39,475 nt of DNA. Origin: Terrimicrobiaceae bacterium. Lineage in GTDB: Bacteria > Verrucomicrobiota > Verrucomicrobiia > Chthoniobacterales > Terrimicrobiaceae. The translations under genes were made by a program, and so were the position numbers. The notes beneath the pieces are model-generated. The model did not search any database, was not told the origin of the DNA, and saw only the letters and a list, made by a program, of their open reading frames with translations. Positions 1-39,475 of this stretch are shown in pieces (positions within the stretch are counted from its first letter, which is position 1; every line of letters begins with the position of its first letter). The stretch lies in NCBI GenBank assembly GCA_021463905.1, contig JAJTZA010000057.1, positions 1-39,475 on the forward strand, given 5' to 3'.

Positions 1-13
1 CGCATTTTCTCTC

Positions 14-42
14 TGGACACCCTGGCCTGTGCTCGTTAGATA
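14..42 (+). promoter_or_regulatory. Promoter of the DUF485-actP operon (predicted leaderless)
   Basis: A -35-like TGGACA lies at 14-19, followed by a 17-nt spacer and a -10-like TAGATA at 37-42. The -10 ends 8 nt before the ATG at 51, so transcription would begin about at the start codon. This argues against the alternative ATG at 42, which lies inside the -10 box. It is a pattern match only. Confidence 0.5.
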
Positions 43-50
43 TGCGCCCC

Positions 51-467
51 ATGTCAGAAAATGCTCCCCGGGATTTCACTCCCGAATCCGCCGCGCCCAC
101 GGACATTGCGCCTCTGGGCCGAACACCGGAGAAGCCCGCGCACGAGCGCACAGCGGCGGAAGAAGCTGGTCGCGTCCCCTGGAATGCCATTGCGGAGGAT
201 GCGGATTTCCGGGCCCTGTTGGCTGCCAAAGCCCGGTTTGTCGTCCCCGCCACCGTCTTCTTTGTCGTGTATTATTTTGCGCTGCCGGTTCTTGTCGGAT
301 GGTACCCTGAGCTGATGTCGCGTCGGGCCGTTGGTGCGGTCAATTGGGCGTATCTCTTTGCTCTTTCACAATTTGTCATGGTCTGGGGGATTGCCGGTAT
401 CTATCTGGCAGCGGCAGCAGGCTGGGATCGTCGCGTGACACAAATTCTTCGAAAGTTCGGAAAATGA
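51..467 (+). CDS. DUF485 family inner-membrane protein
   Basis: This small membrane protein (138 aa) belongs to the DUF485 (YjcH-like) family, which is normally encoded directly upstream of ActP-type symporters and is thought to act with them. The N-terminal ~50 residues are polar and Pro/Ala/Glu rich. Two hydrophobic segments follow (about residues 65-85 and 100-122) and a basic tail ends in Lys-Phe-Gly-Lys. The stop overlaps the start of the symporter gene (ATGA at 464-467), so translation is probably coupled. The ATG at 51 is preferred to the one at 42 because a -10-like element covers 42. The family assignment is good. The exact molecular role of DUF485 proteins is not established. Confidence 0.85.
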   Translation: MSENAPRDFTPESAAPTDIAPLGRTPEKPAHERTAAEEAGRVPWNAIAEDADFRALLAAKARFVVPATVFFVVYYFALPVLVGWYPELMSRRAVGAVNWAYLFALSQFVMVWGIAGIYLAAAAGWDRRVTQILRKFGK

Positions 468-2044
468 CGCTCTGGATATCCGCAGTGGCGTTGCCCGGAG
501 GCGTGGCTCTCTGGATGTTTCTGGGATTTGTGGCGGCCACGCTGGTGATCACCTACTTCAGCGCGAAGAAGTCCCTGGGATCGAGCGCCTACTTTGCGGC
601 AGGACGCCGCATCACCGGCTGGCAGAATGGACTGGCGGTGGCCGGCGACTACATGAGCGCCGCCAGCTTTCTGGGCATCGCCGGCATGATTGCCATGAAT
701 GGCTACGACGGGTTCATGTATTCGGTCGGCTTTCTGGTCGCCTATCTGACCGTGCTCCTCATCGTGGCCGAACCTCTGCGCAATGCGGGAAAGTACACCA
801 TGGCCGACATCCTGGCCTACCGTCTCAGCCCGCGCCCGGTGCGCGCCATGGCCTCGCTCAGCACGCTGATCATTTCCGTTTTTTATATGATCGCGCAAAT
901 GGTTGGCGCGGGGACGCTTGTCCGGCAGTTGATTCCCGGCGTGAGCTATGATGTTGCGGTGGTGGGAGTGGGTGTCCTGATGGTCGTCTATGTGGTCTTC
1001 GGCGGGATGCTGGCCACGACCTGGGTGCAGATCATCAAGGCTGTCCTGCTTATGAGCGGCAGCATTTTCCTCAGCATCCTGGTCATGTCCAAGTTTGATT
1101 TCAGCATCGGAAAGTTCTTTGAATCCCTGACAACCATTGTCTCGACCAACGCGGACGGGCAGGAGATCACCCGCAACTTCCTGACCCCCGGCCTGCTTTT
1201 CAAAAAGCCGTGGGATCAGGTCTCGCTCGGCCTCGCGCTGGTCTTTGGAACGGCGGGACTCCCCCACATCCTGATCCGCTTTTATACAGTCCCCGACGCC
1301 AAAGTGGCCCGCTCGAGCGTCGTCTGGGCCATGGCGCTCATCGGACTGTTTTACATTATGACCACCTTCTTTGGGTTTGGCGCAGCCAGCCTGTTGGGGC
1401 CGGATCATATTGCCACGCATGGAGGCACCAACATGGCGGCTCCGGAGTTGGCCCGCGTCCTCGGAGGCGAAATTTTCTTTGCCTTTATCAGTGCCGTGGC
1501 CTTTGCGACCATCCTCGCGGTGGAGGCCGGGCTGACCATCAGCGCCAGCACCAGCTTCGCACACGATTTTTTCAGTAATGTCCTCTTCCATGGCAAAGAA
1601 CACCGCGTCGGAAAGGAAATTGCCGTGGCGCGCATCACGGCCCTTGTGGTCGGTGCGCTGGCCATTGTCATTGCCATCCTGCTGGGGCCCAAGGTGAACG
1701 TCGCATTCCTGGTCGGCCTGGCCTTTGCCGTCGCCGCCAGCGCCAACCTGCCCGTCATTGTCCTGTCCATCTTTTGGAAACGCTTTAATACCACGGGTGC
1801 GGTGGCCGGGCTGGGTGCCGGTCTCCTCTCCAGCATCCTGCTCATCCTCGTCAGCCCGGACTTCATGGCCCAGCCCCTCTTCCCCCTCAAGAATCCCGCC
1901 ATCGCCAGCATCCCCATCGGCTTCCTCGCCGCATGGATCGGCACCCTCCTCGGACCTCCGGAACCCGCCGCCGATGACCGCTTCGCCGAACTCCAGGTGC
2001 GCGGCAATACCGGCCTCGGTGCCGAAAAAGCCATCGAGCATTGA
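464..2044 (+). CDS. actP: Solute:sodium symporter, ActP (acetate permease) type
   Basis: This sodium/solute symporter-family permease (526 aa) has about 13 hydrophobic segments. Near the N-terminus it shows the family-typical stretch Ser-Ala-Tyr-Phe-Ala-Ala-Gly-Arg, followed by Gly-Asp-Tyr-Met-Ser-Ala-Ala-Ser-Phe. The length and the DUF485 partner fit the cation/acetate symporter branch, which imports short-chain monocarboxylates such as acetate. The open frame extends upstream to 344, but the ATG at 464 is the natural start: it overlaps the preceding stop by 4 nt and begins a hydrophobic N-terminus. Substrate specificity cannot be read from sequence; acetate, glycolate or pyruvate are all possible. 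No acetyl-CoA synthetase gene is adjacent. Confidence 0.88.
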   Translation: MTLWISAVALPGGVALWMFLGFVAATLVITYFSAKKSLGSSAYFAAGRRITGWQNGLAVAGDYMSAASFLGIAGMIAMNGYDGFMYSVGFLVAYLTVLLIVAEPLRNAGKYTMADILAYRLSPRPVRAMASLSTLIISVFYMIAQMVGAGTLVRQLIPGVSYDVAVVGVGVLMVVYVVFGGMLATTWVQIIKAVLLMSGSIFLSILVMSKFDFSIGKFFESLTTIVSTNADGQEITRNFLTPGLLFKKPWDQVSLGLALVFGTAGLPHILIRFYTVPDAKVARSSVVWAMALIGLFYIMTTFFGFGAASLLGPDHIATHGGTNMAAPELARVLGGEIFFAFISAVAFATILAVEAGLTISASTSFAHDFFSNVLFHGKEHRVGKEIAVARITALVVGALAIVIAILLGPKVNVAFLVGLAFAVAASANLPVIVLSIFWKRFNTTGAVAGLGAGLLSSILLILVSPDFMAQPLFPLKNPAIASIPIGFLAAWIGTLLGPPEPAADDRFAELQVRGNTGLGAEKAIEH

Positions 2045-2056
2045 GGCGGTCGCCGC

Positions 2057-4486
2057 ATGGTGAAGCTGTCGGAAAATTTTCTTCTGGTCATTGGAGGAGT
2101 CGCAGCCTTCCGCGCCGCGCGTGTCCTGCAACAGTCGGGAGCGGTCTCGGAGGCGCATTATGAGCCCCCCATTGTGCGGGGCCGCATAGCGCAGGGGGGG
2201 CGGTCATTTCTCTCGGGACTGAAAATCCTCTCGATGAGCGATGCGGAGAACCTCTGTCCGTGTCGGGAATCGCGCCAGCAGGGGAGGATTTGCCCGCACG
2301 CGCTTGCAGTCGCCCTGGCCATCCTGCGCCCCGAAGCCCGTCCATCGCAAAAGACCGGTGCGCTTCAACGTCCGGCACCTCCCGATCCGGGCGTCGGGGA
2401 GCGGGCGCAGGAAACTTCCGAAATCCCCCGGGTGATCGTCCGCCTCGAGGGTTCGCTCCGCAATGTGGAAGCCACCCTGCGCTTCGAGTATTCGCAAAGC
2501 GGAATCCAAAATCGCGGCTTCGAGGACGGGATTCGCCGGAAGCTGCAGGCGGCGGGCTTTGAGGACGTATCGGATGGGCGAAAGATTCTCCGCGGTGAAG
2601 ATGCCATCCTGCGGTTTTTGGGAGGGCGGCTTCCGGACTGGCAGGCGCGATGGCAGGTGGAAACAGGATCGCGCTGGCAGGAGGTCACAAAATCCCTCGA
2701 GCCCATTGAGCCGCACTTTGCCTTGCGAACCCGCGAGGATGGCTGGCTGGATTTTCATGTCCATTTTTCGGCCGGGCAGGAGGCGGTGTTTTCGCAGCAG
2801 GAGCTGAGTGCGTTGTTGGGCGGCGGACGCAATCACACCCGTCTCAAAAGCGGTCGGATGGTGCTGATGAACGCAGACATGCTGGCTGACCTCGAGGAAG
2901 TACTGCGCGACTGCTCCCCCTCGCAATCCGGCGGCAGCTACCGCATCCATCCTGTCCACCGCTCGTATTTGGAGTCCAGCATGCGCGATTGGAAACATGC
3001 CCCCCACTCTCCCGCCACTTCCCCTCCGCCCCCAACCGGCACCCTGCGCCTCAAATCCCTGCGTGCCCAGTTGCGACCGTACCAGGCCGAGGGCGCGGGC
3101 TGGATGCTCGCTCTGGCCGCACAAGGGTTTGGCGGAATCCTGGCCGACGAAATGGGTCTCGGAAAAACCGTTCAGGCACTGGCTTTGATCGAGGCACTCG
3201 AAGGCCCCTGCCTCGTCGTCTGCCCCTCCTCACTGGTCTGGAATTGGTGCCTCGAAGCACGCCGCTTCCTCCCGGGCCTGCCGGTTCTGGCGCTGGAAGG
3301 CGAACCCCAGGCGCGCGCTGCGCACTTTGTACAGATTCCCCAGTCCCGGCTGGTGGTCACCAGCTATGCAACCCTTCGAAACGACCTCGCGCGCCACCGT
3401 CCGATCTCCTATTCGGCGGTGATTCTGGATGAAGCGCAGCACATCAAAAACCCGGACAGCCAGAATGCGCGGGCTGCCTGTGGCTTGAAGGCCGCTGCGC
3501 GTTTTGTTCTCACGGGAACTCCCGTGGAAAATTCGCTGCGCGATCTGTGGTCGCTCTTTGAATTCCTGCAGCCAGGACTGCTGGGCAGCCGGAAGGATTT
3601 CAAGGAACGATACGAAGTCCCTCTCGACTCCCCACAAGGGGTTGAGGATGTTCGCACCCGCCTCTCCCGCCGTACTGCGGCCTTCATTCTTCGCAGAAAA
3701 AAATCAGACGTCCTCCCGGAGCTTCCCGAAAAGACCGAGCAAGTCCTCGAAGTCGAGCTGAATCCCGAGCAAAAATCCGCCTACACCGCCCTGCAAATCG
3801 CCGCGCGCACCGAGATGGATTCCCTGAAATCCCAGGTGGGCAACGCGGGCGCGGCCCGCTTGCGCGCGCTGACCGCGCTGCTCCGTCTGCGTCAGGCCTG
3901 TTGCGACCTCGAACTGCTTGGCAAGACTGCCAAAGCTCCCTCAGCCAAGCGCACAGCCCTGCGGGAAATCCTCCAGGAAGCGACGGATGGCGGCCACCGG
4001 GCTCTGATCTTTAGCCAGTTTATCGGAACGCTGGATCTCATCTCCGGAGACCTCGATGACATGAGAATCCGCCACACGCGGCTCGATGGCTCGACACGCG
4101 ACCGCGCCAACGTCATCTCCGCATTTCAAAATGACCCCGCCCTCGCCGTGTTTCTCATCAGCCTCAAAGCCGGTGGCGTCGGCCTCAATCTGACGGGTGC
4201 CGACATGGTCATCCATTACGACCCCTGGTGGAACCCCGCTGTGGAATCGCAGGCCACAGACCGCGCCCACCGCATTGGACAAAAGCGGGCGCTTCGCGTG
4301 ATCAAACTCGTGGCGCGGGATACGGTTGAAGAAAAGGTGCTGCGGATGCAGGAAAGCAAACGCGCCCTCCTCGAGGCCACGTTGGACCCCTCTACTGTGT
4401 CGGCGGCACTGACGCTCGGGGACATCTCCGAACTCTTGGAGTCCGAAGCAGGTTCAGATTTGCAAAATCCTTCCGAGAGTGTATAA
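2057..4486 (+). CDS. SNF2-family DEAD/DEAH helicase with N-terminal SWIM zinc finger
   Basis: This Swi2/Snf2-type ATP-dependent DNA translocase has 809 aa. A SWIM-type zinc finger is visible near residues 67-81 (Cys67-x-Cys69 ... Cys79-x-His81). A roughly 250-residue divergent region follows. The helicase core starts near residue 335, with motif I Asp-Glu-Met-Gly-Leu-Gly-Lys-Thr around 363-370, motif II Asp-Glu-Ala-Gln around 457-460, and motif VI His-Arg-Ile-Gly-Gln around 742. SWIM-plus-SNF2 proteins are widespread in bacteria. They are generally assumed to remodel nucleoprotein complexes in transcription or repair, but few have been tested. The gene starts 12 nt after the symporter stop with no strong ribosome-binding site. 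No restriction, Dnd or other defence partner is adjacent, so it looks like a stand-alone housekeeping copy. Confidence 0.9.
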   Translation: MVKLSENFLLVIGGVAAFRAARVLQQSGAVSEAHYEPPIVRGRIAQGGRSFLSGLKILSMSDAENLCPCRESRQQGRICPHALAVALAILRPEARPSQKTGALQRPAPPDPGVGERAQETSEIPRVIVRLEGSLRNVEATLRFEYSQSGIQNRGFEDGIRRKLQAAGFEDVSDGRKILRGEDAILRFLGGRLPDWQARWQVETGSRWQEVTKSLEPIEPHFALRTREDGWLDFHVHFSAGQEAVFSQQELSALLGGGRNHTRLKSGRMVLMNADMLADLEEVLRDCSPSQSGGSYRIHPVHRSYLESSMRDWKHAPHSPATSPPPPTGTLRLKSLRAQLRPYQAEGAGWMLALAAQGFGGILADEMGLGKTVQALALIEALEGPCLVVCPSSLVWNWCLEARRFLPGLPVLALEGEPQARAAHFVQIPQSRLVVTSYATLRNDLARHRPISYSAVILDEAQHIKNPDSQNARAACGLKAAARFVLTGTPVENSLRDLWSLFEFLQPGLLGSRKDFKERYEVPLDSPQGVEDVRTRLSRRTAAFILRRKKSDVLPELPEKTEQVLEVELNPEQKSAYTALQIAARTEMDSLKSQVGNAGAARLRALTALLRLRQACCDLELLGKTAKAPSAKRTALREILQEATDGGHRALIFSQFIGTLDLISGDLDDMRIRHTRLDGSTRDRANVISAFQNDPALAVFLISLKAGGVGLNLTGADMVIHYDPWWNPAVESQATDRAHRIGQKRALRVIKLVARDTVEEKVLRMQESKRALLEATLDPSTVSAALTLGDISELLESEAGSDLQNPSESV

Positions 4487-4487
4487 A
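4460..4487 (+). promoter_or_regulatory. Promoter of the zinc peptidase gene (predicted leaderless)
   Basis: TTGCAA at 4460-4465, a 16-nt spacer and TATAAA at 4482-4487 form a sigma70-like promoter inside the 3' end of the SNF2 gene. The -10 ends only 2 nt before the ATG at 4490 but 8 nt before the ATG at 4496, which favours the second ATG as the true start. Confidence 0.5.
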
Positions 4488-4495
4488 GCATGCCT

Positions 4496-5173
4496 ATGCT
4501 AACGATCTGGATTTCTTTAATTATTGTTCCGATGATTCTGGGCCTTTGGGCTCAAGCGCGCGTGAAGGGTGCGTTTGGAAAGTGGAGCCGCGTGGCGGCC
4601 AGCTCGGGGATTACCGGTGCCCAGGCCGCGCGGGAGATTCTGACCGCAGCGCAAATCTCTGATGTCGAGGTTCTCGAGATCAATGACATGTTGGGCGACC
4701 ATTATGATCCCACACGCAAGAGGCTGTGTCTCTCGACCGGCGTGTATGATTCGGCTTCGGTGGCGGCACTGGGGATTGCCGCCCACGAATGCGGGCATGC
4801 CATTCAACATGCAAAAAGCTATGCTCCCCTCAAGTGGCGGGCGGCCGTGGTGCCGCTGACCCAATTTGCCTCGCAAATCCTGCCGTTTGTGATCATGGGT
4901 GGATTCCTTTTTCACATGATGCAACTGATCACGGTGGGCATCCTGTGCTATCTGGTGCTGACCGTTTTTCAATTGATCACACTGCCGGTGGAATTTGATG
5001 CTTCGCGCCGGGCCAAGATCATCCTGCAGCAGATGGGTATGGTTCGTGCCGGCGAGGAGGCCGGGGGCGTCAATCAAGTCCTCAACGCGGCCGCCCTCAC
5101 CTACGTGGCCGCGCTTGTCGCCGCTGTGGCCAACCTCGTTTACCTGCTCCTCATCCGCAATCAAAGCAGGTAA
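4496..5173 (+). CDS. Membrane zinc metallopeptidase (YugP / Zn_peptidase_2 family)
   Basis: This putative neutral zinc metallopeptidase has 225 aa. The zinc motif His-Glu-Cys-Gly-His lies around residue 98. Hydrophobic segments are at the N-terminus (about 3-20), around 120-160 and at the C-terminus, so the enzyme is membrane-embedded like YugP. The N-terminal half carries the family-typical Ala-Ser-Ser-Gly-(Ile/Leu)-Thr-Gly-Ala element. I chose the ATG at 4496 over the one at 4490 because the resulting N-terminus begins directly with the first membrane segment and the promoter spacing fits. Substrates of this family are unknown. thiD follows after 6 nt, so the two are probably co-transcribed. 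Confidence 0.85.
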   Translation: MLTIWISLIIVPMILGLWAQARVKGAFGKWSRVAASSGITGAQAAREILTAAQISDVEVLEINDMLGDHYDPTRKRLCLSTGVYDSASVAALGIAAHECGHAIQHAKSYAPLKWRAAVVPLTQFASQILPFVIMGGFLFHMMQLITVGILCYLVLTVFQLITLPVEFDASRRAKIILQQMGMVRAGEEAGGVNQVLNAAALTYVAALVAAVANLVYLLLIRNQSR

Positions 5174-5179
5174 CCCGCC

Positions 5180-6064
5180 GTGGCTGCGTCCTCCTGCGCA
5201 CCCACCGGCTCCCGGCCCGTCGCACTGACCATTGCCGGCTCGGATTGCTGCGCGGGTGCTGGATTGCAGGCCGATCTGAAGACATTTGGCGCTTATGGCT
5301 GCCACGGCCTGACGGCGGTCACCTGCGTGGTTTCAGAAATCCCCGGGCGGGTCGCAGCTCTCGATCCCATTCGTCCGGCGCTGGTTCGCAACCAGATTGA
5401 AATCCTGCGTTCCGCCTACCCGATTCGCGCGGCCAAGACGGGGATGCTCTACTCGGAGGCCATCATTCGGCAAGTTGCGGAGGCTCTCGAAGACGCGTCG
5501 TTTCCTTTGGTGGTGGACCCGGTCATGGTGGCAAGCAGCGGCGACCCGCTCCTGAAATCATCCGCTGTCACAGCTTTCTTCAAACGGATTTTTCCGCTGG
5601 CGACACTCGTCACCCCCAATGCGGACGAGCTGGCACTACTGGCCGGTAGCCCGGTACGAACCCTGCGCGATTTGCGCGAGGCCGGCCTCCGACTTTTCGA
5701 GCGCTGTGGGTGTGCCTTTCTGCTGAAGGGCGGCCACCTGCGCGGGAAAACCGCCGTGGATGTCCTCATCGGCCCCGGTCTTTTCGAGGAGTTTTCCGCG
5801 CCCTTCATTCGCAGCGTCCCCACGCATGGCACCGGCTGCACGTTCTCCGCAGCCATTACGGCAGGCCTCGCTCATGGCGCGACCTTGAGTGAAAGCGTCC
5901 ACTCGGCCAAGACATTCATCACGTCGGCCATCTGCGGATGTTTGCGCTGGGGAAAAGTCGGCGCGCTGGATCAGACTAACCCGGCGGCCATCCCAGGGCA
6001 CGCCCGCCCAGCAGGTGTACGTGCAAGTGGGGCACGGCCTCGCCGGCGTCCGGTCCGTTGTTGA
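5180..6064 (+). CDS. thiD: Hydroxymethylpyrimidine/phosphomethylpyrimidine kinase
   Basis: ThiD phosphorylates HMP and HMP-phosphate to HMP-pyrophosphate in thiamine biosynthesis and salvage. The substrate motif Ala-Gly-Ser-Asp ... Gly-Ala-Gly-Leu-Gln-Ala-Asp-Leu-Lys-Thr-Phe (residues 19-36) is clear. So is the anion-hole and catalytic region Thr-His-Gly-Thr-Gly-Cys-Thr-Phe near residue 216. The family is usually about 265 aa; this ORF is 294 aa. The extra C-terminal ~25 residues are Arg/Pro rich and are encoded entirely antisense to the end of the HIT gene (89-nt tail-to-tail overlap). The start is a GTG, 6 nt after the peptidase stop. No TPP riboswitch or other thi genes are nearby. Confidence 0.9.
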   Translation: MAASSCAPTGSRPVALTIAGSDCCAGAGLQADLKTFGAYGCHGLTAVTCVVSEIPGRVAALDPIRPALVRNQIEILRSAYPIRAAKTGMLYSEAIIRQVAEALEDASFPLVVDPVMVASSGDPLLKSSAVTAFFKRIFPLATLVTPNADELALLAGSPVRTLRDLREAGLRLFERCGCAFLLKGGHLRGKTAVDVLIGPGLFEEFSAPFIRSVPTHGTGCTFSAAITAGLAHGATLSESVHSAKTFITSAICGCLRWGKVGALDQTNPAAIPGHARPAGVRASGARPRRRPVRC

Positions 6065-6317
6065 TGACGATGCGGAATCCGCTTTTGCTGATTCCCAGAT
6101 CCTCAGCCAGGTGCCCGGCAGTCAGCAACAGATGCCCCAGCAGTGCCGCCTGCTCGGGAGTGGCCTCAGCCAGACGGGGCAATGGCGTTCGGGGAATCAC
6201 GAGGACATGCGTGGGTGCCTGAGGGCTGATGTCCCGGATCGCGAAACACAAGTCGTCCTCATGGACAAATTCCGCCGGGATTTCCCTGTCACGAATGCGC
6301 TCGAAAAGCGTTTTCAT
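5976..6317 (-). CDS. HIT family (histidine triad) nucleotide hydrolase
   Basis: This HINT-type purine nucleoside phosphoramidase/hydrolase has 113 aa. It contains the triad His-Leu-His-Val-His-Leu-Leu-Gly-Gly near the C-terminus and ends in the conserved Gly-Trp-Pro-Pro-Gly. The N-terminal Phe-x-Arg-Ile-x-x-x-Glu-Ile-Pro is also typical. The length equals the family norm. Its ATG overlaps the stop of the upstream gene by 4 nt (6314-6317), so translation is probably coupled. Its 3' end overlaps the 3' end of thiD by 89 nt on the opposite strand. Because the C-terminal motif is conserved, the HIT frame sets the sequence in the overlap and the thiD tail is the passenger. Confidence 0.93.
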   Translation of the reverse strand: MKTLFERIRDREIPAEFVHEDDLCFAIRDISPQAPTHVLVIPRTPLPRLAEATPEQAALLGHLLLTAGHLAEDLGISKSGFRIVINNGPDAGEAVPHLHVHLLGGRALGWPPG

Positions 6318-6874
6318 GAGAGCTGGAGCTGGACATCCTTCGCGTCGCTCCGCGCATCCAATTCACCGCGAACGAAGCCCACGACTTCCTCGAGAAGCCC
6401 GGAGCAATCGCGCCGCCACGCCTTGGCCGAACGCAGCATTTTGATGCCCGCGTGCGCATCGGTAATTTCGAGACGCCCGGCATCCTGCGCAATCGCATCC
6501 CGCATGCGCGCCCGCAACAATTCAAAGAAGGCCAGCTCGTAGCCGTGCCCGGCCGCGCGGGCCAGCTCGGCCAGGGAAATGCGCGCAGGCGGTGGCAGTA
6601 TCCGGAAGACCCCGGCCACATCCCCGTATCCGACAGATTGTAAAACGGACCGCACCGCGCTCTCCAGAGCCGACACATTGATCATCCCCTCCTCAAAATC
6701 CCGTTCAAGAAAATCCGCGACGCTTTCCGTCACATGCGTGGCCAACCACCATTTTTTATAGCCCGCGCGCTCGGCCGCGACACTGAGAGCCAGGGAGAGC
6801 CAGCTCTTCTCGAAGAGTACCACCCGCCCGTCGCTAAAACACACCAGTGGGTAACTGTCTTGAAATGCGATCAT
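6314..6874 (-). CDS. Hypothetical protein with an ATP-cone-like N-terminal domain
   Basis: I do not recognise this 186-aa protein as a named family. Residues 12-92 resemble an ATP-cone. They begin Asp-Gly-Arg-Val-Val-Leu-Phe-Glu-Lys, continue through alternating helices, and close with Val-x-x-Val-Leu-x-x-x-Gly-Tyr-x-Asp-Val-Ala, as in the nucleotide-sensing domain of NrdR and ribonucleotide reductases. The C-terminal ~90 residues are predicted helical with no known motif. The gene lies between the SUMT-HemD fusion (110 bp upstream) and the HIT gene (4-nt overlap). A nucleotide-sensing or regulatory role is a guess. The start is the ATG at 6874, preceded by a weak purine-rich stretch. Confidence 0.7.
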   Translation of the reverse strand: MIAFQDSYPLVCFSDGRVVLFEKSWLSLALSVAAERAGYKKWWLATHVTESVADFLERDFEEGMINVSALESAVRSVLQSVGYGDVAGVFRILPPPARISLAELARAAGHGYELAFFELLRARMRDAIAQDAGRLEITDAHAGIKMLRSAKAWRRDCSGLLEEVVGFVRGELDARSDAKDVQLQLS

Positions 6875-6983
6875 CTCGCTCTCTTTGCGGTTGTTTCAAA
6901 ACGCATCGTCGTTGAGCTCTTTTGTAAAAATGTTGAGTGCGTTGACTCGCGCTGTCAAGCGGCCTGCGCGATTTTTATTTGAG

Positions 6984-8516
6984 TTAATCGAAGTGTTTGC
7001 GGATGGCATTGACGAGTCCCTCGAGGTCGTGCGGTTGGGCTTCGATCGAGACGGGGAGGCCGAGGTCGCGCAGGGTGGCGGAAGTGACCGGTCCAATGCT
7101 CGCGGTGAGCAGGGAGGGGGGGGGCGGCAATTTCAGCGCGGCAAAGTTTTTTGCGGCGGAGGAGCTGGTGAAGGTAACGATGTCCGCTCCCTCCTCTCGA
7201 AACCGGCGGATTCCGCCGGCGACATCCCCGGTTTCCGGAACCGTGCGGTAGGCAATGGCCTCATCCACAATTGCACCAAGGCGCACCAGCCCGACTGCCA
7301 GCGCCTCCCGCGCACCCTCGGCCCGCGGGAGAAGGATTTTCAAGTGCTCGAGACTGGCCTCCTTTTGAAGCGCGTCAATGATTGCCTCCCCCACGTAGGT
7401 TTCCGGCTGAACATCCACAGCCAGGTGATACGCCCTCACCCGCGCAGTCGTCGCAGGACCGACGGTCGCAATGCGCACCCCACCAATTTCCCGGGCGTCC
7501 TTGTAGAGTTCAAAAAACGTGCGAAAGAAGGCATCCACACCATTGGGACTGGTGAAAACGATCCAGTCGTAGGCGTGCGCATCCGCCACCAGTTCGTAAA
7601 ATGCGCGCCGGTCGGTCGGCGGTTCGATGCGGATGGTCGGCATGGCATAGGCATCCGCTCCCAACATGCGCAGCCTGGCGAGCAGATCACTGGCCTGTGT
7701 CCGCGTGCGCGTGACGGCAATGCGGCGGCCAAAGAGTGGCCCCTTCTCAAACCACGCCAATTCCTTCCGAAGCGAGACGACGCTGCCCATGACCGCCAGC
7801 ACAGGCTCCTCCAGATCGGTGGAGAGTGCGTCCGCGTTGGCCAGCGTGCCCACGCGGGTTTTCTGCCGTGGAGTGGTGGCCTGCTGAATCAGTGCGAGCG
7901 GGGTTTCGGGAGACATACCCGCCGCGATCAGGGCCCGCGCATGGTCGCCGACGCGCCCCCCTCCCATGAGCATGACCTGGGTTCCCGGCGTGGCCGCCAA
8001 TACCGCGTAGTCCAGCCGGGACGTCGCCCGTGAGGCGTCCTCGTGACCCGTGAAAATTGTCAGCTGGGAATTGTGGGCGCGGTGCGTCACAGGGATTCCC
8101 GCATAAGCCGGACCGCCCAGTGCCGAGCTGACCCCCGGCACCACCTCAAAGGCACACCCTGCCGCCGCCAACGCCGCCGCCTCCTCCCCTCCCCGACCAA
8201 AGAGAAAGGGATCACCGCCTTTGAGCCTCACGACCACCTTCCCCTCACCCACCAGGCGCACGAGGAGGGCGTTGTTTTCCTCCTGGCTCATGGATTGCGA
8301 ATGTGAATGCGAATGACGCCCGGCGCGCCTGCCGACAGCAATGCGCTCCGCGTTTGCTGCCGCAAGGCCCAACAACTCCGGATTGACGAGGCAGTCGTAA
8401 ACAACCGCCTCCGCACGCTTCAGACAGCGCAGCCCTTTGATTGTCAGCAGGTCGGGATCGCCGGGACCCGCCCCGACAAGAAAGCAAATCCCTGATTTTG
8501 GCTTCGTTTCAGACAT
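6984..8516 (-). CDS. cobA-hemD: Fused uroporphyrinogen-III C-methyltransferase / uroporphyrinogen-III synthase
   Basis: This bifunctional tetrapyrrole enzyme has 510 aa. The N-terminal SUMT domain (about residues 8-250) shows Leu-Val-Gly-Ala-Gly-Pro-Gly-Asp-Pro-Asp-Leu-Leu-Thr and the Arg-Leu-Lys-Gly-Gly-Asp-Pro-x-x-Phe-Gly-Arg-Gly-Gly-Glu-Glu motif. It makes precorrin-2/sirohydrochlorin precursor from uroporphyrinogen III. The C-terminal HemD domain (about 260-510) cyclises hydroxymethylbilane to uroporphyrinogen III. The open frame continues upstream to 8639, but the ATG at 8516 is preferred. It has an AGGAG about 9 nt upstream and starts just before the SUMT motif. hemC and hemB are not adjacent. 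The fusion could supply both heme and siroheme/cobalamin branches. Confidence 0.92.
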   Translation of the reverse strand: MSETKPKSGICFLVGAGPGDPDLLTIKGLRCLKRAEAVVYDCLVNPELLGLAAANAERIAVGRRAGRHSHSHSQSMSQEENNALLVRLVGEGKVVVRLKGGDPFLFGRGGEEAAALAAAGCAFEVVPGVSSALGGPAYAGIPVTHRAHNSQLTIFTGHEDASRATSRLDYAVLAATPGTQVMLMGGGRVGDHARALIAAGMSPETPLALIQQATTPRQKTRVGTLANADALSTDLEEPVLAVMGSVVSLRKELAWFEKGPLFGRRIAVTRTRTQASDLLARLRMLGADAYAMPTIRIEPPTDRRAFYELVADAHAYDWIVFTSPNGVDAFFRTFFELYKDAREIGGVRIATVGPATTARVRAYHLAVDVQPETYVGEAIIDALQKEASLEHLKILLPRAEGAREALAVGLVRLGAIVDEAIAYRTVPETGDVAGGIRRFREEGADIVTFTSSSAAKNFAALKLPPPPSLLTASIGPVTSATLRDLGLPVSIEAQPHDLEGLVNAIRKHFD

Positions 8517-8678
8517 GCCTGAAATCTCCTGCCTTCGCGCCGCAAACTCAAGCGTTTCCCGAAACTCGCCCACATTCTCCGGCGAAAGCCAAACCCGCCC
8601 ACCCCTGGATTTGCGCCCGCCTGAAAATCCATTTCCCACATCGGCCCTTCTTTGTCATCATTGCGGCCATCCACCACC

Positions 8679-10082
8679 ATGCCCATACTGCGCAACACCC
8701 TGGTCGCTTCGTTGACAATCACCCTCTGCACCGGGTGTGCGAATCTCCTCAACCCTCTTGGAAAATTTGATCCTGCTCCGAAGGCGGGTGCCCCTCCGAA
8801 GGCACGGCTCTCCGAGAAATTCGCGTGGGGCATTTCCACTTCGAGTTATCAATACGAGGATCCGGCCACCCTCCCCGGCCAGCGCGGATTTTTTTCCACG
8901 GATTGGGATGTGCTGGTCTCACAAAAAAAGGCGCCGCCCCGTGGAAATGCTCTCTACAGTTGGACGCGTTTCGATAAAGATCTCGATGCGCTTAAAAAAA
9001 TTCGTCCCACCCATTACCGGCTGAGCATCGAGTGGGCGCGTGTCGAGCCACAGCCGGGCATCTACAACGAGCAAGCCATCCAGGGCTACGTGAAAATGGC
9101 GCGGCAGCTCAAGGCTCTCGGCATCGAGCCGGTCATTTGCCTGTGGCACTTCACTTTTCCTGGATGGTTGTATGATCATAAACACCCGGGGAACTCCAAC
9201 TGGCTCCACCCGCTCGTGCGCGAGCGCTGGAATGCCTACGTGAGCAGGATGGTGAAGGCGCTCGCTCCCTACGTCACCTATTACGCCCCGCAAAACGAGC
9301 CGAATGGACAGATCACCACCGCCTACCTCGTCGCGCAATGGCCGCCCGCGATGACCCTTGCCACCGGCCACTACTGGCGGGCCATCGAGGCCAGCACCGG
9401 GATGTTTCGCGATTGCGCGGCCATCGTGAAAAAAATCAAACCCTCCGCGAAAATCCTCAGCGTCGAAGCCCTCCCCTGGTGGCAGCGCGCACCGCTGGAC
9501 CCGGGCGGCCTGATCTACAACACCATGATTCACGGCAACACCGATCACTTGGATCGCGTCTATGATGTCTGCGACATCCTCGGCGTGAATTATTATTACT
9601 CGCAGCGCACCGGCCCGGTCTCGCTCCTGGCCGGGCCATCCCGACGCGGGAAAAAGTTCACCATGATGGGCTGGGACATCAACCCCGACGGACTCTACAA
9701 GGAGGTCGTCCGCGTGGCCAAGCGCTATGGCAAGCCGATCATGATCACCGAGAATGGCATCGCCACGCAGAATGATGCCAAGCGCGAATGGTACATGCAA
9801 AACCATCTGGCCGCACTCGGGCGCACCATCCGGGAGGGCTATGACGTACGCGGCTATTTTGCGTGGTCGCTGGCCGACAACTACGAATGGCACTGGGGCT
9901 TCCAAGCCACTTTTGGACTCTCGCACATGGACCCCTCCACCAAAGAACGCCTCCTCAAACCCTCCGCCAAAAAATTCGCACAGATCATTCGTTCACACCC
10001 CACAGTCGGCTCGGTCACCAGTCTGCGCCCACAAACCTCCTTCCCCACCCTCACCAAAACCAACGCAAAACCCCGCAAGTAA
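8679..10082 (+). CDS. Glycoside hydrolase family 1 (beta-glucosidase-like) lipoprotein
   Basis: This GH1-type retaining beta-glycosidase (467 aa from the ATG at 8679) appears to be exported. The N-terminus has a short basic region, a hydrophobic stretch and Cys-Thr-Gly-Cys with the candidate lipid-anchored Cys at residue 20; the residue at -3 is not a canonical lipobox residue. The domain begins Phe-Ala-Trp-Gly-Ile-Ser-Thr-Ser-Ser-Tyr-Gln-Tyr-Glu. The acid/base Asn-Glu-Pro lies near residue 207, and the nucleophile motif Ile-Thr-Glu-Asn-Gly near 356. The Trp-Ser-Leu-Ala-Asp-Asn-Tyr-Glu-Trp close to the end is also typical. An in-frame TTG at 8652 is an alternative start. It probably hydrolyses plant-derived or host beta-glycosides; the substrate cannot be assigned. 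No sugar transporter is adjacent. Confidence 0.88.
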   Translation: MPILRNTLVASLTITLCTGCANLLNPLGKFDPAPKAGAPPKARLSEKFAWGISTSSYQYEDPATLPGQRGFFSTDWDVLVSQKKAPPRGNALYSWTRFDKDLDALKKIRPTHYRLSIEWARVEPQPGIYNEQAIQGYVKMARQLKALGIEPVICLWHFTFPGWLYDHKHPGNSNWLHPLVRERWNAYVSRMVKALAPYVTYYAPQNEPNGQITTAYLVAQWPPAMTLATGHYWRAIEASTGMFRDCAAIVKKIKPSAKILSVEALPWWQRAPLDPGGLIYNTMIHGNTDHLDRVYDVCDILGVNYYYSQRTGPVSLLAGPSRRGKKFTMMGWDINPDGLYKEVVRVAKRYGKPIMITENGIATQNDAKREWYMQNHLAALGRTIREGYDVRGYFAWSLADNYEWHWGFQATFGLSHMDPSTKERLLKPSAKKFAQIIRSHPTVGSVTSLRPQTSFPTLTKTNAKPRK

Positions 10083-10201
10083 CGGTTTCCTCAATCGCCG
10101 ATTTTTTTTCTGAAGTCGCTGGGTCGCACCTCAAGCGCAAGGCCGCTGTTGTGTGGTTACCGGCGGGCGCGACGTGGTTCCCGGTGCCAGCGGGCATGGT
10201 G

Positions 10202-10660
10202 CTATACCCCAAAGGGATTGATTGGCGTGACGCCTTCAATCCCCGCGAAATCTTTCACGTTTTCGGTGAGAATGAACGGGATATGTTCCCGGATCATCAG
10301 AGCTGCGAGCTGGCGGTCAAAATAGGCCTGCCGAGCCACTCTTTCCGTCACGCACAGATCCAGCGCGAGTTGCACCGTTTCCAACGTCAACGGTAGCACC
10401 GTCAGCCCCCGTAAACGGGCGATTGAACGAATCTTCTCACGCGCCAGTTCCGGACTGTCGGAGGGCTGGTTTTTTGGACCCGTGAGGTTGGGATACATTT
10501 CAGCCAAATTCTGTACCGAAATAAAAAGTTCCACGTCCGGGCGGTTTCGCTGGGCCAGCATCTCCCGCGCCTTGGCATGACGTGGGTCGCCAACCAACGT
10601 GGCATAAATGAGCACGTTGGTGTCCAATAGGATGCGCCCAATTAGCTCCTCAACGCGCAT
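10202..10660 (-). CDS. vapC: PIN-domain ribonuclease toxin (VapC family)
   Basis: This PIN-domain protein (152 aa) starts Arg-Ile-Leu-Leu-Asp-Thr-Asn-Val-Leu, giving the first catalytic Asp. It has a conserved Glu in Gln-Asn-Leu-Ala-Glu-Met. The C-terminal acidic site lies in Tyr-Phe-Asp-Arg-Gln-Leu-Ala-Ala and Leu-Thr-Glu-Asn-Val-Lys-Asp-Phe. VapC toxins cleave tRNA or rRNA and are held inactive by VapB. The start at 10660 overlaps the antitoxin gene by 11 nt. The longer upstream frame (to 10759) would read antisense-free but out of frame through the antitoxin and is not needed. The pair is probably a chromosomal type II toxin-antitoxin module. Confidence 0.88.
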   Translation of the reverse strand: MRVEELIGRILLDTNVLIYATLVGDPRHAKAREMLAQRNRPDVELFISVQNLAEMYPNLTGPKNQPSDSPELAREKIRSIARLRGLTVLPLTLETVQLALDLCVTERVARQAYFDRQLAALMIREHIPFILTENVKDFAGIEGVTPINPFGV

Positions 10661-10859
10661 AGGTCTCATCCCGCGTGAACTTTCCCTCGAAACGACCCCC
10701 GGAGGTGACAATCTCATCGTCCTCCCCTCCTTTATCTCGCAAAAAATGCTCCAGTGCAATTTCGATTATCTGACTCCGCGAGCGGCGTTCTTCCCGTCCG
10801 AAACGCTTCAACTGCTCCAAAATCCGATGGTCAATCGTAGCACTAATATGGGACTTCAT
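10650..10859 (-). CDS. vapB: Ribbon-helix-helix antitoxin (VapB-like)
   Basis: This is a 69-aa protein. Residues 5-40 form a ribbon-helix-helix DNA-binding domain: a beta strand Ile-Ser-Ala-Thr-Ile-Asp, then two helices with Arg-Ser-Arg-Ser-Gln-Ile-Ile-Glu. The acidic/Gly-rich C-terminus would wrap the toxin. It is encoded immediately upstream of the PIN toxin with an 11-nt overlap. There is no Shine-Dalgarno sequence, and the promoter abuts the ATG. A small perfect inverted repeat overlapping the -10 is a good candidate operator for autoregulation, as is usual for RHH antitoxins. Confidence 0.85.
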   Translation of the reverse strand: MKSHISATIDHRILEQLKRFGREERRSRSQIIEIALEHFLRDKGGEDDEIVTSGGRFEGKFTRDETYAR

Positions 10860-10862
10860 AAT

Positions 10863-10893
10863 ACTATCATGCTATAGTCGCGAAAAATGTCAA
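10863..10893 (-). promoter_or_regulatory. vapBC promoter with overlapping operator-like inverted repeat
   Basis: On the minus strand a consensus -35 TTGACA (10888-10893), a 16-nt spacer and a -10-like CATGAT (10866-10871) end 6 nt before the vapB ATG. A perfect inverted repeat, ACTAT - 6 nt - ATAGT at 10863-10878, covers the -10. This is the expected place for repression by the VapB-VapC complex. The predicted mRNA is leaderless. Confidence 0.55.
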
Positions 10894-11056
10894 GCCCAAG
10901 GTGACTTGAATTGACTCAAATGACGTCCACCCTGTGATGCGGACAAGGTCGTCGTGCATAGGGTGGAATTTCCGGCTTCATCAGGGGTGAATTTTTGCGC
11001 GAATCGCGATCGTGCGTGGATTGGGATTTGGGTGTGGCCCGAGTCTGCTTTGCGGA

Positions 11057-11100
11057 TTTTTCAAGCCGCTGCTTGAAAAAAACCCTGCGGCTGCTAGAGT
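11057..11100 (+). promoter_or_regulatory. trxA promoter and 10-bp inverted repeat
   Basis: A perfect inverted repeat with 10-bp arms (11057-11066 and 11071-11080) and a 4-nt centre overlaps the -35 TTGAAA (11073-11078). A 16-nt spacer leads to TAGAGT (11095-11100), which ends 9 nt before the trxA ATG. The hairpin is followed by A residues, not T, in the plus direction. It therefore does not look like a terminator and is more likely an operator or DNA-structure element. Confidence 0.5.
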
Positions 11101-11109
11101 GCTCGCGTT

Positions 11110-11439
11110 ATGGCAAACACGCATCTTACTGAATTGGACGACTCGAATTTTGACGCCTTCATTGCTCAAGCCTCCGGACCGACGCTGGTGGATTTTTGGG
11201 CTCCGTGGTGCGGGCCGTGTCAGATGATCGGCCCGGTCGTGGAGGAAATCGCCACAGAGAACGCAGGGAAATTTAGCGTGGCCAAGGTGAACGTGGATAA
11301 TTCGCCCGCCGTGTCCAGTCGCTTTGGCATCCGCAGCATCCCCTCGCTCCTCTTCTTCAAAGGTGGCGAAAGGAAGGATCAAGCCATTGGCGTCATCGGA
11401 AAATCCGAAATCCTCCGTCGCTTGGAAGCCCTGATCTGA
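11110..11439 (+). CDS. trxA: Thioredoxin
   Basis: This thioredoxin (109 aa) is the cytoplasmic protein-disulfide reductant. The active site Trp-Cys-Gly-Pro-Cys follows Val-Asp-Phe-Trp-Ala-Pro. The cis-proline Ile-Pro-Ser-Leu-Leu-Phe-Phe-Lys-Gly-Gly is also present. The length is standard. The gene stands alone, with its own promoter overlapping a strong inverted repeat and no ribosome-binding site before the ATG. Confidence 0.97.
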   Translation: MANTHLTELDDSNFDAFIAQASGPTLVDFWAPWCGPCQMIGPVVEEIATENAGKFSVAKVNVDNSPAVSSRFGIRSIPSLLFFKGGERKDQAIGVIGKSEILRRLEALI

Positions 11440-11571
11440 GCCACCCCTTCTCCCACTCGGCTCCCACTCGTTCGGAGGTTCGAGAGATTCGGCGGCAGCA
11501 AAGGAGCGAGATAAGGCCAAGCATGGGTTTTCCTGCCTCTTTGTAGCCGAACGACCACTCACTGAAATGCC

Positions 11572-11591
11572 GTCGAGCTCCGACATTTTTT
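11572..11591 (+). terminator. Weak terminator-like hairpin downstream of trxA
   Basis: A 4-bp stem (GTCG/CGAC) with a 5-nt loop is followed by A and six T residues, about 130 nt beyond the trxA stop. The short stem makes it a weak candidate. The rest of the 255-nt gap 11440-11694 shows no other structure I can support. Confidence 0.25.
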
Positions 11592-11694
11592 CTTGTCGTC
11601 GTTCGGCAACATGAGAGCGTGCTCTTGTGATGAAAGCGAAGGCACCGCTTTTCCGGATTTGAAACTTTTTCCTCAAACAGGTGTTTTATTATTT

Positions 11695-12012
11695 ATGAAT
11701 AACGATTGGGGTTCGGAGGATCAAGCGCTTTGGGAATTGTTGGAGCGAGTCGAGCGTCCGACGGCCAGTCCGTATTTTTCCCGTCGTGTCATGCGGGAGG
11801 TTCGGAGTGAAGCATCCGCAACGCACACGGGTTGGCTGCGCTGGTTGATGCCTGCGGCAGCAGCGGCTTCCCTGGCGCTGCTCTTTGTGACCGCCACCAG
11901 GCCCTCGACTCTCGAGATGGACGAAGCCTTTGCTGTGGCGGCCGGCTTCGAAACCCTGTTGGCCACCAGCTCCGGGTGGGCGTGGCCGGGCGTGGTTCCC
12001 TCAGCTCCGTAA
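11695..12012 (+). CDS. Small single-pass membrane protein, anti-sigma-like
   Basis: This 105-aa protein is not assignable to a named family. An acidic/amphipathic N-terminus contains Pro-Thr-Ala-Ser-Pro-Tyr-Phe-Ser-Arg-Arg-Val-Met-Arg-Glu-Val-Arg. A transmembrane segment follows at about residues 55-72, then a short outer tail. Small proteins of this shape are often encoded next to ECF sigma factors as anti-sigma-like partners, but no sigma factor gene is adjacent here, so that reading is tentative. The ATG at 11695 is preferred over the longer frame at 11593 because it follows an A/T-rich stretch and starts a plausible protein. xylA follows 74 nt downstream with its own promoter. Confidence 0.6.
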   Translation: MNNDWGSEDQALWELLERVERPTASPYFSRRVMREVRSEASATHTGWLRWLMPAAAAASLALLFVTATRPSTLEMDEAFAVAAGFETLLATSSGWAWPGVVPSAP

Positions 12013-12050
12013 GGGTTGTGTCCGAAGCCCGCGCGCCCGCCGACTCCTGC

Positions 12051-12079
12051 TTGCCGTAAAAAAGCAGAGTGTGTAATCT
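12051..12079 (+). promoter_or_regulatory. xylA promoter (predicted leaderless)
   Basis: TTGCCG at 12051-12056, a 17-nt spacer and TAATCT at 12074-12079 end 7 nt before the ATG at 12087. There is no Shine-Dalgarno sequence. The alternative GTG at 12069 lies upstream of the -10 and is excluded if this promoter is used. Confidence 0.5.
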
Positions 12080-12086
12080 TGTGAGC

Positions 12087-13403
12087 ATGTCTGACTTCTT
12101 TCCTGTTTCCGGCATTGCATACGAAGGTCCGAAATCTGATAATCCCCTCGCATTCAAATTTTATGATGCGGATGCGCTCGTCGAGGGGAAGCCCATGAGC
12201 GGGCACCTGCGCTTTGCGGCCGCTTATTGGCACTGCATGCGCAACCCGCTTTCCGACCCGTTTGGAGAGGGAACCGCATTGATGCCGTGGGACGACGGGT
12301 CGGACACTCTCGATAACGCCCTGCGGCGTGTGGAGGCCTTCTTCGAGTTTCTGGAGAAATGCAGGATTCCCTTTTACTGTTTTCACGACCGGGACATTTC
12401 CCCGGAACGGGGTACCATCGCGGAAACGGAGAAAGATTTGGACAAGGTGGTTGAGCGGCTGGGCATTCTCCAGGGCGAGACGGGCAGGAAGCTCTTGTGG
12501 GGGACGGCCAATTTGTTCACCCATCGGCGCTATGCGCAGGGTGCGGCGACATCGCCTGAGCTGGGGGCCTTTCTGCAAGCTGCGGCACAGGTAAAAAAAG
12601 CTCTCGAGGTCACCCACGCGCTTGGTGGAGAGGGTTACACCTTTTGGGGAGGGCGCGAGGGCTACGCGACGCTCCTGAATACCGATCAAAAACGCGAACG
12701 TGAACAGCTTGCCGCCTTTCTTCACCTCGCGGTGGATCACAAAAAAACCATCGGCTTCAAGGGACAATTCTATATCGAGCCAAAACCGCAGGAGCCTACC
12801 ACCCACCAATACGATTCCGACGCGGAGGCCTGTCTCAATTTTTTGCGTGAGTTTCATCTGCTCGAACACTTCAAACTCAATCTGGAAACCAATCATGCGA
12901 CACTGGCCGGGCATACCATGCGGCACGAGATGCGGACGGCCCGCGAAGCCGGTGCACTCGGGTCGGTGGATGCCAACCAGGGCACGGCGCACTGCGGTTG
13001 GGACACCGACGAGTTTCCCACCGACGTGGCCCTGACCACCCAGATCATGCTGGAATTGCTGGCCATGGGAGGCTTCACCACCGGGGGATTGAATTTTGAC
13101 GCCAAGCGTCGCCGGGATTCCTTTGATCCAATGGATTTGTTTCATAGCCATATCGCCGGGATGGACGCCTTTGCACGCGGCCTGCAAGTGGCCGCTGCGC
13201 TGCGGGCGGATGGACGCATCGCCAGATTTGTCGAGGCCCGCTACTCCAGTTGGGAAAGCGATCTGGGACGCAAAATCATGGCAAGCGCCGCCACGCTTTC
13301 CGAGCTGCACTCCGAAGCGCAAACCCACCCGATGCCTGAGCTGAAACCCGGACGTCAGGAAGTCCTCGAGGGCATCGTCAATCAGGCACTGGCCACCGCC
13401 TGA
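12087..13403 (+). CDS. xylA: Xylose isomerase (class II)
   Basis: XylA (438 aa) interconverts D-xylose and D-xylulose, and often glucose and fructose. The sequence contains the catalytic His region Cys-Phe-His-Asp-Arg-Asp. It also has the metal-binding Gly-Gln-Phe-Tyr-Ile-Glu-Pro-Lys-Pro, the His-Thr-Met-Arg-His-Glu region, and Leu-Asn-Phe-Asp-Ala-Lys-Arg-Arg. Length and N-terminal extension match class II enzymes. No xylulokinase or xylose transporter is adjacent, which suggests the pathway is dispersed. The stop at 13403 lies 11 nt before the candidate start of the radical SAM gene. Confidence 0.95.
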
Positions 13404-13414
13404 GCATTGACGCC

Positions 13415-14692
13415 TTGGCCGGGAAATTGACCGTGTCCGCCCGAGGGTTTCATGTCATGGCCAAGCCGATTGGCCCGCTCTGCAATTTGGATTGCCAGTA
13501 TTGCTTCTACCTTGAGAAAGCCGCGCTCTTCCCGGCGAACGAGCGATTTCGGATGAGCGATGACGTCCTCGAGGAATACATCCGACAATACATTTTGGAG
13601 CAGGACGTTCCTGAGATTTCCTTTGCGTGGCAGGGTGGCGAACCCACGCTCCTCGGGGTGGATTATTTTCGCCGCGTGGTCGAGCTGCAAAACCGGCATC
13701 GCGGAGGCAAAAGGATTTTGAACGCCTTTCAGACCAATGGCACGCTGCTGGATGATGCCTGGTGCGCTTTTTTTGCGGAAAACCGCTTCCTGGTCGGATT
13801 GAGCCTGGATGGGCCACCCAAACTCCACGATGCGCTGCGCGTCAACAAACGCGGGGGTGGCACCTACCAACACGTCATTCGCGGATTGCGCCTGCTCCAA
13901 AAACACCGCGTCGAATTCAACACCCTCACCGTCGTCAACCGTATCAATGCGGCCAAACCTCTTGATCTGTATCGCTTTCTCCGGGAAACCGGGTCGGGGT
14001 ATTTGCAATTCATCCCCGTGGTCGAACGTCTGCCGGACGCCGAAGCCCGCGCCCTGGGCCTCGACCTGGCCGTCCCGCCGCGCGTGGACGAGGAAGGAGC
14101 CGTCCGGCTCCCCGTCACCGAATGGAGCGTCGAGCCACGTCAATACGGAAACTTCCTTTGCACGATTTTTGATGAGTGGGTTCAGCACGATGTGGGAAAA
14201 ACCTTCGTGCAGCTTTTTGATGTGACCCTGGGCAATTGGATGGGCCTGGGCAGCTCGCTGTGCTATTTCAGCGAAACCTGCGGAACGGCACTGGCCATCG
14301 AACACAATGGTGATGTGTTTTCCTGCGACCATTATGTGTACCCCCACTTCCACCTCGGCAATGTCCTCAATTCCTCCCTCGGCGGCATGGTCGCCTCCGA
14401 ATTTCAACAACAGTTCGGCAACGCCAAAAGGGATTCCCTCCCCGCCTACTGCCGCGCCTGCGATGTCCGCCACCTCTGCCACGGGGAATGTCCCAAACGC
14501 CGCTTCCTGCGCACCCCGGATGGCGAACCCGGCCTCAACTACCTCTGCTCCGCCTACAAAAGGTTTTTCCATCATTCCGCGCCGGCCATGCGTCACATGG
14601 CCGCGCTGCTTCGGGCGGGGCGTCCGGCCAGCGAGGTCATGGCGGGAACCTCCCACAGGCCGGATTCTGTCAGAATGGCTTGCACCCGCTGA
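13415..14692 (+). CDS. Radical SAM enzyme, anaerobic sulfatase-maturating (anSME/AslB-like) with SPASM domain
   Basis: This 425-aa protein has the radical SAM cluster motif Cys-Asn-Leu-Asp-Cys-Gln-Tyr-Cys at residues 23-30. It follows the anSME-typical Phe-His-Val-Met-Ala-Lys-Pro-Ile-Gly-Pro. The SPASM cysteines for two auxiliary Fe-S clusters lie in Cys-Gly-Thr ... Ser-Cys-Asp-His (about 285-305), Cys-x-x-Cys-x-x-x-x-x-Cys-x-x-x-Cys (about 348-362) and a late Cys in Tyr-Leu-Cys-Ser. The family oxidises a Cys or Ser of sulfatases to formylglycine; no sulfatase is in the window. The TTG at 13415 is uncertain. GTG 13433 is another candidate, and ATG 13457 would cut the conserved Phe-His-Val. 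The 3' end overlaps the cyclo-ligase gene tail to tail by 100 nt. Confidence 0.87.
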   Translation: MAGKLTVSARGFHVMAKPIGPLCNLDCQYCFYLEKAALFPANERFRMSDDVLEEYIRQYILEQDVPEISFAWQGGEPTLLGVDYFRRVVELQNRHRGGKRILNAFQTNGTLLDDAWCAFFAENRFLVGLSLDGPPKLHDALRVNKRGGGTYQHVIRGLRLLQKHRVEFNTLTVVNRINAAKPLDLYRFLRETGSGYLQFIPVVERLPDAEARALGLDLAVPPRVDEEGAVRLPVTEWSVEPRQYGNFLCTIFDEWVQHDVGKTFVQLFDVTLGNWMGLGSSLCYFSETCGTALAIEHNGDVFSCDHYVYPHFHLGNVLNSSLGGMVASEFQQQFGNAKRDSLPAYCRACDVRHLCHGECPKRRFLRTPDGEPGLNYLCSAYKRFFHHSAPAMRHMAALLRAGRPASEVMAGTSHRPDSVRMACTR

Positions 14693-15213
14693 TCGTGGGG
14701 AGCGGTGGGAACGAGGGGGACGCGCTGGGAATCAAAGCAAATGCCGAGGCGAAAGCCGGGGAGTCTCCCGAGTGCGGCGTCGTAAAACCCCTTCCCTCGT
14801 CCGAGACGCCCGCCCTGGGCATCGAAGGCCAACCCGGGAACGAAAATGAGATCGGGAGGGGGTGCCACTTCCGCGTCGTCCGGCGGCTCGCACAGCCCCC
14901 AACGGCGAGGCTCCAATTCCGCAAATGAGCGAACCCGCAAAAACTCCAGGGTGGATAATGGCCCACCCAAGGCCGGGATCACCCTCATTCGCGGAAACCC
15001 CCAGATTTTGTCGGCGGGCAGCTCACCACCACTCCAATCCGGCTCGGAAGCCAACGGCGAGAATCCGTAGACCACACGTGCGCGGGCATAGGCCGGTGTC
15101 TGAAACAGATGAGTGCGCAACCGCTTCGAGCGATCCCGATTTTCTCCGACATTCCCTCCTGCGAGCCGGGTGCGCATGAGCGAGCGGAGGATTTGCTTTT
15201 CGTCGGCGATCAT
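14593..15213 (-). CDS. 5-formyltetrahydrofolate cyclo-ligase
   Basis: This enzyme (206 aa) converts 5-formyl-THF to 5,10-methenyl-THF with ATP. The family motif is clear: Asp-Leu-Ile-Phe-Val-Pro-Gly-Leu-Ala-Phe-Asp, then Arg-Leu-Gly-Arg-Gly-Lys-Gly-Phe-Tyr-Asp. The Lys/Arg-rich N-terminal helix with Leu-Arg-Ser-Leu-Met-Arg is also typical. The conserved part ends near Glu-Ser-Gly-Leu-Trp-Glu-Val. About 17 extra residues follow, encoded antisense to the C-terminus of the radical SAM gene (14593-14692). It is divergent from the MBL-fold gene, with 52 nt between starts. A weak -35/-10-like pair lies upstream, but its spacing to the ATG is too short to call. Confidence 0.92.
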   Translation of the reverse strand: MIADEKQILRSLMRTRLAGGNVGENRDRSKRLRTHLFQTPAYARARVVYGFSPLASEPDWSGGELPADKIWGFPRMRVIPALGGPLSTLEFLRVRSFAELEPRRWGLCEPPDDAEVAPPPDLIFVPGLAFDAQGGRLGRGKGFYDAALGRLPGFRLGICFDSQRVPLVPTAPHDQRVQAILTESGLWEVPAMTSLAGRPARSSAAM

Positions 15214-15265
15214 CGGAAGATAGCCAGTAGATGAGGCACGACAACGACTCCGTCAAGACCGGGCC

Positions 15266-16180
15266 ATGACGGAAGGATTTTTGAGGCGCAGGCCCAGGCC
15301 GGCCAACCGGGTCAAAATGGAATTCGGTCACGGATGGAGCGAGCGGAATTTTCTATCCGAGGTGTTGATCCCCTCGCTGTTCATTCGTCGGCGCGGGAGG
15401 CGGCGGCGGACGGTTTTCCCTCCGCTCGAGGCCGGACAGATTTGCATCACCTGGATCGGGCACGCCTCGTTCCTTATCCAAACCCCCGAACACAATATCC
15501 TGGTGGACCCGAACTGGGCCAATTGGCTGAAAATCGTCAAACGCATCCGGAAGCCCGGAGTGGACCTCCGCGACCTGCCTGCCATTGACCTCGTACTCGT
15601 CACCCACGCGCATTTTGACCACCTCGACAAAAAGACACTTCGCGCCGTCGCGGAAGATCAGCCCATTGCGGTGCCCGAGCATGTGGGCGGCCTCGTGCGG
15701 CGGCTCGGCTTCGAGCGCGTTCACGAGATGGCTTCCTGGGAAAGCTTTACGCATGGACACCTCAAGATCACCCTGACCCCCGCCCGTCACTGGGGAGCCC
15801 GCGTGCTGCACGACACCCACCGCGGATTTGGTGGCTTCCATATCGAATACGCCGGACGCTCGATCCTTCACTGTGGCGACACCGCTTACTTCGATGGATT
15901 TCGCGAAATCGGCGAGCGGATGAAGGTGGAAATCGCCTTGTTGCCCATTGGAGCGTACGACGCGCCCACCAAGCGCGACGTCCACATGAACCCCGAAGAG
16001 GCGCTTCGCGCCTTCATTGAACTCCGGGCGCAGACCATGATTCCCATGCACTTCGGAAGCTTCCGGCTCAGCTACGAGCCGCCCTTTGAGCCACCCCGCC
16101 GACTCCTCGAAAGCGCCGGGAAGCTTCACCTCCGCGACCGCATCCAAATCCTCAAGGAAGGCCAGCCCCGCGTGTTCTGA
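15266..16180 (+). CDS. MBL-fold metallohydrolase, NAPE-PLD/UlaG-like
   Basis: This metallo-beta-lactamase-fold hydrolase has 304 aa. It contains Trp-Ile-Gly-His-Ala-Ser-Phe-Leu-Ile near residue 64, the metal motif Thr-His-Ala-His-Phe-Asp-His-Leu-Asp near 112-120, and Pro-Ala-Arg-His-Trp and His-Cys-Gly-Asp-Thr further on. Pro-Met-His-Phe-Gly-Ser-Phe near the C-terminus matches the branch that includes N-acyl-phosphatidylethanolamine phospholipase D. A role in lipid head-group hydrolysis is therefore possible but not proven. The N-terminus is Arg-rich without a signal peptide, so it is probably cytoplasmic. Confidence 0.88.
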   Translation: MTEGFLRRRPRPANRVKMEFGHGWSERNFLSEVLIPSLFIRRRGRRRRTVFPPLEAGQICITWIGHASFLIQTPEHNILVDPNWANWLKIVKRIRKPGVDLRDLPAIDLVLVTHAHFDHLDKKTLRAVAEDQPIAVPEHVGGLVRRLGFERVHEMASWESFTHGHLKITLTPARHWGARVLHDTHRGFGGFHIEYAGRSILHCGDTAYFDGFREIGERMKVEIALLPIGAYDAPTKRDVHMNPEEALRAFIELRAQTMIPMHFGSFRLSYEPPFEPPRRLLESAGKLHLRDRIQILKEGQPRVF

Positions 16181-16267
16181 GGATGCGCTCCACAAACGGT
16201 CACCTGCATCCCCCCTCACCCGCTGGGGGCTGAAGGATGATCTGGAGCCGGTCACTCCGCACAGGGC

Positions 16268-16296
16268 TTGTCGGGCGGAGAATCTCCCGCTACGGT
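16268..16296 (+). promoter_or_regulatory. Promoter of the sigma-like membrane protein gene (predicted leaderless)
   Basis: TTGTCG at 16268-16273, a 17-nt spacer and TACGGT at 16291-16296 end 7 nt before the GTG at 16304. The -10 matches the consensus only at the two leading and the final positions. It supports GTG 16304 over the in-frame TTG 16268 and GTG 16295, which lie within the promoter. Confidence 0.4.
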
Positions 16297-16303
16297 GCCT
16301 GAC

Positions 16304-17305
16304 GTGACGAACGATCCCTTTGGCGGATGGAAGGAGGCACGGCAGACGTATCTGCTGGCGTGCCTGCTCACCGGGAACGAAGAAAGCGCCTCGAAGGTTC
16401 TTCTGGAATCTGTCGGCGAAGTCTCCTCCCACCCGGAAGGCTCTGAACCCGCAAAAAAATCCCGCCTCCTTTTGGCGGCGGTGCGTCGTCGTGCATTGCG
16501 CGCCCCTTCCGGGAACGAGCTGCCTCCCGTGCTTGCCGAGCTGCGTCAACACGCGGAGCCGGGGCGCTCGCTCGTTCTGCTGGACGAGTTGGGGCTTCTC
16601 TCGGGGGATGAGGCCGCCGCGTTGCTGGGCATGAATCCCGTTGCCGCGCAGACCGCAGCGGCGGCCCTTCGCGAGGCCATTCCAGACCCCTCGGCCCTGC
16701 GACAGGAACTCGATGCGCTCGCCCCCAGCCCCTCTCCGGAATGTAGCACCGCTCTCGAAAAGCTCGCCCGGGAAGGCGGCGTTTCCAAGGCAAAAAACCC
16801 GGCGATGTGGGCGGTCATCGTCGCCCTGGTGCTTCTGGCTGGGCTGGTGGCATGGCAGCTCACCGGACGCGCGGGTGTTTTTCCTGACGAAGCACTCAAA
16901 ATCCTCGAGACAGCCCGAAAGTCCGGGCCGGAAAGTTTTTCCCCTGTGGAGATCAAGGCGGGTGCGCTTCCTGACTGGTTTGCGATGCAGGGGATTGACG
17001 GGCTTTCCATCCCTCCCGCTCTCTCGGGTCTCGATGCGGTGGGCGTTCGCGTCTTTCAGCATGAAGGTGAGACCATTGCCCAAATGGCCATCCTCGACCA
17101 GGAACGCCGCCTCTACCTCATCGCGTTTCCCGCCGCTCCATTTGGCATCCACGGCCTCCCGGCCAATGGCTGGCAAACAGCCACCACGGGACGCTTTGTT
17201 TCCGCCATCACCGAGCGCGATGGCATGTGCCTCGCCATCACCTTCCGCGGCAACGAGAAGGACATGAAAACCTTCCTCGACAGCCTCGGACGCAAAAACC
17301 TCTAA
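16304..17305 (+). CDS. Sigma-factor-like N-terminal region fused to a transmembrane segment and an outer domain
   Basis: I do not recognise a named family for this 333-aa protein. Residues 12-40 look like a degenerate ECF sigma region 2 helix. Residues 88-124 read as a sigma region 4-type helix-turn-helix: a Leu-rich helix, Leu-Ser-Gly-Asp-Glu-Ala-Ala-Ala-Leu-Leu-Gly-Met, then a second helix ending Ala-Leu-Arg-Glu-Ala. A single transmembrane segment follows at about 168-187, then a ~145-residue extracytoplasmic part resembling the sensor side of anti-sigma proteins. The HTH is Ala-rich and lacks the usual basic recognition residues, so DNA binding may be lost. No ECF sigma gene is adjacent. 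The GTG start is chosen from promoter spacing. Confidence 0.6.
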   Translation: MTNDPFGGWKEARQTYLLACLLTGNEESASKVLLESVGEVSSHPEGSEPAKKSRLLLAAVRRRALRAPSGNELPPVLAELRQHAEPGRSLVLLDELGLLSGDEAAALLGMNPVAAQTAAAALREAIPDPSALRQELDALAPSPSPECSTALEKLAREGGVSKAKNPAMWAVIVALVLLAGLVAWQLTGRAGVFPDEALKILETARKSGPESFSPVEIKAGALPDWFAMQGIDGLSIPPALSGLDAVGVRVFQHEGETIAQMAILDQERRLYLIAFPAAPFGIHGLPANGWQTATTGRFVSAITERDGMCLAITFRGNEKDMKTFLDSLGRKNL

Positions 17306-17314
17306 CCGGTGCTC

Positions 17315-17587
17315 CTATCCGCCCGCGATGGCCGGGACGATGCTGATTTCATCGGTGGCGCTGACCGGAGTGGCCTTCTCCTGAAGGAAACGAATGTCCT
17401 CATCGTTGAGGAAAATATTGACGAAGCGCCGGACCTGGCCCTGCTCGTCGCAGATACGCTCGCCCAACCCGGGAAAAGCAGCATCCAGATTCTGGAGGAT
17501 TTCGCCGATGGTCGAGCCGGCGGTTTCGACGAGTTCTTTCTCGCCGGTGAGTTTTCGAAGCGGTGTGGGAATGCGAACGGATGGCAT
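17315..17587 (-). CDS. MoaD/ThiS-family ubiquitin-like sulfur-carrier protein
   Basis: This 90-aa beta-grasp protein ends exactly in Ala-Gly-Gly, the C-terminus that is adenylated and thiocarboxylated in MoaD, ThiS and CysO. The pattern Pro-Thr-Pro-Leu-Arg-Lys-Leu-Thr near the N-terminus and Phe-Val-Asn-Ile-Phe-Leu-Asn-Asp-Glu-Asp-Ile-Arg in the middle match MoaD-like carriers. It lies 30 nt downstream of the threonine-synthase-like gene, in the same direction and behind the same SAM-I riboswitch. It therefore probably delivers sulfur to the partner enzyme rather than to molybdopterin or thiazole. No MoeB/ThiF-type activating enzyme or Mec-type protease is adjacent, so activation must be supplied elsewhere. 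Confidence 0.9.
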   Translation of the reverse strand: MPSVRIPTPLRKLTGEKELVETAGSTIGEILQNLDAAFPGLGERICDEQGQVRRFVNIFLNDEDIRFLQEKATPVSATDEISIVPAIAGG

Positions 17588-17617
17588 ATTGTTTGTTTGG
17601 TTGGTTGTTGATAAAAA

Positions 17618-18877
17618 TTATGCGGGCAGGAGTTCGTCCGCAAGGAGGGTCTCGAACTCCCGCAGACTGGGTTTGATCAGGCGGGGCTCGCCGCATTTTT
17701 CCGCAACAGCCTCAGCCGTCTTGAGTCCATGGCCGGTGATGCAGAGGACGATGCTCTCCTCGCGCGGGATGTTTCCGCCTTCGATGAGTTTCTTTGCGCA
17801 GGCCACGGTGACTCCCCCAGCCGTTTCGGCAAAAATCCCCTCCTGCTCGGCCAGCAGACGAATGCCTTCGATGACCTCCTCATCGGTGCAATCCTCGGCG
17901 AAGCCGCCCGTCTCCTTCATGGAGCGGATCGCGTAGTAACCGTCGGCAGGCGTCCCAATGGCCAGGGATTTGGCGATGGTATCGGGCTTGGGGACCGGCT
18001 TGACGATGTCGGCCCCTTTTTTCATTGCGGTGCTGATCGGCGCACACCCACTGGCCTGTGCGCCATGAACTGAAAACGGCTGCTCGTCCAAAAGCCCCAC
18101 CTGAATCAGCTCGCGGTAGGCCTTGTGAATTTTGGTGAGGAGCGACCCACTGGCCATCGGAATGACCGTGTGGCGCGGCAGCTTCCAGCCCAACTGCTCG
18201 GCAATCTCGAATCCCTGGGTCTTGGAACCCTCCGCGTAATAGGGACGCAGGTTCACATTGACAAACCCCCACCCGTATTTTCCCGCGATTTCCGAACACA
18301 GACGATTCACCTGATCGTAGGGGCCATGAATGCCAATGACGTTGGTTCCATACACCAGCGAATTGAGAACTTTATTGCGTTCGAGATCAGCAGGGATCAG
18401 GACATAACTGCGCAGACCCGCCGAAGCGGCATTGGCCGCCACCGAGTTGGCCAGATTCCCGGTCGAGGCACAGGCCACCACGGAAAATCCCAGCTCGCAG
18501 GCGCGGCTCAACGCCACCGACACCACACGGTCTTTGAAGGAAAGGGTCGGATAGTTGACCGTGTCGTTTTTAATGTACAACTCCCTGACGCCGAGGGCCT
18601 CCGCGAGGCGTTTTGCGCGTACCAGCGGAGTGAATCCCACCTGTGCTCCCACCGTGGAGGAGCCATCAATGGGCAGCAGCTCGCGGTAACGCCACATCGT
18701 TTGCGGGCGGGCTGCAATGGCCTCGCGGCTGATGCTCGCGGCAATCGCTTCGTAATCGTAGGCCGCTTCCAACGGGCCAAAGTCAAATTCGCAAATATGA
18801 ATAGCCTCCTTGGGATAGAGGCGTCCACATTCGCGGCATTTCAAATTCGAGAAGAAGGGTCTGTTTTCGTCGCTCAT
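17618..18877 (-). CDS. thrC: Threonine-synthase-like PLP enzyme under SAM-I riboswitch control
   Basis: This fold-type II PLP enzyme (419 aa) has the lysine motif Leu-Ser-Phe-Lys115-Asp-Arg, a phosphate loop Ala-Ser-Thr-Gly-Asn-Leu-Ala, and Gly-Thr-Pro-Ala-Asp. It most resembles threonine synthases that convert O-phosphohomoserine to threonine. An N-terminal zinc-ribbon-like segment has Cys14, Cys17 and Cys29, but the usual fourth Cys is absent. Two contextual facts are odd for a threonine enzyme: a SAM-I riboswitch in its leader, and a sulfur carrier as the next gene. It may be a true ThrC, or a paralogue doing thiocarboxylate-dependent sulfhydrylation toward homocysteine or cysteine. There is no Shine-Dalgarno sequence before the ATG at 18877. 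No other thr genes are near. Confidence 0.85.
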   Translation of the reverse strand: MSDENRPFFSNLKCRECGRLYPKEAIHICEFDFGPLEAAYDYEAIAASISREAIAARPQTMWRYRELLPIDGSSTVGAQVGFTPLVRAKRLAEALGVRELYIKNDTVNYPTLSFKDRVVSVALSRACELGFSVVACASTGNLANSVAANAASAGLRSYVLIPADLERNKVLNSLVYGTNVIGIHGPYDQVNRLCSEIAGKYGWGFVNVNLRPYYAEGSKTQGFEIAEQLGWKLPRHTVIPMASGSLLTKIHKAYRELIQVGLLDEQPFSVHGAQASGCAPISTAMKKGADIVKPVPKPDTIAKSLAIGTPADGYYAIRSMKETGGFAEDCTDEEVIEGIRLLAEQEGIFAETAGGVTVACAKKLIEGGNIPREESIVLCITGHGLKTAEAVAEKCGEPRLIKPSLREFETLLADELLPA

Positions 18878-18963
18878 CAGTTTGTGGTTGTTTGGGTCTC
18901 ATCAAGAGGGACAGGAGAAAACCCGGGCGACAATTTCGGCCTGGCAAAACTTGGCAAGCCGTT

Positions 18964-19096
18964 CTCATCTGTCCCGGGAAGCGCCTTGCGGCCTCTCCTG
19001 GCTGGATTTGGCACCTTGCCCCCGCGCGTCTCCAAGGAAACTTGCGGGCGGTTGCCGTGGCTTCGTCGGGCCAGTCCCTCCACCACTCTTGATAAG
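18964..19096 (-). ncRNA. SAM-I (S-box) riboswitch aptamer
   Basis: Read on the minus strand, this leader has the S-box signature in order. P1 5' strand CUUAUC (19096-19091) is followed by AAGAG, GGUGGAGGGACUGGCCC, GA-GAAGCC, GGCAACC, a variable stem with its return, AAGGUGCCAAAUCC, and P1 3' strand GAUGAG (18969-18964). The motif set is specific to the SAM-I class, which binds S-adenosylmethionine and normally shuts off methionine/cysteine genes. The aptamer ends 86 nt before the threonine-synthase-like start. I find no classical terminator with a U-run in those 86 nt. Instead, two segments at 18898-18921 can pair with the aptamer's own 5' and 3' strands. Confidence 0.93.
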
Positions 19097-19104
19097 ATGC
19101 GGAC

Positions 19105-19133
19105 ACCCTCGGGCGCAATGGCCCGGTTGTCAA
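19105..19133 (-). promoter_or_regulatory. Promoter of the SAM-riboswitch leader
   Basis: A perfect -35 TTGACA (19128-19133, minus strand) is followed by a 17-nt spacer and a weak -10-like GAGGGT (19105-19110). The predicted start, around 19098, coincides with the 5' edge of the aptamer, which supports the call. The promoter sits directly after the tadA stop at 19138. Confidence 0.5.
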
Positions 19134-19137
19134 GACG

Positions 19138-19644
19138 TCATTTTTCCGCCCGGCGGGTCGCAAAAAAATCGCGGAGCAATGCGGCGGACTCGGCGGCGCG
19201 GACGCCGCCTGTGATCTCGCAGCGGTGGTTGAGGCCGGGCATTTGGAGGAGATTGAGGAGGCCGCCCGCCGCCCCTCCCCGGGGGTCGGGGCAGCCAAAA
19301 ATGATCCGTCGGAGACGGGCGTGAATCATGGCACCTGCGCACATCGGGCAGGGTTCCTTGGTCACGTAAAGGTCGCAGTCGGTCAGTCGCCAGTCCCCAA
19401 CCGCATGTTCCGCCATGGTGATTGCGAGCATTTCCGCGTGAGCGGTGGCGTCCTTGAGCATTTCCACCTGATTCCACGCCCGCGCGAGGATTTCTCCGTC
19501 ACGCACAATGACCGCTCCCACCGGCACCTCATCCGCCGCACGCGCTTTCGCCGCCTGACGCAACGCCTCGTCCATCCACCGCAGATCCTCCCCGACCTCC
19601 ATGAACCCGCTCCAATCGCTCTTGTCCTCGCTCAAGCCGTACAT
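19138..19644 (-). CDS. tadA: tRNA-specific adenosine deaminase
   Basis: TadA (168 aa) deaminates A34 to inosine in tRNA-Arg(ACG). The zinc/catalytic motifs are His-Ala-Glu-Met and Glu-Pro-Cys-Pro-Met-Cys-Ala-Gly-Ala-Met-Ile-His-Ala-Arg, followed by Arg-Ile-Ile-Phe-Gly-Cys-Pro-Asp-Pro. Compared with E. coli TadA the N-terminus is slightly extended. A promoter-like TTGTTT - 17 nt - TTTAAA (19644-19672) overlaps the ATG at 19644 and ends 8 nt before an in-frame TTG at 19635. The true start could therefore be that TTG or the ATG at about residue 15. The SAM-riboswitch promoter begins right after its stop. Confidence 0.93.
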   Translation of the reverse strand: MYGLSEDKSDWSGFMEVGEDLRWMDEALRQAAKARAADEVPVGAVIVRDGEILARAWNQVEMLKDATAHAEMLAITMAEHAVGDWRLTDCDLYVTKEPCPMCAGAMIHARLRRIIFGCPDPRGGAAGGLLNLLQMPGLNHRCEITGGVRAAESAALLRDFFATRRAEK

Positions 19645-19696
19645 TTAAACCCGGAAGCCTTCGGGGAAACAAGCGGGATTCGCACCAGTTTCTCCC

Positions 19697-19724
19697 TTGC
19701 ATCACAACAAATAATTTCTAGCAT
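19697..19724 (+). promoter_or_regulatory. Promoter of the secreted VOC gene (predicted leaderless)
   Basis: TTGCAT at 19697-19702, a 16-nt A/T-rich spacer and TAGCAT at 19719-19724 end 6 nt before the ATG at 19731. No ribosome-binding site lies between them. Confidence 0.5.
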
Positions 19725-19730
19725 GACGCC

Positions 19731-20360
19731 ATGAAACTTCCTGTGCATATCGTGTTGTTTTGTGCGCTCAGCCTGCCGCTCCTGGCAAAGCCGAAACCCA
19801 CCCCCACTTCCATTCCCCCGCTTTCGCAAAAAAATCCGCAACCATCACCAGCCCCCGCGCAGGGAATACCTGCACCCTCCCCCGCCCCGCTTTCTCCTCC
19901 CAGTCAGCAGGCGCAAAAAAACGGACTCTCTCCGGCCTCCCTGTCACCTACCAACCCGGAAGCCTCACCGACACCGGAACTCACTCCGGTCATCCGCCCC
20001 CAGATTGTGGATGCCATCCCGACGCTGAGCGTCTCCGACCTCGCCCGCTCGGCAAAGTTCTACGCTTCGCGCCTTGGATTTGCGGTGTTGCTGACCACCG
20101 GGTCTGATTACATGGCTGTGGGTCGGGACGCGGTGGAAATCGGGCTGGTCACATTCAAGGGCCGCTCGCCCGCCAATCGCGGCTCGTGCTATGTGAAGGT
20201 GAGCGGGATTGACGCGCTCCGCGAGGAGTTCAAGGTGCGCGGTGTGAATGTGACCTCCGAATTGCAGACCAAGCCGTCGCGCATGCGCGAGTTCACCGTA
20301 CTCGATCCCGACGAAAACACGCTCATCTTTGGCGAATACGTCGGCAAGGCGCAACCCTGA
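19731..20360 (+). CDS. Exported VOC/glyoxalase-fold protein with a proline-rich linker
   Basis: This 209-aa protein has three parts. Residues 1-19 form a signal peptide ending Leu-Pro-Leu-Leu-Ala. Residues 20-87 are a low-complexity Pro/Ser/Thr/Gln linker. Residues 90-205 are a VOC-fold (glyoxalase/bleomycin-resistance-type) domain beginning Ala-Ile-Pro-Thr-Leu-Ser-Val-Ser-Asp-Leu and ending Val-Leu-Asp-Pro-Asp-Glu-Asn-Thr-Leu-Ile-Phe-Gly-Glu. VOC domains are usually cytoplasmic, so export on a flexible stalk is unusual. The ligand is unknown. The gene converges on DUF2062 with 3 nt between stops. Confidence 0.8.
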   Translation: MKLPVHIVLFCALSLPLLAKPKPTPTSIPPLSQKNPQPSPAPAQGIPAPSPAPLSPPSQQAQKNGLSPASLSPTNPEASPTPELTPVIRPQIVDAIPTLSVSDLARSAKFYASRLGFAVLLTTGSDYMAVGRDAVEIGLVTFKGRSPANRGSCYVKVSGIDALREEFKVRGVNVTSELQTKPSRMREFTVLDPDENTLIFGEYVGKAQP

Positions 20361-20363
20361 GCC

Positions 20364-20909
20364 TCAGGGTTTCTCATCCGGCGGAGGTGGCTTTTTCTCC
20401 GGCCCCGGCCATTTCCAGTGGAAAACATCCCATGCCCAGAGCGCGAGCGGGTAGGACACGAGGGCACCCAGAACCGCCGAAGCCAACACCCCCACAAAGA
20501 TAGGCAGCGGGGATTTGGCGAGCATTTCCATGAAATCGCCTGTGGGGGGTGCCTTGCCAACACTCCCGAGAAGGAATGAACCAAGGGTGTATTGGCCAAA
20601 AAAGATGACGGCAAACGTGGCGGGATTGCTCAGCCATGTGCCCACAATGGCCGCAGGAATGTTGACCCGCAAAAAAAATGCACAGCTCGCAGCAATGAGC
20701 ATCTGCATCGGAACGGGAAACATCCCCACCACAATGCCCAGTGCCGCGCCCGCAGCAACCCGCTCCCGGCGGGGCTTCCACATCTCCTCACGGAACAGCC
20801 GATCCCCCAGCCTGCGGTGCAGCCATGACCCACGCAGATGCTTCAGCCGCGGAAGCCGCCGAATGAGCGCCCCAAATCGCCCGCGCCTCCATTCCCGAAG
20901 ACGTCTCAT
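20364..20909 (-). CDS. DUF2062 domain membrane protein
   Basis: This DUF2062-family integral membrane protein (181 aa) has a strongly basic N-terminus with several Arg-Arg pairs. The family core contains Ala-Ala-Gly-Ala-Ala-Leu-Gly-Ile-Val-Val-Gly-Met-Phe-Pro and Trp-Leu-Ser-Asn-Pro-Ala-Thr. About three membrane segments are visible, plus a Pro/Lys-rich C-terminus. Its function is unknown. The ATG at 20909 has a strong GGAGG about 8 nt upstream, so the longer frame from 20945 is rejected. The gene is divergent from glnB. Confidence 0.85.
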   Translation of the reverse strand: MRRLREWRRGRFGALIRRLPRLKHLRGSWLHRRLGDRLFREEMWKPRRERVAAGAALGIVVGMFPVPMQMLIAASCAFFLRVNIPAAIVGTWLSNPATFAVIFFGQYTLGSFLLGSVGKAPPTGDFMEMLAKSPLPIFVGVLASAVLGALVSYPLALWAWDVFHWKWPGPEKKPPPPDEKP

Positions 20910-20938
20910 GCGACCCCCTCCAAAATAAATTTCCCTGC

Positions 20939-21314
<376 letters not shown>

Positions 21315-21350
21315 TCCCTCCCTGAACTTTGGCGTGGCAAAGCCATCGCA

Positions 21351-22190
21351 ATGAACTGGTGGCAGTCTCTCATTATTGGCCTCGTCGAGGGGTTCACCGA
21401 GTACCTGCCCGTCAGCTCGACCGGGCATATTCTATTAACTCAGCGGCTCCTGGGCATTGAGTCATCGGCAGCGGCGGACGCCTTCGCCATTTGCGTACAG
21501 GGCGGCGCGATTGTCGCGGTGCTGGGTCTGTACTTCCGGCGCGTGCGCGAGATGGGCCTCGGACTGCTCGGCAGGAATCCCGAAGGAGCGCGCCTCGCAT
21601 CGGGCATCGTGACGGCATTCCTGCCCGCAGCCGTGATCGGACTGCTCATCGAGAAACATATCAAACACTACCTTTTCGGAGCGGAATATGATCTCTGGCC
21701 GGTGGTCACCGCGTGGCTCGTGGGCGGGATTTTTATTCTGGCTGTTTCTTTCTCAAAAATGGGGAGGCACTCCCGGAGTGCCGGTCTGTCCCTCGACAGC
21801 CTGACATGGAAGATGGCTGTCGGGATCGGTCTGGCGCAGTGTGTGGCCATGTGGCCTGGAGTGAGCCGCAGTCTGATGACGATTGTGGGTGGTGTCCTGG
21901 CCGGGTTGAGTCTGCCCGCAGCCGTCGAATTCAGCTTCCTTCTGGGCGTGGTCACTCTGGGTGCGGCCACGGCTTACGATGCGCTCCGGCACGGTCAGGA
22001 AATGCTGGCGGCCTACGGCCCCCTCCCGCTCTTCCTGGGATTCTTCACCGCCTGGCTGGGAGCGGTGGTGGCCGTCCGCTGGATGGTGCGTTTTTTGAAT
22101 ACCCACGGCCTGCAAGTCTTTGGCTATTACCGCATCGTTCTCGCGATCATCGTGGGTGGATTGCTTCTCGGCGGGTTTCTGCGCGCCTAA
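21351..22190 (+). CDS. uppP: Undecaprenyl-diphosphatase
   Basis: UppP/BacA (279 aa) dephosphorylates undecaprenyl pyrophosphate to recycle the lipid carrier for cell-wall synthesis. The catalytic Glu-Gly-Phe-Thr-Glu-Tyr-Leu-Pro-Val-Ser-Ser-Thr-Gly-His lies at residues 13-26, and Pro-Gly-Val-Ser-Arg-Ser near 170. About eight hydrophobic segments fit the family. It is an integral membrane enzyme acting at the outer face. It probably shares a transcript with the next gene, which starts 4 nt after its stop. Confidence 0.96.
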   Translation: MNWWQSLIIGLVEGFTEYLPVSSTGHILLTQRLLGIESSAAADAFAICVQGGAIVAVLGLYFRRVREMGLGLLGRNPEGARLASGIVTAFLPAAVIGLLIEKHIKHYLFGAEYDLWPVVTAWLVGGIFILAVSFSKMGRHSRSAGLSLDSLTWKMAVGIGLAQCVAMWPGVSRSLMTIVGGVLAGLSLPAAVEFSFLLGVVTLGAATAYDALRHGQEMLAAYGPLPLFLGFFTAWLGAVVAVRWMVRFLNTHGLQVFGYYRIVLAIIVGGLLLGGFLRA

Positions 22191-22194
22191 AGAC

Positions 22195-22608
22195 ATGGAG
22201 GCTTCGCTTATCACGCCAGACATTCAGGCCAGTGTTCTTTGCGAGGATGTCCGGCAGGAAGTCAGCGGCAGCCAGACGCTGGTGGGCGTCATCAACGCCA
22301 TTCCCGCGCCCGTTGTTCCCATCGGCGTCTTCAAATTGTGCCTGTGGACGCGCTGGTGTGGCGGTCTCGGAGAGTTCGAACAACAGTCGCTCATCCTAAA
22401 CTGCGAAGACGAAAAGCCACTGGCCACGGCCACCATCAAGTTTCAACTTCCTTCGCTGGAGGCCCATGCCACCAACGTCCATGTTTTTGGAGGCGTGCAA
22501 TTTCCATGCCACGGCCTCCACCACGTGGAGATTCGTCTGGACAATCAGCTCCGGCTTCGGTTTCCCCTGCCGGTTGTGCCGGTGCAAACCGCGCAGACGC
22601 CGGAGTAG
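22195..22608 (+). CDS. Hypothetical protein, DUF6941-like
   Basis: This 137-aa cytoplasmic protein is rich in beta strands. The pattern Leu-Cys-Glu-Asp-Val-Arg ... Gly-Ser-Gln-Thr-Leu-Val-Gly-Val, a central pair of Trp/Cys-containing strands, and a closing Pro-Gly-like/His-x-Val-Glu-Ile-Arg-Leu-Asp-Asn strand resemble the DUF6941 family. That is from memory and not checked. No enzymatic motif is seen. It starts 4 nt after uppP and converges on tatC with 9 nt between stops. The upstream extension of the frame to 22120 overlaps uppP and is rejected. Confidence 0.65.
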   Translation: MEASLITPDIQASVLCEDVRQEVSGSQTLVGVINAIPAPVVPIGVFKLCLWTRWCGGLGEFEQQSLILNCEDEKPLATATIKFQLPSLEAHATNVHVFGGVQFPCHGLHHVEIRLDNQLRLRFPLPVVPVQTAQTPE

Positions 22609-22617
22609 AATGTCGCG

Positions 22618-23397
22618 TCAGTCGCAGTCCACAACCCGTTTGGGACGGTCGAGGAGACGCGCGATCAGGATGCACAGCTCGTAGAGCAGGTACATCGGCC
22701 CGCCCATCAGGGCGAGGGTGAGAACGTCGGAGGTCGGCGTGATCACCGCTGCCGCGATAAAAATGACGACCAACGCGAACGCCCGGGAGCGCTTCAGCGT
22801 CGCGGTATCCAGGATGCCCAGCTTCACCAGGAGGAGCACGACCAACGGAAGCTCGAAGGCCAGACCAAAGGCAATGGTCATCTGCGTGGCAAAGGAGTAG
22901 TACTCGCGCACCGTCCACGTCGGCTGCCAGTGCATCGCCTTCGCATCGAGAAAGAAAAATGCGAGTGCCTGGGGCAGGACGACAAAATAGCAAAAGGCCA
23001 CGCCGAGCAGAAACAGGCCAAACCCCGCTCCGGCAATGGGCAGCAGGATGCGCTTTTCTCCCGGATGCAGCGCGGGCAGAAGGAACCTGGCCAGAAAGTA
23101 CAGAATCGCCGGAAACGCCAGAATCAACCCACCGTAAAATGCCAGCTCGAAGGAAATGGTGAAGGAGTCGGCCACGCCGAGCGATTGCAGATTTGCGGCG
23201 CGATCCGGCGCCACCTCGGCCAGGGGACGCTGCACAATCGAGGCCAATGTGCCCCGAAAGGCAAAGCAGAGGATCATGGCGATCCCCAAAGCCGCACCGA
23301 TGCGGATGAGCAGATGCCGCAGATCTTCGAGATGTTCAAGCAGCGGTTTGGGATCATCCGGCGACTCGCGAAACTCAAACAACCTGTGAAGATTCAT
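22618..23397 (-). CDS. tatC: Sec-independent protein translocase TatC
   Basis: TatC (259 aa) is the twin-arginine signal-peptide receptor in the inner membrane. The N-terminal Leu-Leu-Glu-His-Leu-Glu-Asp-Leu-Arg is the conserved cytoplasmic motif, and six hydrophobic segments follow. Conserved Phe-x-Leu-Ala-Phe-x-x-Glu-Leu-Pro occurs in the fourth to fifth segment region. tatA/tatB are not adjacent. It lies 9 nt downstream of argH on the same strand and is probably co-transcribed with it. Confidence 0.95.
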   Translation of the reverse strand: MNLHRLFEFRESPDDPKPLLEHLEDLRHLLIRIGAALGIAMILCFAFRGTLASIVQRPLAEVAPDRAANLQSLGVADSFTISFELAFYGGLILAFPAILYFLARFLLPALHPGEKRILLPIAGAGFGLFLLGVAFCYFVVLPQALAFFFLDAKAMHWQPTWTVREYYSFATQMTIAFGLAFELPLVVLLLVKLGILDTATLKRSRAFALVVIFIAAAVITPTSDVLTLALMGGPMYLLYELCILIARLLDRPKRVVDCD

Positions 23398-23406
23398 GAA
23401 GGCGGT

Positions 23407-24777
23407 TCAGGCGGAAAGCAGCTCGTTCCACCAGGCGAGGCGCTCGGCGACCCGTTGGGGGGAAGGAGCTCCGGCGGCCGTCCGCGCTTCGAGTGCCGCC
23501 TTCAGCGAGAAGACCGACTGGATGGTCTCCGGCGTCAGCAGTGGCGAGGCCGCCAGACAGTCCTCCGGGGGCAGGCCGCTCAAGGGAAGCCTGCGGGCTG
23601 CGGCCAGGGCGACCAATTTTCCGACGATTTCATGGGCATGACGGAAAGGCACTCCGCCCATCACCAGCCGGTCCGCAAGATCCGTGGCCAGCAGGTTGGG
23701 GTCGCTGGCAGCCGCTCGTGCCCGCTCCTCATCAAATTCTGCCGCCATCATCATTTCAGCGAAAATTTTCAAGGCTGAACGGACGGTGTGGAAGGAATCA
23801 AAGATGGCCTCTTTATCCTCCTGCAGGTCGCGGTTGTAGGTGAGCGGCAGGCCTTTCATGAGCGTCAGCAGGGCGACAAGATTACCGTAAAGCCGACCGG
23901 TCTTCCCTCGGGTCAGCTCGGCAATATCCGGGTTTTTTTTCTGGGGCATGAGGCTCGATCCCGTGGTGTGCCGGTCGCTCAGCCGGAGAAACCCGAATTC
24001 TGCGGATGCCCACAGGATCACGTCCTCGCTCAAGCGGGAGAGGTGCATCCCCAATACGGCCAGCGCGGAGGCCGCTTCGATGGCAAAGTCGCGATCCGAG
24101 ACTGCATCCATGCTGTTCTGCGAAACTCTCGAAAACCCCAGCTCGCGCGCCATCGCTTCGCGGTCCAGCGCAATGGTCGAGCCGGCCAATGCCCCCGAGC
24201 CCAGCGGCAACACATCCAAACGCCGGGCACAATCCCCAAGACGACCGGAGTCCCGCTCGAACATCTCGACGTAGGCCAAAACATGATGCGGCAGCAGAAC
24301 CGGCTGCGCGCGCTGCAAATGCGTGTACCCCGGAAGAACCGCATCCGCATGCCGCCCCGCGAATCCCAGAAGCGCACGCTGCATCCCACGAAGGTCCTCG
24401 CGGGTTTCCTCGATGGCCTCGCGCATCCAAAGCCGCAGATCCAGTGCCACCTGATCGTTGCGACTGCGCGCCGTATGGAGCCTCGCACCCAGCGGCCCAA
24501 TCCGCCGCGTCAGCTCCGCCTCGATGTTCATGTGAACATCCTCCAGCTCCGGATCAAACTCGAAACGCCCCTCGGCAATATCCTCCCGAATTTCCAGAAG
24601 GCCGGTCTCAATGGCGCAAAACTCCTCGGGGGTCAGGATGCCCGCCACCGACAAGGCCCGCGCATGGGCAATGCTTCCACGGATGTCGTGATCGAAGAGC
24701 CGCCAGTCCACGCTGACCGATTCGCCGTAATCCTGCAGCAGCCCGGACGCGGCCTCCTGAAATCGCCCTTTCCACAT
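23407..24777 (-). CDS. argH: Argininosuccinate lyase
   Basis: ArgH (456 aa) splits argininosuccinate into arginine and fumarate. The fumarase/aspartase-superfamily signature Gly-Ser-Ser-Leu-Met-Pro-Gln-Lys-Lys-Asn-Pro-Asp is intact, as are His-Thr-Ala-Arg-Ser-Arg-Asn-Asp-Gln-Val and Gly-Tyr-Thr-His-Leu-Gln. The length is standard. The gene begins 15 nt after the stop of the Fur-family gene and is followed by tatC, suggesting a fur-argH-tatC transcript. No other arg genes are adjacent. Confidence 0.97.
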   Translation of the reverse strand: MWKGRFQEAASGLLQDYGESVSVDWRLFDHDIRGSIAHARALSVAGILTPEEFCAIETGLLEIREDIAEGRFEFDPELEDVHMNIEAELTRRIGPLGARLHTARSRNDQVALDLRLWMREAIEETREDLRGMQRALLGFAGRHADAVLPGYTHLQRAQPVLLPHHVLAYVEMFERDSGRLGDCARRLDVLPLGSGALAGSTIALDREAMARELGFSRVSQNSMDAVSDRDFAIEAASALAVLGMHLSRLSEDVILWASAEFGFLRLSDRHTTGSSLMPQKKNPDIAELTRGKTGRLYGNLVALLTLMKGLPLTYNRDLQEDKEAIFDSFHTVRSALKIFAEMMMAAEFDEERARAAASDPNLLATDLADRLVMGGVPFRHAHEIVGKLVALAAARRLPLSGLPPEDCLAASPLLTPETIQSVFSLKAALEARTAAGAPSPQRVAERLAWWNELLSA

Positions 24778-24792
24778 GTCTCTGATGCCGCG

Positions 24793-25293
24793 CTAACCGC
24801 GCGTTCCCTCCTGCGCCTCACGGGTGCGCAAATGCTCGCAGCTCCCCTGCCGCTTCAGCTCGTCACAGTGCCCTTCGATCTTGATCATTTTGCTGGCAGG
24901 TGAAAATCCCAGCCGCCGGGTGATGCAATTCTCCAGCAACTCCATGTTCGTGTCTTCAAACTCAATGATTTTATTGCAATCCACACAAATGAGGTGGTTG
25001 TGCGTCGGACGGTCAATAAAATTGGGATCGTATACCTTCGTGCCAGTCCCCAACTCGATCTCCCGCAAAAGCCCGCTCTCAACCAGCAGCGGCAACGTCC
25101 GATACACCGTCGCCCGCGAAACCGAACGATCAATCTCCTGGGCCCGCTTGAGCAGATCTTCCGCGTTGAAATGATCATCGGTCCCAAAAGCCGCCTCGAT
25201 GATTGCCTCGCGCTGCGGAGTACGACGGAGACCTTTTCCTGAAAGAAACTCCTGAAGGCTCTTGCGTACGCGCTCGAGAAGGTCGGTTGCCAT
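24793..25293 (-). CDS. Fur-family metal-dependent transcriptional regulator
   Basis: This Fur/PerR/Zur-type repressor has 166 aa. The winged-helix core contains Arg-Arg-Thr-Pro-Gln-Arg-Glu-Ala-Ile and Ser-Arg-Ala-Thr-Val-Tyr-Arg-Thr-Leu. The metal region has His-Asn-His-Leu-Ile-Cys-Val-Asp-Cys, giving one half of the structural zinc site. A second Cys pair (Cys-x8-Cys near the C-terminus) is spaced wider than the usual C-x2-C, so it may differ. Whether it senses iron, peroxide or zinc cannot be decided. The ATG at 25293 is set by a leaderless-type promoter. The longer frame to 25476 has no support. Confidence 0.92.
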   Translation of the reverse strand: MATDLLERVRKSLQEFLSGKGLRRTPQREAIIEAAFGTDDHFNAEDLLKRAQEIDRSVSRATVYRTLPLLVESGLLREIELGTGTKVYDPNFIDRPTHNHLICVDCNKIIEFEDTNMELLENCITRRLGFSPASKMIKIEGHCDELKRQGSCEHLRTREAQEGTRG

Positions 25294-25300
25294 GCATGAT

Positions 25301-25328
25301 ACTCTATCTGACGGCAACGCAGCGTCAA
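25301..25328 (-). promoter_or_regulatory. Promoter of the Fur-family gene (predicted leaderless)
   Basis: Minus-strand TTGACG (25323-25328), a 16-nt spacer and TAGAGT (25301-25306) end 7 nt before the ATG at 25293. The -10 is identical to that of trxA. No obvious 19-bp Fur box is present. Confidence 0.55.
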
Positions 25329-25393
25329 TCCCGGACATGCCCGGAGCGCATCGCCGGGGGTTGCGAACAAGGAGCATGACCCCCTGTCTGGGA

Positions 25394-26908
25394 TCAATAC
25401 GATTTGGCCCAGATGACCCGTTGCGGACTGGGATTGCCGCTGAACGGGCAAATGCCAGGCTCGGGGGCCTCCTCAAAGGGAATGCAGCGGATGGTCACCT
25501 TCAAGTCGGCTTTGACCTGTTCCTCAACAGCCGCGCTTCCGTCCCAGTGCGTGAGGGCAAAGCCGCCATGAATTTCCGGCTTCTCAGGGTTTTTGGGCGT
25601 AAAGAACGCCTTGAATTCCTCCTGGGAATCTATCTTGCGGGTATGCTCGTTTTGGAAAGCCTCTGCACGGGCGAGCAGGTTTGCCTGAATGTCTCCGAGG
25701 ATTTCCGGGAGCCGGGCGACAGCCTCCTCGACGGTCAGGAACGACTTCGTCTTGTGCGGCTGATCGCGCCGCGAGACAGCCACCGTCCCCTGTTCGAGAT
25801 CGCGCGGACCGATTTCCACGCGCAACGGGATTCCCTTTTTGATCCATTCCCAGTTTTTGACCCCTCCCCCCACATCGCGGGTGTCCAACTCGACTTCCAA
25901 TGGCAGACCGTCGAAACGCTGATCCCGAAGCCGGGACGCCAAATCCGTGGCAGCAGCCAAAACCGCCGCCCGCGATTCTTCCTTGGGTGTGATGGGCAGA
26001 ATCACCACATGGGCCGACGCCACGCGTGGCGGCAGGATGATCCCATCATCATCGCCGTGCGCCATCAACATCGTCCCAATCAACCGCGTACTCACTCCCC
26101 AACTCGTCGTCCACGCATGCTCGATCCCGCCATCGCGCGACTGGAACTTGATGTCCGAGGCCTTCGAGAAATTCTGGCCAAGGAAATGCGAAGTGCCGGC
26201 CTGAATCGCCTTGCGATCCTGCACCATGGCCTCGATGCAATACGTGCGCTCCGCGCCAGGAAAACGCTCACCAGCGCTTTTCTCGCCCACACAAACGGGC
26301 AGGGCCAGATACTCGCGCGCAAAACGCTCATACACACGCAACATCCGGAGGGTCTCCTCTTCCGCCTCGGCCCGGGTCTCATGGGCCGTGTGCCCCTCCT
26401 GCCACAAAAACTCGGCGGTTCGTAAAAACAGCCGCGGACGCATTTCCCAGCGGACGACATTGGCCCACTGGTTCAGCAACACCGGCAGGTCGCGCCAGGA
26501 TTTCACCCAGCGGGCATACGCCGCACCAATGATCGTTTCCGAGGTGGGCCTCACAACCAGCGGCTCGGTCAATTCGCCCACCGGAACGAGTTTTCCGTCG
26601 CGCATTTCGAGTCGGTGGTGGGTGACGACCGCGCATTCCTTGGCGAACCCCTCGACATGCGCAGCCTCCCTGGCAAGGTGGCTCAAGGGAATAAAGAGCG
26701 GGAAATAGGCGTTGCGGTGGCCGGTCGCCTTGAACATGCCATCCAAAACCCACCGCATCCGCTCCCACAGCGCATACCCCCACGGTTTAATCACCATGCA
26801 GCCGCGCACTTCCGAATTCTCCGCAAGGTCCGCAGCCCGGACGATCTGCTGGAACCACTCAGGAAAATCCTCCGAGCGCGTGGGACTGATGGCATTCTGC
26901 GACTTCAT
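25394..26908 (-). CDS. proS: Prolyl-tRNA synthetase, archaeal/eukaryotic type
   Basis: This class II synthetase (504 aa) charges tRNA-Pro. It has Val-Arg-Pro-Thr-Ser-Glu-Thr, the motif-2 region Arg-Trp-Glu-Met-Arg-Pro-x-Leu-Phe-Leu-Arg-Thr-Ala-Glu-Phe, and the Gly-Thr-Ser-His region. It lacks the long bacterial editing insertion between motifs 2 and 3 and ends in Lys-Ser-Tyr. These features mark the archaeal-like ProS form found in a subset of bacteria. The ATG at 26908 follows an AGGAG 11 nt upstream. The frame extension to 26956 is not needed. The 222-nt gap to the divergent gene at 27131 holds that gene's promoter; I see no T-box or other leader. Confidence 0.95.
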   Translation of the reverse strand: MKSQNAISPTRSEDFPEWFQQIVRAADLAENSEVRGCMVIKPWGYALWERMRWVLDGMFKATGHRNAYFPLFIPLSHLAREAAHVEGFAKECAVVTHHRLEMRDGKLVPVGELTEPLVVRPTSETIIGAAYARWVKSWRDLPVLLNQWANVVRWEMRPRLFLRTAEFLWQEGHTAHETRAEAEEETLRMLRVYERFAREYLALPVCVGEKSAGERFPGAERTYCIEAMVQDRKAIQAGTSHFLGQNFSKASDIKFQSRDGGIEHAWTTSWGVSTRLIGTMLMAHGDDDGIILPPRVASAHVVILPITPKEESRAAVLAAATDLASRLRDQRFDGLPLEVELDTRDVGGGVKNWEWIKKGIPLRVEIGPRDLEQGTVAVSRRDQPHKTKSFLTVEEAVARLPEILGDIQANLLARAEAFQNEHTRKIDSQEEFKAFFTPKNPEKPEIHGGFALTHWDGSAAVEEQVKADLKVTIRCIPFEEAPEPGICPFSGNPSPQRVIWAKSY

Positions 26909-27089
26909 TCGTGAACAGGCTCCTTTATCGGATTCACTGACAGCGCGAAAGCTCAAATGCCTCCCATCCTAAAAATAATTCCGGGCTGTAAGTCCGGGAC
27001 GTTCCCTCTCAATCCATTGGCCACAAGTCGAAACATTGCATTTCGCGATCTTTCAGGCCGCTGATGCTCGCGGGAGATTTCGGCTGAGC

Positions 27090-27124
27090 TTGACGAGCGG
27101 TGGTGGTTCCCCTATGCAGAGGGG
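27090..27124 (+). promoter_or_regulatory. Promoter of the 27131 operon with an inverted repeat over the -10
   Basis: TTGACG at 27090-27095, a 17-nt spacer and TATGCA at 27113-27118 lie 12 nt before the ATG at 27131. An inverted repeat CCCCT - 6 nt - AGGGG (27109-27124) covers the -10 and the start of transcription, a plausible operator position. Confidence 0.5.
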
Positions 27125-27130
27125 CTGCCA

Positions 27131-27637
27131 ATGACTGATGAGGAACTGTTTTCGCGGCTTTCGCCTGAGCGGGCGGCGGGCATGCTTGCCGAGGTACGAG
27201 GGGTAAACCGTCAGGTGCTGCGCTCGGTGATCGGTCAGCTTGCGGCCCGCCGCAAATTGCGGCCAGCCTTCATTGAGAAAAAGCCTGGTCCGGAGCGGCT
27301 GACATGGATTGCGGCGGAATTGGCGCGGCCATCGAATGCCCCGTTATCGCTTGAGATCCTGCACGTCTGGCTTATGGAATGTCGTCAGCCGATGCTCTGC
27401 GCCTATTTGGATGCGCTGGGCATCCCACACGACGAAGCGGGAACCCTCGAGGGGGCTCCGCCAACCGAGCCATCCGCCGAGACGGTTCAAAAGGCCGTTG
27501 AGGCGATTCTGGCTGCCTTCCCGCCGGACGAGGTGGCCATTTATTTGCGGTTATTTTTACGCATGGACCGGGCGGGGTGGCCCGCACTGGCCCGGATTGT
27601 GGAGTCCGACGAGCGCCTGCTAATATCCCGGCCATGA
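27131..27637 (+). CDS. Hypothetical helical protein, first gene of the gmhA operon
   Basis: I do not recognise this 168-aa protein. It is predicted mostly alpha-helical and soluble, with no signal peptide or cysteine motif. It contains an N-terminal Arg-rich segment (residues 20-45), a Trp-Leu-Met-Glu-Cys-Arg-Gln-Pro-Met-Leu stretch near 80, and a C-terminal repeat of Leu/Arg helices. Its stop overlaps the gmhA ATG (27634-27637), so translation is coupled. It is the first gene of a four-gene operon that includes heptose synthesis and an MsbA-like exporter, hinting at a cell-envelope link. Confidence 0.7.
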   Translation: MTDEELFSRLSPERAAGMLAEVRGVNRQVLRSVIGQLAARRKLRPAFIEKKPGPERLTWIAAELARPSNAPLSLEILHVWLMECRQPMLCAYLDALGIPHDEAGTLEGAPPTEPSAETVQKAVEAILAAFPPDEVAIYLRLFLRMDRAGWPALARIVESDERLLISRP

Positions 27638-28206
27638 GCAACCCGTCCTTTCAAGCCAGTTTGGATGAGTGCATCGAGACGCTGGAGCATCTGCGGACAT
27701 TCGAGAAGCCGCTCCTGGAGGCAGCAAGGCTTGTCGGTGATGCGCTGCTTGCCGGTGGAAAGGTTCTGACCTGTGGGAATGGCGGAAGCGCGGCGGACAC
27801 CGCGCATCTGGCCACCGAATTCACCTGTCGGTTCAGCGGGGACCGACGTCCGTATCCGGCTCTTGCGCTGGCCACGGACGCCGGGCTGCTCACCGCCATT
27901 GCCAACGACTACACCTTTAAGGACGTCTTCGCGCGGCAGATTTGGGCCTATGGCAAGCCAGGCGACGTTCTGGTGGCTTTCAGTACGAGCGGGAAGTCGC
28001 GAAACATCCTCTCGGCCATCGAGGAGGCCCGACGGCGCGGACTTTCCAGCATCGCCTTTCTGGGCCGGGATGGCGGCCACGTGGCCGGAGCGGCCAACGT
28101 TGAGATTATCGTCCCCAGCAAAGTGACGGCGCGCATCCAGGAAGCACACAAATTTCTTTTGCATGCGCTTTGCGAAATCGTCGAGGCGCGCCTCCCAAAG
28201 GAATGA
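27634..28206 (+). CDS. gmhA: D-sedoheptulose-7-phosphate isomerase
   Basis: GmhA (190 aa) makes D-glycero-D-manno-heptose 7-phosphate, the first step to ADP-heptose for lipopolysaccharide core. It has the SIS-fold signature Thr-Cys-Gly-Asn-Gly-Gly-Ser-Ala-Ala-Asp-Thr-Ala-His and Phe-Ser-Thr-Ser-Gly-Lys-Ser. Conserved Gln-Glu-Ala-His-Lys near the C-terminus is also present. The ATG at 27634 overlaps the previous stop by 4 nt, and the next gene overlaps its stop by 4 nt. Other heptose genes are not in the window. Confidence 0.93.
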   Translation: MSNPSFQASLDECIETLEHLRTFEKPLLEAARLVGDALLAGGKVLTCGNGGSAADTAHLATEFTCRFSGDRRPYPALALATDAGLLTAIANDYTFKDVFARQIWAYGKPGDVLVAFSTSGKSRNILSAIEEARRRGLSSIAFLGRDGGHVAGAANVEIIVPSKVTARIQEAHKFLLHALCEIVEARLPKE

Positions 28207-29297
28207 GCGGCATCGCGCCTGCTGTCATTGCGGCTGTCCTCGGCGCGATCGTCGGCTCGTTTCTCAATGCCTGCATCCACCGCATGCCGCGCGGAATCCG
28301 GTTGGGAAATCCCCGCCGCTCGTTCTGCCCGGCCTGTCAGAAGCTCATCCCGTGGCACGAAAACCTGCCGGTACTCAGTTGGCTCGTTCTGCGCGGCAGG
28401 TGCTCGGGTTGCGGGACGAGGATTTCCATCCGCTACCCGCTCGTCGAGCTGCTGACAGCCGGGCTGTTCTTCGCCACATGGACGACCTACGGGCTCCCGC
28501 TCGCGCCCGTTTATGCGCTGTTTCTTGGGTTGATGATCGCCGCGACGTTCATTGACATTGAGCATTTCATTATCCCGGACGAAATCACCTGGGGTGGTGC
28601 GGCGGTCGGGATTTTGCTTTCCGGTCTGGTACCTGCGCTGATGGGCGTGGCGGGACGCTTCGAGGCGATGGGGCGCTCGGTCTTTGGTGCCGCACTGGGC
28701 TTCGGAATTTTGTGGCTGGTGGTCGAGGGTGGCAAGCTGGCCTTTGGCCGCAAGTCCCACAAGTTTCAGGCTGGGGAGTCCTTCGAGTGGAAGCGCGATG
28801 GAGACCGCGCGGATCTCCGAATCGGTGAGGAATCCCTGCGCTGGGAGGATATTTTTGGGCGTGAATCGGACGTGATGATTTTGCGCTGTGAGAGCCTGAG
28901 TGTGGACGGTCAGGAATCGCCGGGCGGCGAAGTGCGGTTCCGCTACGACCGGCTGATTCGCGAAGGCAACGAGACCCCGCTCGACACCCTGGGGGTCATC
29001 AGCGGACGTCTGACTTCGGTAACGATTCCGCGCGAGGCGATGGGATTTGGGGATGTGAAGTTCATCGCGGCGATTGGTGCCTTCCTGGGCTGGCAGGCGG
29101 TCATTTTCACGGTGTTTGCGGCATCGGTCATTGGCTGCGTTGCGGGGCTGGCCGGGATTTTTCTCGCGCGGGACCGCTCGGGGGCGCGCATCCCGTTTGG
29201 CCCCTTCCTGGCCTTGGGAGCCACAGGCTGGCTCTTCGGAGGTCAGCGTCTTTTCGAGTGGTACTTCTCTCTCTTTAACCGTCAACCGCCCTTCTGA
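28203..29297 (+). CDS. Prepilin peptidase (type IV) with a large internal insertion
   Basis: This membrane aspartyl protease (364 aa) cleaves and N-methylates prepilins. Zinc-ribbon cysteines Cys42-x-x-Cys45 and Cys67-x-x-Cys70 lie in the N-terminal methyltransferase part. The catalytic aspartates are Asp118 (Phe-Ile-Asp-Ile-Glu, followed by Ile-Ile-Pro-Asp) and Asp284 (Met-Gly-Phe-Gly-Asp-Val-Lys-Phe). Typical enzymes are 250-290 aa. Here about 95 hydrophilic residues (about 183-278) are inserted between the two catalytic segments, on the loop before the GFGD motif. It overlaps gmhA by 4 nt. A pseudopilin gene lies 1.9 kb away on the other strand. Confidence 0.92.
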   Translation: MSGIAPAVIAAVLGAIVGSFLNACIHRMPRGIRLGNPRRSFCPACQKLIPWHENLPVLSWLVLRGRCSGCGTRISIRYPLVELLTAGLFFATWTTYGLPLAPVYALFLGLMIAATFIDIEHFIIPDEITWGGAAVGILLSGLVPALMGVAGRFEAMGRSVFGAALGFGILWLVVEGGKLAFGRKSHKFQAGESFEWKRDGDRADLRIGEESLRWEDIFGRESDVMILRCESLSVDGQESPGGEVRFRYDRLIREGNETPLDTLGVISGRLTSVTIPREAMGFGDVKFIAAIGAFLGWQAVIFTVFAASVIGCVAGLAGIFLARDRSGARIPFGPFLALGATGWLFGGQRLFEWYFSLFNRQPPF

Positions 29298-29303
29298 ATT
29301 CCT

Positions 29304-31121
29304 ATGCCGCCACCACCCAAGCTCCCATTTCCTGAGCTGCTGCGCCAATTCGTCCGCCCCTACGTCCGTTTGCTCAGCTATCTGAAGCCCTATCGGAAGC
29401 GGTTCATCACGGGGCTGGGCTTTGGCATTGCGGCGGGGATGCTCAGTGGCGTGGTGCCGCTGGTGATCAAAACGGTTGGCGACAAGGTTCTGCCGGGCGG
29501 CATGGGCCGGGCGGCGCTGATGGATGCGGCGCATCAAACCAGCGGGCCGGGCATCGGCCCCGTGCTCTGGATCACGATGCTCATTCCCGCCGTCATGGTG
29601 GCGCGCGGGCTTTGTTCGTATGTGAACACCTACTGCATGGCATGGGTCAGCTTCCGCATCCTGCGCGACCTGCGCACACAGCTCTTCGGCCACCTCATCT
29701 CCCAGTCCCTCGACTTCTTTAATCGCGCAAAGGCCGGACGACTCATCTCACGGGTCGTCAATGATACCCGCATGGCCCAAAACGCCATGACCTCGATCTC
29801 GGGAGATTTGGTGAAAAATCCCATTGCTGTTCTTACCGGCGCCGTCGTCCTGATCTCAATGGACTGGAAGTTCAGTCTCACGACACTGGTGCTCTTCCCC
29901 ATCTGCATTGTTCCGGTGATCGTCTTTGGGCGCAAAGTCCGCAAGGCGGGGAAGGCCGAGGAGAACGAGGCGGGGACGATGTCGGTCATCCTGCAGGAGA
30001 GCTTTTCCGGCATCCGCGTCGTCAAGGCCTTTGCGCGCGAAGGCTACCAAACCGAGCAATTTGCAAAATCCAGCGACGAACAATGCCGCAACAGCATGCG
30101 CGTGCGCAAAAGCATTGATATTGTCCAGCCCCTGATCGAGTCAGTCTCGGCCTTTGGTGTCGTGCTGGCCATCCTCTACGTCTACCTCTTTGATATCAGC
30201 GTCGCCAAGTTTGTCGCACTCTGCGCGGGTATCTTCCTGCTCTACGAACCCGTGAAAGCACTCAGCCGCATCCCCATGCTCATGCAGAAGTGCATGGCCT
30301 CGGCGGAAGCCATCTTTGAATTGCTGGCCACCGTTCCGACCGTGCGCGACGCGGAGGCCGCGCCCGCGCTCACGGGCAGCCGGGGGGCCATCCGTTTTGA
30401 CCAGGTGTCCTTCTCCTACGTCGAGGATCAACATGCGGTGCGGGATTTCACGCTCGAGATACCCGCAGGACAACAATTCGCGCTGGTGGGTGCCAGCGGT
30501 GCGGGCAAGAGCACGATCCTCTCGCTGCTCCTGCGGTTTTATGACCCGCAACAGGGAGTGATCGCCATTGATGGCTCGCCGATCCAGAGCGTCACCCAGG
30601 CCTCGCTGCGCTCGCAAATTGGCATCGTCAGCCAGGAAACATTCCTCTTCCACGACACGATCGCCACGAACATCCGCTACGGACGACTGAATGCCACTGA
30701 CGAGGAAGTCGAAGCCGCCGCCCGGATGGCCTACGCGCACGACTTCATCATGGCCCAACCCGATGGCTACAACACCATCGTCGGCGATAAGGGATGCATG
30801 CTTTCGGGCGGCCAGCAACAACGGCTCTCAATCGCCAGAGCCTTGCTCAAAAATGCCCCGATCCTCCTGCTCGACGAAGCCACCTCCGCCCTGGATTCAG
30901 AATCCGAAAAAATGATCCAGGCCGCCCTCGAACGCCTCGCTCAAGGACGCACCGTCATCGCCATCGCCCACCGCCTCTCCACCATCCTCAAATCCGATGC
31001 CATCGTCGTCATGGAGCATGGACGCATGCTGGACTGTGGAAGGCATGCCGACCTCCTCCCACGCTCCGAAGTCTATCGCCGACTCTACGAGCTCCAATTC
31101 GCGCACCCTGAACTCGCGTGA
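29304..31121 (+). CDS. msbA: ABC exporter, MsbA-like (fused permease and ATPase)
   Basis: This half-transporter (605 aa) has six membrane segments in the first ~330 residues and a C-terminal ATPase. The ATPase carries Walker A Gly-Ala-Ser-Gly-Ala-Gly-Lys-Ser-Thr, signature Leu-Ser-Gly-Gly-Gln-Gln-Gln-Arg, Walker B Ile-Leu-Leu-Leu-Asp-Glu-Ala-Thr, and H-loop Ile-Ala-His-Arg. It resembles MsbA lipid A flippases, and the gmhA operon supports an LPS-related role. Other lipid or peptide exporters of the same fold cannot be excluded. It starts 6 nt after the prepilin peptidase stop. Confidence 0.88.
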   Translation: MPPPPKLPFPELLRQFVRPYVRLLSYLKPYRKRFITGLGFGIAAGMLSGVVPLVIKTVGDKVLPGGMGRAALMDAAHQTSGPGIGPVLWITMLIPAVMVARGLCSYVNTYCMAWVSFRILRDLRTQLFGHLISQSLDFFNRAKAGRLISRVVNDTRMAQNAMTSISGDLVKNPIAVLTGAVVLISMDWKFSLTTLVLFPICIVPVIVFGRKVRKAGKAEENEAGTMSVILQESFSGIRVVKAFAREGYQTEQFAKSSDEQCRNSMRVRKSIDIVQPLIESVSAFGVVLAILYVYLFDISVAKFVALCAGIFLLYEPVKALSRIPMLMQKCMASAEAIFELLATVPTVRDAEAAPALTGSRGAIRFDQVSFSYVEDQHAVRDFTLEIPAGQQFALVGASGAGKSTILSLLLRFYDPQQGVIAIDGSPIQSVTQASLRSQIGIVSQETFLFHDTIATNIRYGRLNATDEEVEAAARMAYAHDFIMAQPDGYNTIVGDKGCMLSGGQQQRLSIARALLKNAPILLLDEATSALDSESEKMIQAALERLAQGRTVIAIAHRLSTILKSDAIVVMEHGRMLDCGRHADLLPRSEVYRRLYELQFAHPELA

Positions 31122-31179
31122 GCCCGAGCGCATTTGCTCCTTGTGAAATGCGAGAGAACCCGTAGGCCGTATAGGACAG

Positions 31180-31208
31180 TCCCCATCGTCTCCTGGGATC
31201 TCTGGGGA
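31180..31208 (-). terminator. Hairpin after the pseudopilin gene
   Basis: A 6-bp inverted repeat (TCCCCA/TGGGGA) with a 17-nt loop lies 3 nt beyond the pseudopilin stop, in the 89-nt gap between convergent genes. There is no U-run on either strand, so it is only a weak terminator candidate. Confidence 0.25.
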
Positions 31209-31210
31209 AA

Positions 31211-31759
31211 TTACCGGAGGGGCGGGACGATGTCGTCCATGACGCGGATTGAGCCATCCGGGAAGAGGATGTGGGCACCGCGGCCATGGATATCGCCGAT
31301 TTCCACCAGCCAGGGCTGGGTGGCCCAGCGGTAGGGTGTCATGGTGCGCTCGTCAAAGGGGGTGGGCTCGTAGTGCATGCGGTGCTGCTCCTCCTCGGGC
31401 TGGGTGCGAGAAAGTCGGCGCAGGGTTGGACACTGCCAGGCCACTTCCGTGCCACCGTAGGGGGTCAGCGTGGCAATCCACCAGTCCTCGAATGGCCCCT
31501 GATCCTCCGCTTCCCAAAGCCCCTCCGGAGGTTGTGGCCACTGCGCCTTGTCCTGCATATAGCCAACCAACGCGGTGTGCAACGACCGCATGTTCGTCAT
31601 GCACTGCGCCGCCTCAGCCCGCGCCAACAAGGGCCGGTACGATATGTAGCCAACAAACCCCAAAATCCCCAGAATGACTACTGCGGTAAGGACTTCTAGA
31701 AGGGTGATCCCACATACTCGCCTCGCAACGCACGTTGCTCGGACACAGGAATGAGCCAT
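31211..31759 (-). CDS. Type II secretion/type IV pilin-like pseudopilin (GspH/G-like)
   Basis: This prepilin-like protein (182 aa) has a short basic leader ending Arg-Arg-Val-Cys-Gly, then Ile-Thr-Leu-Leu-Glu-Val-Leu. The second mature residues include the conserved Glu5, and a hydrophobic helix follows. Cleavage would be between Gly and Ile; Ile rather than the common Phe/Met at +1 is a minor variant. The globular part has a late segment, Gly-Ala-His-Ile-Leu-Phe-Pro-Asp-Gly-Ser-Ile, reminiscent of the H-X9-DG-type pseudopilins abundant in Planctomycetes and Verrucomicrobia. The ATG at 31759 is preferred to the TTG at 31786. It lies 27 nt after the secreted-protein gene. Confidence 0.85.
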   Translation of the reverse strand: MAHSCVRATCVARRVCGITLLEVLTAVVILGILGFVGYISYRPLLARAEAAQCMTNMRSLHTALVGYMQDKAQWPQPPEGLWEAEDQGPFEDWWIATLTPYGGTEVAWQCPTLRRLSRTQPEEEQHRMHYEPTPFDERTMTPYRWATQPWLVEIGDIHGRGAHILFPDGSIRVMDDIVPPLR

Positions 31760-31786
31760 CCAGCTTCTCAAACGGATCCGCAACAA

Positions 31787-32302
31787 TCAATTCTGCGCAA
31801 TCCGCGAGCCTTTAATTTTGATGGATTTCCTCAGGGGGGTTTGAATCCCAAGCGGGTCTTGTAAAGACACCGGGACAGATATCGTACCCACAATCTCGCC
31901 CTTGCCCTTGAAATAATAGATCGGCGAATTTTTGTCTGCCTTGGCCGTAAAATAGCCCGAGAGGGTCGCTCCAAGCATTGAGGGTACAAGCGAATTGCCC
32001 ACATCAATGATTCCGGTGATTTTGCCGTCATTGATCGCCACGTCGTTGTCGCCATTATAAATCAACCCCTCAACAAAAATCACATACATGTTTTCTGCGA
32101 AATTCGTCGTTTGCACGCCATTCATGTATTTGAAGCGAATAATCCCTGTGGTATTCGGTGCTGTCGCGCTGGCCTGGTAGGAACCATCCACTCCATCGGG
32201 AAGCGGCGATCCGTTGGTGAAAGGCGGAGGTCCGCCAAACCCTCCGGCTTGGACGGTGGCGGCGGCCAGGAACAGGGCGAGGGAAGCGGCGAGTGATTTC
32301 AT
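31787..32302 (-). CDS. Secreted protein of unknown function
   Basis: I do not recognise this family. The protein is 171 aa with a clear signal peptide (about residues 1-21, ending Thr-Val-Gln-Ala). A Gly/Pro-rich segment follows, then a beta-rich domain with repeated Gly-x-Ile and Asn-Asp patterns. There are no cysteines after the signal peptide. The ATG at 32302 is chosen for the signal peptide and promoter position. The frame upstream to 32554 runs into rnpB and is not coding. It precedes the pseudopilin gene by 27 nt, so the two may form an envelope/secretion unit. Confidence 0.75.
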   Translation of the reverse strand: MKSLAASLALFLAAATVQAGGFGGPPPFTNGSPLPDGVDGSYQASATAPNTTGIIRFKYMNGVQTTNFAENMYVIFVEGLIYNGDNDVAINDGKITGIIDVGNSLVPSMLGATLSGYFTAKADKNSPIYYFKGKGEIVGTISVPVSLQDPLGIQTPLRKSIKIKGSRIAQN

Positions 32303-32311
32303 ACGCAGTGC

Positions 32312-32359
32312 ATCCAATCCAATTCCCGGAGATTGGTCAATGACTTTTTTAAAAAAATT
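32312..32359 (-). promoter_or_regulatory. Promoter of the secreted-protein gene with A/T-rich upstream element
   Basis: Minus-strand TTGACC (32335-32340), a 17-nt spacer and TTGGAT (32312-32317) end 9 nt before the ATG at 32302. A run of T then A residues at 32345-32359 lies just upstream of the -35, where a UP element would bind the RNA polymerase alpha subunit. The -10 is weak. Confidence 0.4.
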
Positions 32360-32431
32360 CGCGCGGTGATGTGTTCCAGGTGAAAGTCGGTTTTGCGAAA
32401 GCTCGGGACGATCTGCTGTGGAGGCCGATAC

Positions 32432-32458
32432 GACAGACGGGACAGATGGGACGGACGA
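32432..32458 (+). repeat. Three imperfect 9-bp tandem repeats
   Basis: GACAGACGG, GACAGATGG and GACGGACGA follow one another directly between the secreted-protein gene and rnpB. The function is unknown. Confidence 0.4.
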
Positions 32459-32483
32459 CCTCCGCCGGCAGAGCGGGGAGGTC
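32457..32483 (-). terminator. Hairpin downstream of rnpB
   Basis: The stem GACCT/AGGTC continues into CCGC/GCGG with a small bulge, starting about 15 nt beyond the rnpB 3' end. There is no U-run. It could be a terminator or a 3' processing barrier. Confidence 0.35.
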
Positions 32484-32497
32484 GGCCCTGAGGGGGG

Positions 32498-32872
32498 CGA
32501 TGGCTGTAAGCCGGATTCTGTCCGGGCCGGGGTGAGCCGACCGTGGACGGTCATTTATCTGAGCGACGAAGACCCGGAGGCGGTCGGTGGTTGCCCGAGA
32601 GCGCACCGGCCGGGCAGGCGGCCCGTTCCTCCTGTTCTGTCTTGCACCGCATGGGGTTTATCGTGCCCCCTCGCTTACGCTTGGGGCGGTGGGCTTTTAC
32701 CCCGCCATTTCACCCTTGCCCCGGTGGGGCGGTATATTTTCTGTGACACTTTCCGTCGCGGCGGGCTTGCGACCGCCGCGCCCCTGTTTTCACAGGGCAT
32801 GCTGCCTTGTGGTGTCCGGACTTTCCTCTTCTCATGGCCCTTGCGGGTCACGGAAGCGACCGTCCGCCATCG
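32498..32872 (-). ncRNA. rnpB: RNase P RNA (bacterial class A)
   Basis: On the minus strand the RNA carries the conserved P4/J region GAGGAAAGUCCGGAC near its 5' end. ACAGAA and CGGCUUACA lie near its 3' end (32505-32520), with the expected internal GUGCAAGACAGAACAGG-like region between. P1 is formed by CGAUGGC at the 5' end (32866-32872) and GCCAUCG at the 3' end (32498-32504), which sets the ends at about 375 nt. It is the catalytic RNA that trims tRNA 5' leaders. A weak promoter (TTGCCG 32900-32905, 16-nt spacer, CACAGT 32878-32883) lies at the right distance. Exact ends may differ by a few nucleotides. Confidence 0.95.
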
Positions 32873-32943
32873 GGGCTACTGTGGCACATTCCTCTCGCGC
32901 GGCAAGCCATTTCGGGATTCCGTGACAACTTTTTCTGTTCTTC

Positions 32944-32972
32944 TTGATATGGTGAGGCGGTCACCGCATAGT
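32944..32972 (+). promoter_or_regulatory. leuC operon promoter with inverted repeat in the spacer
   Basis: TTGATA at 32944-32949, a 17-nt spacer and CATAGT at 32967-32972 lie 14 nt before the leuC ATG. The spacer is almost entirely an inverted repeat GGTGA - 5 nt - TCACC (32951-32965), a position where a bound regulator would block RNA polymerase. There is no leucine-rich leader peptide and no T-box. Confidence 0.5.
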
Positions 32973-32986
32973 GAGTGGTCTGATTT

Positions 32987-34396
32987 ATGAAGGAAACGTT
33001 GCTGGACAAGGTGTGGGCTGCGCACACGGTGAGGGAACTGCCCAATGGCTCGACGCAGTTGTTGATTGGGACGCATTTGATTCATGAGGTGACCAGTCCC
33101 CAGGCGTTTGGGATGCTCCGGGATCTGGGATTGAAGGTGAAGTTCCCGCAGCGGACCTTTGCCACGGTGGATCATATTGTGCCGACGGACGAGCGCGAGG
33201 AGCCGTTCTCGGATCAGTTGGCCGACGAGATGATCAAGGCTCTGCGCGCCAATTGCCGCGAGGCCGGGATCACATTTTTTGATTTGCCGACCGGTCATCA
33301 GGGCATCGTTCATATTGTCGGGCCCGAGCAGGGGATCACGCAGCCGGGAACGACGATTGCCTGTGGGGATTCGCACACCTCGACTCATGGCGCGTTTGGA
33401 GCCATTGCCTTCGGCATTGGCACAAGCCAGGTGCGCGATGTGTTGGCCACTCAGACCATGGCCATCCGCAAGCCCAAAGTCCGGCGGATCAACGTGGATG
33501 GAAAACTGTCGCCCGGCGTCTATGCCAAAGATGTGATCCTGCACATCATCCGGCGGCTCGGCGTCAATGGCGGCATCGGCTTCGCCTACGAATATGGCGG
33601 CTCGACGTTTGACGCCTTCACCCAGGAAGAACGCATGACCGTCTGCAACATGTCCATCGAAGGCGGGGCGCGCGTCGGTTACGTGAACCCCGACAAAACC
33701 ACGTTTGACTATTTGCAGGGCCGCCGCTATGCGCCGCAAGGTGCTGCATGGGAGAAGGCGCTGACGCGCTGGAGTGCCTTCGCATCGGATGCGGGCGTGG
33801 CCTACGATGATGTGGTGGGCTTTCACGCCGGTGAAATTGCGCCCACGGTGACGTGGGGGATCAACCCTGGGCAGGCAATTTTTATTGATGAGCGTGTTCC
33901 CAGGCCGGAGGATCTTGCTGAGAAGGATCGCGCGACGGCCGCCGAGGCGCTCGCCCACATGAAGCTCACGCCCGGCCAGCCCATCAAGGGGGTTCCGGTG
34001 GATGTTGCATTTCTGGGCAGTTGCACCAACGCGCGGCTGAGCGACCTCACCGAGGTGGCGCGCTACGTGAAAGGACGCACGGTGCGCGCTGGTGTGAAGG
34101 CCATCGTCGTCCCCGGCTCGCAGGGCGTCGCCACCCTGGCCGAAAAAATGGGCATCGCAGAAATTTTCCGTGCGGCAGGCTTCGAGTGGCGTGGTGCCGG
34201 CTGCTCCATGTGCCTCGGCATGAACCCCGACAAACTCGTCGGCGACCAGCTCTGTGCCAGCTCCAGCAACCGGAACTTTAAGGGACGCCAGGGCAGCCCC
34301 ACCGGTCGCACCGTGCTGATGAGCCCTCTCATGGTCGCCGCCGCCGCCATCACCGGCGAGATCGCCGACGCGCGCGAAGTCTTTTCCATCTCTTAA
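32987..34396 (+). CDS. leuC: 3-isopropylmalate dehydratase large subunit
   Basis: LeuC (469 aa) with LeuD isomerises 2- to 3-isopropylmalate in leucine synthesis. The 4Fe-4S ligands are visible in Leu-Gly-Ser-Cys-Thr-Asn-Ala-Arg and Gly-Cys-Ser-Met-Cys-Leu-Gly-Met-Asn. The conserved Gly-Asp-Ser-His-Thr-Ser-Thr-His-Gly and the N-terminal Lys-Val-Trp-x-x-His are present. The length is normal for the LeuC1-type bacterial enzyme. leuD starts 5 nt after its stop. leuA and leuB are not in the window. Confidence 0.97.
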
Positions 34397-34401
34397 TTAC
34401 C

Positions 34402-35001
34402 ATGGCTCTCGACAAAATCACCCAAATCACGGGCCGGGGCGTCTATGTGCCCGGCGACGACACCGACACCGACCGGATCATCCCGGCGCGCTTCATGAAA
34501 TGCGTCACGTTTGATGGACTGGGAGAATACGCTTATTACGACGAGCGCCGCGCGGATGATGGGACGGACAAATCCCACCCGCTGAACGATCCAAGGTTTT
34601 TCGGAGCGCGTTTTCTGCTCTCCGGCTCAAATTTTGGCTGTGGCAGCTCGCGCGAGCATGCTCCGCAGGCGCTCTACCGCTTTGGATTCCGCGCCGTCCT
34701 GGCGGAAAGTTTTGCCGAAATCTTTTTTGGCAATTCGACGACGCTGGGCATGCCCTGCGCGGTGATGGCCGCTGGTGACTTGCGGGCACTGGCGGGATTG
34801 ATCGAGGAGGATCCGGCCCTGCTCATCACCCTCGATCTGCTTGAGGGCAAGGTGACGGCGGCCGATGTGGACTTCCCGGCCACGCTTCCCGATCATGCCC
34901 GTGAGGCGCTGGTTTCCGGGAAGTGGGATGCCATTGCGGATCTGCTCGAGGGATTGCCGGATGTCGAGCGTGTGGCGGCCACGCTTCCCTATTTCGCATG
35001 A
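34402..35001 (+). CDS. leuD: 3-isopropylmalate dehydratase small subunit
   Basis: LeuD (199 aa) contributes the swivelling domain with Asp-Thr-Asp-Arg-Ile-Ile-Pro-Ala-Arg near residue 22 and Gly-Ser-Asn-Phe-Gly-Cys-Gly-Ser-Ser-Arg-Glu-His-Ala-Pro near 75-88, the substrate-binding loop. It follows leuC with a 5-nt gap. Its stop overlaps the start of the DHH phosphoesterase gene (ATGA, 34998-35001). Confidence 0.97.
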   Translation: MALDKITQITGRGVYVPGDDTDTDRIIPARFMKCVTFDGLGEYAYYDERRADDGTDKSHPLNDPRFFGARFLLSGSNFGCGSSREHAPQALYRFGFRAVLAESFAEIFFGNSTTLGMPCAVMAAGDLRALAGLIEEDPALLITLDLLEGKVTAADVDFPATLPDHAREALVSGKWDAIADLLEGLPDVERVAATLPYFA

Positions 35002-35975
35002 CGAGTTCCGCGAAGGACATCGAGGGCGCCCTTGCGCCTGCGCAAACCGTTCTTGTGGTCAGCCACATGCGTCCGGATGGCGACGCGCTGGGCTCGACGC
35101 TGGCCTTCGCCCGGCATCTCGAACGACTGGGAAAATCTGTCCACACATGGAATGAGGACGGGATGCCGGAAAAGTTCCGGTATCTGCCGGGAAGTGAGCG
35201 CATCACGCCGCCGCCCTCCGAACCACGCGCATTTGATGCGGTCGTCGCGGTGGACACCTCGACACGCGATCGCCTCGGGAGCTGCCTGGATGCCATCTCC
35301 CATGCGCCCCTCTGGATCAACATTGACCACCACATCAGCAACGAGGGCTACGGCGACCTGAACCTGATTGACCCTTCCGCACCCGCCGCCGGACAGATTC
35401 TTTTCGAATACTTCGAGAGCCTCGGTGTCGCCCTGGATGAGATCATGGCTGGAAACCTGTTCGCCGCCATTTCGACGGATACCGGCTCGTTCCAATACCG
35501 GGGCACCGACGGACGAACCTTTCATGCCGCCGCCCGCCTTGTCGAGGCGGGCGTGAATGTGTCGGCACTCTCGCAAAAAATGTACGACAGCCATCCACGC
35601 CGTCACTGGAACCTCCTGCGCCATACACTCAACACCGCACAGTTTCTCTGTCAGGATCGGCTGGCGGTTTTCGCGGTTTCCCGCGCGGAAATGGCGGCCA
35701 TGGGTGCGTTGCCGGAGGACACCGAGGGGTTGATCACCCACCTGCGCGCGGTCGAGGGCGTCGTGGTGGCGGCCTTTTATGAGGAGCTTAAGGATGGGAT
35801 GATCCGGATCAGCGTCCGCTCGAAAAATCCCTCCGTTAATGCCTGCGAAATCTGCCAACAATTTGGAGGCGGCGGCCACCCGCTGGCTGCCGGCGTCCGT
35901 CTGCGCGGCTCGCTCGAGGCGGTGATGGAAAAATTTAATGCGACCCTTTGTCATGAGATCGAAAGAGGAAATTAA
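34998..35975 (+). CDS. nrnA: DHH-family phosphoesterase, NrnA-like (oligoribonuclease / pAp phosphatase)
   Basis: This 325-aa DHH/DHHA1 protein shows Ser-His-Met-Arg-Pro-Asp-Gly-Asp-Ala, Val-Asp-Thr-Ser, and the signature Asp-His-His in Asn-Ile-Asp-His-His-Ile-Ser-Asn. The C-terminal DHHA1 motif Gly-Gly-Gly-Gly-His-Pro-Leu-Ala-Ala-Gly is present. NrnA-type enzymes degrade 2-5-nt RNA fragments and can dephosphorylate pAp. The next gene is truB, a frequent neighbour of nrnA-like genes. The ATG at 34998 overlaps the leuD stop, and the gene overlaps truB by 23 nt. Confidence 0.9.
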   Translation: MTSSAKDIEGALAPAQTVLVVSHMRPDGDALGSTLAFARHLERLGKSVHTWNEDGMPEKFRYLPGSERITPPPSEPRAFDAVVAVDTSTRDRLGSCLDAISHAPLWINIDHHISNEGYGDLNLIDPSAPAAGQILFEYFESLGVALDEIMAGNLFAAISTDTGSFQYRGTDGRTFHAAARLVEAGVNVSALSQKMYDSHPRRHWNLLRHTLNTAQFLCQDRLAVFAVSRAEMAAMGALPEDTEGLITHLRAVEGVVVAAFYEELKDGMIRISVRSKNPSVNACEICQQFGGGGHPLAAGVRLRGSLEAVMEKFNATLCHEIERGN

Positions 35976-36675
35976 CGGCGTCCTCCTGGTGGACAAAGCC
36001 CCCGGGATGACATCCCATGATGTGGTGGCCATCAGCCGCCGTGCGTTGGGCACCAAGAAGATCGGGCATTGCGGGACGCTGGATCCCCTGGCCACCGGTC
36101 TGCTGATTTTGACCGTGGGCCGGGGAACAAAAATCCAGGATTTGTTGATGAGCGAGGACAAGGAATACGAGGGCACGATGCGGCTGGGTGTGGTGACCTC
36201 GAGCCAGGATGCCGATGGCGAGATCCTCGAGGAGCACCCCGTACCCGCGCTTACCCCTGCGGACATCGAGGCCGCCCTCGCCAAGTTTCGCGGGGATTTT
36301 TACCAGACCCCTCCCATGGTCAGCGCCATCAAGAAGGACGGAGTGCCACTCTACAAGCTGGCACGCCAGGGCCGCGAAGTCGTCCGCGAGCCGCGATTTG
36401 TCCATGTGTATTCCTCGGAAGTACTCGCTCTGCGCCCCCCGGAGATTGACTTCCGGATCGTCTGCAGCAAGGGATTCTACGTGCGTACATTTGCGCACGA
36501 TATCGGCGAGGAACTCGGCTGCGGGGCGCACCTTTCCGCGCTGCGACGAACCCAATCCGGAAAATTCAGCGTCCAGGGTGCGCTGACGGTTCCCGAACTG
36601 AAGACACGGCCCCGCGAGGAACTTCTCGAACGCGTGATGAGCCTTCCAGCTGTCTCCCGGCTGCGCGGAGCGTGA
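35953..36675 (+). CDS. truB: tRNA pseudouridine-55 synthase
   Basis: TruB (240 aa) makes pseudouridine 55 in the T-loop of tRNAs. The catalytic motif Gly-Thr-Leu-Asp-Pro-Leu-Ala-Thr-Gly-Leu-Leu lies near residues 38-48, and Lys-Gly-Phe-Tyr-Val-Arg-Thr-Phe-Ala-His-Asp further on. The start inside the nrnA-like gene (23-nt overlap) gives the usual N-terminus, Gly-Val-Leu-Leu-Val-Asp-Lys-Ala-Pro-Gly-Met-Thr-Ser. The C-terminal PUA-like extension is absent, as in many bacterial short forms. Confidence 0.96.
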   Translation: MRSKEEINGVLLVDKAPGMTSHDVVAISRRALGTKKIGHCGTLDPLATGLLILTVGRGTKIQDLLMSEDKEYEGTMRLGVVTSSQDADGEILEEHPVPALTPADIEAALAKFRGDFYQTPPMVSAIKKDGVPLYKLARQGREVVREPRFVHVYSSEVLALRPPEIDFRIVCSKGFYVRTFAHDIGEELGCGAHLSALRRTQSGKFSVQGALTVPELKTRPREELLERVMSLPAVSRLRGA

Positions 36676-36681
36676 CCCGGA

Positions 36682-37605
36682 ATGGTTCGGCTCGATCATC
36701 CCGCAAGCCTGTCGCGCATTCCCAAGCCGCTCGCCCTGGCAATCGGCGTCTTTGATGGCGTCCACCTCGGCCACCGCGCGGTGCTGGCACAGGCTCACGC
36801 AGACGCGGCAACATGGGCCGGAGAGGCTGTCGCTGTCACCTTTGACCCCCACCCCGCAAAAATCCTCCGACCGGAAGCCGCTCCCGCCCTGCTCACCTCC
36901 ACGGAGCAGAAACTCAACCTCATGTCCGGGCTGGGATTTGCTTATGCGCTGGTCATCCCCTTCGACTGCAAAATGGCAGGCACCACTGCGGAAGATTTTT
37001 TGGAGTTGCTGACGGCCAACAGGAATCTGCAGGAGATTGTGGTGGGTCAGGGCTGGCGGTTTGGAAAAGGCCGCACCGGGACGCCCGAGCTTCTGCGCGC
37101 GGTGGGTGTGCAGCATGGGTTTGCGGCCATCGAGATTCCTTCGGTGGCGGTGGATGGGCTTCCTGTAAGCAGCACCCGGATTCGGCGGGCCATCGCTGCG
37201 GGTGATTTCGCGGCAGCGGAGAGATGCCTGGGACGCGAGTATTCGGTGTGCGGCACGGTCGTGGAGGGCCGCCATGACGGACAGGCGCTGGGTTTTCCCA
37301 CAGCCAACCTGTCCCCGGCCAACGCACAATTTCCTCCCGATGGTGTCTATGCGGTTCGCGTGATCCTTCCCGGCGGAATCCCCCACCCCGCCGTGGCCAA
37401 TCTGGGTTGTCGCCCCACTCTGGAAACCGATGGAAAGCGGATGCTCGAAGTCCACATCCCCGGATTCTCCGGCAACCTCTACGGAAGCACCCTCGAAGTC
37501 GTCTTCTCCAGACACCTGCGCAATGAAAAAAAATTCGCATCCCGGAGCGACCTCATCCAGCAAATTCAGTGCGACATCCAACAGGCCGCCTCTCTCGAAA
37601 GCTGA
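36682..37605 (+). CDS. ribF: Bifunctional riboflavin kinase / FAD synthetase
   Basis: RibF (307 aa) makes FMN and FAD. The N-terminal adenylyltransferase domain has Gly-Val-Phe-Asp-Gly-Val-His-Leu-Gly-His and Phe-Asp-Pro-His-Pro. It also has Ser-Ser-Thr-Arg-Ile-Arg. The C-terminal kinase domain shows Gly-Phe-Pro-Thr-Ala-Asn-Leu and Pro-Asp-Gly-Val-Tyr-Ala-Val. It follows truB with a 6-nt gap, the common truB-ribF order. No FMN riboswitch is present. Confidence 0.96.
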   Translation: MVRLDHPASLSRIPKPLALAIGVFDGVHLGHRAVLAQAHADAATWAGEAVAVTFDPHPAKILRPEAAPALLTSTEQKLNLMSGLGFAYALVIPFDCKMAGTTAEDFLELLTANRNLQEIVVGQGWRFGKGRTGTPELLRAVGVQHGFAAIEIPSVAVDGLPVSSTRIRRAIAAGDFAAAERCLGREYSVCGTVVEGRHDGQALGFPTANLSPANAQFPPDGVYAVRVILPGGIPHPAVANLGCRPTLETDGKRMLEVHIPGFSGNLYGSTLEVVFSRHLRNEKKFASRSDLIQQIQCDIQQAASLES

Positions 37606-37608
37606 CCG

Positions 37609-38202
37609 ATGCGCCGCCTTCTTGTCTGCTCAAAAAACGACCACAAAACGCAGGAAATCCGCACCATCCTCGGCTGCCAATTCGATGTGGAAAATCTGAG
37701 TGCTGTGGCCCGATGGGAGGACATTGAGGAAACCGGCGGCACCTTCGAGGAAAATGCAACTCTCAAGGCAGAGGCTGGTTCCGTGTTGTTTGACGGATGG
37801 GTCGTCGCCGACGACTCCGGCCTGGAGGTGGATGCCCTGGGAGGCCGTCCGGGCATCCATTCCGCGCGCTATGCAGGCTCAGAGGCCACCGACACACAAA
37901 ACATCCAGAAGCTCCTTGGCGAACTCCGGGACATTCCGGCTCCTCATCGCAGCGCGCGCTTCCAGTGCGCACTGGTGATTGCCCGAGCCGGACGCAAATT
38001 GGCCGCGTTTTCCGGAACGATCGAGGGGCATATTGCGGAACACCCCGAAGGGGGAGCGGGCTTTGGCTACGACCCGGTCTTCGTCCCGGAAGGATACACG
38101 CGCGCGTTTGCCGCCCTTCCCGCAGAAATAAAAAACCGCCTGAGCCACCGTGCGCGTGCCCTGGAAAAGCTTGCGGCATGGGGTGGCTGGGAGAGTCCGT
38201 GA
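37609..38202 (+). CDS. rdgB: XTP/dITP diphosphatase (RdgB/HAM1 family)
   Basis: This nucleoside-triphosphate pyrophosphatase (197 aa) clears ITP/XTP and dITP. It shows Ser-Lys-Asn-x-x-Lys near the start, Ala-Asp-Asp-Ser-Gly-Leu-Glu-Val-Asp-Ala-Leu at about 64-74, Gly-Ile-His-Ser-Ala-Arg-Tyr-Ala-Gly, and Gly-Phe-Gly-Tyr-Asp-Pro-Val-Phe. It is the last gene of the leuC-to-rdgB chain, 3 nt after ribF, and converges on the MOSC gene with 8 nt between stops. A regulator or terminator between them is not visible. Confidence 0.95.
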   Translation: MRRLLVCSKNDHKTQEIRTILGCQFDVENLSAVARWEDIEETGGTFEENATLKAEAGSVLFDGWVVADDSGLEVDALGGRPGIHSARYAGSEATDTQNIQKLLGELRDIPAPHRSARFQCALVIARAGRKLAAFSGTIEGHIAEHPEGGAGFGYDPVFVPEGYTRAFAALPAEIKNRLSHRARALEKLAAWGGWESP

Positions 38203-38210
38203 GGGACACC

Positions 38211-38690
38211 TCAACCTCTCCGGCTCACGCGAAGCCAGCCGTCGGTCAGAATCTTCGCCCGAAGGCCGCCGCGTCCCTGCAACCAGGCTTCCGCCTGCGG
38301 ATGGATGGCCGTGTTCATCCAGTGGCACGGACGACATTCCTCGATGCCTAAAAACCGCAGACCTTGCAGCGAAAACTCGCGCCCAACCCATGCGGCAGGA
38401 TCCCACCCCCGGGTGAAGACATTGCGGCGGCAGGCGGAAGGCTCCCGGGAGTCCGCCGGAATCCCGAGTTCCTCCCAGAGTTGATCGAGAACCTCTGTCG
38501 CAAAAAATGTGATCTGGCCTTTGTAGTCGGGCTGGTAATCAAAAAACCGGTCGCCGCGAATTCCGCGTCCTGCGACACATTCGATTTCCTGGGTGCCGAC
38601 GACGGGGTGGTCGCCGGGGGGCCGGCCATGATGCCCAAAATAGTTATGACCGGGCGAAAAAAACAGGTGGAGAATGTCGGGTTCTCGCAT
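38211..38690 (-). CDS. MOSC-domain protein
   Basis: This short MOSC (molybdenum-cofactor sulfurase C-terminal) domain protein has 159 aa. It has Gly-Ile-Arg-Gly-Asp-Arg-Phe-Phe, and the conserved cysteine region Gly-Ile-Glu-Glu-Cys-Arg-Pro-Cys-His-Trp-Met near residue 125, where MOSC proteins bind persulfide sulfur or Moco. It is about YiiM length. The ATG at 38690 lies 5 nt after the stop of the NnrS-family gene, so the two are co-transcribed. The longer frame upstream runs antisense-free but out of frame through the NnrS gene and is rejected. Confidence 0.85.
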   Translation of the reverse strand: MREPDILHLFFSPGHNYFGHHGRPPGDHPVVGTQEIECVAGRGIRGDRFFDYQPDYKGQITFFATEVLDQLWEELGIPADSREPSACRRNVFTRGWDPAAWVGREFSLQGLRFLGIEECRPCHWMNTAIHPQAEAWLQGRGGLRAKILTDGWLRVSRRG

Positions 38691-38695
38691 ACGGA

Positions 38696-39475
38696 TCAGT
38701 CGTCTGGGTCGGACCGGCACACACCGGGCATGATGGCCAGCACCCAGAGGGAAACGCCCGCGATCCACGCGAGTGCTGCATACGCATAGTGGCTCATGCG
38801 AATTGTGGGCAGCCAGTCCGCCGACACCCGCAGAAGCATGGCCAGAAAAATCAAGGCGGTGAAAATGCGCACCGACCACATCGTCCGCTCGAAGTGCTGG
38901 GTCTGGCCGCTGTGTCCCAAAATCACCCGGCTTCCCACAATCAGCGTGAGAAGACCAAAACCGGTTAAAAATACCACGTGGAGAAATGAAAACACCCGAT
39001 CCGGCCAGACGGCCATGAGAGCATAGCCGGCAGGAATGGAAAGCAGCGCCAGGCGCAGGCCAAAGGTCAGCGAGCCTTCGCCAGGAGACATGCGATGAAA
39101 AGGCACCTCGCGTACCACATAAGCGAAAACCCCCAGGGCCCGCAGGATCATCCCCCACCGTACCGCGCCCGTCGCTTCGAGAACCAGGCTGACCACAATC
39201 GTCAGGCCACACACCAGCGCGTAACGCGCATGGGGCATCCAGCCAGGAGGCAGGCTGCGGGATTCGGGAAAATCCTGACGGCTCTCGGCACCGAAAAACC
39301 GTGGCAGGAGAAATGCGCCGACGCCCATGATGGGCAGGAGGATGAAGCCTTGAAAAAGCAGCAGTCGTCCGAGAAGCACTCCGCGCGGAGGAAGACCGGC
39401 TGCGGGAATCCCGGAAAGAATCAGGAGGACAACGCCGGTCAGCGCACAGAGAAATCCCAGTCCGATCAAAACAAA
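38696..39475 (-). CDS. NnrS-family membrane protein (5' end outside the window)
   Basis: This integral membrane protein, at least 259 aa, has about seven visible hydrophobic segments. Segments such as Val-Gly-Ala-Phe-Leu-Leu-Pro-Arg-Phe-Phe and Gly-Ser-Arg-Val-Ile-Leu-Gly-His-Ser-Gly-Gln resemble the NnrS family, heme- and copper-containing proteins linked to nitric oxide tolerance. The reading frame stays open to the window edge, with no convincing start (only a TTG at 39469), so the gene is partial at its 5' end. Full-length NnrS is about 400 aa. The downstream MOSC gene is its partner. Confidence 0.75.
   Translation of the reverse strand, partial: FVLIGLGFLCALTGVVLLILSGIPAAGLPPRGVLLGRLLLFQGFILLPIMGVGAFLLPRFFGAESRQDFPESRSLPPGWMPHARYALVCGLTIVVSLVLEATGAVRWGMILRALGVFAYVVREVPFHRMSPGEGSLTFGLRLALLSIPAGYALMAVWPDRVFSFLHVVFLTGFGLLTLIVGSRVILGHSGQTQHFERTMWSVRIFTALIFLAMLLRVSADWLPTIRMSHYAYAALAWIAGVSLWVLAIMPGVCRSDPDD

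Follow-up and report, generated by a model that had tools for sequence, protein, structure and literature searches.

What does a SAM-I aptamer control, and how, when no terminator follows it? The question is raised by a locus in the window, as we call the whole stretch of 39,475 nt that was analysed, where the minus strand carries in this order a SAM-I (S-box) aptamer (18962..19098), an 84-nt leader, a gene for a threonine-synthase-like PLP enzyme of 419 aa (17618..18877; TIGR00260, 274.9 bits) and, next downstream, a gene for a ThiS/MoaD/SAMP1-like sulfur carrier of 90 aa (17315..17587; PF02597, 64.2 bits; SAMP1, 60.5 bits). The aptamer matches the Rfam model RF00162 over positions 1-108 of 108 (82.2 bits vs a gathering score of 44.4, E 4.5e-18) and is the single match to this model in the source genome, the assembly of which is incomplete (2.04 Mb, 72% complete). 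The closest named relatives of the riboswitch-linked protein belong to Chthoniobacterales/'Spartobacteria' (Verrucomicrobiota). Elsewhere in the window, a 345-aa open reading frame (16268-17305, plus strand), convergent with the ThiS-like gene, gave no Pfam match at E 0.001, and a bacterial class A RNase P RNA (179.8 bits) was located at 32494-32872 on the minus strand.

Known SAM-I riboswitches repress in cis with SAM, and in SAM-I crystal structures the junction J1/2 contacts the ligand. Their expression platforms are usually too variable for alignment, and switching is inferred case by case. A search of 18780-19250 for intrinsic terminators returned a single terminator-like site, which is located inside the coding sequence and does not exceed background (1 found, shuffle mean 0.8). 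The prediction that no U-run terminator follows therefore holds, and the intrinsic terminator with a U-run 3' of the aptamer, typical of transcription-terminating S-box leaders, was not found in this region. Taken together, the evidence leans towards a SAM-I riboswitch of the OFF type, in which the platform would capture the aptamer's 5' side.

Pairing of the aptamer 5' strand with element B

The proposed downstream strand of the anti-aptamer helix, termed element B (18898..18908), has its 3' end 20 nt upstream of the start codon. Its sequence CUCUUGAUGAG (18908-18898) pairs with CUUAUCAAGAG (19096-19086) over 11 contiguous base pairs including one U-G, exactly as originally predicted in letters and coordinates. 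According to the limits of the Rfam alignment, the captured strand (19086..19096) is composed of a part of the P1 5' strand (19096-19091), J1/2 (AAGA, 19090-19087) and the first base of P2 (19086); the first J1/2 base, A19090, pairs with U18904. As the best duplex between the 5' strand and the post-aptamer leader, this pairing reaches -19.4 kcal/mol (z = -6.0, p = 1/201 with 200 dinucleotide shuffles). Its mean probability in the ligand-free ensemble (18830-19100, 271 nt) is 0.64, the main competitor being the same 5' strand on UGAUGAG at the start codon (P 0.34). This motif is present twice, in element B (18904-18898) and at the start codon (18879-18873), and both copies are potential partners of the aptamer 5' strand. 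A shorter fold of 226 nt (z -2.64; 1 of 200 shuffles equally stable) likewise pairs the 5' strand with element B. P1 has a probability of 0.0 in the ligand-free ensemble and, because forcing it in a constrained fold costs 11 kcal/mol at equilibrium, kinetics probably decides which structure forms. A hairpin of 10 bp is predicted directly 3' of the aptamer (18937..18961, mean pair probability 0.92).

Related leaders were gathered from relatives' loci and from loci of a family search; 75 were left after removal of exact duplicates and 67 after tails at least 90% alike had been dropped. Subsets requiring a significant 5'-strand duplex comprise 63 of the 75 or 55 of the 67. Start codons of the relatives were assigned by homology to the window protein, and in L058, L091 and L095 the automatic choice of the P1 3' strand, which had struck element B, was reset by rule. 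The SAM-I core motif, detected by pattern, is situated 128-252 nt upstream in 74 of 80 thrC-like relatives' loci, and for 3 of the 6 loci without it the available upstream stretch is no longer than 111 nt. Within L001-L099 it occurs within 450 nt in 93 loci, those without it being L043, L054, L061, L065, L070 and L073.

Compared to shuffles, the 5' strand of a leader (P1 5', J1/2, P2 base) pairs with the tail of the same leader at p<=0.05 in 63 of the 75 distinct leaders; 45 of the 75 are at the shuffle floor of 1/201 and 12 miss the p<=0.05 level. The distance from the element to the start codon has a median of 12 nt (interquartile 9-17, range 7-36; n = 55 non-redundant leaders with a significant duplex). 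In ligand-free folds, the 5' strand is placed on the tail in 34/75 leaders and on the P1 3' strand in 6/75 (mean P>0.5).

For a comparison by column, a maximum of 60 nt upstream of the start codon was aligned with MAFFT for the 67 non-redundant leaders with the 5' strand withheld, and the element B homologues lined up unaided. In a fixed register, 82.1% of the pairs are canonical, compared to a mean of 77.5% and a maximum of 79.4% in 5000 permutations of partners among leaders, and sliding the register by 1-3 columns lowers the value to 42-49%. Taken separately, the P1 portion and the J1/2+P2 portion both exceed all of 2000 permutations. Positions 7-12 of the 5' strand, which cover the inner P1 base, J1/2 and the first P2 base, are paired in 97, 94, 90, 97, 78 and 100% of the 67 leaders. 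The values are 49-96% for the rest of P1 and 69-73% for three more positions in P2. The pairs kept at positions 7-12 indicate that element B reaches the junction and is therefore more than a copy of the P1 3' strand. At the first J1/2 base and its partner, A-U is found in 25 leaders, G-C in 31, C-G in 4 and G-U in 3, while 4 are unpaired.

These data also bear on a rival reading, in which the match arises incidentally, from mimicry of the P1 3' strand or from base composition. The P1 5' strand and any mimic of the P1 3' strand are complementary by construction, and 12 of the 75 leaders show nothing beyond chance; however, the well-kept pairs are not confined to P1 but include J1/2 and the first P2 base, the partners track the changes in J1/2 from A-U to G-C and C-G, and both the number of leaders at the shuffle floor and the drop in slid registers speak against it, so that we consider an incidental origin highly improbable.

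Mapped onto the tree built from the 67 proteins, the J1/2 base underwent at least 10 changes and its partner 13. Independent contrasts numbered 3 on well-supported branches and 7 on all branches, with averages of 1.8 in the expected direction, 0.0 in the opposite direction and 1.2 without difference, and the phylogenetic support is thus thin. One leader with A-U (L093) belongs to a well-supported clade in which the five remaining leaders have G-C, and L042, L046 and L051 (C-G) stand beside L033, L040 and L068 (G-C) at a fork with support of 86. The window leader has A-U among mostly G-C neighbours, in a placement that is weakly supported. Altogether, the pairing of element B with the aptamer 5' strand is conserved and covarying in related leaders. 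An alternative structure mutually exclusive with P1, as originally proposed, is thereby predicted by folding and supported by conservation and covariation among relatives. An alignment of the 67 leaders extends through the platform, which covaries with the junction of the ligand site; in contrast, a 2026 study modelling SAM aptamers together with their platforms gives, in its available text, no significant aptamer-platform covariation (PMC13273304).

The 3' edge of the aptamer

The original prediction contained a second arm, in which UUUUCUCCUGUCCC (18921-18908) pairs with GGGACAGAUGAGAA (18975-18962) at the aptamer 3' edge, and regarded both arms as nested and compatible parts of one long anti-aptamer helix. 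The letters and coordinates of the second arm are correct and the pairing is possible on paper, consisting of 7 bp, a 2x2 mismatch and 5 bp; it is the best duplex that the window's 3' edge forms with the tail (p = 0.023 against shuffles). In the ligand-free ensemble, however, its probability is 0.00, as the 3' edge (18978-18965) is taken up by the segment 18922..18933 (18933-18922, mean P 0.96). Moreover, C18908 is used by both arms and is thus a contested base.

Among relatives, capture of the 3' edge reached p<=0.05 in 4 of 67 leaders with 3.4 expected, which equals chance. The 8-nt P1 3' strand alone has a better-than-chance partner in 13/75 leaders (about 4 expected), seven of which (L078, L079, L080, L083, L084, L086 and L088) belong together in the tree, L084 being a near-duplicate that is absent from the tree itself. 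The clade L078-L088 may therefore possess a nested arm. As 3'-edge capture is at chance and the excess for the P1 3' strand stems largely from one group, we reject one long nested helix as a general feature. Conservation in homologous leaders, a check named beforehand, was thus passed by the first arm and mostly not by the second.

Identity of the gene downstream of the aptamer

The direction of regulation depends on what the gene 17618..18877 encodes. Sequence searches label the enzyme threonine synthase, and of the relatives listed with a solved structure, 5 of 6 sequences are threonine synthases. In the family, ThrC is found above the cut-off in all 26 genomes, and the 19 of 26 with RF00162 are exactly the 19 that carry the window's type of ThrC-like gene (273-287 bits, or 215 for one partial sequence). 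A second, better-scoring ThrC (about 311-325 bits) is present in 17 of these 19, the exceptions being G003 and the window's own genome, in which, at 72% completeness, no other strong ThrC was detected. The single strong match in this incomplete source genome had suggested that the gene is the sole threonine synthase, an assignment we discard in view of the second ThrC in the other genomes. Furthermore, a ThiS-like match is situated at most 400 nt downstream in 74 of the 78 relatives' loci with enough sequence. Elsewhere in the phylum, at L113, which was the one locus checked of 15 that are not thrC-like, a SAM-I aptamer precedes metY, encoding homocysteine synthase (604 bits).

In Streptomyces albulus, the homocysteine synthase MetM and the sulfur carrier gene metO have been described together with a SAM riboswitch before metM (Hasebe et al., as cited in the available text of PMC12172450), and a cyanobacterial ThrC shares 51.6% identity with this MetM (same text). 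The same layout, a ThrC-like enzyme gene adjoining a sulfur carrier gene with a SAM riboswitch upstream, was found at the window locus; it occurs here in a different phylum, and the likeness is one of gene layout. This gene context, consisting of the second ThrC, the ThiS-like neighbour, metY at L113 and metM of S. albulus, makes a homocysteine synthase and repression by SAM likely. On these sequence data, the gene most likely encodes a putative MetM-type homocysteine synthase, and the switch would front a gene for a probably little-known homocysteine route.

The riboswitch gene and MetY, the latter counted as present when scoring above its cut-off, appeared anti-correlated in the 26 family genomes (11 with the gene and no MetY, 3 with MetY alone, 8 with both, 4 with neither), and we set this aside as suggestive only. 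In G016, G017, G021 and G023, neither MetY above the cut-off nor the pair of ThrC-like gene and SAM-I aptamer was found. The leader of the ThiS-like gene (17588-17617, minus strand) and its homologous sites are G-poor and CA/CU-rich; the 60 such leaders checked have a mean anti-SD energy of +1.34, with 1/60 at -5 or below, and thus represent an SD-less type of start.

Proposed switching and the fate of the start codon

In the model that we favour, element B, transcribed just before the start codon, would pair in the absence of SAM with the unpaired J1/2, which may serve as its toehold, and would next displace P1 and the base of P2, dismantling the SAM site, while the aptamer 3' edge would pass to a separate downstream segment. 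In the presence of SAM, J1/2 and P1 would be locked and element B excluded, leaving B and the remaining leader free of the aptamer. SAM would control the choice between these structures and would lower expression, the latter because the gene is most likely of the MetM type. This strand-exchange model, in which the toehold would be the ligand-binding junction itself, is directly testable. How expression is lowered is the most uncertain part of the model, with occlusion of the start as one candidate and Rho-dependent termination as its main alternative.

In the window, the freed UUGUCGC (18927..18933) is a candidate sequestor of the start region, predicted to pair with GCGACGA (18867..18873) in codons 2-4, just 3' of the AUG (18877-18875), and thereby to cover the start when the aptamer is folded. 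Tail-only folds of the bound-state leader give 18933-18927 with 18873-18867 at P 0.68-1.0, but pairing of the start region with the tail does not by itself exceed chance (p = 0.249 against shuffles). Among relatives, significant partners of the start region (p<=0.05) were found in 8 of 67 leaders with 3.4 expected, a weak excess. A general sequestor closing the start with SAM bound seemed indicated at first, as pairing of B leaves the stretch from -8 to +8 more open than it is with SAM bound in 37 of 63 leaders, against 3 with the opposite difference. This difference equals the null obtained by shuffling the stretch from P1 to B (0.150 vs 0.143, p = 0.71, n = 55), and shuffling element B left bound-state openness unchanged (p = 0.69), so that a general sequestor gains no specific support. 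When B was not forced, the stretch from -3 to +5 was more open in the free state in 19/75 leaders and in the bound state in 13/75; compared to whole-tail shuffles, the bound-state start was less open in 36/75 and more open in 17/75. The stretch from -35 to -16 was more open in the bound state in 47/63 leaders, which on its own would favour translation.

Anti-SD pairing of -5 kcal/mol or better was detected at 4 of 17 gene starts of the window, picked by hand, in 26 of the 75 leaders and in 1 of 60 leaders of ThiS-like genes; upstream of the window gene no SD match reaches this level. The anti-SD energy of element B averages -4.3; an exact complement of the 5' strand gives -1.6 and shuffled B gives -3.8. 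Element B was considered as a hidden Shine-Dalgarno sequence and dismissed, being no better than its wobble-permuted versions (-4.6, p = 0.27).

Start occlusion and Rho are both ranked ahead of a switch that SAM turns on. With Rho, the SAM-bound state would free a C-rich leader on which Rho loads, and transcription would end in or before the gene. The lack of an intrinsic terminator fits this, runs of at least 5 T being present in 6 of 67 tails, and Rho-type riboswitches are known (available text of PMC10907184). The original prediction had described the stretch before the start codon as C/U-rich and G-poor, which is borne out by 18 C and 8 G in the 50 nt upstream of the start; C exceeds G in this interval in 60 of 75 leaders, and the ratio is still 903:689 outside element B in leaders with a significant duplex. 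However, whatever pairs with a purine-rich aptamer strand will be C/U-rich in any case, the ThiS-like gene also has a G-poor leader, with no aptamer in it, and Rho would not need element B to sit so near the start codon (median distance 12 nt, interquartile 9-17, n = 55). We consider Rho possible, though on the unlikely side.

A switch in the ON direction would have the aptamer 5' strand, held in the helix with element B, block the ribosome site of a gene that has no evident SD sequence until SAM pulls the strand back, and O-phosphohomoserine would then be fed into threonine when methionine is plentiful. Such control would fit an enzyme placed where the methionine and threonine routes part, as is threonine synthase, the function by which sequence searches label the enzyme, and the title of a cited paper states that plant threonine synthase is activated by SAM. 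The helix 3' end also lies close to the start (median 12 nt), the -35 to -16 stretch opens in the bound state, and element B surpasses the exact complement of the 5' strand in anti-SD energy. Against it, 17 of 19 genomes with the gene also hold a better-scoring ThrC (about 311-325 vs 215-287 bits), a sulfur carrier gene adjoins, element B is no more Shine-Dalgarno-like than its wobble-permuted versions, and SAM-I switches are known for repression, all of which makes activation by SAM doubtful.

Repression through capture of the 5' strand, our preferred reading, has partial counterparts. It shares with SAM-I (S-box) riboswitches the full-length match to RF00162 above the gathering score and a predicted strand exchange with a downstream platform, and differs in the missing intrinsic terminator and in the captured strand, which is the aptamer 5' side with J1/2. 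SAM-IXcc of the Xanthomonas campestris met operon is, like the present leader, a SAM-I riboswitch in a Gram-negative; its control is mainly translational, the SAM-bound state hiding the start codon (PMC7270179, available text). It comprises SD and anti-SD hairpins and tRNA sensing, whereas the window gene has no SD match, and capture of the 5' strand, proposed here, is not mentioned in the available text of that study. A toehold and branch migration, with the ligand blocking invasion, are common to strand-exchange riboswitches generally (PMC10907184, available text); what sets the present proposal apart is that the ligand-site junction J1/2 would be the toehold and that the invading strand would come from beside the start codon. 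In the largely open-access literature searched, we found no mechanism of a SAM riboswitch in Verrucomicrobia and, in the text available on SAM riboswitches and threonine synthase/thrC, no description of the present arrangement.

Across the phylum, SAM-I was detected in 23 of 288 genomes, yielding 23 new loci, of which 8 precede a thrC-like gene and 15 do not. The element is patchy in this set (p<=0.05 in 2 of 8 thrC-like and 4 of 15 other loci). L123 and L125, from another family of the phylum, have a similar complement of the 5' strand beside one A-C mismatch in J1/2 (p 0.003 and 0.083), preceding genes that by eye resemble metY. L126, L120 and L127 show apparent intrinsic terminators 3' of the aptamer, a hairpin followed by a T-run as judged by eye, unlike the group of the window; L126 additionally has a very strong 5'-strand complement (z -6.7). 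In L105-L107, inspection by eye suggests a separate AAAGGA-type SD, an upstream UUCCUU that could act as anti-SD and a P1 3' side, GAGAGGAAG, that could hold UUCCUU, a classical OFF layout beside a B-like element.
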